Below, in pieces: positions 1-40,600 of a stretch of DNA of 40,600 bases. A program made the position numbers and the translations under genes. The DNA is from Prevotellaceae bacterium (lineage in GTDB: Bacteria; Bacteroidota; Bacteroidia; Bacteroidales; UBA932): the NCBI GenBank assembly GCA_031290935.1, contig JAISLK010000071.1, forward strand, positions 1-40,600, read 5' to 3'. Below the pieces are notes generated by a model. The model was not told the DNA's origin, ran no database searches, and saw only the letters and a list, made by a program, of their open reading frames with translations. The stretch's first letter is position 1, and the number at the start of each line of letters is the position of its first letter.

Positions 1-118
1 CTGTGCTGTGCTGTGCTGTGCTGTGCTGTGCTGTGCTGTGCTGTGCTGTGCTGTGCTGTGCTGTGCTGTGCTGTGCTGTGCTGTGCTGTGCTGTGCTGTG
101 CTGTGCTGTGCTGTGCTG
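1..118. repeat. CTGTG pentanucleotide tandem repeat, at least 23 copies
   Basis: Perfect CTGTG units fill 1-115, followed by a partial unit at 116-118; the array may continue left of the window. The unit has no stop codon in any frame on either strand (LCCAV on +, HSTAQ-type on -), so long reading through it is not evidence of a gene. It starts a few bases downstream of a leftward promoter box (121-128), so it would lie at the very 5' end of a leftward transcript. Confidence 0.97.
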
Positions 119-120
119 AA

Positions 121-151
121 CAAAGATAGTGCTTTTTTCCTTGCGACGCAA
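121..151 (-). promoter_or_regulatory. Leftward promoter abutting the CTGTG array
   Basis: On the minus strand TTG (149-151), 20 nt, then TATCTTTG (121-128): a good match to the Bacteroidota promoter. Transcription would start about at the first CACAG unit and leave the window to the left. A second minus-strand TATCTTTG lies at 217-224. Confidence 0.6.
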
Positions 152-201
152 GGGTTTTCACGGGATTTTATCAAGAAGTTATGCACAGTCATGGCTGCAA
201 A

Positions 202-224
202 TTACTTTGTCGGGCACAAAGATA
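202..224. promoter_or_regulatory. Overlapping rightward and leftward promoter boxes with a small dyad
   Basis: TTACTTTG on + (202-209) faces TATCTTTG on - (217-224). Together they form an inverted repeat CTTTGT-cgggc-ACAAAG. Either box could be functional; the dyad might be an operator. Confidence 0.35.
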
Positions 225-271
225 CACATTATTATTAAGAAACAAACTATGGCAATTTATTTAATTTTTCG

Positions 272-279
272 TATATTTG
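272..279 (+). promoter_or_regulatory. Promoter box upstream of the DUF3791 gene
   Basis: TATATTTG matches TAnnTTTG; no clear upstream TTG. A start just downstream would leave the GTG at 306 or ATG at 354 as the first usable codon of the DUF3791 gene and excludes longer versions. Confidence 0.45.
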
Positions 280-353
280 CCCCTGCTGTTATAAATAAAC
301 ACATTGTGCAGGTAAAACCATCGGATACGGAACTACAGGACAGGATAACGTTT

Positions 354-542
354 ATGACGTTTATTATCCCTGAATTTGCGCTTACTTACAAAATGGCCGT
401 GCAAGACGCTTACCGGTATTTGAAAAAATACGGCGGGCTGGATTATTTATATAAACACTGGTGGGCGCTGCATACCGATACGCCCTATTGGGCAATACGG
501 TCAATGTTTAATATTTGCCGCGACAACGGAGGGCTACAGTAA
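354..542 (+). CDS. DUF3791 family protein, putative partner of the DUF3990 protein
   Basis: A 62-residue protein in the size range of DUF3791 proteins. The family-like core is AYRYLKKYGGLDYLYKHW, then ALHT and a C-terminal ICRDNGG stretch. No signal peptide or membrane segment. The start is uncertain: ATG at 354 is preceded by a weak purine run, while an in-frame GTG at 306 would add 16 residues; the promoter box at 272-279 argues against anything longer. The stop TAA shares one base with the ATG of the next gene (TAATG), so the two are probably translationally coupled. Known of the family: DUF3791 genes are commonly found beside DUF3990 genes, and a toxin-antitoxin relationship has been suspected. 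Inferred here: antitoxin or partner of the downstream protein. The biochemical role is unknown. Confidence 0.75.
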   Translation: MTFIIPEFALTYKMAVQDAYRYLKKYGGLDYLYKHWWALHTDTPYWAIRSMFNICRDNGGLQ

Positions 543-1240
543 TGAAGGTATATCATGGCAGCTATTTGTATATTCGCAGCATAGACCTTTCTATGAGCAG
601 GCACAATAGAGATTTTGGGCGAGGTTTTTATGTTACCAAATTGCATGAACAGGCACAGGCATGGGCAAATCGTAAAGGCGAAGACCATCACACCGAAGGT
701 GTAGTTACGGAGTTTGAATTTGATGAATATATTTGGGAAGATGATGAAATGCGTACACTGCGTTTCGAGACTTACAGCAAGGAATGGTTGGAATTTATAG
801 TGCGCAACAGGCAAAACAGGTCGCGCAGGACTATACACAATTACGATATAGTGGAAGGCCCCGTAGCGGATGATGCTGTATCGGTACGGGTAAATGATTA
901 TTTACGTGGCGACCTGTCGCAACAGGATTTTTTGGAAGAATTAAAATTCAAAATCCCTACCCATCAAATATGCTTTTGTTCGGTTGCCTCGTTGCAGGCG
1001 CTTGAGTACCCTGATAATCGCCCGGTATGGAACATAGAGCATATTGGGAAAGAAATAGTGATGTCTTTGGTTACGGAATATCATTTGGAAGCGCATCATG
1101 CCGCAGACCTGTTTTACAACTCTGCTACTTTTGCCCAACTGAGTGACCTTACTACTAATCTCTATGAGAAACCGTGGCAGGACATTTATAAAATGCTGAA
1201 AGAGGAAGCATGTTTTTCATCATTGAACTATTTTCAGTAA
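542..1240 (+). CDS. DUF3990 protein, ART-like fold suspected, with C-terminal DUF3791-like tail
   Basis: Protein of 232 residues; ATG 542 overlaps the upstream stop. Residues 1-155 look like DUF3990: YHGS at 4-7, DFGRGFYVT at 24-32, YDIVEGPVADD at 101-111 and THQICFCS at 140-147. His5 and Tyr30 sit where an H-Y-E type ADP-ribosyltransferase would have its NAD-contacting His and Tyr; assignment of DUF3990 to the ART superfamily is from memory of the family literature. Residues about 165-222 (IVMSLVTEY, ADLFYNS, LYEKPWQDIYKMLKEE) resemble a second DUF3791-like domain, so the potential toxin may carry a fused partner segment. No secretion signal. It forms a two-gene cassette with the upstream gene. 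Inferred: toxin-like NAD-dependent enzyme; no activity can be shown from sequence. Confidence 0.75.
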   Translation: MKVYHGSYLYIRSIDLSMSRHNRDFGRGFYVTKLHEQAQAWANRKGEDHHTEGVVTEFEFDEYIWEDDEMRTLRFETYSKEWLEFIVRNRQNRSRRTIHNYDIVEGPVADDAVSVRVNDYLRGDLSQQDFLEELKFKIPTHQICFCSVASLQALEYPDNRPVWNIEHIGKEIVMSLVTEYHLEAHHAADLFYNSATFAQLSDLTTNLYEKPWQDIYKMLKEEACFSSLNYFQ

Positions 1241-1245
1241 ATTTG
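1238..1245 (+). promoter_or_regulatory. Promoter box for the DUF2723 gene, overlapping the DUF3990 stop
   Basis: TAAATTTG matches TAnnTTTG and includes the TAA stop of the DUF3990 gene. The DUF2723 ATG is 29 nt downstream. The -33 element is weak. Confidence 0.45.
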
Positions 1246-1274
1246 TCGAGTTAATTATCAACCATACGTTACAA

Positions 1275-4200
1275 ATGAACAATTTTAAACGCCTTAACAA
1301 TTTAACCGGCTGGGCTGTATTTGCCGTTGCCGCCGTTACATACCTTTTGACGCTTGAACCCACCACGAGTTTTTGGGATTGCGGCGAATTTATTGCCTCT
1401 TCCTACAAACTGGAAGTCGGGCATCCGCCGGGAAACCCCTTGTTCCAGCTGCTCGGCAGGCTGTTCGGCATGTTTGCAGGAAAAGAACATGCCGCAGTGA
1501 TGATTAACGCCATGAGTGCATTAAGCAGCGCGTTTACTATTTTGTTCCTCTTTTGGACGATTACGCACCTTGCCCGCCGCATTGTGGAGCGCAGCAAAGA
1601 AGCTGTTTTGTCGCAGGGGAATATCATCGCTATCCTCTGTGCAGGCATAGCGGGCGCGTTAGCTTACGCTTTTTCCGACACGTTTTGGTTCTCGGCGGTA
1701 GAAGCGGAAGTATATGCGCTGTCGTCGCTGTTCACGGCAGTGGTGTTCTGGGCGATTTTGCGCTGGGAAGAAGAAGCCGATAAAAAATATGCCAACCGCT
1801 GGCTGATACTTATTATTTACCTGATGGGGTTGTCTGTCGGCGTACACCTGTTGAATTTATTGGCGCTTCCGGCGATTGTGCTGGTATATTATTTCAAAAA
1901 ATACCCTGTCTCTTTATGGGGCATTGTGCTTTCTTTGATTATATCGGTATTGCTGCTGGGGTTTGTCATGTGGCTTATACCGGCGCTTCCGCACATGGCC
2001 GGCTTTGTTGACCGGATATTTGTCAACAGTTTCGGGCTGCCGTTTAATTCGGGCGCGGTGTTCTTTATGTTTGCGCTGTTTGCGCTGCTGGCGTGGGCTA
2101 TTTATTATACGCACCAAAAGAAAAAATATTTTTGGAATACGGTAGCGCTTTGCTTCACGGTTTTTGTAATCGGTTTCACTTCGTTTGCCATGGTGGTTAT
2201 TCGCTCGTCGGCGAATACGCCCACCAACGAAAACCAGCCGGACAATCCCTATTCGCTGCTTTATTATTTGAACCGCGAACAGTACGGCAGTGCGCCGCTG
2301 CTCTCGGGGCCGACATTCGCCACGCCGGCTATCGCATTAAAAGAAAATAATAAATACGTTAAATATAACGGCAAGTACAAGCAAATGCCGGGTTCCATTA
2401 CGGAGTATGAATTTGACAGCCGCTATACGACGGCTTTCCCGCGCATGTACAGCCGCCAGCCGGAGCACGTTGCCTACTACCGGCAATACATTAGCGGGCG
2501 CGGAAAAGCCGTCCCGTCGATGGAGCAGGAAGGGGAGGTGGAATATTTGCCGACGTTCCGCGAAAACCTTACGTATTTTTTCGACTACCAATTAGGATGG
2601 ATGTACTGGCGGTATTTTATGTGGAATTTTGCAGGACGGCAAAATGATATTCAGGGGCACGGCAACAGTTTCAACGGGAACTGGGAATGCGGCATCCCCT
2701 TTATCGACAAAGCGCGGTTAGGCAATATCGACGAACTGCCGCCGTATTTAGCCCGTCACAAAGCGCGGAACCATTATTACCTTTTGCCTTTGTTATTGGG
2801 CCTGGCGGGGTTTTTCTACCAGTTGAAAAAAGATAAAAAGAACTTTTCCGTCATTGCAGTATTGTTTATCCTTACTGGCATTGCCATTGTCGTGTACCTG
2901 AACCAAACGCCCAACCAGCCGCGCGAACGCGACTATGCCTACGCCGGCTCGTTCTATGCGTTTACTGTCTGGATTGGTTTGGGCGTTCTGGCGGTATATG
3001 AACTGTTCCGCCAAAAAATCCCGGCAGCGGCTGCCGCTGCAGCGGCCGGCGGGCTATGCGTCCTCGTGCCGGTGCAAATGGCCGCCGTCAATTGGGACGA
3101 CCATAATCGCAGCAACCGTTATACAGCGCGCGATATGGCTTACAATTACCTTATGTCATGCGAAAAAGATGCGCTGATTGTTACCGTCGGCGACAACGAT
3201 ACTTTCCCGCTTTGGTATATACAGGAAGTGGAAGGCGTGCGCACCGATGTGCGCGTCGTTAATACCAGCCTGCTGAGCGCCGACTGGTATATCGACCAGA
3301 TGCGCATCCGGCAATATGATTCGCCGCCGTTGCCGATTAATATCGCCCGTGAAAATTACCTCGCCGGGACAAACGATTATGTAAGGATAAACGAACAGGT
3401 AACCCGGACGGTCAATGTGAAGGAAGTAACGGAAGGCGGGAGAATCTATAACCCGCCGCGAAATTTACTGATACCGGTGAATAAAGAAAATGTCCTGAAA
3501 AACGGCACGGTGAAATTCCAGGCGACTGCGCCCGAAACGGATACATTCAGCATTGCCGCCACCACCCATATGGACGACCTCAATAAAATCCCCGACGCTA
3601 TCACGATTACTATCCCGAAAACGGTGGACGGTTCATCGAAAACCGGCGTTACCAAATCCGAAATGATACTGCTGGATATATTGGCCAATAACGATTGGGA
3701 ACGCCCCATATACTTTGTTTCCATGGGCGGCGATGTGGATTTGGGATTGCGCGATTACCTGCAATACGACGGCTTTGCCCGCCGGCTAACGCCTTTCCGC
3801 AATGCCGCCTTGACGAACAAACCGGATATTATGACGGCGTATGACCGGCTGAAAAACGTGTACCGCTGGGGCAATATCAACCGCCCGGACACGTGGATGG
3901 ACTATAATACCTTCCTCTCTCTGACCGCTATTTTGAATGTCCGGAATATGCACGTAGAAACCGCCGAAGCCTTACTGGATATTGGTGAAAAAGAAAAAGC
4001 GCTGGAAATACTCGGCCTTGCTGTCGAACGCATGCCCGACGGGATATTTCCGTATTGCACCTCGTCCCTGCAAAGTGACGCTACGGTGGTGAACATGATT
4101 GAGCAGTACTACGCCGCAGGCGACAGCGCCAAAGCGAGTGAAATAGCTACCCGCTTTATCCGGGAAGCCGACGAAAACCTGTCTTTCTATACCCGTGCAA

Positions 4201-4406
4201 AGAGCGGCGGGGAGCGGGAAGCGGATTACACATTCCAGGCATTGAATTACCTCGCATCCGTTTGTTACTCGCATGGGGATATGGCACAGAGCCTGTCTGC
4301 GCAAAAGGTATGGCAGGACCACCTGAAATATGTGCGGGACGCCAATCCCTACCTCTTTACCCTGTTAAAACAAAAATACAGGCTGGAAGACGACGATATT
4401 AACTAA
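1275..4406 (+). CDS. DUF2723 family membrane protein, GT-C glycosyltransferase-like
   Basis: Protein of 1043 residues, the usual size for Bacteroidota DUF2723 proteins. The N-terminal half is strongly hydrophobic with many membrane segments (about residues 12-30, 70-300 and a second cluster about 505-610). The first extracytoplasmic loop has FWDCGEF at 33-39, followed by GHPPGNP at 49-55; the D35/E38 pair fits the acidic catalytic motif of GT-C enzymes that use lipid-linked sugars. The last 400 residues are mostly soluble, with a TPR-like helical stretch near 890-960. Eukaryotic TMEM260, a protein O-mannosyltransferase, carries the same domain. Likely role: transfer of sugar to an envelope protein; donor and acceptor unknown. 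It has its own promoter box, and sufC follows after 18 nt. Confidence 0.85.
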   Translation: MNNFKRLNNLTGWAVFAVAAVTYLLTLEPTTSFWDCGEFIASSYKLEVGHPPGNPLFQLLGRLFGMFAGKEHAAVMINAMSALSSAFTILFLFWTITHLARRIVERSKEAVLSQGNIIAILCAGIAGALAYAFSDTFWFSAVEAEVYALSSLFTAVVFWAILRWEEEADKKYANRWLILIIYLMGLSVGVHLLNLLALPAIVLVYYFKKYPVSLWGIVLSLIISVLLLGFVMWLIPALPHMAGFVDRIFVNSFGLPFNSGAVFFMFALFALLAWAIYYTHQKKKYFWNTVALCFTVFVIGFTSFAMVVIRSSANTPTNENQPDNPYSLLYYLNREQYGSAPLLSGPTFATPAIALKENNKYVKYNGKYKQMPGSITEYEFDSRYTTAFPRMYSRQPEHVAYYRQYISGRGKAVPSMEQEGEVEYLPTFRENLTYFFDYQLGWMYWRYFMWNFAGRQNDIQGHGNSFNGNWECGIPFIDKARLGNIDELPPYLARHKARNHYYLLPLLLGLAGFFYQLKKDKKNFSVIAVLFILTGIAIVVYLNQTPNQPRERDYAYAGSFYAFTVWIGLGVLAVYELFRQKIPAAAAAAAAGGLCVLVPVQMAAVNWDDHNRSNRYTARDMAYNYLMSCEKDALIVTVGDNDTFPLWYIQEVEGVRTDVRVVNTSLLSADWYIDQMRIRQYDSPPLPINIARENYLAGTNDYVRINEQVTRTVNVKEVTEGGRIYNPPRNLLIPVNKENVLKNGTVKFQATAPETDTFSIAATTHMDDLNKIPDAITITIPKTVDGSSKTGVTKSEMILLDILANNDWERPIYFVSMGGDVDLGLRDYLQYDGFARRLTPFRNAALTNKPDIMTAYDRLKNVYRWGNINRPDTWMDYNTFLSLTAILNVRNMHVETAEALLDIGEKEKALEILGLAVERMPDGIFPYCTSSLQSDATVVNMIEQYYAAGDSAKASEIATRFIREADENLSFYTRAKSGGEREADYTFQALNYLASVCYSHGDMAQSLSAQKVWQDHLKYVRDANPYLFTLLKQKYRLEDDDIN

Positions 4407-4424
4407 CCCCTGCAAAGCTCCTGT

Positions 4425-5165
4425 ATGTTATTAGAGATAAAAAATCTTCATGCCGGTATTGGCGGAAAAGCAATCCTCAAAGGCATCAACCTTTCGATAA
4501 ATGCGGGCGAAGTGCATGCCATTATGGGGCCGAACGGTTCGGGCAAAAGTACCCTCTCCGCCGTGCTCGCAGGGCGCGACACGTTCCACGTTACCGATGG
4601 CGAAGTACTGTTTAACGGGAAAAATTTACTGGCCTTGCCGCCCGAAGAACGCTCGCACGAAGGGCTGTTCCTCGGGTTCCAGTACCCGGTAGAGATTCCG
4701 GGCGTAACAAATGTCAACTTTATGAAAGCAGCGGTGAATGAACACCGCAAACATAAAAACCTCCCGCCCCTTTCGGCGGCGGAGTATTTAAAACTCATGC
4801 GCGAAAAAATGGCGATTGTCGAAATGGACACCGCCTTCTCGGCGCGCGGCGTGAATGTAGGCTTTTCGGGCGGGGAAAAGAAACGCAATGAAATTTTCCA
4901 GCTCGCCATGCTCGAGCCGCTGCTGGCTATCCTTGACGAAACCGACAGCGGCCTTGATGTGGACGCCCTGCGTATCGTAGCCGGCGGCGTAAACAAGCTG
5001 AAACGCCCCGACAATTCTTTTATCGTCATCACCCACTACCAGCGCCTGCTGGATTACATTGTGCCCGACGTCGTGCACGTACTGTACGACGGGCGCATCA
5101 TCAAAACCGCCGGCAAGGAACTCGCCCTCGAAGTCGAAAAGAGAGGGTACGACTGGCTGAAATAA
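4425..5165 (+). CDS. sufC: SufC, Fe-S cluster assembly ATPase
   Basis: Protein of 246 residues, full length for SufC. Visible ABC ATPase motifs: Walker A GPNGSGKS at 35-42, Q-loop Gln86 in GFQYP, signature SGGEKKR at 148-154, Walker B LLAILDE at 166-172 followed by the SufC-type DSGLDVDALR, and H-loop His204. SufC is the soluble ATPase of the SufBCD scaffold that builds Fe-S clusters in the cytoplasm. In most Bacteroidota it sits between sufB and sufD. Here it follows a DUF2723 gene by 18 nt and is followed by a convergent tryptophanase gene, so it is separated from its partners, which are not in this window. No motif is damaged, so it should be functional if SufB and SufD are encoded elsewhere. 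Confidence 0.95.
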   Translation: MLLEIKNLHAGIGGKAILKGINLSINAGEVHAIMGPNGSGKSTLSAVLAGRDTFHVTDGEVLFNGKNLLALPPEERSHEGLFLGFQYPVEIPGVTNVNFMKAAVNEHRKHKNLPPLSAAEYLKLMREKMAIVEMDTAFSARGVNVGFSGGEKKRNEIFQLAMLEPLLAILDETDSGLDVDALRIVAGGVNKLKRPDNSFIVITHYQRLLDYIVPDVVHVLYDGRIIKTAGKELALEVEKRGYDWLK

Positions 5166-5185
5166 TTAAGAACCGAGAATTGAGA

Positions 5186-5201
5186 GCCGGCTGGCGCCGG
5201 C
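5186..5201. repeat. GC-rich palindromic core between convergent sufC and tnaA
   Basis: GCCGGCTGGCGCCGGC in a 56-nt gap between two converging genes. The same core recurs in other spacers of this window (13047, 20300/20402, 21718, 24824, 29981, 32055/32107, 32643). It can fold as a hairpin and could act as a two-way transcription barrier. No low-complexity inverted arms flank this copy. Confidence 0.6.
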
Positions 5202-5221
5202 CCCGTATCCCCCTGTCATCG

Positions 5222-6595
5222 CTACAGCCGTTCCAGCTGCACGGTGAAGTGGCGCATCAGCTCCGCTTCTTTCATAATCCGGACGCCGCGTTTGATTCTG
5301 TCGCGGCGGTCGAAGACATTGCGCAGGGCGGCGGCGACGACGTCCATGTGGTTGTTTGTATAGACGCGGCGCGGGATAGCCAGCCGCAATAAATCCAGCC
5401 CGCCGAAACGGTTTTCGCGGGTTACGGGGTCGCGGTCGGCCAGCAGGTAGCCGATTTCGCAGCCGCGGATGCCGGCTTCCAGGTACAGTTCTATCGTCAA
5501 TGTCTGCGCCGGGAATTCTTCTTTCGGCACGTTGGTTAAAATCTTCGGCGCATCTACAAATATCGCATGCCCGCCGGCGGGGCGCTGGTAGGGGATGCCG
5601 TATTCATCCAGCTTTTTCCCCAGGTACTCCACCTGCTTGATGCGCGTAACGAGGTTTTCCAGTTCCGTATTTTCATCCAGCCCTACGGCCAGCGCCGCCA
5701 TGTCGCGCCCCGACAGGCCGCCGTAAGTGAAATAACCTTCGAACCGGATACAGAAATTCCGGGCGCCTTCGTACCAGTCTTTGCGGCGTGTGGCGATGAA
5801 CCCGCCCATGTTCACTATCGCATCTTTTTTAGCGCTCATGGTCATCCCGTCGGCATACGAAAACATTTCCTTCACAATTTCCTTGATGCTTTTCTGTTCG
5901 TAGCCTTTCTCGCGCACCTTGATAAAATAGGCGTTCTCGGCAAAACGTGCGCCGTCTATCAGTACCGGCTTGCGGTATTTATCGGCGATTGCCCGGACGG
6001 CCCGCAGGTTTTCCATGGATACCGGCTGCCCGCCGGCCGTATTGTTCGTAACGGTTACAATAATGAACGGCACGCGGGCTGCCTGTTTCGCCAGTACTTT
6101 TTCCAGCTTCTCCGGATCCACATTCCCCTTGAACGGGAATTCCAGCTGTGTATCCTTCGCCTCGTCAATCGTGCAATCCAGGGCTTCCGCCTTCCGCGAT
6201 TCGATATGCCCCTTGGTGGTATCGAAATGCGAATTGCCGGGCACCATGTCGCCTTCCCGGATTAAATAAGAAAACAGCACATTCTCGGCGGCGCGCCCCT
6301 GGTGCGTCGGAAGCATATATTCAAAACCGGTAATCCGCTCCACGGCGTTTTTAAACTCGTAGAACGACCGTGCGCCGGCGTAGCTTTCATCGCCCATCAT
6401 CATCGCCGACCACTGGCGGTCGCTCATCGCGCCGGTGCCGGAATCGGTGAGCAAATCGATAAACACCTGTTCGGCGTCCAGCAGGAACACGTTGTAATAC
6501 GCTTTTTTTATCCATTCTTCCCGTTCTTCCGGCGTACTGCGGTGAATGGGTTCTATCATTTTAATCTTAAACGATTCGGCAAAGGGAATTTTCAT
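5222..6595 (-). CDS. tnaA: Tryptophanase (L-tryptophan indole-lyase)
   Basis: Protein of 457 residues, a PLP enzyme that splits tryptophan into indole, pyruvate and ammonia in the cytoplasm. The PLP-lysine motif SAKKD is at 254-258 (Lys257 the likely Schiff base), with DGARFAENAYFIK at 214-226 and TPTHQG-like PTHQGR at 96-101. Two positions separate tryptophanase from tyrosine phenol-lyase: Asp125 in FDTTKGH (Thr in the lyase) and His449 in RHFT near the C-terminus (Phe in the lyase). Both are of the tryptophanase type here. It is monocistronic, convergent with sufC, and has a leader of about 170 nt that contains a short ORF (6680-6754). No tnaB-type permease gene is next to it. Confidence 0.95.
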   Translation of the reverse strand: MKIPFAESFKIKMIEPIHRSTPEEREEWIKKAYYNVFLLDAEQVFIDLLTDSGTGAMSDRQWSAMMMGDESYAGARSFYEFKNAVERITGFEYMLPTHQGRAAENVLFSYLIREGDMVPGNSHFDTTKGHIESRKAEALDCTIDEAKDTQLEFPFKGNVDPEKLEKVLAKQAARVPFIIVTVTNNTAGGQPVSMENLRAVRAIADKYRKPVLIDGARFAENAYFIKVREKGYEQKSIKEIVKEMFSYADGMTMSAKKDAIVNMGGFIATRRKDWYEGARNFCIRFEGYFTYGGLSGRDMAALAVGLDENTELENLVTRIKQVEYLGKKLDEYGIPYQRPAGGHAIFVDAPKILTNVPKEEFPAQTLTIELYLEAGIRGCEIGYLLADRDPVTRENRFGGLDLLRLAIPRRVYTNNHMDVVAAALRNVFDRRDRIKRGVRIMKEAELMRHFTVQLERL

Positions 6596-6679
6596 AACAG
6601 TATATATTTTATGTCTATTTGTATTGATATTAATAATTGAATGCTGTAAAGAACATGCGGGCGGTCTGAAAAGGCGGCC

Positions 6680-6754
6680 TCAGGCGTCGCGGTCTTTCAG
6701 GTTGCGGTAGAAAAATTTCGCAGTAAAGAGGGGTATAAAATCACACATGGCCAT
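6680..6754 (-). CDS. Candidate leader peptide upstream of tnaA, 24 codons
   Basis: ATG at 6754 (or the in-frame ATG at 6748) to TGA at 6680-6682 encodes 24 (22) residues within the tnaA leader, 84 nt before the tnaA ATG. The peptide has FTAKFF at residues 10-15. E. coli TnaC, also 24 residues, has VTSKWF around its critical Trp12, so T-x-K-aromatic-F is shared, with Phe where TnaC has Trp. There is no Trp in the peptide. The resemblance is short and may be chance. No Shine-Dalgarno site is visible. Confidence 0.3.
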   Translation of the reverse strand: MAMCDFIPLFTAKFFYRNLKDRDA

Positions 6755-6769
6755 TAAAACTTATGCGTA

Positions 6770-6777
6770 CAAATGTA
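6770..6777 (-). promoter_or_regulatory. tnaA promoter box
   Basis: Minus-strand TACATTTG matches TAnnTTTG. It gives a leader of about 170 nt before tnaA. The upstream element is a T-rich run without a clear TTG. Confidence 0.5.
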
Positions 6778-6888
6778 AAAAAAATTTGCAGATAAAAAAA
6801 ATCAGGGCTCTTTTGGTTCAAAGATTCCGGGATTTCAGGATTTCAGGCCGCCGTCCCCCCCGCTGCCGAGTCATTTTGCACTAACGCA

Positions 6889-7101
6889 AAATGAGTTTTG
6901 TTTAAACCAAACCGGGTTTTGTTTAAACCAAAGTGAGTTTTGTTTAAACCAAAATGAGTTTTGTTTAAACCAAAGTGAGTTTTGTTTAAACCAAAGTGAG
7001 TTTTGTTTAAACCAAAATGGGTTTTGTTTAAACCAAAGTGAGTTTTGTTTAAACCAAAATGGGTTTTGTTTAAACCAAAATGACTTTGGTCAAGACCAAA
7101 A
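6889..7101. repeat. Dyad array A: nine 21-bp units centred on GTTTAAAC
   Basis: GTTTAAAC occurs at 6900, 6921, 6942, 6963, 6984, 7005, 7026, 7047 and 7068, a strict 21-bp period, with a decayed unit on the right (TTTGGTCAAGACCAAA, near 7086). The spacing bases vary only at two positions (caaRtgRg). 21 bp is two helical turns, so all palindromes face the same side. The array lies between the tnaA promoter (leftward) and the priA promoter (rightward). Because 21 is a multiple of three, the minus strand stays open and would read FGLNKTH repeats (6843-7187), but no promoter for such an ORF is visible. Confidence 0.95.
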
Positions 7102-7282
7102 ACCGTTTTATCTGGTTCTTGTTGGTGGATAATTGCGCTAAGGTCTCGCCTGTAAACACCGGTTGCTACCGTACGCAGCGGAAGCACGTTGCGCTACCGC
7201 ACGTTTTTCTACGGTAACGGTCTGCGTATTCGCATTTAGAGAGGGTAATTACATTTTGCCTGCTTAAGTCAAATTTCTTTAC

Positions 7283-7290
7283 TATTTTTG
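7283..7290 (+). promoter_or_regulatory. priA promoter box
   Basis: TATTTTTG, 19 nt before the priA ATG at 7310. A TTTG lies 24 nt upstream (7255-7258), wider than usual. Confidence 0.45.
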
Positions 7291-7309
7291 TTCGCTTGAA
7301 AATAAATTT

Positions 7310-9550
7310 ATGTCCGTAATGTATGCCGACGTCATTGTGCCGCTTGCGCTGAACAGGCTGCTGACCTATGCCGTTCCCGAAACGCTGGAAAGCATGGTGG
7401 CGGTGGGCAAGCGGGTAACGGCGCCTGTCGGGAAAAAGAATTATACCTGTTTAATCCGCCGTATCCACCGGAACCCGCCGGAACAGTATGCGGTAAAAAG
7501 CCTGCTGGCAGTGCTGGACGACCGCCCCACCGTAACGGAACTGCAGCTGCAACACTGGGAACAGCTGTCGGGATATTATTTGTGCAGCATGGGGGAGGTG
7601 ATGAAGGCCGCACTGCCCGGCGGTTTGCGAACGGCTTTCCGTCCGCTGTCCGAGGCCTTCGTGCGTTTGCATCCCTCCATATCGTCCGAAGAGCAATTGC
7701 ACGGCTGCCTGGACGCCTTGAAGCGGGCGGCCAGGCAGGAAGCGTTAGTGTTATCGTACCTTTCGTTTGCTGGGACGCTGGATTTTGCGCATCCGCATGA
7801 AACGCCCAAAAAGCAGTTACTCCAGGAGAAGCCGTGGGCTGCCGCCTTGACGGCGTGCGTGAAGAAAAATATTTTAATGGTGGTTACGCGGGAAACCGGC
7901 CGGCTGGATTTGTCGGCCACCGTCAGCAAAGCTGCGCCGGCGCTGTCGGCGGCGCAGCGGCAGGCGCGTGATGAAATTAACGCGCTGTTCCGGCAAAAGA
8001 ACGTAGCGCTCCTGCACGGCGTTACGGCGTCCGGGAAGACGGAGGTGTATATTGATTTGATTGCCGAACAGCTCCGCCGCGGGCGGCAGGTACTGTACCT
8101 GCTGCCGGAAATCGCGCTCGCCACGCAGATTATCGAACGCCTGCAAAGCGTTTTCGGGAACATCGTCGGCGTGTACCATTCAAAATATAATGACGCCGAA
8201 CGCGCCGAGATTTACCACGCCGTGTCTTCGCATTACCGGGTTATTCTTGGGGCGCGCTCGTCGCTGTTTTTGCCGTTCGACAGCCTGGGCCTGATTATCG
8301 TGGACGAAGAGCATGAGACCAGCTATAAACAGTACGACCCCGCGCCGCGTTACCATACGCGCGACGCGGCTATCATGCTGGCGCAGCTTCACCGCGCGTC
8401 CGTATTGCTCGGCACGGCCACGCCGTCTATGGAAAGTTACTACAACGCCCGCGCCGGGAAATACGGGCTGGTAACCCTTACGGAACGGTACCACCGCGTG
8501 CTGCCGCCGGCGATAGAGGTGGTGGATACCGTGCGCGAACGGAAACGGAGAAAAATGCACGGCCTGTTTTCGCAGACCCTGCTGGATGCAATAGGCGGGG
8601 CGCTGGACAAAAACGAACAGGTGATTCTATTCCAGAACCGGCGCGGCTATGCGCCTTTTGTGCAATGCGCCGAATGCGGCTACATCCCCCGCTGCACCCA
8701 ATGCAGCGTGAGCCTGGTTTATCACAAGCAGGGGAACATGCTGCGGTGCCACTATTGCGGCGCCTCGCAGCCGCTGCCGGCCGTGTGCCCCGAATGTAAA
8801 AGCGCCGGCATCCAAACCAAAGGATTCGGCACGGAGCGGGCGGAAGACGACCTGCAACTTTTTTTCCCGCAAGCGCGGATAGCCCGGCTGGATGTGGACG
8901 CCGCACGGGCGAAGCACGCTTACAGCCGTATCCTCGGCAACTTTGCGCAACGCCGCATTGATATTTTGGTCGGCACGCAGATGATTACGAAAGGGCTGGA
9001 TTTTGAACATGTGAGCTTGGTCGGTATCCTCAATGCCGACGCCCTGCTTAGTTTTCCGGACTTCCGCGCGCATGAACGCAGCTTCCAGCTGATGACGCAA
9101 GTGGGCGGGCGGGCAGGGCGCAAAGACAAACAGGGCCGCGTGATTATTCAAACCGCACAGCCAACCAATCCGGTTATCTACTTAGTACGGGAGGCCGATT
9201 ACAACAGCCTCTTCAACCTGCAACTGCACGAACGCCGGGAATTTCATTTCCCGCCCTATTCGCGCCTGACAAGCATCACCCTCAAGCACCGGCAGCCGGA
9301 TACCTTGCAGCAAGCGGCGGCAGCGCTGCGCAACCTTTTGGCGCCAACGTTGCAACAACGGCTCACAGGGCCTTTCCAGCCGGCGGTGAACCGCATACAG
9401 AACCGTTACCTTGCCTGCTTTTGGGTGCGCCTCGAACGCGGCGCCAACGCCGGCGCCTTAAAACATTTCCTGACGGAGCAGTTGGCAGCCCTGCATCAAC
9501 AGCAAGGCTTTTCCGGCGTCGAAGCAACAGTGGACGTAGATCCGCTGTGA
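7310..9550 (+). CDS. priA: PriA, primosomal replication restart helicase
   Basis: Protein of 746 residues, full length. PriA is the 3'-5' superfamily 2 DNA helicase that recognises abandoned forks and reloads the replisome. Visible: N-terminal DNA-binding region, Walker A GVTASGKTEVY about 235-245, DEEH box in IIVDEEHETSYK about 329-340, GTATPS motif, paired zinc-binding cysteines from about 453 (CAEC, CTQC, CHYC, CPEC), and the helicase motifs GTQMITKGLDF and QVGGRAGR. An in-frame ATG at 7319 is an alternative start. Upstream is dyad array A; downstream the nucleoside kinase has its own promoter. Confidence 0.97.
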   Translation: MSVMYADVIVPLALNRLLTYAVPETLESMVAVGKRVTAPVGKKNYTCLIRRIHRNPPEQYAVKSLLAVLDDRPTVTELQLQHWEQLSGYYLCSMGEVMKAALPGGLRTAFRPLSEAFVRLHPSISSEEQLHGCLDALKRAARQEALVLSYLSFAGTLDFAHPHETPKKQLLQEKPWAAALTACVKKNILMVVTRETGRLDLSATVSKAAPALSAAQRQARDEINALFRQKNVALLHGVTASGKTEVYIDLIAEQLRRGRQVLYLLPEIALATQIIERLQSVFGNIVGVYHSKYNDAERAEIYHAVSSHYRVILGARSSLFLPFDSLGLIIVDEEHETSYKQYDPAPRYHTRDAAIMLAQLHRASVLLGTATPSMESYYNARAGKYGLVTLTERYHRVLPPAIEVVDTVRERKRRKMHGLFSQTLLDAIGGALDKNEQVILFQNRRGYAPFVQCAECGYIPRCTQCSVSLVYHKQGNMLRCHYCGASQPLPAVCPECKSAGIQTKGFGTERAEDDLQLFFPQARIARLDVDAARAKHAYSRILGNFAQRRIDILVGTQMITKGLDFEHVSLVGILNADALLSFPDFRAHERSFQLMTQVGGRAGRKDKQGRVIIQTAQPTNPVIYLVREADYNSLFNLQLHERREFHFPPYSRLTSITLKHRQPDTLQQAAAALRNLLAPTLQQRLTGPFQPAVNRIQNRYLACFWVRLERGANAGALKHFLTEQLAALHQQQGFSGVEATVDVDPL

Positions 9551-9568
9551 GCATGCAGGACGGCGGGC

Positions 9569-9596
9569 TTGAATCTGTAAATTTTCTTTATCTTTG
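9569..9596 (+). promoter_or_regulatory. Promoter of the nucleoside kinase gene
   Basis: TTG (9569-9571), 17 nt, TATCTTTG (9589-9596). The 26 nt at 9572-9597 match the cdd promoter (13079-13104) at 23 positions. The box overlaps an upstream in-frame ATG at 9594, so translation should begin at 9621. Confidence 0.65.
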
Positions 9597-9620
9597 CTGC
9601 ACTGTTCAAAACAAAGCAGC

Positions 9621-11294
9621 ATGAATACCATACAAATTTATTGCGAAAATACCGCATCGTATCATGTGTGCCCGCCCGGCACAAGTTTATATCAATTATC
9701 GCAGCAACTGCGCGTCCGTTTGGCCTCCGATGTGCTGGCGGCGTTGGTGAATAACCAGCTGAAAGATCTTTCGTACGAAATATATTTTGCAATGAACATC
9801 CGGTTTGTTGATATTTCGTATCCCGACGGCATGCGGACTTACCAGCGGTCGCTGTCGTTCCTTTGCCAAAAGGCCGTTCATGATGTGTTGCCCGGTTACC
9901 GGCTGGCTATCGAACATTCCATCTCCCGCGGGCTGTACGGTGAAATTGTCAAAGGCGGGCAGCCGGCCGGTGAGGAATTATTGCGGCAGGTGGCGGCGCG
10001 TATGCGGGAACTGGCGAAAAAGAATATACCGTTTATCCGCATGAAAGAGGAAACCGAAAAGGTTATTGCCCTGTTCGAGCAAAACGGGCAGCCCGAAAAA
10101 GCGTTGCTGCAAAAAACGCGCGGCCGGTTCTACACTACTATATATTCGCTGGAGGGCTGTATGGATATTTTCTACGGGCCGTTGCTCTATTCCACCGGCT
10201 ACCTGAAAGTTTTTGCACTGGATAAATACGAAAGCGGCGTTCTCCTGCGCATGCCGCAGGCCAATAATCCGCTGGAACTGGAGCCGCGCCCGAAACAGCC
10301 GAAGCTGTTTCATATCTTCCGGCAACATAAGGAATGGGGCGAGATTTTAGATGCAAACAGTATCGGTTCCATCAACAAAATTATCCAGCAAAACAAAGCG
10401 CGTACGTTAATTCAAACGGCGGAAGCCCTGCAAGAGCGCGAGTATGCCACGCTGGCGCAACAAATACAAAAATCGCACGGACGTATAAAATTGGTGTTGA
10501 TAGCCGGCCCGTCAAGCAGTGGGAAAACGACGTCGGCCAAGCGGCTGGGCATTCAGGCAAAAGTGGCGGGCTTGAATCCGGTGGCGCTGGAACTGGATAA
10601 TTATTTTGTCGACCGCGATAAAACGCCGCGCGACGCCGAAGGGAATTATGATTTTGAAACCATCCATGCGCTGGATTTGGATTTCCTCAACGAACAATTA
10701 GACGATTTATTGCACGGGAAAGAAATCACTGTCCCGCGTTTTGATTTTATAGACGGGAAACGTTATTTCCCCGGGCAGCGGCTGAAAGCGCGTCCCCACG
10801 ACCTGCTGGTGCTCGAAGGCATCCATGCCTTGAACCCCGAGCTGACAAAAGGAGTGAACGACGAAAATAAATTTAAAATCTATGCGTCGGCGCTTACGTC
10901 TGTTTCGATGGACGAAAACAACCGCGTGCCGACAACCGACAACCGTTTAATCCGGCGGATTGTGCGCGACGCCAAGACGCGCGGTTATACCGCCAGCCAG
11001 ACCATTGCCCGCTGGCAGAGCGTGCGGCGCGGCGAAGACCGGTATATTTTCCCGTTCCAGGAAAACGCCGATGTAATGTTTAATTCGGCGCTGTTATTTG
11101 AATTGCCGGTATTGCGGCGGTATGCCGAACCGCTTTTACACCGTATCCATCCGATAGACCCGTCGTATGCCGAAGCCTTGCGGTTATTGAAATTCCTCAG
11201 CTATTTCGAAATGATTGCGCCCGAAGACGAGGCGACTGTTCCGCCGACGTCCATCCTCCGCGAATTTATCGGCGGCAGCAGTTTTGCGTATTAA
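9621..11294 (+). CDS. Nucleoside kinase (uridine kinase-like, with N-terminal TGS-like region)
   Basis: Protein of 557 residues counted from ATG 9621; an ATG at 9594 is excluded because it lies in the promoter. The N-terminal 60 residues resemble a TGS/threonyl-tRNA synthetase-like module, followed by a middle domain. A P-loop kinase domain starts near residue 290 with GPSSSGKTT, then ELDNYFVDRDKTPRD and a LEGIHALNP stretch, as in uridine kinases. This long form is common in Bacteroidota and Firmicutes and is annotated as nucleoside kinase. Likely reaction: ATP-dependent phosphorylation of uridine or cytidine in salvage. Its stop codon shares TTAA with the stop of the convergent RluA-type gene. 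Confidence 0.88.
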   Translation: MNTIQIYCENTASYHVCPPGTSLYQLSQQLRVRLASDVLAALVNNQLKDLSYEIYFAMNIRFVDISYPDGMRTYQRSLSFLCQKAVHDVLPGYRLAIEHSISRGLYGEIVKGGQPAGEELLRQVAARMRELAKKNIPFIRMKEETEKVIALFEQNGQPEKALLQKTRGRFYTTIYSLEGCMDIFYGPLLYSTGYLKVFALDKYESGVLLRMPQANNPLELEPRPKQPKLFHIFRQHKEWGEILDANSIGSINKIIQQNKARTLIQTAEALQEREYATLAQQIQKSHGRIKLVLIAGPSSSGKTTSAKRLGIQAKVAGLNPVALELDNYFVDRDKTPRDAEGNYDFETIHALDLDFLNEQLDDLLHGKEITVPRFDFIDGKRYFPGQRLKARPHDLLVLEGIHALNPELTKGVNDENKFKIYASALTSVSMDENNRVPTTDNRLIRRIVRDAKTRGYTASQTIARWQSVRRGEDRYIFPFQENADVMFNSALLFELPVLRRYAEPLLHRIHPIDPSYAEALRLLKFLSYFEMIAPEDEATVPPTSILREFIGGSSFAY

Positions 11295-11983
11295 CTTCCC
11301 GGCAAACCGGCCATGCGCTGCTCAAACCATTGCCATAACGTATCTCCGGGTACCGGCGCTATGATAGCGACCGGTTCTTTTTTTACCGGATGTACAAAAG
11401 CAGCGCTGCGTGCATGCAGCGAAATGCTGCCGTCGGGATTGGAACGCGCCGCGCCGTATTTCAAGTCGCCTTTTACGGGGCAGCCGATAGCCGCAAGCTG
11501 GCACCGGATTTGGTGATGCCGCCCGGTGAGGAGTTGCACTTCCAGCAAATGGTAATTATCGCCGCCGGCCAGGAGCGTGTAGCGCAACCGCGCTTCCTTT
11601 GCGCCCGGCCGGGGCGCGTCGAACGCATAGGATTTATTTTGCTTTTCGTTGCGGGTTAAATAATGCGTCAAGGCGCCGCTGTCTTGGGCGGGGCGGTTTT
11701 TTACGATAGCCCAGTAAATTTTATGCATGCCGCCGTTACGGAACAATTCATTGAGGCGTTCCAAAGCCTTGCCGGTTTTTGCAAAAAGCGTTACGCCGCT
11801 CACCGGCCGGTCAAGCCGGTGCGGCACGCCCAGGAATACATTGCCCGGCTTATTGTCGCGCTGTTTGATAAAATTTTTTACCGCTTCGCACAACGGCGTA
11901 TCGCCGGTTTTATCACCCTGCACTATCTCGCCCGCACGCTTGTTTACCGCTATAATATGGTTGTCTTCGTAGAGGAAAATCAT
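11291..11983 (-). CDS. RluA family RNA pseudouridine synthase
   Basis: Protein of 230 residues from ATG 11983. The catalytic motif HRLDRPVSGV is at 55-64, with Asp58 the expected nucleophile; LLTGRHHQIRCQLA and KGDLKYGA further support the family. There is no S4 domain at the N-terminus, so it is a short RluA-type enzyme; the target (23S rRNA or tRNA position) cannot be told from sequence. The start follows the panB stop by 27 nt and both run leftward, so they are probably one transcript. A further upstream in-frame start near 12010 would overlap the panB stop and is less likely. The last codon overlaps the convergent nucleoside kinase stop. Confidence 0.9.
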   Translation of the reverse strand: MIFLYEDNHIIAVNKRAGEIVQGDKTGDTPLCEAVKNFIKQRDNKPGNVFLGVPHRLDRPVSGVTLFAKTGKALERLNELFRNGGMHKIYWAIVKNRPAQDSGALTHYLTRNEKQNKSYAFDAPRPGAKEARLRYTLLAGGDNYHLLEVQLLTGRHHQIRCQLAAIGCPVKGDLKYGAARSNPDGSISLHARSAAFVHPVKKEPVAIIAPVPGDTLWQWFEQRMAGLPGS

Positions 11984-12010
11984 AATGGGCTGTCGCCTAA
12001 AATCCGTCAA

Positions 12011-12826
12011 TCAATATTGTTCTTTTTCATTAGGGAAATCGCCTGCTTTAACGTCTTTCACGTAGTGCCTGAAAGCTTTTTGCATGTCTTCGCTGAGGTT
12101 CGCATAACGCCTCAGGAAGCGCGGCGAGAACTCCTGGTGCAAGCCCAGCATGTCATGCGCTACCAGCACCTGGCCGTCCACAAAGCGCCCCGCACCAATG
12201 CCAATCATCGGGATTGTTAATTCTTCCGTCAGGCGTTTGCCCAGCAGCGCAGGGATTTTCTCCAGCACAATGGCGAAACAGCCCGCCTCTTCGAGTAAAT
12301 GCGCGTCTTCTATCAACCGTTTTGCTTCTTCCTCCTCTTTGGCGCGGACGGAATAGGTGCCGAATTTCAAAATCGACTGCGGCGTCAAGCCCAGGTGCCC
12401 CATGATGGGAATGCCCGCCGACAGGATGCGCTGCACCGATTCCAGCACCTCCCTGCCGCCTTCGAGCTTCACCGCATCGGCTTCGCTTTCCTTCATCAGG
12501 CGGATGGCCGAATGTACGGCTTCTTTTGAATTGCCTTGATAGGTGCCGAAAGGCATATCGACTACCACCATCGGGTTTTTCACAGCCCGCACCACGCTTT
12601 GCGCATGGTAAATCATTTGTTCCAACGTAATCGGCAACGTGGTTTCATACCCCGCCATGACGTTCGCCGCCGAATCGCCGACCAGCATAATGTCCACCCC
12701 GGCGGTATCCATAATACGCGCCATCGTATAATCATACACCGTGAGCATGGCGATTTTCTCGCCGCGCTGTTTCATTTCGTATAAAGCGTGGGTAGTTACT
12801 ACCCGCTTCTTTCCTTCTACTGACAT
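12011..12826 (-). CDS. panB: PanB, 3-methyl-2-oxobutanoate hydroxymethyltransferase
   Basis: Protein of 271 residues, full length. PanB transfers a hydroxymethyl group from methylene-tetrahydrofolate to alpha-ketoisovalerate, the first committed step to pantothenate and CoA, in the cytoplasm. Visible: [11 protein letters not shown], the [11 protein letters not shown] metal and substrate region, [21 protein letters not shown] and IGIGAG, all in the expected order. It is first in a leftward pair with the RluA-type gene and has its own promoter (12883-12911). Other pantothenate genes are not in the window. Confidence 0.97.
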
Positions 12827-12882
12827 AGATTTGATAATTTTGATTGTTGAGATTAATATAGTATTTCAGGTTTATGCGGCTA

Positions 12883-12911
12883 CAAAGCTATGAAAAATTT
12901 TTATCATGCAA
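12883..12911 (-). promoter_or_regulatory. panB promoter
   Basis: Minus strand TTG (12909-12911), 18 nt, TAGCTTTG (12883-12890). Array B begins about 27 nt further upstream. Confidence 0.6.
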
Positions 12912-12937
12912 TAATATGGCGGCGGAATCATTTTATA

Positions 12938-13043
12938 CTTTCCGGAAGTGGGGAAAATGAAAAAAAGACTTTTTTATGCTTTCCGGAAGTGGGGAAAACG
13001 CAAAAAAGACTTTTTTATGCTTTCCCGATGTGGGGAAAACGCT
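12938..13043. repeat. Dyad array B: three 41-bp units with TTCCGGAA
   Basis: Units start at 12938, 12979 and 13020, a 41-bp period (about four helical turns). Each carries a TTCCGGAA palindrome (third copy changed to TTCCCGAT), then GTGGGGAAAA, and the first two end with an A-run/GAC/T-run dyad. The array lies between the panB promoter (leftward) and the cdd promoter (rightward). Confidence 0.9.
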
Positions 13044-13046
13044 TTC

Positions 13047-13058
13047 GCCGGCGCCGGC
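13047..13058. repeat. GC-rich palindromic core between panB and cdd
   Basis: GCCGGCGCCGGC, a perfect 12-bp palindrome adjoining array B, of the same type as other spacer cores. No arms are seen here. Confidence 0.5.
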
Positions 13059-13078
13059 CTCCATCCGTCAATTAAACA

Positions 13079-13104
13079 AATCCGTAAATTTTATTTACCT
13101 TTGC
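13079..13104 (+). promoter_or_regulatory. cdd promoter
   Basis: TACCTTTG at 13096-13103 in a 26-nt stretch that matches the nucleoside kinase promoter at 23 positions. No clear TTG at -33. Confidence 0.6.
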
Positions 13105-13129
13105 ACGGTTATCGTTAATAGCAGGAAAA

Positions 13130-13606
13130 ATGAATATAAAGAAAATAGAAATTACCGTGTATGAAGCTGCGGACATCCGGGAACTGAGCCGGGAAGATGC
13201 CGCCTTGCTGGCGAAAGCGGCGGAAGCCACGGGCAATGCCTATGCCCCGTATTCGCAGTTCCATGTCGGCGCGGCGGTATTGCTGGAAAATGGCGAAGTC
13301 ATTTGCGGGAGCAACCAGGAGAATGCGGCCTATCCGTCGGGGTTATGCGCCGAACGCGTAGCGTTATTTTATGCCACCTCGCGGTTCCCGGAGGCGGCCG
13401 TCCGCGCGATAGCCATCCATTCATCGACCGGCGGGCAAGCCGGCCCCGAACCGGTGTACCCCTGCGGCGCCTGCCGGCAGGTCTTGCTCGAATGCGAAAG
13501 CCGCTCCGGCCGGCCGCTAAAAGTCATCATGGGCGGCGTACAAAAAATACAAATCGTAAACAGCGCAAGCGAACTGCTACCGCTGAACTTTCATTTGAGT
13601 CATTAA
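13130..13606 (+). CDS. cdd: Cytidine deaminase
   Basis: Protein of 158 residues. It deaminates cytidine or deoxycytidine to the uridine form in pyrimidine salvage. The zinc site is complete: C73-A-E75 and PCGAC with Cys112 and Cys115. PYSQFHVGAAV at 40-50 and NQENAAYPSG at 62-71 form the substrate pocket. Its own promoter precedes it by 26 nt. It is followed after 44 nt, filled with a catcac microsatellite, by tadA in the same direction. With the nucleoside kinase at 9621 it would convert cytidine to UMP. Confidence 0.96.
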   Translation: MNIKKIEITVYEAADIRELSREDAALLAKAAEATGNAYAPYSQFHVGAAVLLENGEVICGSNQENAAYPSGLCAERVALFYATSRFPEAAVRAIAIHSSTGGQAGPEPVYPCGACRQVLLECESRSGRPLKVIMGGVQKIQIVNSASELLPLNFHLSH

Positions 13607-13648
13607 ACACATCACCACATCATCACATCATCACATCACCACATCCAT
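13607..13648. repeat. catcac-type microsatellite between cdd and tadA
   Basis: Interrupted CATCAC/CACATC repeats fill the entire gap between the cdd stop and the tadA ATG, leaving no room for a promoter. The same words form inverted arms at 26432, 29871 and 29995. Confidence 0.85.
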
Positions 13649-13650
13649 AC

Positions 13651-14067
13651 ATGCGCGAGGCCTTGAAAGAGGCGATGACGGCGTTCGGGAAGGACGAAGT
13701 GCCGGTAGGATGCGTCATTGTTAGCGGCTCGGGCATTATCGCCCGCGCACACAACCTCACCGAAACCCTGAACGACCCTACTGCCCACGCCGAAATGCAG
13801 GCCATCACGGCGGCGGCGCAGGTTGTGGGGGGAAAATATTTAAATGATTGTACGCTGTATGTTACTTTGGAGCCTTGCCCCATGTGCGCGGGCGCGCTGT
13901 TCTGGGCGCAAATCGGCAAAATCGTTTATGGCGCCGCCGACCCGAAACGCGGGTTTTCATTATCCGGCGCATCCCTGTTGCATCCGAAAACCATTGTCGA
14001 AAGCGGCGTTTTAGCCGGTGAAAGCGCCCGGTTGCTGCAACGGTTCTTCCGGAAAAAACGCAGTTAG
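13651..14067 (+). CDS. tadA: TadA-like tRNA adenosine (or nucleoside) deaminase
   Basis: Protein of 138 residues from ATG 13651. Zinc site HAE at 46-48 and PCPMC at 75-79; EVPVGCVIV at 16-24, NDPTAHAE at 41-48 and [17 protein letters not shown] match tRNA A34 deaminases that make inosine in tRNA-Arg. Family members usually have 5-15 more residues before the M-R-E-A-L helix; here the in-frame sequence upstream is microsatellite-coded, so the original N-terminus may have been lost. A guanine deaminase-type role is less likely given the motifs. The stop overlaps the convergent fumarase stop by four bases. Confidence 0.85.
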
Positions 14068-15692
14068 CCCCTTGCCTTCAGGGTTTGGAAGAAATCATTC
14101 CCTTTGTCGTCCACCAGGATGAACGCGGGAAAATCTGCCACTTCAATTTTCCAAATGGCCTCCATGCCCAGTTCGGGATATTCCAGGCATTCCACCTTCT
14201 TGATATTGTTCTGCGCAAGGATAGCCGCCGGGCCGCCGATGCTGCCGAGGTAGAAGCCGCCATATTTCTTGCAGGCGTCGGTTACCTGCCGGCTGCGGTT
14301 GCCTTTGGCAATCATCAGCAGGCTGCCGCCGTGGGACTGGAATAAATCCACATAACTGTCCATCCGTCCGGCAGTGGTAGGCCCAAAGGAACCGCTGGGC
14401 AGGCCTTTCGGCGTTTTCGCGGGGCCGGCGTAATAAACAGGATGGTCTTTGATATATTGCGGCAAGCCTTCGCCCCTGTCCAGACGCTCTTTCAGCTTGG
14501 CGTGCGCGATGTCGCGCCCCACGATAATCGTCCCGTTAAGCGACAGGCGCGTGGCTACCGGGTATTTCGACAGGGTTTTCAATATCTCCGGCATTGGCCG
14601 GTTGAGGTCGATTTTCACTGCATCGCCTTCGCCGGCTTCGCGCAGGGCGGCAGGGATATATTTACCGGGATGGTCTTCCAGTTTTTCAATCCAGATACCG
14701 TCTTTATTGATTTTGCATTTGATATTGCGGTCGGCGGAGCAGGATACGCCCAGCCCCACCGGGCACGACGCGCCGTGCCGCGGCAAGCGGATGATACGGA
14801 TGTCATGCGCAAAATATTTCCCGCCGAACTGCGCGCCCAGCCCGGTTTTTTGCGCTTCCGCAAGCACCTGCTTTTCGAGTTCCAGGTCGCGGAAGGCCTG
14901 CCCGCCTTCGTTTCCTTCGGCAGGCAAGTTATCGTAGTATTTCACGGACGCTAATTTTACCGTTTTCAGATTGGCCTCGGCCGACGTGCCGCCAATCACA
15001 AAAGCGATGTGATAAGGCGGGCAGGCGGCCGTGCCCAGCGTTTTCATTTTCTCCACCAAAAACGGGAGCAGCCGCTCCGGCGTCAACAGGGCTTTTGTTT
15101 CCTGATATAAATAGGTCTTGTTGGCCGAACCGCCGCCTTTGGCGATGCACAGGAATTTGTATTCCGCGCCTTCGACGGCATACAGGTCAATTTGCGCCGG
15201 CAGGTTGCAGCCGGTATTTTTTTCGTCGTACATGGTCAGCGGGACGTTTTGCGAATAGCGCAAATTTTCTTCGGTGTAGGTTTTATACACGCCGAGCGAG
15301 AGGGCTTCTTCGTCGCCGCCGCCCGTCCATACCTGCTGCCCTTTCTTGCCGGAGATGATAGCCGTGCCCGTATCCTGGCAGAAAGGCAACAGCCCTTTGG
15401 CGGATACTTCGGCATTGCGGAGGAAAGTCAGCGCAACGTATTTGTCGTTTTCACTTGCTTCGGGGTCGGCGAGGATGGCGGCCACCTGCCGCTGGTGCCC
15501 GGGGCGCAGCAAGAAAGCGACGTCGCGGAAGGCGGCGTTGGCCATAGCCGTCAATCCTTCGGGTGCGATTTTCAAAATTTCTTTTCCTTCAAATTCGGCT
15601 ACCGAAACGTAGTCTTTGGTCAAAAGGTAATATTCCGTGGTGTCTTTTCCCAGCGGGAAGGGCGGTTGGTACTTGAATGCAGTTATTGCCAT
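14064..15692 (-). CDS. Class I fumarate hydratase (4Fe-4S)
   Basis: Protein of 542 residues, similar to FumA/FumB. It hydrates fumarate to malate in the reductive or oxidative branch of the TCA pathway. The three cluster ligands expected from FumA are present at the same positions: Cys105 (FCQDTG), Cys224 (TAACPPYH) and Cys318 (GVSCSADR). The C-terminal domain has [13 protein letters not shown]. The iron-sulfur cluster makes the enzyme oxygen-sensitive, which fits an anaerobe. It follows prfB by 63 nt on the same strand; no strong promoter box was found between them. A class I tartrate dehydratase is the main alternative, but fused length and motifs favour fumarase. Confidence 0.95.
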
Positions 15693-15755
15693 AATGGTTT
15701 TGTTATTATAATGGTTGATGTTTTTATTATAAAAAATTACTGTTTTTTCCGTATA

Positions 15756-16830
15756 TCAATTGTTCATCAAATACGCTTTCATAAACGCATTCAGGTCGCC
15801 GTCGAGCGTTGCCTGGGTGTCGGTGGCTTCGTAGCCGGTGCGGTGGTCTTTCACCAGTTTGTAGGGATGGAGGGTATAACTGCGGATTTGCGAGCCCCAT
15901 TCTATTTTCTTTTTCTGTCCTTCGATTTCGGCTTCTTTCTCGCGGCGGCGGCGCAGTTCCAGTTCATAGAGGTGCGATTTCAAAATCCGCAGGGCATTAT
16001 GGCGGTTATCAAGTTGCGAGCGGGTTTCCGTGTTTTCCACCGTGATGCCGGTGGGGATGTGCCGCACGCGCACGCCGGTTTCCACTTTATTTACATTCTG
16101 CCCGCCGGCGCCGCTGGAGCGGAAGGTATCCCATTCCAGGTCGGCAGGGTTGATTTCGATTTGTATGGTATCGTCCACGGCAGGGATAACGAAGACGGAT
16201 GAGAACGTGGTTTGCCGTTTCCCCTGGGCGTTGAACGGCGAGATGCGCACCAGCCGGTGTACGCCGTTTTCCGCTTTCAGGAAGCCATAGGCATATTCGC
16301 CTTCAAATTCGATGGTGGCGGATTTGATGCCGGCTTCGTCGCCGTCGAGCACGTCGAGGAGGGATACTTTATAGTCGTTGCGTTCGCCCCAGCGCATGTA
16401 CATGCGCAGGAGCATGGCCGACCAGTCGTTGCTTTCGGTGCCGCCTGCGCCGGAATTGATTTTCAGGATAGCGCCCATCCTGTCGGCTTCTCCGCCGAGC
16501 ATATTGCGCATTTCCAGTTCTTCTATCGCGGCAAGGGCTTTGGCGTACTGTGCATCCGTGTCGGCTTCGGCGTCCTGCCTGGCCAGTTCAAACCATACGG
16601 CGAGTTCTTCTATGGCATTGGCCACGTTTTGGTAACCGGCTATCAATGATTTTAACGCGGCTACTTTTTTTAATTGTATTTCTGCTGCTTTTGGGTCATC
16701 CCAGAAGTGGGGCTGTTGGGTTTTTTCGTCTTCCCGGGCTAAAAGTTGTGTTTTGGCGTCGATGTCAAAGGCACCCCCTCAACGCCTGTTCACGTTCTTG
16801 AAGGTTTTTCAGCTGTTCTACTGTAATCAT
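15756..16830 (-). CDS. prfB: Peptide chain release factor 2, programmed +1 frameshift
   Basis: RF2 reads UGA and UAA stops. The coding sequence starts at ATG 16830 and meets an in-frame TGA at 16765-16767 after 21 codons; a +1 shift at CTT-T-GAC restores the frame and yields 357 residues. The shift site is classic: an internal Shine-Dalgarno-like AGGGGG (16774-16779), three bases, CTT, TGA, then C. The recognition tripeptide SPF falls at about 197-199 and the catalytic GGQ at 242-244. The arrangement lets RF2 level control its own synthesis: low RF2 slows termination at the TGA and favours the shift. Reported as one gene; it is not a pseudogene. Confidence 0.96.
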
Positions 16831-16846
16831 TTTTTGAAAATTTCCG

Positions 16847-16854
16847 CAAAGGTA
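16847..16854 (-). promoter_or_regulatory. prfB promoter box
   Basis: Minus-strand TACCTTTG, 16 nt before the prfB ATG. The rest of 16855-17008 is AT-rich and shows nothing else recognisable. Confidence 0.5.
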
Positions 16855-17008
16855 CGGAAAAAAGAGCGGGGAAGAAAATAAATTTCACTTATAAACATTG
16901 CTTCGGTAGATGCTTGGATATTAATTTGTAGTATTCATCCGGCACTCCACAATTCCCCTGTTACATTTAGTATTTAAATCCACCTGCAGAATTTTTTTTA
17001 AAAAAAGA

Positions 17009-17040
17009 TTTGGTGTTTCAAAATATTTTTTGTTACTTTG
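17009..17040 (+). promoter_or_regulatory. Promoter of the 17111 beta-barrel gene
   Basis: TTTG (17009-17012), 20 nt, TTACTTTG (17033-17040), followed by a 70-nt A/T-rich leader. Confidence 0.6.
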
Positions 17041-17110
17041 CCCCCGAAAAATGTTTTCTTTAGCGTTTTTCAAAAAAAAATAAAATTTTCAATTAAAAAA
17101 CTTAAAAAGT

Positions 17111-17758
17111 ATGAAAAAAATTATTGTAATTTTAGCAGCGTTATCAATTGCGCTGAGCGCAAATGCGCAGGTTAAATTTGGTGTTAAAGCCGGATTGAAT
17201 GTGTCTCAACTAGGTCCCGGAGCTACTGAAGCCGGCGGCGAAAAACACGAGATTGAATCCAGCGGCATGCTTATCGGTTTCCACGCCGGCGGGTTTGTTA
17301 ATTTCAGTTTTAGCCCTGTAATCGGGTTACAGCCGGAAGTAGTATTTTCTCTGCAAGGAGAAAAAGAAGAGGGTGAAGAGGGTGACCTCAAAACCAAATT
17401 GGGGTATATTAATGTTCCCATCCTTTTGGACATTAAGCCGGTTCCGAATTTCAGTATTTTGGTGGGCCCTCAAGTGGGGATTAACGTAACTAAAAAAATG
17501 TCAAGAGAAGGTATTTCGATTTCCGGGTCTGATCTTGATGACGTGCTGGAAGAGGGTGGAATGAAAATCAATACGCTTGATATTGCCGCCGTGTTGGGCG
17601 TGCAATATACGTTATTCGACCATTTAACGATTGGCGCCCGCTATAATTTCGGCATTAACCCTGCTTTAGGGCTTACAAAAGAAGCGAAAGATGCAGGGCT
17701 GTCTATTTCCGGCGGCGGCAACAGGGTTATCCAGGTGAGCGTCGGCTGGGCGTTCTGA
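17111..17758 (+). CDS. Outer membrane beta-barrel protein, PorT-like family
   Basis: Protein of 215 residues with a signal peptide (residues 1-19, cleavage after ANA). The mature part shows alternating beta strands, begins KFGVKAGLNVS and ends with an aromatic strand (VSVGWAF), typical of PorT-type outer-membrane beta-barrels in Bacteroidota. An acidic loop (EKEEGEEGD) lies near residue 80. Likely function: small outer-membrane barrel of unknown ligand. It has its own strong promoter and is followed by an AT-rich hairpin, so it is probably transcribed alone. Confidence 0.85.
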   Translation: MKKIIVILAALSIALSANAQVKFGVKAGLNVSQLGPGATEAGGEKHEIESSGMLIGFHAGGFVNFSFSPVIGLQPEVVFSLQGEKEEGEEGDLKTKLGYINVPILLDIKPVPNFSILVGPQVGINVTKKMSREGISISGSDLDDVLEEGGMKINTLDIAAVLGVQYTLFDHLTIGARYNFGINPALGLTKEAKDAGLSISGGGNRVIQVSVGWAF

Positions 17759-17760
17759 GA

Positions 17761-17870
17761 TACCTCAGCGATTAGGTGATTAGGTGATTAAGTGATTAGG
17801 CGGTTTGTGGTTAGGCGCTACAAGTACATTACTTAATCACTTAATTTTTTTTTAATCCCTTAATCTCTTA
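17761..17870. repeat. gattaagtgatta microsatellite hairpin
   Basis: Repeated GATTAGGTGATTA words (17768-17800) are answered by inverted ACTTAATCACTTAAT (17831-17845), with a 12-base complementary stretch ATTAAGTGATTA, then T9. It follows the beta-barrel gene and could terminate transcription. The right end encodes the last residues (RLRD) of the minus-strand reading frame at 17852. Confidence 0.6.
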
Positions 17871-18073
17871 AAAAAGTCTTCGGAGGTGAGGGGCATGGAT
17901 AAGGTCTGTTCGGCGCCGAAGAGCAGGTCGTCGTCCATGTGTTTGAGGAAGGCGGCCTTGATAATAAACTGCTTGCCGTGCGAGCCTTCCGGCATACGGA
18001 TAGTGTTGTGCAGGCGGGTGGTCAGGATTCGGAGTATTTCTGTTTTCCCGTCGCTGGCGATGATGATTATCAT
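17852..18073 (-). pseudogene. Possible remnant reading frame of unknown identity
   Basis: Seventy-three codons from ATG 18073. The frame is open a further 60 nt upstream to a TAA, and the product looks protein-like (RMPEGSHGKQFIIKAAFLKH, PLTSEDFF) but I do not recognise a family. No promoter box lies upstream. The last five codons are written by the microsatellite, as in recX. It may be the 3' remnant of a lost gene or chance. Confidence 0.3.
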
Positions 18074-18217
18074 CGCGTTTTTTACGCCCGGGGGCCATCC
18101 GTGCGCGACTTTGGCGGCGCTTTCGCCGGCCGCTTATAAATATAATAAAAAATTTTAACAGTCCTTTGTAGTCATTTTTCCTTGCCAAAGGGACATGCGG
18201 TACAGGAATATTCTTTG

Positions 18218-18225
18218 TTACTTTG
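18218..18225 (+). promoter_or_regulatory. Promoter box of the 18303 beta-barrel gene
   Basis: TTACTTTGCGCCCGC, nearly the same as the box of the 17111 gene (TTACTTTGCCCCCG), suggesting common expression of the two barrels. Confidence 0.5.
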
Positions 18226-18302
18226 CGCCCGCAAAATATAGCGGTAGTTATATTTTCCAAGCAAACAATAAAAAAGTTTTATTAAAATTAATTATTAACA
18301 TC

Positions 18303-18812
18303 ATGATTAAAAAAATTATTCTTGTAACTGTTTCAGCGCTGCTTTTTACTGTCGGCGCAGTAGCGCAATCGCAAACCGAAGCGAAAAGATTTTTCCTGAA
18401 TGCCGAACTTTCCAATTTGAATCTAAAATTCACCCCGGCGCCATTTGAGTTTGGCGTGGGAGCCGGCGGCGGATTTTTTGTTATCGACAATCTCGCCGTA
18501 AGGGCGCAGGCAGGCGTCCGGTTCATGGCCGGCCAGGATGGCGGCAACAGCCATACAAATGTGGATTTTGGCGTGGGCGGCCGTTATTATTTGAAAGGCA
18601 TTTTCCTTGACGCCTTATTCCAGGGCGCGAATATCGGCGTGAACAGCAAAGGCCACCGGAAACTGGAAGTGGGCGTGCGGGGCGCGTTGGGTTATGCGTT
18701 TTTCCTGAACGACCACGTGTCGCTGGAGCCGGCGGTAACTTTTGGGAAGTTCTTTATGGATGGTTCTAAGTTCCAGGCAGGGCTTAATGCGGCGTTCAGC
18801 TTCTATTTTTAG
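18303..18812 (+). CDS. Small outer membrane beta-barrel protein
   Basis: Protein of 169 residues from ATG 18303. The signal peptide spans 1-21 (cleavage after AVA before Q). The rest is Gly-rich amphipathic beta sequence (GVGAGGGFFV, FGVGGRYYL, LNAAFSFYF) ending in Phe, as in autonomous outer-membrane barrels. It resembles the neighbour at 17111 only in fold. It is followed by an AT-rich hairpin shared with the end of recX. Confidence 0.8.
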   Translation: MIKKIILVTVSALLFTVGAVAQSQTEAKRFFLNAELSNLNLKFTPAPFEFGVGAGGGFFVIDNLAVRAQAGVRFMAGQDGGNSHTNVDFGVGGRYYLKGIFLDALFQGANIGVNSKGHRKLEVGVRGALGYAFFLNDHVSLEPAVTFGKFFMDGSKFQAGLNAAFSFYF

Positions 18813-18825
18813 GCGATTAGATTAT

Positions 18826-18883
18826 TAAGTGATTAGGTGATTAAGAGTGGCGAACGCAGTCTTTTAATCACCTAATTTCTTAA
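18826..18883. terminator. Two-way hairpin of gattaggtgatta words between converging genes
   Basis: The arms at 18826-18848 and 18861-18883 pair over about 20 of 23 bases around a loop gtggcgaacgca. The right arm contains the recX stop codon and its last residues (KKLGD). Position and fold fit a bidirectional terminator. Confidence 0.6.
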
Positions 18884-19331
18884 TTACTTCCTCCGCGATA
18901 GCGTATTCATAGCCCCGGCTGAGGGCAAAGCGCAATAACCTGGGGGTGCATTCTTCGGGCGGCGCGGCTTTCAGGGAAGCCTTTTTCCGCTGCAGTAATT
19001 TTTCCAGGCCGGTTATGTATTTTTCCCTGTCTATATCCTGCAGGGCATCGGCAATAAGGGCTGCAGGGATTTTTTTCATTTGCAGCGCCTGTTTTATTTT
19101 CACTGTTCCCCACTGCGAAAGGGTGTTTTTGTCGCGCACGAAGGCTTTGGTATAACGCGCTTCGTTAATAAAATCCTGCGTCTGTAATTTTTTTATAATG
19201 GCCGCCGATTCATTGGCGGGGATATGCCATTCGTGCAATTTTTTTTGCACGTCGGACACGCATTTTTCCGCGCGGCTGCAGAGCTGTTGAAGGCGGGATA
19301 AAGCCTGTCCGGCAGAAAGGGTAGGGCGCAC
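18864..19331 (-). CDS. recX: RecX family regulatory protein
   Basis: Protein of 155 residues of the RecX type: three-helix repeats with ALSRLQQLCSRAEKC at the start, FINEARYTKAFVRDK in the middle and a C-terminal LLRFALSRGYEYAIAEEVI. RecX binds RecA and restrains filament growth. It lies 9 nt downstream of ldcA on the same strand, so the two are probably cotranscribed. Its C-terminal residues KKLGD are encoded inside the microsatellite arm at 18861-18883, so the natural end may have been altered. Confidence 0.85.
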   Translation of the reverse strand: MRPTLSAGQALSRLQQLCSRAEKCVSDVQKKLHEWHIPANESAAIIKKLQTQDFINEARYTKAFVRDKNTLSQWGTVKIKQALQMKKIPAALIADALQDIDREKYITGLEKLLQRKKASLKAAPPEECTPRLLRFALSRGYEYAIAEEVIKKLGD

Positions 19332-19340
19332 AGGCGGTCT

Positions 19341-20237
19341 TTAAAAATTGATTTTTACGCCGGCGCTGCCGACGTCCAGCGAAAGTTCGCGGCCGAAATA
19401 GAGGGCGTAATTCGGCTCGCTGTGCCCGGCAGGGAAACCGTAACAAACGGGAATATGCAACGGGTCGAGGTACCCGGCAAGGACTTCATAGGCGGTCTTT
19501 CCGGGCAGCACGTCGTCGGGTTTGCTGTTCGTAAAGTCGCCGATAATCACGCCGGCCAGCCTGCCCAGTTTCCCGCTGCGCTGCAGGTTATTCATCATCC
19601 TGTCGATGCTGTAAAGGTATTCATCCACATCTTCCAGGAAGAGGATAGCGCCGGCCGCGTCTATATCATCGGGCGTGGCGGATATGTTTACAATAAGCGA
19701 CAGGTTCCCGCCCCGCAGAACGCCTTTGGCCGCGCCCGGCCGGTTGAGCGGATGCGGCGGGATGTCATAGCCCCGGAGTTCTCCAAACAGGGCTTTCCGC
19801 AAGGTTTCCGTGCTTTCATTGCCGCCGTTTTCCGGGAAATTTTTCGGCATCGTCGCGTGGAGGCTTTGCAGCCCCAGCTGTTGCAGGCGGGCATGAAACA
19901 CCGTGATGTCGCTGTAACCGATAAACCATTTCGGTTTTTCCAGCCACGGTGAAAAATCCACCCTGTCCACAATCCGGCCGCTGCCATAGCCGCCGCGTGC
20001 GCACAGCACAGCTGCCGGCTCTTCGTCGTTGATAGCGGCCTGCAAATCGGCGCTGCGCTGCGCATCCGTGCCGGCAAAGCCTAAATATTCTTCCCCGGCA
20101 TATTTCCCTGTTTTTACCCGCAGCCCCCACTGCCGCAACAGTTGTGCGCCGTTCTCCACAACCGGCGGCGCTATTTTGCCGGCAGGGACGATAATCGTTA
20201 CCAGATCGTTTTTCTTCAAGAAAGGTGGTTGTAACAT
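19341..20237 (-). CDS. ldcA: LD-carboxypeptidase (S66 family)
   Basis: Protein of 298 residues. S66 peptidases trim the terminal D-Ala from tetrapeptide stems during murein recycling. The triad is visible: Ser109 in IGYSDIT, Glu202 in LEDVDE and His272 in AGHSEPN. RGGYGSGRI at 81-89 and MPKNF also match. No signal peptide, so it acts in the cytoplasm. It is the first gene of a leftward pair with recX and has its own promoter box (20263-20270). Some S66 members are microcin-immunity MccF types; the context gives no support for that. Confidence 0.92.
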   Translation of the reverse strand: MLQPPFLKKNDLVTIIVPAGKIAPPVVENGAQLLRQWGLRVKTGKYAGEEYLGFAGTDAQRSADLQAAINDEEPAAVLCARGGYGSGRIVDRVDFSPWLEKPKWFIGYSDITVFHARLQQLGLQSLHATMPKNFPENGGNESTETLRKALFGELRGYDIPPHPLNRPGAAKGVLRGGNLSLIVNISATPDDIDAAGAILFLEDVDEYLYSIDRMMNNLQRSGKLGRLAGVIIGDFTNSKPDDVLPGKTAYEVLAGYLDPLHIPVCYGFPAGHSEPNYALYFGRELSLDVGSAGVKINF

Positions 20238-20262
20238 GTTCCTGTAATTATGAATTATTTTG

Positions 20263-20270
20263 CAAAGATA
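20263..20270 (-). promoter_or_regulatory. ldcA promoter box
   Basis: Minus-strand TATCTTTG, 25 nt before the ldcA ATG and 10 nt from the composite element starting at 20281. Confidence 0.5.
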
Positions 20271-20280
20271 ACAAGTTTTT

Positions 20281-20430
20281 ATGAGTTATGAGTTATGAGT
20301 GCTGGCGCCCGCCCGTTCTATACTGGAACGGTCACCCGTTCTGCACTGGAACGGTCGCCCGTTCTGCACTGGAACGGTCACCCGTTCTGTACCGGAACGC
20401 CGCCGGCGCCAGCCAATTCATAACTCATAA
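20281..20430. repeat. Composite element with dyad array C (four 23-bp units)
   Basis: Order: arm ATGAGTTATGAGTTATGAGT (20281-20300), core GCTGGCGCC (20301-20309), four 23-bp units from 20312, 20335, 20358 and 20381, inverted core GGCGCCAGCC (20405-20414), and arm AATTCATAACTCATAA (20415-20430). Each unit has the dyad CCGTTC-7nt-GAACGG. The element fills the space between the ldcA and flavoprotein promoters. Confidence 0.9.
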
Positions 20431-20438
20431 TAAAATAC

Positions 20439-20446
20439 TACCTTTG
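20439..20446 (+). promoter_or_regulatory. Promoter box of the flavoprotein gene, near-leaderless
   Basis: TACCTTTG ends only 6 nt before ATG 20453, so the transcript would start at or just before the start codon. Confidence 0.55.
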
Positions 20447-20452
20447 CGGGCG

Positions 20453-21703
20453 ATGCAACTACCGGATATTATAGTTATCGGCGCAGGGCCGGCCGGCTTG
20501 CTGGCGGCGGGCATGGCGGCTTCCGGACAGCGGCGGGTATGGCTGCTGGAGAAAATGGAAAAGCCGGCGCGCAAGCTGCGCATCACCGGGAAAGGGCGCT
20601 GCAATATTACCAATACCAAGCCCTGGAACGATTTTGAGACGCATGTCTTCCCCCTGCCGCGCTACTTCAAGCCGGCGTTCATGAATTTCCCGAATACGGC
20701 ATTGATGCGCTTTATGGAAGCGGCGGGCGTTCCCGTTACGGTAGAGCGCGGCGGCCGTGTATTCCCCGCTTCCTCGCGGGCGCAGGACGTGGCCGAAGCC
20801 CTGGTGCGCTGGGTGCGGAGCAAAGATGTGGACATCCGCTGCCATACGGAAGTATTGCGGCTAATTACGGGTAACGGGAATATCACGGCGCTGGAAGCCC
20901 GCATAAACGGACGCTTGCAAACCCTGCCCGCCCGTGCGTTTATCGTCGCCACCGGCGGCCTCTCTTACCCTGCCACCGGCGCTACCGGCGACGGCTTCCG
21001 GTGGGCGGAAGCGGCGGGGCATACCGTCACGCCGCCCTATCCCTCGCTGGTATCATTGAAAACGGTCAATCCCCCGGCGGCGTTGAACGGGCTGGCACTG
21101 CGCAATGTGTCGTTAACCCTTTTCATCGAAGGGCGCGCAGTGGCGGACGATTTCGGGGAAATGGCGTTTACCGCCGACGGCGTGGACGGCCCCCTCGTCC
21201 TGCGCCTGAGCCATAAAGCGGTGGACGCCCTGCGCCAAAACAAGAAAGTAACGCTCGAACTGAATTGCAAGCCGGCATTGACCAACGAACAGCTGCACGC
21301 CCGCTGGCAACGCGAGCGGGCGGCCTTTCCCGGCGCCCCCCTCAGCGCCCTCCTCCGCAAATGGCTACCGGGGCAACTCATCCCCCCCTTTTTGGCGCAG
21401 GCAGGATTGCCGCCGGATAAAAAGACCGCGCAACTGGGCTTCGGGGAACAGCAGCAGCTCATGGCCGCTTTCCACTCGTGGAAAATGGACGTCTCGGGCT
21501 ATGGCGGCTACGAGCGGGCGGTCATCACGGCCGGCGGCGTTTCCATGAAAGACATTGACCATAAAACCATGCGCTCCCGCAAAATCGGCAACCTCTTCTT
21601 TGCCGGCGAAGTCCTCGGCCTCCATGCCGACACCGGCGGCTACAACCTGCAAATAGCCTTCTCCACCGGCTACCTGGCGGGGAAATCAGCAGCAGGAATT
21701 TGA
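20453..21703 (+). CDS. HI0933-type NAD(P)/FAD-dependent oxidoreductase
   Basis: Protein of 416 residues from ATG 20453. The reading frame stays open upstream through the repeat array, but the promoter box rules out an earlier start. It opens with a Rossmann FAD motif IVIGAGPAG (7-15), then KMEKPARKLRITGKGRCN, typical of HI0933/YhiN-type flavoproteins, and VATGGLSYPATGATGDG. The C-terminal FAD contact is GEVLGLHADTGGYNLQ with AFSTGYLAG. The family's physiological substrate is not settled; some members reduce bile-acid intermediates (BaiN), which cannot be claimed here. Its stop codon is the first three bases of an inverted repeat (21701-21711 with 21784-21794). Confidence 0.88.
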   Translation: MQLPDIIVIGAGPAGLLAAGMAASGQRRVWLLEKMEKPARKLRITGKGRCNITNTKPWNDFETHVFPLPRYFKPAFMNFPNTALMRFMEAAGVPVTVERGGRVFPASSRAQDVAEALVRWVRSKDVDIRCHTEVLRLITGNGNITALEARINGRLQTLPARAFIVATGGLSYPATGATGDGFRWAEAAGHTVTPPYPSLVSLKTVNPPAALNGLALRNVSLTLFIEGRAVADDFGEMAFTADGVDGPLVLRLSHKAVDALRQNKKVTLELNCKPALTNEQLHARWQRERAAFPGAPLSALLRKWLPGQLIPPFLAQAGLPPDKKTAQLGFGEQQQLMAAFHSWKMDVSGYGGYERAVITAGGVSMKDIDHKTMRSRKIGNLFFAGEVLGLHADTGGYNLQIAFSTGYLAGKSAAGI

Positions 21704-21794
21704 CGGGATGATGGGGTGCCGGCGCCGGTCATTGTGAGGGCGAAGCCTCCTTCATGCCACCCGTGAAGCCGGCGGCAGCTGACTCATCCCGTCA
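21701..21794. repeat. Inverted repeat with GGCGCC core after the flavoprotein gene
   Basis: TGACGGGATGA (21701-21711, containing the stop codon) and TCATCCCGTCA (21784-21794) are perfect inverted copies. Just inside is GCCGGCGCCGG (21718-21728). It may work as a terminator. It belongs to the composite-element pattern with short arms. Confidence 0.6.
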
Positions 21795-21830
21795 GGTATC
21801 CCGCAGCTGCATAATACCCATGTATAGGTA

Positions 21831-21861
21831 TTGCACGGGCGCAGGGAAGCGTGTACCTTTG
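21831..21861 (+). promoter_or_regulatory. Distal promoter of the hemerythrin operon
   Basis: TTG (21831-21833), 20 nt, TACCTTTG (21854-21861). An AAAGGA-ATG at 21893-21900 lies downstream, in frame with the hemerythrin gene, giving a possible 30-residue longer form. Confidence 0.6.
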
Positions 21862-21937
21862 CATCCGTATTGAGCCATTTTAAAAGATTTAAAAGGAATG
21901 AAGGTTTTGAGCAATCAAAGCCTTTATTTTTTACACA

Positions 21938-21956
21938 ATAAAATTGTACCTTTGCA
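21938..21956 (+). promoter_or_regulatory. Proximal promoter of the hemerythrin operon
   Basis: TACCTTTG at 21947-21954. The 19 nt around it match the rnr promoter (33094-33112) at 18 positions. Confidence 0.55.
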
Positions 21957-21987
21957 GGCGGCGGGCAAATCCGTAAATAGAAAAATT

Positions 21988-22686
21988 ATGTATAAACTTG
22001 GGAAATATACAGCCGGGGACACCATGAGCAGCCTGATAACCGGGAATTACCGGATGCTTTTAGTGATAAGCCGCTTTGGCATTGCGCTTGGCTTCGGCGA
22101 CAAGACTATCGGCGAGGTGTGCCTCGAAAACAAAGTGGATATAGCCACGTTCCTTGTTATTGTCAATATGCTGCTCGATGAGGACGGAGCTGCGAATTAT
22201 GCGCAGGCGGCGTTTTCCGTGGAATCGTTAATTTCCTACCTGCGCAATTCGCACGATTATTTTCTGAACTTCCGCCTGTCCGCCATACGCGCCGATTTGA
22301 AAGCCTTACTTTATAAGGATAAAAACGAACTGTCGCAGGCTATCCTGAACTATTTCGACGAATATGTCGCGGAAGTCCGCCGGCACATGTCATACGAAGA
22401 GGAAACGGTTTTCCCCTACGTGCGTGCGCTGCTTGCCGGACAACGCCGGGAAGATTATACCATCGCCATTTTCCGCCGGCAGCATGACCACGTGTCGGCG
22501 CGGCTTACGGAATTTAAAAATATTATCATCAAATATTATCCGTCAAAAAGCGCCAATGAAATCAACAGCCTGCTGTTCGATATTTTTAATTGCGAAAATG
22601 ACCTGGCTTCGCACAATGCCATCGAAGACCACCTGTTTGCGCCGGCTATCGTAGAACTGGAAAATAAAAACACAGTAAAAGGATGA
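21988..22686 (+). CDS. Hemerythrin-domain protein, partner of a LuxR regulator
   Basis: Protein of 232 residues from ATG 21988, the start that matches relatives (MYKLGKY...); a start at 21898 would add 30 atypical residues. Residues about 10-60 resemble the short N-terminal helix-rich domain seen before hemerythrin domains (DTMSSLITGNYRML). The hemerythrin four-helix part follows, with potential iron ligands in NSHDYF, RRHMSYEEE, RRQHDH and ASHNAIEDH. Such proteins carry a di-iron site that senses or binds oxygen or nitric oxide, or helps in Fe-S repair. Its stop overlaps the next gene's start (ATGA), so it is made together with the response regulator. Two promoters precede it. Confidence 0.85.
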   Translation: MYKLGKYTAGDTMSSLITGNYRMLLVISRFGIALGFGDKTIGEVCLENKVDIATFLVIVNMLLDEDGAANYAQAAFSVESLISYLRNSHDYFLNFRLSAIRADLKALLYKDKNELSQAILNYFDEYVAEVRRHMSYEEETVFPYVRALLAGQRREDYTIAIFRRQHDHVSARLTEFKNIIIKYYPSKSANEINSLLFDIFNCENDLASHNAIEDHLFAPAIVELENKNTVKG

Positions 22687-23294
22687 GCCACGTTCCGGTA
22701 AAAATAACCCTGGCCGACGCATCCGCTATCATCCGGAACGGGATACTGGCGGCGCTGAAACGCATGGAGGCTTTCCACTGCAAGGTGTTTGAGATTAGCG
22801 ACCCGGAGCAGTTGAAAAATTCACTCGGCTGGCAAAATCCCGATGTACTGATTATAAATCCGGTCTTTTTAAGCGCCATTTCCCTGCAGCAAATAAAGAA
22901 AGAAGCGCCGCAGGTAAAATGCGTCGCATTGCAGTATTCCCTTGCCGACAGCGCGGCCTTCAAACGCTACGACGACGTGATTTCCCTGTGCGACGGCGAA
23001 GAACAAATTACCGGTAAAATAACGAAACTGGTGCATGCGCCCGAAAAAGAAAAACGCCACGAATCGCTGAGCGCACGCGAGAAGGAAGTAATTGTATGCG
23101 TCATCAAGGGCATGACCAATAAACAAATTGCCGACAACCTGTGCCTTTCTGCACATACGGTGATTACGCACCGCCGGAATATCGCCGCCAAGCTGCAAAT
23201 CCACAGCACGGCGGGGCTTATCATTTACGCTATCGTGAATAAATTAGTGGAACTGGACGACGTCAAAGGCCTGGCGGCCGATACGGACGCATGA
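22683..23294 (+). CDS. LuxR-type regulator with degenerate receiver domain
   Basis: Protein of 203 residues. Residues 1-110 have the receiver fold, but the phospho-acceptor position reads PDVLIINPVF (Asn where Asp is expected), so normal phosphorylation is unlikely. Residues about 128-195 are a LuxR/GerE helix-turn-helix: LSAREKEVIVCVIKGMTNK then IADNLCLSAHTVITHRRNI. It is coupled to the hemerythrin gene by a 4-nt overlap, a pairing common in Bacteroidales, so it may respond to the redox or iron state of that protein rather than to a kinase. It likely controls stress or respiration genes; targets are not visible. Confidence 0.88.
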   Translation: MSHVPVKITLADASAIIRNGILAALKRMEAFHCKVFEISDPEQLKNSLGWQNPDVLIINPVFLSAISLQQIKKEAPQVKCVALQYSLADSAAFKRYDDVISLCDGEEQITGKITKLVHAPEKEKRHESLSAREKEVIVCVIKGMTNKQIADNLCLSAHTVITHRRNIAAKLQIHSTAGLIIYAIVNKLVELDDVKGLAADTDA

Positions 23295-23315
23295 CCATTA
23301 CAAAGGAAGCCGTCC

Positions 23316-24368
23316 ATGGATATTAACCGCCCTTCGTTTATCGCCCATTTTTCGGAACTCGGCAGGCGCATATCGGCGTGGCTGCGCGACGAAAACGCCT
23401 GCCCCGCATGGAGCGTTGCCGCGCAAAAAAGCGTGGCGGAAAACAGCTGGTTCACCATTGACAATATCAAATACGCCCTCGCCGCCATCGCATCGGACAT
23501 GCTGGACGAACAACGCCTGCAGCAATGGCTCTCCGCCTACCCGGAAGCCGGCAGCGCAAAGCGGGCGGGGGTCATCATGGCGGGAAATATTCCATTGGTG
23601 GGCTTCCACGATTTCCTGTGCGTATTGGCGGCGGGGCATTTTTTTATCGGGAAACTGTCGCACAAAGACGCCTTTTTACTGCCTGCGCTGGCAAGCGTGT
23701 TAACGGAGATACATCCCGGATGGCGCAGCCGCATTACATTTCAAGATGCCTTGCCGCTGCGCGGCATGGACTTTTTCATTGCTACCGGTTCGGATAACGC
23801 AGCTTATTACTTTGAAACCATCGCCGCCGCATTACGCGCTGCCGGCGGGCGCAGCCTTATCCGCCGCCACCGGCGCAGCGTAGCCGTGCTGAAAGGCAAT
23901 GAAACCGAAGCGGACTTAACCGGTTTGGCCAGCGATATGTTTAGCTATTTCGGGCTGGGTTGCCGCAGCGTGTCGTTGCTGTATGTGCCGGCGGGCTACC
24001 GGTGGCAACGGCTGGAAACAGTTCTCTCGGCGCAGCGGACATTGTTGCAGCACCCCGGATATGCCAATAATTACCGTTATCAAAAAGCGTTGCTGACGAT
24101 GCAGGGCAAGCCGTTCCGGGACGTGTCGGTGGCCTTGCTGTGCGAAGAGGCGTCGTTGCATGCACCCCCGGCGGTAGTGCATTACCGCTATTACCCGGCT
24201 ATCGGCGATGCGCTTGCATCCATTGCAAGACAACGCGGGCAAATACAATGCGTCGTCGGCGGGGACTTGAATTGTGATAATTTTTGTACCTTTGGCGCTG
24301 CCCAGCGCCCTTCGTTGCATGACTATGCCGACGGCGTGGACACGATGAAATTAATGAATAATATCTAA
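23316..24368 (+). CDS. LuxC-type acyl-CoA reductase
   Basis: Protein of 350 residues of the LuxC family (aldehyde dehydrogenase-like fold) that reduces acyl-CoA or acyl-ACP to aldehyde with NADPH. Motifs: AGNIPLVGFHDFLCVLAAGH about 88-107, DFFIATGSDNAAYYFE, and YFGLGCRSVSLLYVP near 212-226, whose Cys is the likely nucleophile. In Bacteroidota this gene is often next to a ferredoxin gene; none is here. It follows the LuxR regulator by 21 nt on the same strand. The true substrate in this group is unknown. Confidence 0.88.
   Translation: MDINRPSFIAHFSELGRRISAWLRDENACPAWSVAAQKSVAENSWFTIDNIKYALAAIASDMLDEQRLQQWLSAYPEAGSAKRAGVIMAGNIPLVGFHDFLCVLAAGHFFIGKLSHKDAFLLPALASVLTEIHPGWRSRITFQDALPLRGMDFFIATGSDNAAYYFETIAAALRAAGGRSLIRRHRRSVAVLKGNETEADLTGLASDMFSYFGLGCRSVSLLYVPAGYRWQRLETVLSAQRTLLQHPGYANNYRYQKALLTMQGKPFRDVSVALLCEEASLHAPPAVVHYRYYPAIGDALASIARQRGQIQCVVGGDLNCDNFCTFGAAQRPSLHDYADGVDTMKLMNNI
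24267..24294 (+). promoter_or_regulatory. Possible internal promoter for the PRiA4_ORF3-like gene
   Basis: TTG (24267-24269), 17 nt, TACCTTTG (24287-24294), inside the 3' end of the acyl-CoA reductase gene and 84 nt before the next ATG. It could let that gene be transcribed alone. Confidence 0.35.
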
Positions 24369-24378
24369 ATCTGCTATT

Positions 24379-24810
24379 ATGATATACCGGTTCACCGCCA
24401 CTGTTGATTCCTTAAAAGGATTTATGCGTCAGTACGAATTGCGCGGCTCCAATACTTTGTACGAATTGCACGGGCATATTGTAAATGATTTGAATTTTGC
24501 ACCCGACCAGATGGTGTTATTCCGCGTGGAAAGCGCAAAGGGCAAGCCGTCGAAAACATACGGCCTGTTTGATTTGGGCGACGGTTCCATGGATGAAATA
24601 CACATCGAGCAGCTGGTAAAGCAGAAGGAAACAACATTGCTGTATGTATTCGATATGCACGATAACCGGGCGTTACGCCTGTCTTTTGTTAAAACGGATG
24701 AGGAATTGCCGCGCAAAAGCTACCCGCGCACATCGGACGAAAAAGGCGACCCTCCCTCCCAGTTCCTTGACCCGCAAGACGACGACGAGGAAATTATGAA
24801 TTATGAATGA
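24379..24810 (+). CDS. PRiA4_ORF3-like (IS1096 TnpR-like) protein
   Basis: Protein of 143 residues of the plasmid pRiA4b ORF-3 family (also annotated IS1096 TnpR-like). The conserved start YRFTATVDSLKGFMRQYEL, then LYELHGHIVNDL and a YVFDMHDN strand are present. The family is common in Bacteroidota chromosomes and its function is unknown; the name does not mean that a transposon is here, and no transposase is near. The C-terminal 30 residues are acidic and disordered (DPQDDDEE). The last five residues (IMNYE) and the stop codon are written by the atgaattatgaa microsatellite arm of the following composite element. Confidence 0.8.
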   Translation: MIYRFTATVDSLKGFMRQYELRGSNTLYELHGHIVNDLNFAPDQMVLFRVESAKGKPSKTYGLFDLGDGSMDEIHIEQLVKQKETTLLYVFDMHDNRALRLSFVKTDEELPRKSYPRTSDEKGDPPSQFLDPQDDDEEIMNYE

Positions 24811-24895
24811 TGAATTATGAATTGGCTGGCGCCGGCAATTCATAACTCATAACTCATAACTCATAACTCATAATTCATAACTCATAATTCATAAC
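24793..24895. repeat. Composite element without cargo between PRiA4_ORF3-like gene and miaA
   Basis: Left arm of ATTATGAA words (24793-24823), core GGCTGGCGCCGGC (24824-24836), right arm of CATAACT/CATAATT words (24837-24895). The innermost 8 bases of the arms are exactly complementary (ATGAATTG/CAATTCAT, sharing core bases), and the rest pairs approximately. Confidence 0.85.
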
Positions 24896-25806
24896 CCATC
24901 ATCACACCAAAATTAATAGTTGTCACAGGTCCGACGGGCGTTGGAAAAACGGATTTCAGTTTGTCGTTGGCGCGTCGTTTGCCCACCGTTATTGTATCGG
25001 CGGATGCACGGCAGCTGTACCGCGAAATGAAGGTCGGCACGGCGCCGCCGGACGAACGGCAGCTGGCAGCCGTGCCGCATTATTTTATCGGCAGCCATTC
25101 CATTCATACGCATTATACGGCCGGGCAGTACGAGCTGGATGCGCTGGCGGTGCTGGAGAAACTCTTTGCCGTGCATCCGGCGGTTTTATTGGTGGGCGGC
25201 TCCGGGTTGTACATTGATGCGGTGTGCTCCGGTATGGATTATTTCCCCGAGACAGGCCGGGCGTTGCGGGCGGCGCTCACGGAACGTCTGCAAACGGAGG
25301 GTATCGAGCGTTTGCGTTTACAGTTGAAGCAGCTTGACGAGCCCTCTTATTATGCCATTGATTTGAAGAATCCGCAACGGATTATGCGGGCGCTGGAAGT
25401 ATGCCTCTCCACCGGGAAGCCTTATTCCAAATGGAAAACCGGCGTTACGAAGCAACGCCCTTTCGATACGGTGAAAATCGGCTTGCAGCGGCCGCGCGGG
25501 GAGTTGTATGCACGCATCAATGCCCGCACGCGGCAGATGATGGACGGCGGGCTGCTGGAAGAAGCAAAGGCGCTCTATCCGTACAGGGGGTTGACGGCGC
25601 TTAAAACCGTTGGCTATACGGAGCTGTTCGATTATTTGGACGGTAAAACGACATTGGAAGAGGCGGTGCAGCTCATCTGCCAGCATACGCGCAATTATGC
25701 CAAAAAGCAACTGACCTACTGGTCGCGCTACAGCGACATCCGCTGGCTGGACGCGGCCGCGCCGGATTTGCTGGAGAGGGCTGCCCGGTTCATCGCAGGT
25801 CAATGA
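24895..25806 (+). CDS. miaA: MiaA, tRNA dimethylallyltransferase; no canonical start codon
   Basis: The open frame begins right after a TAA at 24892-24894 and encodes about 303 residues. It includes the P-loop GPTGVGKTD (24928-24954), SADARQLYREM, LVGGSGLYIDAV and the late TVGYTELFDYLDG and QHTRNYAKKQLTYW motifs. MiaA adds a dimethylallyl group to A37 of tRNAs reading U-starting codons. No ATG, GTG or TTG occurs between the stop and the P-loop; the first TTG is at 24955-24963, past the P-loop, which would destroy the enzyme. Relatives start a few residues before KLIVVTG, where this sequence reads ATC-ATC-ACA, apparently microsatellite. Either initiation uses ATC/ATA or expression is lost. The end overlaps lolA by 17 nt. 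Confidence 0.8.
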   Translation, partial: PIITPKLIVVTGPTGVGKTDFSLSLARRLPTVIVSADARQLYREMKVGTAPPDERQLAAVPHYFIGSHSIHTHYTAGQYELDALAVLEKLFAVHPAVLLVGGSGLYIDAVCSGMDYFPETGRALRAALTERLQTEGIERLRLQLKQLDEPSYYAIDLKNPQRIMRALEVCLSTGKPYSKWKTGVTKQRPFDTVKIGLQRPRGELYARINARTRQMMDGGLLEEAKALYPYRGLTALKTVGYTELFDYLDGKTTLEEAVQLICQHTRNYAKKQLTYWSRYSDIRWLDAAAPDLLERAARFIAGQ

Positions 25807-26431
25807 TTTCAATACCCGGATAACGGTGTTTCGGGAAAGCGAAATACCCGTCGAGTGCTTCCACGCCCGGCGTGATGCGCGTGATGCGCAGGGTACAGTT
25901 GCCGCTTTTGGAAAGGTATTTTATGGCATACGGATTGGCGGTGGCTTCTTCCAGGGTCAATACAACAGAGGTGTAGGCGGCGTTTTTATCTTTGGGCAGG
26001 AATACGATATCGGCAAGCGTTTTTCCCGCTTCTGTCCGGGTTGTTTTCTGTTTGTACGTAAAATCTTTCCGGTACAGGGTAAGGAATTTTAGCGGGTGGT
26101 CTGTAATGTCCGCCGTGGCGCCGTCTTCCGGGATGTACTGGATGACGGCCTCGTTGGTTTCTTTATTGCACAGCCACTTGTTCCGCCCGTCGCTGTACAC
26201 GTCCAGCTCACCGGTAAGCAGGCGGTATTTGTTGCCGCTGCACAGGAACGTCCCCTCATAGTTACGCACTGTCCCTTTCCCCGGGTTATCCACCTGCAGG
26301 GTAAACGCCATTTCGACGGTCTCGTAGCCGTTGATTTTGTCGGTGAAAGCAGCAAGCAGCTGTTTGGCGCTTTGCGCAGCAACGCCTGTCGCGTAAAAGA
26401 AAATCAAGAGTACTGTGAGGATGTTTTTCAT
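25790..26431 (-). CDS. LolA-like periplasmic lipoprotein carrier
   Basis: Protein of 213 residues from ATG 26431. The signal peptide is residues 1-19 (cleavage after VAA before Q). The mature region is a LolA/LolB-type half barrel: VEMAFTLQVDNPG, YEGTFLCSGNKYRLL, DVYSDGRNKWLCNKETNE and a Pro-rich end. Such proteins carry lipoproteins from the inner to the outer membrane. In Bacteroidales it is often next to ftsK; here a DUF4469-like gene lies between them. The start codon directly abuts a catcac microsatellite arm, leaving no space for a promoter or ribosome-binding site. The 3' end overlaps convergent miaA. Confidence 0.85.
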   Translation of the reverse strand: MKNILTVLLIFFYATGVAAQSAKQLLAAFTDKINGYETVEMAFTLQVDNPGKGTVRNYEGTFLCSGNKYRLLTGELDVYSDGRNKWLCNKETNEAVIQYIPEDGATADITDHPLKFLTLYRKDFTYKQKTTRTEAGKTLADIVFLPKDKNAAYTSVVLTLEEATANPYAIKYLSKSGNCTLRITRITPGVEALDGYFAFPKHRYPGIEIIDLR

Positions 26432-26552
26432 GATGTGGTGATGTGGGGATGTGATGATGTGGTGATGTGATGATGTGGTGATGTGGTAAAGATGGATGAA
26501 GGGCTGGCACCGACAGCTCATAACTCATAATTCATAATTCATAATTCATAAC
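26432..26552. repeat. Degenerate composite element upstream of lolA
   Basis: gatgtgg/gtgatgat words (26432-26487), a decayed core GGCTGGCACCGACAGC (26502-26517), then CATAACT/CATAATT words (26518-26552). The two arms do not match each other, as if two elements were joined. Confidence 0.7.
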
Positions 26553-26554
26553 TC

Positions 26555-26650
26555 CTTTAGAAGTATCTCTTATGCCTCCATAAGAAGTACCTCTTATGCT
26601 TTCATAAGAAGTACCTCTTATGCCTCCATAAGAAGCACCTCTATAAGTGA
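26555..26650. repeat. Dyad array D: four 24-bp units
   Basis: AGAAG occurs at 26559, 26583, 26607 and 26631, a 24-bp period. Each unit junction holds CATAAGA-6nt-TCTTATG with GTAC in the centre. It lies between the DUF4469-like gene stop and the lolA element, on the leader side of lolA. Confidence 0.9.
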
Positions 26651-26686
26651 TATTATTTGCTGCTGCTTTAGTCATGTGTTTATCCG

Positions 26687-27424
26687 TCAGGGTTCCGGTA
26701 CGGTTAACAGGGCGTCGAACCGGCCGGTTTTTATGGCTTTGAGCGGTTTGTTGGTAGTGGCGTAGTTGGTGCGCACTTCCATCCGGTAATCGCCGGAAGG
26801 CAGGTGGGCAGGCAGCATGGCAACCAGGTGTTTCGGCTTGTTGACCATCACCTGGGACAGCCGGCAGGCGTCGCCGCCGGCGGCAGGCAGGAGGAATATT
26901 CCGTTGGTTTCCCAGCCGGGCAGGAACCGGAGGTGATGTCCCCTGAGGTCAATGCTGTTGCCCGGGGTAAGCAGTTCGTTAGCGGTATCGCTGCCATAGT
27001 CGTACACGGTGCTGATGAAGGGCAGGGTATCCGCCACGCCGTTGACCGCGACTTCTACCCGTTCGAGCTCGTCGCGCAGCAGTTTGCCTTGCCGGAGTTC
27101 AAACAGCAGCTTGTGCCGCGCGGGGTCGAACGTATCGGCAGGCGATGTGAAAATCCCCTGTACGCACAGTCTGGAGTGGAAATAGCCGAGGTTAATGGCG
27201 TTGTCATCGCACAGTTGGTAGGCCATTTCCTTAAGGAAGGCTTTTACGGCGCGCGCCATGTCTTCCGGCCTCATGCCCGACCCCCCGCGCTCAAAGGCCA
27301 ATTGGGATACGTCGTCGATGTTATAGACATGTTCGACCTTTGTCCGGCCGCTGTAGTCATCAGCGGCGGACGTCAACGGGTTTTTGTACAGGTTCACATG
27401 TACTTTATGCAGGTATTTACTCAT
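26687..27424 (-). CDS. DUF4469-like protein with N-terminal HU-like DNA-binding region
   Basis: Protein of 245 residues. The first 130 residues resemble the HU/IHF-like module in Bacteroidota nucleoid-type proteins (VNLYKNPLTSAADDYSGR, IDDVSQLAFERG, NLGYFHSRL); residues about 145-245 form an all-beta region of the DUF4469 type (NSIDLRGHHLRFLP, LVAMLPAHLPSGDYRMEVRT). Function unknown; DNA binding is inferred from the N-terminus. Its leader on the coding strand is an almost pure purine tract of about 100 nt (27425-27530). It sits between ftsK and lolA on the same strand, interrupting a usual neighbour pair. Confidence 0.75.
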   Translation of the reverse strand: MSKYLHKVHVNLYKNPLTSAADDYSGRTKVEHVYNIDDVSQLAFERGGSGMRPEDMARAVKAFLKEMAYQLCDDNAINLGYFHSRLCVQGIFTSPADTFDPARHKLLFELRQGKLLRDELERVEVAVNGVADTLPFISTVYDYGSDTANELLTPGNSIDLRGHHLRFLPGWETNGIFLLPAAGGDACRLSQVMVNKPKHLVAMLPAHLPSGDYRMEVRTNYATTNKPLKAIKTGRFDALLTVPEP

Positions 27425-27530
27425 CGCTCCTCCTGTTTTACTTTCTCCTTTTTCACCTTTTCCTCCCTTTCATCCATCTTCCTCCTTTCAACAATCTTCC
27501 ACAATCTTCCACAATCTTCCTCCCTTTTCA
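27425..27530 (-). repeat. Polypurine tract between ftsK and the DUF4469-like gene
   Basis: On the minus strand the spacer is nearly all A and G with three GGAAGATTGT-like repeats, overlapping the ftsK stop. It offers many Shine-Dalgarno-like GGAGG words and could form triplex structures; no promoter box is visible. Confidence 0.6.
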
Positions 27531-29864
27531 CCCCTCCATTGCCGCCAGTTTGGCGTCCAGCGTTACAAAGTCGGAGATAAGCACCTGCCGCGGTTTGCTG
27601 CCTTCCGGCGGGCCTACGATGCCGGCGGCTTCGAGCTGGTCCATTAAGCGTCCGGCGCGGTTGTAGCCCAGTTCCAGCTTGCGCTGGATAAGCGACGTCG
27701 AGCCTTGCTGGCTTTGTACGATAATGCGCGCCGCTTCTGCGAACAGTGCGTCGCGCTTGCTCAAATCTATTTTTTCGGCATTGCCGCTTTCTTCGCCTTT
27801 GTATTCGGGCAGGCGGAAGGCTTCGCCGAAGCCCTGCTGCTGCCCGATGAAGTCGCAGATACGTTCGACTTCGGGCGTGTCAACGAATGCGCACTGTACG
27901 CGTATCATTTCATTACCGGTGGACACCAGCATGTCGCCGCGCCCAATCAGCTGGTTCGCGCCGGTGGTGTCAAGGATGGTGCGCGAATCGATGCCGGAGA
28001 TAACGCGGAAGGCGATACGCGCCGGGAAGTTGGCTTTTATCAATCCGGTAATAATATTCGTCGTCGGGCGCTGCGTCGCGATGACTAAGTGAATGCCGAC
28101 AGCCCTTGCCAGTTGCGCCAGCCGCGCAATCGGTTCTTCCACTTCCCTGCCGGCGGTCATAATCAGGTCGGCAAATTCGTCAATCACTATCACGATGAAC
28201 GGCATGTACCGGTGGCCTTGCAGCGGGTTTAACCGGCGGTTGACGAACCGCTCGTTGTATTCTCTGACGTTGCGGACTTTTGCCGACTGCAGCAGCTGGT
28301 ACCGTTCGTCCATCTCCATGCACAGTGATTTCAGCGTATAGACCACCTTTTGCGTGTCGGTGATAATCGCGTCGTCGCTGTCGGGCAGTTTGGCGAGGAA
28401 ATGCCGTTCCAGTTTTGCATACAGCGACAGTTCTACCCGCTTGGGATCTACCAGCACCAGCTTCAATTCCGACGGGTGCTTGCGGTAGAGCAGCGAAGTA
28501 AGGATAGCGTTCAGCCCGACGGATTTCCCCTGCCCCGTAGCGCCGGCCACCAGGAGGTGCGGCATTTTTGCCAAATCGAACGTATAAATCTCATTGTCGA
28601 TTTTCCTCCCGAGCACCACCGGCAAGTCGTACTGCGCTTCCTGGAACTTCTGGGATTTTACGGCCGAGAGCATGGATACGATGTTCGGGTGCTCGTTCGG
28701 CACTTCGATGCCCACCGTGCCTTTTCCCGGAATGGGCGCAATAATGCGGATGCCCAGCGCCGAGAGGTTCAGCGCGATGTCGTCTTCCAGCCGTTTGATG
28801 GCGGCGATGCGGATGCCGGCTTTCGGCACAATTTCGTATAACGTAACCGTAGGGCCGATAGTCGCAATGATTTTGTCAATCCCGATATTGAAATTCTGCA
28901 GTACGGTAACAATCCTGTCTTTGTTGCGTTCCAGTTCCTCGTCGGTAGGCATGGCGCCTTTTCCCTTGTGGTCTTCGAGCAAATCCAGCGGCGGCCTTTT
29001 ATAATGCGACAACTCCTTAGTCGGGTCATACAGTTCGCTGCCTTCCACGAAACCTTCGCCGCCGTCTTCGCTATCCTCCTCCGGGGAAGGCGGGGGGGTG
29101 CCGCCGTCCGGCGTTTCACCGCCGTCCGGTTCGGGGCTTTCCTCCGTACCGCCGTCCGGGCGATGGATGATAAAACCTTTGTCGCCGTTATCCCCTTTAT
29201 CGCCGTTATCCGGCAACTCAAATTCTTTATCCAGCGGCGGCGGAGCAGGAGCAGGAGCGTCCGCTTCCACCGCGCCGCTTTTCTTTTTCCCCTGGAACAG
29301 GCTTTGCAGCCGGGCGATAAACTTCGGGCTGACGAATATTCCCCAGCTTACCGTCAGTAATAAAAGGAGCAGCGCCGTTCCGGCAATGCCGATGGCTTGT
29401 ATCAGCCATCCGCTTACCATATCGCCGGTGATGCCGCCAAGCCCTTTTCCTATCAAGCCTTTCAACGAAGGTATCAAATGCCCGAATATAAATCCCAGGA
29501 ACAGGGAGAATAAAATGCAGCCGGTAAGCGTGGCTAAAACTATTTTATAAAAATGCACGATGCGTACTTTCAATAAATGCAAACCCCATAAACCGAGCAG
29601 GAGGGGTATCCCGAGCGCCGCCAGCCCGAAATATTCACCCATCAGGAAATTCGCCCAGCGGTAGCCGAGCTTCCCGATAAGGGGGGACGCCTGTACGCCG
29701 CTTTGGTATGCGCCCCAGCGAAAGATATACAGGAGTAAAACAATAAGCGTGAAAAAGGCAAACAAAAGAACCAGCGCACCGCCGATAAAACGGAGGCTGT
29801 CATTGCGCCGCTGCCCTTCGCCTGCAGGCGGAACCTGCTTCCCGGTATTTTTGTTCTTGGCCAT
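27528..29864 (-). CDS. ftsK: FtsK/SpoIIIE DNA translocase
   Basis: Protein of 778 residues. The N-terminus has four to five membrane segments (about 25-205), followed by an acidic Pro/Gly-rich linker (about 215-285). The motor domain has Walker A GATGQGKS near 437-444, DPKRVELSLY, Walker B VIVIDEFADLI and RPTTNIITGLIKANFP. The C-terminal winged-helix gamma domain (about 715-778: GSTSLIQRKLELGYNRAGRL) reads orienting sequences on DNA. FtsK pumps chromosome termini through the closing septum and activates dimer resolution. It is preceded by a composite repeat element and murA on the same strand. It has no promoter of its own that I can see. Confidence 0.96.
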   Translation of the reverse strand: MAKNKNTGKQVPPAGEGQRRNDSLRFIGGALVLLFAFFTLIVLLLYIFRWGAYQSGVQASPLIGKLGYRWANFLMGEYFGLAALGIPLLLGLWGLHLLKVRIVHFYKIVLATLTGCILFSLFLGFIFGHLIPSLKGLIGKGLGGITGDMVSGWLIQAIGIAGTALLLLLLTVSWGIFVSPKFIARLQSLFQGKKKSGAVEADAPAPAPPPLDKEFELPDNGDKGDNGDKGFIIHRPDGGTEESPEPDGGETPDGGTPPPSPEEDSEDGGEGFVEGSELYDPTKELSHYKRPPLDLLEDHKGKGAMPTDEELERNKDRIVTVLQNFNIGIDKIIATIGPTVTLYEIVPKAGIRIAAIKRLEDDIALNLSALGIRIIAPIPGKGTVGIEVPNEHPNIVSMLSAVKSQKFQEAQYDLPVVLGRKIDNEIYTFDLAKMPHLLVAGATGQGKSVGLNAILTSLLYRKHPSELKLVLVDPKRVELSLYAKLERHFLAKLPDSDDAIITDTQKVVYTLKSLCMEMDERYQLLQSAKVRNVREYNERFVNRRLNPLQGHRYMPFIVIVIDEFADLIMTAGREVEEPIARLAQLARAVGIHLVIATQRPTTNIITGLIKANFPARIAFRVISGIDSRTILDTTGANQLIGRGDMLVSTGNEMIRVQCAFVDTPEVERICDFIGQQQGFGEAFRLPEYKGEESGNAEKIDLSKRDALFAEAARIIVQSQQGSTSLIQRKLELGYNRAGRLMDQLEAAGIVGPPEGSKPRQVLISDFVTLDAKLAAMEG

Positions 29865-29870
29865 CTTAGT

Positions 29871-30027
29871 TGATGTGGTGATGTGATGATGTGGTGATGT
29901 GATGATGTGGTGATGTGATGATGTGGCTATCGCCAGTTTATTATTCGTTATTTATATTCGTTGTTTATATTCGTTGTTTTCCGGCGCCAGCCTTCATCAT
30001 CACATCACCACATCATCACATCACATC
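29871..30027. repeat. Composite element with 13-bp-repeat cargo between murA and ftsK
   Basis: Left arm of GATGTGGT/GATGTGAT words (29871-29926), decayed core CTATCGCCAG (29927-29936), cargo with TTTATATTCGTTG repeated (29937-29980), core CCGGCGCCAGCC (29981-29992), right arm of CATCAC words (29995-30027) complementary to the left arm and ending at the murA stop. Confidence 0.88.
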
Positions 30028-31338
30028 TTAATTCTGCATTCTCTCTATATGTGCGCCCAGTGCATTCAGCCGTTTGTCGATATATTGGTAGCCGCGGTCA
30101 ATTTGGTCGATGCGCTGGATGAGGCTCACGCCTTCGGCGCTCATAGCGGCAATGAGCAACGCAATGCCGGCGCGGATGTCCGGCGAACTCATCCGGGCGG
30201 CGCGTAGCGTAAAAGCATGGTCATGCCCGATAACCGTAGCGCGGTGCGGGTCGCAGAGAATAATTTGCGCCCCCATGTCGATGAGGTTGTCCACAAAAAA
30301 GAGGCGGCTTTCAAACATTTTTTGATGGATAAGCACGGTGCCTTTGGCTTGCGTGGCTACTACGAGGAATACGCTGAGCAGGTCGGGCGTAAGCCCCGGC
30401 CACGGCGCATCGGCGATAGTCATAATCGAACCGTCGATGAATGTCTCGATTTCGTAATGTTCCTGCGCGGGAATGTAAATATCGTCGCCGCGCTGCTGCA
30501 GCGCAATGCCTAAGCGGGCAAACTGTGCAGGGATAATCCCAAGGTTGTCGTACGACACGTTTTTAATGGTCAGTTCGCTCCGCGTCATCGCCGCCATGCC
30601 GATAAAACTGCCGACTTCAATCATGTCGGGCAATATCGTATGTTCGGCGCCGGCAAGGCTGCCGACGCCTTCAATCGTAAGCAGGTTGGAGCCGACGCCG
30701 GATATTTTCGCGCCCATGCGGTTCAGCAGGCGGCACAGTTGCTGCACATACGGCTCGCAGGCGGCGTTATAAACAGTAGTAGTCCCGTGCGCCATCACCG
30801 CCGCCATCACAATATTGGCGGTGCCGGTAACCGACGCCTCGTCGAGCAGCATGTACGCCCCTTTGAGGTGCGAGGCTTCCACCGTATAAAAACTTTCGTT
30901 GGCGTTATACGAAAAGACAGCGCCTAACTTCTGGAACCCGATAAAGTGGGTATCCAGCCGGCGGCGGCCGATTCTGTCGCCGCCCGGGCGGGGCATGTAG
31001 CCATAGCCGAAACGCGCCAGCAGCGGCCCTACTATCATCACCGAGCCGCGCAACGCGGCAGCCCTGCCTTGAAATTCGGCGGTTTTTAAATAGTCCAGGT
31101 CAACATCGGCTGCTTGAAAAACATACGTGCCGGCAGAAAGCCGCTCTACGCTTACGCCCATGTTCTTCAATAATACTATCAGGTTGTTTACATCTAAAAT
31201 GTCGGGGATATTATGCACCGTAACCTTTTCGGGCGTAAGCAGCGTAGCGCACAATATTTGCAACGCTTCGTTCTTTGCGCCCTGCGGTACAATTTCACCT
31301 TTCAGCCGGCAACCGCCCTGTATTTTGAAAATAGACAT
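30028..31338 (-). CDS. murA: MurA, UDP-GlcNAc enolpyruvyl transferase with Asp at the fosfomycin site
   Basis: Protein of 436 residues, full length. MurA transfers enolpyruvate from PEP to UDP-GlcNAc, the first committed step of murein synthesis. Visible: GAKNEAL at 20-26, the flexible loop PRPGGDRIGRRRLD at 116-129, and LLRIP-type catalytic segments later. Asp121 takes the place of the Cys (Cys115 of E. coli) that fosfomycin alkylates; Asp variants are known to be active and fosfomycin-resistant, and this is usual in Bacteroidota. It lies 19 nt downstream of the DUF4290 gene, an established neighbour in this phylum. Confidence 0.96.
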   Translation of the reverse strand: MSIFKIQGGCRLKGEIVPQGAKNEALQILCATLLTPEKVTVHNIPDILDVNNLIVLLKNMGVSVERLSAGTYVFQAADVDLDYLKTAEFQGRAAALRGSVMIVGPLLARFGYGYMPRPGGDRIGRRRLDTHFIGFQKLGAVFSYNANESFYTVEASHLKGAYMLLDEASVTGTANIVMAAVMAHGTTTVYNAACEPYVQQLCRLLNRMGAKISGVGSNLLTIEGVGSLAGAEHTILPDMIEVGSFIGMAAMTRSELTIKNVSYDNLGIIPAQFARLGIALQQRGDDIYIPAQEHYEIETFIDGSIMTIADAPWPGLTPDLLSVFLVVATQAKGTVLIHQKMFESRLFFVDNLIDMGAQIILCDPHRATVIGHDHAFTLRAARMSSPDIRAGIALLIAAMSAEGVSLIQRIDQIDRGYQYIDKRLNALGAHIERMQN

Positions 31339-31357
31339 TACATTAATTTCTCTAAAC

Positions 31358-31978
31358 TTACTTCTTCTTCTTCTTAAACTTCTTTTTCCCGTTGTTATTC
31401 TGCTGATGGTAGAGATGCGGGGGATTGTTGTTTTGTATCTCCATCAGCTTGAGGGAGGGGTTCACGTGGATACGCCCTTTCGACAGGCTTTCCATATCTT
31501 TTAATATAATATCGTCGGTTACCGTGTCTTTGTTCCATGTCAGGTATTGCTTCTTCATGTAATTCGCCATGGCCGTAATCATAGTTTCCTTATTCGGGCA
31601 TTCAGGGATGTCGGCGAGGACTTTCAGCATATTTTCGATATTGCGCCCATAGTGCATAATGCTTACCGGGCTTTTCGGGTACGGAATCGTCGCCGGCTTT
31701 TCCTTGAAAGTCGCCGGAGTCGGCAAAGGATAAGGCGAGTCAATGTCTATTTCAAAATCGGCAATGAGGTACACATGATCCCACAGTTTGTGGCGGAAGT
31801 CCACAATATCGCGCAGGTGCGGGTTTAAATTACCCATCACCGCTACCACCGCCCGCACCTGTTCATTGCGTTTCTCGCGGTCTTTAATGGATTTTACATA
31901 CTGTATCATTTTTTGGATATGCCGCCCATATTCGGGGAGTACCAGGTTCCGGCGTTGTGAATTGTAATCGAAATTCAT
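31358..31978 (-). CDS. DUF4290 family protein
   Basis: Protein of 206 residues, a Bacteroidota-specific family of unknown role. The start MNFDYNSQRRNLVLPEYGR is well conserved; the middle has PYPLPTPATFKEKP and SIMHYGRNIENML. The C-terminus is low complexity, Asn/Lys-rich (GKKKFKKKKK), probably flexible and basic and able to bind nucleic acid. It is first in a leftward unit with murA, and its promoter box ends 19 nt before the ATG. Confidence 0.88.
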   Translation of the reverse strand: MNFDYNSQRRNLVLPEYGRHIQKMIQYVKSIKDREKRNEQVRAVVAVMGNLNPHLRDIVDFRHKLWDHVYLIADFEIDIDSPYPLPTPATFKEKPATIPYPKSPVSIMHYGRNIENMLKVLADIPECPNKETMITAMANYMKKQYLTWNKDTVTDDIILKDMESLSKGRIHVNPSLKLMEIQNNNPPHLYHQQNNNGKKKFKKKKK

Positions 31979-31997
31979 TTGATAATTTTTTTGCCGG

Positions 31998-32005
31998 CAA
32001 AGATA
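31998..32005 (-). promoter_or_regulatory. Promoter box of the DUF4290-murA unit
   Basis: Minus-strand TATCTTTG; its -33 region would lie inside or at the edge of the left arm (32017-32052) of the composite element. Confidence 0.55.
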
Positions 32006-32016
32006 CGAATTTTTTT

Positions 32017-32158
32017 GATGTGGCGAGGGGATGATGTGCGAATGTGATTAATGGGGCTGGCGCCGGTGCAAAACAAGTTAACAGTTGGCAGTAAGCAGCA
32101 GGCAGTGGCTGGCGCCAGCGTAATTAATCACATTCGCACATCATCCCCTCGCCACATC
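32017..32158. repeat. Composite element with perfect 36-bp inverted arms (DUF4290/folK)
   Basis: The arms at 32017-32052 and 32123-32158 are exact reverse complements over 36 bp (left arm starts GATGTGGCGAGGGGATGATG). Inside are cores GGCTGGCGCCGG (32055-32066) and GGCTGGCGCCAGC (32107-32119) around a 40-bp cargo with GTTAAC and CAGCAGGCAGTGG words. The right arm encodes the C-terminus of folK. Confidence 0.95.
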
Positions 32159-32631
32159 GCCACATCGCCGGCATCGCTACATTCCTGCAAGAGGGTACGG
32201 ATATTTTTTTTCAATACCGGATGTTCCCTGTCCGGCAGGATTTCGCAAAGCGGCAGGAGGGCGAAGCGGCGTTCGTGCAAGCGGGGATGCGGAATAACCA
32301 AGCGGGAGGTATGGATGATTTCCATACCGGCAAATAAAATATCAATATCCATCGTGCGCGAGGAATAGCCTGCGCCATGCGGCTTTTCACGCCCCAAGTT
32401 TTTTTCGATTTGTTGCGTAACGGACAGTAACGGCAGCGGCAACAGCGCCGTTTCTATTTCCACCGCCTGGTTTATAAACCGGCAGGGCGACGCAAAACCC
32501 CAAGGCTCGCTTTCGTACAAAGCCGACTGCCGCACTATTTTTCCGGCATATTGCGACAGTTGCGCACGCGCCTGCCGCAGCAAACCTGCCCGGTCGCCCA
32601 TATTACTGCCTAAAAGTAAGTCGTAAGTCAT
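32128..32631 (-). CDS. folK: FolK, HPPK of folate synthesis
   Basis: Protein of 167 residues. HPPK transfers pyrophosphate from ATP to 6-hydroxymethyl-dihydropterin. Motifs: LLLGSNMGDR at the start, SEPWGFASP and FINQAVEIET, and the metal/ATP site RTMDIDILF followed by IPHPRLHERRFALLPLCEI. The final residues (about GDVAMWRGDDVRM) and the stop codon are encoded by the composite element's right arm, so the native C-terminus was probably replaced; the catalytic core ends before that. It lies 69 nt downstream of the MIP18-like gene on the same strand. Confidence 0.9.
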   Translation of the reverse strand: MTYDLLLGSNMGDRAGLLRQARAQLSQYAGKIVRQSALYESEPWGFASPCRFINQAVEIETALLPLPLLSVTQQIEKNLGREKPHGAGYSSRTMDIDILFAGMEIIHTSRLVIPHPRLHERRFALLPLCEILPDREHPVLKKNIRTLLQECSDAGDVAMWRGDDVRM

Positions 32632-32642
32632 TTTAGTCGTAA

Positions 32643-32695
32643 GCCGGCTGGCGCCGGCATAAATCCGTAAATCCGCAAATCCGTAAATCTTTTCA
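32643..32695. repeat. GC-rich core with aaatccgt repeats between folK and the MIP18-like gene
   Basis: GCCGGCTGGCGCCGGC (32643-32658), then AAATCCGTAAATCCGCAAAT words up to about 32690. On the other side are AAGTCGTAAGTC words (32622-32642). The arms do not pair. Confidence 0.65.
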
Positions 32696-32700
32696 CCCTT

Positions 32701-33006
32701 TCACAACATTCCCAGTTCGAGCAGGGCTTCTTCGCTCATGCGGCTGCGGTCCCAGGGCGGGTCAAAAGTCAAATGGAGCGATACGTCGGATACGCCCGGC
32801 ACATCACGTACCGCATCATGTACATCCTGCAAAAGCTGGTCGGCCAGCGGGCAGTTGGGCGCGGTGAGGGTCATGGCGAGGGTTACTTTTTGCCCGCCGT
32901 CAACGGCGATGTCATATATCAGCCCGAGGTCGTAAATATTGACGGGGATTTCCGGGTCATACACCTGCCGGAGAGCGCGGATAATCGCGGGTTTTAAATC
33001 TGTCAT
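32701..33006 (-). CDS. MIP18/DUF59 family Fe-S cluster assembly protein (SufT-like)
   Basis: Protein of 101 residues. DPEIPVNIYDLGLIY (17-31) and TAPNCPLAD with the conserved Cys define the MIP18/DUF59 family, implicated in Fe-S cluster maturation and often found with suf genes. Here it is about 28 kb from sufC and next to folK and rnr. No SufT fusion domain is present. The start is ATG 33006; the upstream spacer has only a weak box (TACAATTG near 33046). Confidence 0.88.
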   Translation of the reverse strand: MTDLKPAIIRALRQVYDPEIPVNIYDLGLIYDIAVDGGQKVTLAMTLTAPNCPLADQLLQDVHDAVRDVPGVSDVSLHLTFDPPWDRSRMSEEALLELGML

Positions 33007-33093
33007 GATTGTTTTTTTATTGTGCGAATTTAATAATTTTTATTCAATTGTACGGCAGGAGCAGGAAATGGCGCAGCGTATTTTTTCGTCAAT

Positions 33094-33112
33094 ATAAAAT
33101 TGTATCTTTGCA
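33094..33112 (+). promoter_or_regulatory. rnr promoter
   Basis: TATCTTTG (33103-33110), 18 nt before the GTG start; 18 of 19 bases match the proximal hemerythrin promoter. Confidence 0.6.
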
Positions 33113-33128
33113 CTCAAAAAAATCAAAA

Positions 33129-35264
33129 GTGGGAAAGAAAAAGAATAAAACACCGGTAGATACAGCCCTTATAGAAACAACCATCCGCCGCTGGGTAAAG
33201 GAACAGCAAAAGCCGTTTGCCTTTCGCCAGATAACGCATGAACTGAGCGTTTCGCGCAAAGGCGCCAGCCGGGAAGCCGTATTCGCCGTTTTGAAACAGT
33301 TAATCGCTGAAAAAGTTTTGGTAGAGCAGGGGGGAAGGTTCCATTTACGTACCGGCAGTTCCCACGGGGAAGCGACAGGGAAGCTTATTGTCGCCGGGCA
33401 GGGTTACGGCTTTGTGGCGGTGGAAGGCGAGCCGGAAGATATTTTCATTTCACAGCGCGCCTTGCGCGGCGCGTTGCACGGCGATACGGTGCGCATCAGT
33501 TATTCAAAAAATACGGCACGGAAACAGCGCCGCACCGAAGGCGAGGTGGAAGAGATTATAGAACGTTCCCGCCGCCCGTATATCGGGGTGTTGCAGAGAA
33601 TCCAACAACGCGCGTATGTGATTACGGAGCACCGCAACATGCCGTACGACATCAAAGTGCCGGCGCAGGAACTGTATGGCGCAGAAAACGGGCAGAAAGT
33701 GGCGGCGCTGGTCATCGACTGGGATGCGCGTAACCGCGAGCCGGTCGGCCGTATCGTCGATATCCTGGGAACGCCCGGCGAGAACGATACGGAGATGCAT
33801 GCAATTCTGGCAGAATTTGGCCTGCCCTACCGGTTCCCGGAAGAAGTGGAACGGGAAGCCGAAAATATCCCGGCGGAGATTTCCGCGCAGGATGTGGCCG
33901 GACGCCGCGATTTCCGGGGTATCACCACGTTTACGATTGACCCCGCCGATGCCAAAGATTTTGACGATGCATTATCGTTTCAGCAGCTGAAAAACGGGAA
34001 CTATGAAGTAGGCATACACATTGCCGATGTAACGCATTACGTGCGCCCCGGCATGCTGATAGAAAAGGAAGCCGCAGCGCGCACGACTTCCGTTTACCTC
34101 GTTGACCGCACGGTGTCGATGCTTCCCGAAAGGCTGTCGAACAACCTGTGTTCATTGCGCCCCAACGAAGACAAGCTGTGTTTCTCTGCCGTGTTTGAAA
34201 TGGACGGGAAAGGGCATGTTAAAAATAAATGGTTCGGGCGCACGGTTATCCGCTCCATCCACCGCTTCGATTACGACCAGGCGCAGGCGGTGATGGACGC
34301 CGGAAAAGGCATGCTGGCGGAAGAACTGGGCGTCCTCTATAAATTATCCCAGCGCTTGCGTACGGCGCGTTTTGAGCACGGCGCGGTGCTGTTCGAGCAC
34401 CCCGAGCCGAAAGTGGAAGTAGATGAAAACGGCCGCCCCCTGCGCGTATATTTCAAAGAGCCGAAAGACTCGAATTTCCTCATCGAAGAATTTATGCTGC
34501 TCGCCAACCGCAGCGTGGCGGAAGCGATAGGCCATACGGCGCAGCCGAAAACCTTTGTGTACCGCGTACACGAAGAGCCGAACCCGGAGAAATTACAGAT
34601 ATTCCACGATTTTATCAAGAACTTCGGCTATTCCATGAATCCGACAAAAACGCCGCTGGAAGCCGCCCGCGAGCTGAACAGACTGTTGGAAAAAGCAAAG
34701 AAAACGCCGGAAAGCAACGTGATTGAAAAAATGGCATTGCGTTCCCTGGCCCGCGCACATTATACGACCGGCAATATCGGGCATTACGGGCTGGCGTTTG
34801 ATTACTACACGCATTTTACGTCGCCCATCCGCCGCTATCCCGACATGATGGTGCACCGGTTGCTCGCGCATTACCTGTCCGATGGGGCTTCCGCCGCCAA
34901 GGCGCCCTATGAAGAATACTGCAAATACTGCTCCACCCGCGAACAGGCGGCAGCCGACGCCGAACGCGCCAGCATCAAATACAAAATGGTGGAATTTATG
35001 CTCGACCGGGAAGGCGCGGAATTTGACGGAACCGTTTCCGGCATTACCGAATGGGGAATGTATGTAGAGATAAATGAAAACCATATTGAAGGAATGGTAT
35101 CCATCCGCAGCCTCCGCGACGACTACTATACCTTTGATGAAAAACACTACCTCCTTGTCGGGCGGCATCACGGCCGCAAGTACAAATTAGGCGACGCCGT
35201 ACGCATCAAAGTCAAACGCGCCAACCTGGAGCAAAAACAACTGGACTTTGTGCTGGCCAAGTAA
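33129..35264 (+). CDS. rnr: Ribonuclease R
   Basis: Protein of 711 residues from GTG 33129; the frame is open further upstream but the promoter box excludes that. RNase R is a processive 3'-5' exoribonuclease degrading structured RNA. Order: N-terminal winged-helix region (about 15-75), cold-shock domains (about 80-230), RNB catalytic domain from about 255 with IDPADAKDFDDALSF (metal-binding Asp residues) and HFTSPIRRYPD, and a C-terminal S1 domain (about 630-710). There is no long basic tail as in E. coli. It is monocistronic; a long non-coding stretch follows. Confidence 0.96.
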   Translation: MGKKKNKTPVDTALIETTIRRWVKEQQKPFAFRQITHELSVSRKGASREAVFAVLKQLIAEKVLVEQGGRFHLRTGSSHGEATGKLIVAGQGYGFVAVEGEPEDIFISQRALRGALHGDTVRISYSKNTARKQRRTEGEVEEIIERSRRPYIGVLQRIQQRAYVITEHRNMPYDIKVPAQELYGAENGQKVAALVIDWDARNREPVGRIVDILGTPGENDTEMHAILAEFGLPYRFPEEVEREAENIPAEISAQDVAGRRDFRGITTFTIDPADAKDFDDALSFQQLKNGNYEVGIHIADVTHYVRPGMLIEKEAAARTTSVYLVDRTVSMLPERLSNNLCSLRPNEDKLCFSAVFEMDGKGHVKNKWFGRTVIRSIHRFDYDQAQAVMDAGKGMLAEELGVLYKLSQRLRTARFEHGAVLFEHPEPKVEVDENGRPLRVYFKEPKDSNFLIEEFMLLANRSVAEAIGHTAQPKTFVYRVHEEPNPEKLQIFHDFIKNFGYSMNPTKTPLEAARELNRLLEKAKKTPESNVIEKMALRSLARAHYTTGNIGHYGLAFDYYTHFTSPIRRYPDMMVHRLLAHYLSDGASAAKAPYEEYCKYCSTREQAAADAERASIKYKMVEFMLDREGAEFDGTVSGITEWGMYVEINENHIEGMVSIRSLRDDYYTFDEKHYLLVGRHHGRKYKLGDAVRIKVKRANLEQKQLDFVLAK

Positions 35265-35302
35265 ACCCGCAGCATTATTTTTACCGGCTAATGTTTTTAT
35301 CC

Positions 35303-35382
35303 TGCCTTTGCACCCGAAATATTTCTAAAAATAAAGATATATGAGCAATAAAGCAACCGCCGGAACCCTCATTTCCACCTAA
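35303..35382 (+). other. First copy of a duplicated leader and short peptide start, cut by a hairpin
   Basis: Promoter-like TGCCTTTGCACCCGAAA (35303-35319), then ATG at 35341 and the shared ATAAAGCAACCGCCGGAA (35348-35365), giving MSNKATAG before the frame enters the large hairpin and stops at 35380-35382. The second copy is at 35597-35698. It is probably the 5' end of a gene split or replaced by the hairpin. Confidence 0.55.
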
Positions 35383-35554
35383 TTTTGAACACAAAACAAC
35401 CTCAGTAGCCAGGGAATATCCCACACGCACTAACCTCATTAGCTCATTAAAATGAAATCGGAAGAAAACAAATGAGGTAATGAGGTGGTGCGGGGTGGTC
35501 TGTCCGTGTGCTGCTACTGAGGTTGTTTTGTGTTCAAAATTAGGTGGGAATGAG
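35368..35554. repeat. 187-bp nested inverted repeat (MITE-like or structured RNA)
   Basis: The outer arms at 35368-35409 and 35513-35554 are complementary at 41 of 42 positions. Inner arms at 35426-35448 and 35471-35492 pair imperfectly (ACCTCATTA/TAATGAGGT), and the loop is about 22 nt of A-rich sequence. No target duplication is obvious. It lies between two copies of a short leader sequence. Confidence 0.9.
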
Positions 35555-35573
35555 GTTTTATCTGCCGCTCAAA

Positions 35574-35594
35574 TCGCCCGTTTCGCGATTTTCG
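35574..35594 (+). terminator. Small hairpin before the second leader copy
   Basis: AAATCGC and GCGATTT form a 7-bp stem followed by TTC. Weak terminator candidate. Confidence 0.35.
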
Positions 35595-35596
35595 GC

Positions 35597-35698
35597 TGCC
35601 TTTGCACCCGAAACAATTAAAAAACACAGATGATGCACGATAAAGCAACCGCCGGAAAAGCCTGCACGGACGGAGCGAACAGGGTCGCCTTTTGTTAG
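35597..35698 (+). other. Second copy of the duplicated leader with a 22-codon ORF
   Basis: The same TGCCTTTGCACCCGAAA (35597-35613) and ATAAAGCAACCGCCGGAA (35640-35657). ATG at 35630 opens a 22-residue frame (MMHDKATAGKACTDG...) ending at TAG 35696-35698. The conserved KATAG segment in both copies suggests the N-terminus of a once real gene or a leader peptide. 35699-35772 shows nothing else apart from a T8 run after a weak CAGG/CCTG stem (35741-35775). Confidence 0.45.
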
Positions 35699-35772
35699 CA
35701 CGGAAGGGCCTTCAAATCATGACTGTACACACCCTGTCGCCCGGCAGGTTTCTCCGGAATACGCCTGTTTTT

Positions 35773-35803
35773 TTTGCCCTTTGGAAATTTTCCTTTATTT
35801 TTG
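35773..35803 (+). promoter_or_regulatory. Strong promoter before dyad array E
   Basis: TTTG (35773-35776), exactly 19 nt, TATTTTTG (35796-35803): the best consensus match in the window. Confidence 0.7.
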
Positions 35804-35827
35804 CTCCTGATTTTTGAAAACAGGTTC

Positions 35828-36154
35828 ATGCCGGCAACAGGAAAATACCACTTAACATCCCGTCCGTTCCCGGGAATGTGTCGTTCATTCCCGGGAATAA
35901 GTCATTCATTCCCGGGAATAGGTCGTTCATTCCCGGGAATAGGTCGTTCATTCCCGGGAATGCGTCATTCATTCCCGGGAATAGGTCGTTCATTCCCGGG
36001 AATAGGTCGTTCATTCCCGGGACTGCGCCATTCATTCCCGGGAATGCGCCATTCATTCCCGGGAATAGGTCATTCATTCCCGGGAATGCGCCATTCATTC
36101 CCGGGAATATATATGCCGCTCATCCCTCCCTGTGGACTGTTTACTAACCCTTAA
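35828..36154 (+). CDS. Heptapeptide-repeat ORF encoded by the palindrome array
   Basis: ATG 35828 is 24 nt after a consensus promoter; the frame runs 108 residues through dyad array E and stops 11 nt before the next gene. It encodes about a dozen SFPG-(I/M)-x-x heptads (SFPGIGR, SFPGMRH) after a short head (MPATGKYHLTS). No signal peptide or known fold. The array is open on both strands because its unit is 21 bp, so the ORF may be a by-product; the promoter and spacing are what favour translation. Confidence 0.35.
   Translation: MPATGKYHLTSRPFPGMCRSFPGISHSFPGIGRSFPGIGRSFPGMRHSFPGIGRSFPGIGRSFPGLRHSFPGMRHSFPGIGHSFPGMRHSFPGIYMPLIPPCGLFTNP
35869..36108. repeat. Dyad array E: twelve 21-bp units centred on CCCGGG
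   Basis: Twelve CCCGGG palindromes at a 21-bp period, mostly in the 12-bp palindrome ATTCCCGGGAAT, separated by variable aggtcgttc-like bases. It shares the 21-bp period with array A but not the sequence. It is located between the promoter at 35773 and the gene at 36166. Confidence 0.96.
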
Positions 36155-36165
36155 TATAAAATAAT

Positions 36166-36819
36166 ATGCCTGATTACATTCCTCAAAAAGACGCAGAACT
36201 GGCAGCGTGGAGCGCCAATTTCACAGCACAGGTCATAACAAATGCCCCGGCTTGGGGCATATCGGAGGACGAAGTGGCCGAGCTGCAAAATGCCAGCAAT
36301 GCGTTTGCCGCGCTGCACGCGCAGGCCGACAGCCCGGCGAAAACCGCCGTCATCGTGGCCGAAAAGAACGCCGTCCGCAAAACGCTGGTGGCGAAAATCC
36401 GCGCGATAGCCGGCTTCCGCCTGAAGAACCCCGTCCTCACCGGCGCACAGCGCACCGCCCTCGGGCTGCACGTGCGCGACACCGCGCCGACGACCATTCC
36501 CCCGCCCGTAACGCGCCCGGAACCGGATATTGATGTGGTGGATGTCCGCCGCCTGAAAGTCCGGTTCCACGATATGGGCAGCGAAAGCAGGGCAAAGCCT
36601 TACGGCGTCAGCGGCGCTGTCATCGCCTGCGCCGTGCTCGACGCCCCGCCCGCCAGCCCCGCCGCCCTGACGCGCACGGCGCTGGCTACCCGTACGCCGC
36701 ATGTCCTCGAATTTACCGAAGAAGAACGCGGGAAGAGGGTCTATGTGGCTGTCTGCTGGCAGAACGGGAAGGGGCAACGGGGCCCGTGGAGCGAAATCAA
36801 AAGCGCCATTGTGCCGTAA
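36166..36819 (+). CDS. Hypothetical protein, helical N-terminus plus fibronectin-like C-terminus
   Basis: Protein of 217 residues. It resembles an unnamed protein often seen in Bacteroidota and spirochaetes: start MPDYIPQKDAELAAW, a helical region (10-105) ending RTALGLHVRD, a Thr/Pro linker (PTTIPPPVTRPEP), then a beta-rich domain with VRRLKVRFHDMGS, RAKPYGVSGA and a final GPWSEIKSAIVP. No signal peptide. Function unknown. It follows the heptapeptide ORF by 11 nt and may share its promoter, which would place array E in its leader. It converges with the DUF1566-like gene. Confidence 0.75.
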   Translation: MPDYIPQKDAELAAWSANFTAQVITNAPAWGISEDEVAELQNASNAFAALHAQADSPAKTAVIVAEKNAVRKTLVAKIRAIAGFRLKNPVLTGAQRTALGLHVRDTAPTTIPPPVTRPEPDIDVVDVRRLKVRFHDMGSESRAKPYGVSGAVIACAVLDAPPASPAALTRTALATRTPHVLEFTEEERGKRVYVAVCWQNGKGQRGPWSEIKSAIVP

Positions 36820-36871
36820 AAATTAAGCATCGGGAAGGGCGCCGGCGGCGCGTGCGTTGCCCCTCCGGCAG

Positions 36872-37402
36872 CTACAGCACGCAGCGGTAATTGTAGTAAC
36901 TGGTGTAGATTTCGTCGGTCACGGAGCAGGAACTGTCGAAGAGCAGGACATAGCGGAAGAGCGTGTGATAGGCGTCATTGCTCCAATAATAGTCGCCCGT
37001 TGAGTAACCGCCGGGCAAACTTGATTTTTTATCACACATACATTCCAGTTCCTCGCGCGTCGGCAAGCGTGCGCCGTGGGCGTCGCAATAGCCCTCCGCA
37101 TTATTCCAGGTACCGTTGCCGTCAATGGCCGAGGTGGATTGAAGCACCTTCAAATTCCCACAGTCCGGCACGCTGGCGGTTGCCGGGCAAGTGCTGCTGG
37201 TATCGCTCGAACCGGCAGGCCGGTCAACGTCCGGATGAATGGTCACCGTCCCGGTACGGGGCACGGCGGTTAAGCTGTCGGCGCGCCAGGTGAATGGCGG
37301 CGCTGTCTTTGTGGCGGCGGCCAAGCCTCCGGAGCCCAAAAAGGGGAATAATAATACGGCCGCCAGGCGCAGCCGTGCAGTCATGGAGCATTGTTTTTTC
37401 AT
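36872..37402 (-). CDS. DUF1566-like secreted protein
   Basis: Protein of 176 residues with an N-terminal hydrophobic signal (about 8-30). The C-terminal half has the DUF1566 pattern: WNNAEGYCDAHGARLPTREEL (107-127), a Cys-containing loop, YYWSND and the final YYNYRCVL. Six or more Cys in the mature part suggest disulfides in the periplasm or outside. Such C-type-lectin-like domains occur in surface proteins. It is the last gene of a leftward run starting at 40226, 49 nt after the radical SAM gene. Confidence 0.65.
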   Translation of the reverse strand: MKKQCSMTARLRLAAVLLFPFLGSGGLAAATKTAPPFTWRADSLTAVPRTGTVTIHPDVDRPAGSSDTSSTCPATASVPDCGNLKVLQSTSAIDGNGTWNNAEGYCDAHGARLPTREELECMCDKKSSLPGGYSTGDYYWSNDAYHTLFRYVLLFDSSCSVTDEIYTSYYNYRCVL

Positions 37403-37451
37403 AATTTTTTTTTGTTAGTTAAATGTTTATTCAATATACAAACCGGGTGTG

Positions 37452-38237
37452 TCATTCCGCTACCTGCAGCGTTGCGCCCCACGTGTTAACGGCTGCGACT
37501 TTTTGCGCAATGGCGAGCAGTTCTTCTTTGGTGAGTTTTTGCAGTGTTTGGGCGGGCGTGTCGCGGTTGATGGTGTAGAGCATGATTTCGCGCGGGCGGG
37601 TTTGCCGGACTGCTTCCAGCCATTTTTCTACTTCTCCGGGAGCGCTGTTGTCGAAGCGTACGCCATCGAAGGAGCCGCGCAAAAACAATGTTTGCAGCGT
37701 AAACTGTCCTTTGAAGCGTTGCAGCTGTTCCACCACGCGGGCGATGGCATAGCCGCCCTGCGGCTGGTTGATGCGGCGGGCGCTGCTTTCTATCGCCGCA
37801 TCCATTTTAAGGATGGGCTTGTCTGTTTTTTGCAAGGCATGGAAGACCCTGTCGTCGCCGAGGTTGGTGGCATTGCTCAATACGCAGATTTTTGTGTGCG
37901 GGGCAAGCCGGTTGCGCAGAGCAATCGTGTCATCCATAATTTCCGCAAACTGCGGGTGCAGCGTCGGCTCGCCGTTGCCGGAAAAGGTGATGGCGTCGGG
38001 AAGGGTATTGCGCTGTTGCATGGATTGCAGTTTGTCCTGCAAGGCGTCGCGCACCTGTTTGCGTGCAGGCAGGCGGCGGTCGCTGCGGCGTCCGGCATTC
38101 CAGCCGCATTCGCAGTAGATACAGTCGAAGTTGCACCATTTCCCGTGCGCCGGAAGCAGGTTTACGCCCAGGGAAACGCCCAGCCGGCGGCTTTGTATGG
38201 GGCCGAAAATAATGTTATGAAATAATGTCGTTGCCAT
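37452..38237 (-). CDS. Radical SAM protein (COG0731-like)
   Basis: Protein of 261 residues. The cluster motif CNFDCIYC (Cys35, Cys39, Cys42) is followed by an extra Cys44. Upstream FGPIQSRRLGVSLGVNLLP is a signature of a family related to wyosine-type radical SAM proteins but lacking their flavodoxin domain. ITFSGNGEPTLHP and VLSNATNL are the SAM-binding strands. Substrate unknown. The first 23 nt overlap the end of the amidohydrolase gene, so translation is probably coupled. Confidence 0.88.
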   Translation of the reverse strand: MATTLFHNIIFGPIQSRRLGVSLGVNLLPAHGKWCNFDCIYCECGWNAGRRSDRRLPARKQVRDALQDKLQSMQQRNTLPDAITFSGNGEPTLHPQFAEIMDDTIALRNRLAPHTKICVLSNATNLGDDRVFHALQKTDKPILKMDAAIESSARRINQPQGGYAIARVVEQLQRFKGQFTLQTLFLRGSFDGVRFDNSAPGEVEKWLEAVRQTRPREIMLYTINRDTPAQTLQKLTKEELLAIAQKVAAVNTWGATLQVAE

Positions 38238-39414
38238 GGCTGCCGGCTAAAAGGGTTACTTTACTGTCGTTCGTAAGTTGCATGTTTGTGAAATCAATAT
38301 TTTCTATTAATACCACGCCCGGGCGTTTTCCCACGCACAGGCTGCCGAATTCGCGTTCTTTGTTCAGCGCCCGCGCACCGTTGACAGTCGCCCATTGCAG
38401 CAGGGTGTGCAGGGGAATTTGCGGGAAATGTTTGTGGATGGTTTTTAATTCTTCTATTATCGACAGGCGGCTGTTCGAGGCGAGGCTGTCGGTGCCGATG
38501 GCTACTTGCGCATTGCGTTTCCAGAACCGGTCTGCCGGCGGCAGCCGGCGGCTTATATGCAGGTTGGACAGGGGGCAGAGCACCCACGTCAGGCAGGGCA
38601 GCCGGCTGGCGGCGGCTTCGTAATCTTCTTCGGTGGTGGTTACGTTGTGCACGAGCAGCGTATGCGTCTGTTTGTCGATATACGGCAGCAGGCGGTAAAT
38701 GGAACGTTCGCCTGTTACGGGCGGCAGGGTATAGCCGCTTTGAGCGAACAGTTCGCCCAGTGCGCCGCCGCCGGTGCGGAAGAGTTCGTTTTCTTCTTCG
38801 CTTTCCTGATTGTGCACCGATACGATTCCCGCGGCATTTGCAGCGGCGAAGGCGGCGGCGAGCAGCTGTTCGTGCATGCTGTAAGCCGCGTGGGGCGTAA
38901 TGCTTGCCGCCAATCCCATGGATTGTACGCCGGCGGCCAGCAAACAGGCCGCTTGCAGCTTTTTTATGCCTGTGGCCTCGTCCAGCCCGGCCAGTTCAAT
39001 AAACGAATGATAAAAAACAGGGCTGTGTTGCTTTACGGCAAAGCTGTCGGCGGTATTGCAGATGTCGGCGGCGGCTACGACGCCTTCCGCCTGCATTTCG
39101 CGGTCGGCGGCGGCCATGGCCGCCGAGCGGCCGGCCGCTTCCGCTCCGTAACGCGCCGGGCTGTTCATTTGCCGGATAAATCCGGCCAGCCCCGTATGCG
39201 GCGTGCAGGCGCCTTTCATGTGCGCCAGTTCCAAATGCCCATGCGCATTTACAAAGCCCGGCGCCAGAATACCGTTGTAAAATTCCGTGCTTTCGGTTTC
39301 GTTCTGCAATACGCCTGTTTCTATGATAACGTTTTCATCGTTGAGCGTTACAAAGCCCCGGGGGAGCGGCTTTCCGGCGGCCGGGAAAAGATAGTGTGCA
39401 GCAATCCGTCGCAT
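38215..39414 (-). CDS. Amidohydrolase family protein (deaminase-like)
   Basis: Protein of 399 residues of the amidohydrolase superfamily. Metal ligands: His58 and His60 in NAHGHLEL, His in TPHAAYS, His in SVHNQESEEENELF and Asp in IGTDSLASN. The arrangement resembles SsnA/MtaD-type deaminases acting on purine or pterin-like rings; aminodeoxyfutalosine deaminase is possible but the neighbours do not show it. It is cytoplasmic. It lies 8 nt downstream of the DUF4296 gene and overlaps the radical SAM gene, forming a three-gene unit. Confidence 0.88.
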   Translation of the reverse strand: MRRIAAHYLFPAAGKPLPRGFVTLNDENVIIETGVLQNETESTEFYNGILAPGFVNAHGHLELAHMKGACTPHTGLAGFIRQMNSPARYGAEAAGRSAAMAAADREMQAEGVVAAADICNTADSFAVKQHSPVFYHSFIELAGLDEATGIKKLQAACLLAAGVQSMGLAASITPHAAYSMHEQLLAAAFAAANAAGIVSVHNQESEEENELFRTGGGALGELFAQSGYTLPPVTGERSIYRLLPYIDKQTHTLLVHNVTTTEEDYEAAASRLPCLTWVLCPLSNLHISRRLPPADRFWKRNAQVAIGTDSLASNSRLSIIEELKTIHKHFPQIPLHTLLQWATVNGARALNKEREFGSLCVGKRPGVVLIENIDFTNMQLTNDSKVTLLAGSHGNDIIS

Positions 39415-39422
39415 AGCCCTGC

Positions 39423-40226
39423 CTATTGTATTGGTTCCGCCGGCGTTTTTTTGACGGCCGTCCGTTGTTCCGCCGCTTTCAGGTCGGAAATAATCGTTTT
39501 GGAGGAATCATTGTTGTAGAGGATGCGCAATTTTTCCATGGTGATACGCTGGGGCGCCGGCGCCGTATCGCTTTTTACATGCAGCCAGTAGCCTTCAAAA
39601 GCATAGACAGCGGTGTCCCGGAAGGAAAACGACAGCGTGTAAGTCTGCGGAGCGTTCGTTTTGGCGAACAATAACGATTTCCTGTTAATCGTATCGCGCG
39701 GCAGGCTGTCGATGCCCGCCAGGAAATAACCCGTCATCCCCGCCTGTTCCGTAGCATCATTGTCTGCCAGCGTAACGACGGCTTTCATCGTATAATTGCC
39801 GGGCGCTTTCACCGGCAGGAAAAAGGACTTTGTGCGCGGCAGCTGCACGCTGTCTATGACAATCCGGGAAGCGCCGCGCCAGCGGTTTTGCGCCAGTTCC
39901 TGCTCTTCTATCATATTCCCGTATTCGTCGATATGTTCCTGCATGCGCTGCTTGATTTTCTCGTACAAATCCTTCATCTTTTCCGGATGCGTGGCATAGT
40001 ATTGCAGGGTTGCATCGAATTGCGCCTGCGAAATGTGATGCTTTTCAAACAGCGACAGCGCAAGCGACACGGAATCCCGCAACGGCGCCGGTAATTCATT
40101 CGGCAGGCTTTGATACAAATAAAAATCCGTTAATACATCGGTCGCCTTCTCTTCGGACAACCGCCCGCATGCCGCCAACAATAAGGCCGGCAAGAGCAAT
40201 ACCAAAACAGGAATTTTCGTTTTCAT
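39423..40226 (-). CDS. DUF4296 lipoprotein
   Basis: Protein of 267 residues from ATG 40226. A lipoprotein signal peptide ends LLLAAC with the lipid-bearing Cys at 20. The next 100 residues are DUF4296 (EEKATDVLTDFYLYQSL, HHISQAQFDATLQYYATHPEKM); the rest is a beta-rich region. Function unknown, envelope-located. Its promoter box ends four bases before the ATG, so the mRNA is probably leaderless; an ATG at 40241 lies upstream of the predicted start site and is excluded. It heads the leftward unit with the amidohydrolase, radical SAM and probably DUF1566-like genes. Confidence 0.85.
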   Translation of the reverse strand: MKTKIPVLVLLLPALLLAACGRLSEEKATDVLTDFYLYQSLPNELPAPLRDSVSLALSLFEKHHISQAQFDATLQYYATHPEKMKDLYEKIKQRMQEHIDEYGNMIEEQELAQNRWRGASRIVIDSVQLPRTKSFFLPVKAPGNYTMKAVVTLADNDATEQAGMTGYFLAGIDSLPRDTINRKSLLFAKTNAPQTYTLSFSFRDTAVYAFEGYWLHVKSDTAPAPQRITMEKLRILYNNDSSKTIISDLKAAEQRTAVKKTPAEPIQ

Positions 40227-40230
40227 GGTG

Positions 40231-40238
40231 CAAAGATA
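40231..40238 (-). promoter_or_regulatory. Promoter box of the DUF4296 operon, near-leaderless
   Basis: Minus-strand TATCTTTG with only CACC between it and the ATG at 40226. Confidence 0.6.
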
Positions 40239-40257
40239 CAACTTTTGGAATTAGGAA

Positions 40258-40311
40258 TAATGATGGGGTGATGTCGCGGTGTGATGATGTAGCCGGAGCC
40301 GGCAACGCATA
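40258..40311. repeat. Degenerate composite element
   Basis: GATGGGGTGATGTCG/GTGATGATGT words followed by GCCGGAGCCGGC (40292-40303) and GCATAATT. It lies between two divergent promoter boxes (40231 leftward, 40327 rightward). Confidence 0.5.
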
Positions 40312-40326
40312 ATTAAAAAAAAACAC

Positions 40327-40410
40327 TACCTTTGCACCCGGTTTATGCTCTTTTACATTTTGAGTACTTTTATTCTATTTCTGAAATCTGGAAAATTTCA
40401 AAGTCGTTAG
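40327..40410 (+). promoter_or_regulatory. Promoter box and short 21-codon ORF near the right edge
   Basis: TACCTTTG (40327-40334) followed by ATG 40345, which opens a 21-residue hydrophobic frame ending at TAG 40408-40410. The real target gene may lie beyond the window. Confidence 0.35.
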
Positions 40411-40513
40411 AATAATCCAATCCTTCACGGAAACGTGGGTTTTGCTTATTAACGACAAGGTATTCCAGAACCTCAGAAATGATAAGTTTAGTCCACGTTA
40501 CACATTTTATACC
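40370..40513 (-). pseudogene. Possible gene fragment on the minus strand
   Basis: Forty-seven codons between two stops read like protein (TKLIISEVLEYLVVNK, REGLDYSNDFEIF) but have no start codon and unusually AT-rich codons. I recognise no family. It could be a remnant or the end of a frameshifted gene. Apart from a small GCTCTGCAAAGAGC hairpin near 40520, nothing else is seen up to 40600. Confidence 0.3.
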
Positions 40514-40600
40514 TCAACCGCTCTGCAAAGAGCTATCCCGAAACAAAGACGGACCGAATAAAAGTAGCCAAAGTGTCAAAGGCGCACAATCAAAAGTTAG

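Follow-up and report, generated by a model that had tools for sequence, protein, structure and literature searches.

Many spacers of one uncultured genus of Bacteroidales carry a pattern that is real and unusual: arrays of short words on either side of a GC-rich joint. We favour, with slightly less than even confidence, the explanation that these elements are a genus-specific, fast-evolving modular spacer repeat, and neither one transposon nor one conserved hairpin. Each half-element is a 7-8-nt word array with its G-rich strand inward, ending in a variable half-core. An element consists of two such halves in head-to-head contact at GGCGCC or, in some sister species, at CGCG with non-palindromic halves. 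Half-elements are borne by the ends of genes and by the ends of non-coding cargo (minisatellites and structured repeats).

Materials and methods

The window was a stretch of 40,600 nucleotides from genome G000, a 1.64-Mb draft of 78 contigs that is 63% complete. The sister genome G001 is 94% complete. Nearest named records of the murA-like protein of the window were from Alistipes and other Rikenellaceae (about 75-78% identity). The genus sample contained nine genomes (G000 and eight further), and the order-wide sample contained 393 genomes, with G000 included and G001 left out. Elements were analysed in 734 kb of G000 and 322 kb of G001, read as stretches. Genes were called by an ad hoc script (a simple codon-usage caller), while promoters and terminators were searched as simple patterns. 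The closest relatives compared were about 82% identical, which is species level.

Results

Enrichment and distribution of the core

The preliminary description had proposed that a GGCGCC-type core recurs in spacers, and the counts confirmed this to be far beyond chance. In the window the core was present nine times in 27 spacers (4.9 kb) against 0.05 expected from dinucleotide shuffles, and the same shuffles gave 1.03 expected against 68 observed in the 734 kb of G000 and 0.47 against 72 in the 322 kb of G001. Over the whole genome, GCTGGCGCC had 187 copies in G000 (reversed control, 8) and 732 in G001 (controls, 14), the highest of the genus. Its enrichment was detected in 9/9 genus genomes, with a more than 10-fold spread of copy number among congeners, and was absent in most family members. 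Within the 393-genome order sample, the 12-mer GCTGGCGCCAGC had 26 copies in G000 and a single copy in each of 24 further genomes; G001, which lies outside that sample, had 187. A dialect core, GGCTGGCGCGCCAGCC, was counted with at most one mismatch 104 times in G007, 36 in G002, 20 in G004, 3 in G001 and 0 in G000. With the simple gene caller, 77 of 96 copies in G000 and 109 of 129 in G001 were intergenic (about 80%), where spacers made up 17% and 26%, respectively, of the DNA in the stretches analysed. Our search of the literature on intergenic palindromes in Bacteroidales found nothing relevant.

As an over-represented short oligomer with species dialects, the core resembles a DNA uptake sequence (DUS). 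A protein-binding or uptake-type signal (candidate GGCTGGCGCCAGCC), an analogue of the neisserial DUS whose inverted pairs would be maintained at gene ends, is also consistent with the hundreds of copies in G001, the dialect cores of sister species, the inverted arrangement at gene ends and the confinement to the genus. We consider it very improbable, however, in view of the copy-number spread between congeners, the variable half-cores and the location of about 80% of copies in spacers, whereas intragenic DUS are common (PMC3630211); it would also leave the word arrays unexplained.

When the sites in the window were re-read, cores and arms were present where they had been reported, and exact or degenerate cores occurred at the sites called minimal, solo or decayed (5189, 13046, 21717, 24824, about 26503, 32646 and about 40291; Table 1).

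Table 1. Parts of the elements in the window
Feature	Position	Strand	Remark
Left arm (TTATGAG)3	20279..20300		G-rich strand toward core
Core GCTGGCGCC	20301..20309	+
Cargo, 23-bp minisatellite x3.8	20312..20399		internal dyad CCGTTC...GAACGG
Second, inverted core GCCGGCGCCAGCC	20402..20414	-	approximate ends
Right arm AATTCATAACTCATAAT	20415..20431
Left arm (AATTATG)n	24792..24823		encodes C-terminal IMNYE and stop of ORF 24379-24810
Core GGCTGGCGCCGGCA	24824..24837	+
Right arm (TCATAAC)n	24838..24899
Left arm (TGATGTGG)n	29871..29924		between murA-like and ftsK-like genes
Degenerate core GGCTATCGCCAG	29925..29936	+
Cargo, 13-bp repeat (GTTTATATTCGTT)3.3	29936..29979
Core TTCCGGCGCCAGCC	29979..29992	-
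Right arm	29993..30027		reaches into murA-like stop codon
Left arm	32017..32054		pairs with right arm 32121..32158
Core GGCTGGCGCCGGTG	32055..32068	+
Cargo of GCAGTAAGCAGCAGGCAGT type	32069..32106
Core GGCTGGCGCCAGCG	32107..32120
Right arm	32121..32158		overlaps coding of C-terminal tail DVAMWRGDDVRM, folK-like ORF 32128-32631 (minus strand)
Single core GGCTGGCGCCGGCC	5189..5202	+	convergent spacer
Single core	13046..13059		C-rich words on right; adjoins 41-bp minisatellite
Core-like TGCCGGCGCCGGTC	21717..21730		followed by structured sequence
Decayed core GGCTGGCACCGACAGC	26503..26518	+	approximate; between GATGTGG and CATAACT words
Single core GGCTGGCGCCGGCA	32646..32659	+	right arm (TAAATCCG)n
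Decayed core AGCCGGAGCCGGCA	40291..40304		approximate

Other repeats were also noted in the window. Minisatellites, mostly in spacers, lie at 6887-7101 (21 bp), 35867-36109 (21 bp), 26552-26642 (24 bp) and 12931-13042 (41 bp), and several minisatellite units have internal dyads, for example TTCCCGGGAA. The contig end (1-118) is a perfect pentamer array, (CTGTG)23.6. A 46-nt inverted repeat at 35364-35409 and 35513-35558 (96% complementary, 103 nt apart), which has no GGCGCC core, is possibly a different mobile element.

Arms, words and half-cores

The commonest form was one core flanked by two arms. Of the core loci, 5 of 76 (G000) and 14 of 80 (G001) had at least one more core within 300 bp, so that the composite form first described (arm, core, cargo, inverted core, arm) exists as a minority. 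Over about 50 nt on each side, the sequence was G-rich and C-poor left of the core and the mirror image on the right. The arms were tandem arrays of 7-8-nt words with a species-specific vocabulary; thus they do differ from site to site, as had been proposed, but they are not unrelated, being drawn from the common vocabulary of the species. Typical words were AATTATG, ATGATGTG and AAAGTTG in G000 and AATTATG, AAAAGTT and ATGATGT in G001, with AATGGAG among all G001 arrays. The G-rich strand ran toward the core in 224 of 263 skewed arms (98:22 in G000, 126:17 in G001). This inward polarity was shared by 34 of 37 distinct periodic words (13/14 in G000, 21/23 in G001), and therefore is not the history of a single word. 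Tandem arrays of all periods up to 30 numbered 259 per Mb in G000 and 491 in G001 against 88 in other Bacteroidota; as short-unit tandem arrays above expectation in spacers, they have the properties of intergenic simple-sequence repeats (SSRs).

Only GGCGCC and about three flanking positions were common to the copies, which therefore lack the conserved full-length stem-loop of REP/BIME families. For comparison with MITEs, which are characterised by constant terminal inverted repeats and target-site duplication, the arms differed between copies. The earlier view that the core alone is shared was upheld in this respect, and copies did not align from end to end, apart from certain cargo modules that recur as dispersed repeats. 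Each half-core consists of a few variable bases beside GGCGCC, and the two halves combined independently across the dyad: observed/expected pairing at positions 1-4 of the core flanks was 0.31/0.35, 0.62/0.62, 0.56/0.50 and 0.22/0.30 in G000 and similar in G001. No covariation beyond that of independent columns was detected at these four positions in either genome, and a conserved hairpin is accordingly not supported.

Arm pairing and folding

Complementary arms, and a long RNA hairpin in each full copy, had been part of the preliminary description. The two arms of one element reached a complementarity score of at least 30 in 21-23% of cases; when arms were taken from different elements, the figure was 7% (permutation P = 0.0002 in G000; 0 of 10,000 permutations in G001). 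The excess is real but small, and arms are not complementary as a rule. In the window, the longest arm pair (32017-32064 with 32111-32158) was 94% complementary over 48 nt. Folding of 86-nt windows gave a mean z of -2.5 against -0.9 in control spacers, and z was below -4 in 25% of elements and 8% of controls. Most copies therefore do not follow the model of a conserved long hairpin, and the long hairpin first proposed forms in a minority of them; as a universal feature it was rejected for want of covariation in the core flanks.

Position relative to genes

The core was present in 31% of convergent spacers in G000 and 50% in G001; the corresponding figure for tandem and divergent spacers was 14-33%. 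Within tandem spacers it lay closer to the upstream stop codon in 45 of 60 cases. Of 94 gene ends, 60 had an arm that began no more than 10 nt from the stop codon, and for 43 the distance was at most 3 nt. At the 24810 site the C-terminal residues of the protein are written by the word array and read IMNYE, PEEL, YENGEWRVEN or EEV depending on the species.

This placement would suit a bidirectional transcription terminator or insulator, a predicted role that we regard as unlikely to be the general explanation. A transcript would cross the G-rich arm, the GC-rich core and then a C-rich, G-poor arm of about 60 nt, a putative Rho loading site, and copies with pairing arms would form hairpins guarding the 3' end. 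The convergent and stop-proximal positions argue for it, as do the low mean folding z and the low-G arm of about 60 nt found downstream of the core in tandem spacers. Convergent ends carried an intrinsic terminator in 10-21% of cases, compared with 38% in other Bacteroidota, and at one convergent spacer (L072 6170) an intrinsic terminator is present in G002 and G007, whereas G000 has nothing but the element. On the other hand, a TAnnTTTG promoter between the core and the next start was found in 55% of tandem cases in G000 and 31% in G001 (missing in 45% and 69%, respectively), and this simple pattern detected none between the core and the ftsK-like gene. With the promoter so often missing after the core, transcription seems to continue across many elements. 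Intrinsic terminators were not clearly rarer in core-bearing spacers, and a mutual exclusion of the two was not found. The elements themselves differ from intrinsic terminators in having C-rich words after the core, with a hairpin and T-tract at only 10-21% of core-facing gene ends. As regards a predicted Rho-type site, the C-rich, G-poor composition and the 7-8-nt spacing fit, but YC dinucleotides showed no excess (0.154 against 0.155 expected). The core flanks lack pairing covariation, and the asymmetry of arm length is confounded by the space available.

Turnover between species and cargo

Comparison of orthologous spacers between species sharing about 82% identity showed elements present or absent, and words and half-cores changed. 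The 24810 spacer had a core-like sequence and words in all five species compared, with different words in the four sisters. The element of the 29864 spacer, between the murA-like and ftsK-like genes, was found only in G000, the orthologous spacers of relatives being without the GGCGCC core; that of the 24368 spacer was present in four species and missing from G000. The G001 counterpart of the divergent spacer at 20279-20431 had no element. Sharing of elements across orthologous spacers did not significantly exceed chance (12/22 against 14/36, P = 0.29) with a permissive pattern that also matches 13% of 100-nt coding stretches.

A cargo border at GGCGCC was seen in one module, the 23-bp minisatellite, which was 97% identical at two G000 loci and ended at GGCGCCGGC in both. 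Genome G001 contained a GC-rich structured cargo of 208 nt (L169:295-502) with copies in L176, L173, L259, L270, L284 and L178. Most copies were about 87-95% identical. Each end of the repeat has a terminator-like hairpin, and the predicted folding energy was -109.5 kcal/mol (z -5.4). The cargo was flanked by A and T runs, then by words, which varied by copy, and then by cores. Searches of the window and of the G001 cargo against Rfam gave nothing above the gathering score except one tRNA.

A non-autonomous transposable element of MITE or REP/BIME type, mobilized by a transposase in trans, would account for dispersed, multi-copy elements, for their presence or absence at orthologous spacers and for cargos that are full-length repeats. 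It is improbable, because Y1 (RAYT-type) transposases were found in only 2 of the 9 genomes and in neither G000 (63% complete) nor G001 (94%), for which reason RAYT/REP was dropped; moreover, there are no common arms and no full-length alignment, half-cores combine freely, and no target duplication was recognised between relatives about 82% identical. Three further candidates were dropped: repeats made by a reverse transcriptase, RVT_1 being present in only 4 of 9 genomes and so no common cause; a phage-borne element, as viral contigs had no match to two core-plus-arm patterns; and restriction-site shuffling at GGCGCC, as some sister species join at CGCG. One protein with a reverse-transcriptase domain was noted in G000 (C34:2992-3687, L303) and others in G001, G002 and G007.

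Discussion

For the modular spacer repeat, recombination, joining and slippage at the DNA level are indicated as the generator by halves that combine independently, a vocabulary particular to each species, a cargo module that ends at the joint, and rapid turnover; the steps are reconstructed from their products. Words would multiply by slippage. Ectopic recombination or microhomology joining would carry copies of half-elements and cargo from one locus to another, and the joints used would be GGCGCC and the word arrays. We infer the joining step, since relatives no closer than about 82% identity reveal no strain-level insertion event. Copying and slippage would homogenise the vocabulary within a species and change it between species, and elements would build up between the stop codon and the next promoter because they are tolerated there. 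Some copies, with pairing arms or at convergent ends, probably also act as bidirectional terminators or insulators, as a by-product that would not account for the family itself; such use is predicted, and possible at some sites rather than in general. The enrichment at convergent ends (31-50%) and the nearness to stops in tandem spacers also fit selection for termination.

Slippage and recombination alone do not account for the uniform inward polarity of more than 30 words, a feature that no explanation here covers in full. Such polarity would also give, whichever way the element is transcribed, C-rich and G-poor RNA after the core, a candidate Rho site. More speculatively, it would suit a genome that is a mosaic of capped segments, with the elements as scars of break-capping and end-joining, which we hold to be highly improbable. 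A repeat-adding activity would then extend the ends of genes and cargo with the G-rich strand outward, as in telomeres, GGCTGG(CG) would close these ends, and head-to-head fusion would occur at the self-complementary CG/GGCGCC. We know of no description of such a process in bacteria.

Short, streamlined spacers are usual in bacteria. Across the whole of this genus the spacers are rewritten with interchangeable words of fixed polarity, which replace protein C-termini, and at one site an element stands in place of the terminator of relatives. The genus offers a natural experiment on the origin of repeats, their homogenisation within species and their replacement between species, and makes possible a direct test of selection on composition and architecture without sequence.

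Like REP/BIME elements with RAYT, the genus elements are GC-rich dyads scattered over intergenic sites close to gene ends, but they have no conserved stem, their arms differ per site and G000 and G001 have no Y1 transposase. In Xanthomonas and Nostoc, G-rich heptamer repeats are enriched in particular genomes (PMC4692102). Genome-specific enrichment of G-rich heptamers is common to both systems, whereas the abstract of that report describes no palindromic joint. Neisseriaceae have dialects of the uptake sequence, and their terminators contain paired uptake signals (PMC3630211, PMC1852404). The genus elements share with them the species dialects, copy numbers in the hundreds and inverted pairs at gene ends, but cores vary half by half, about 80% are intergenic, word arrays flank them and T-tracts are scarce. 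Besides the long SSRs of Mrazek 2007, as cited in PMC4679880, TAACTGA heptamer repeats occur in spacers of Beggiatoaceae, Cyanobacteria and five Bacteroidetes (PMC4679880). These share with the genus elements the tandem 7-nt units, the mostly intergenic location and the lineage-limited expansion. The heptamer SSRs are direct repeats of one word, whereas the genus elements use dozens of words in two opposed arrays, with a GC-rich joint and a fixed polarity.
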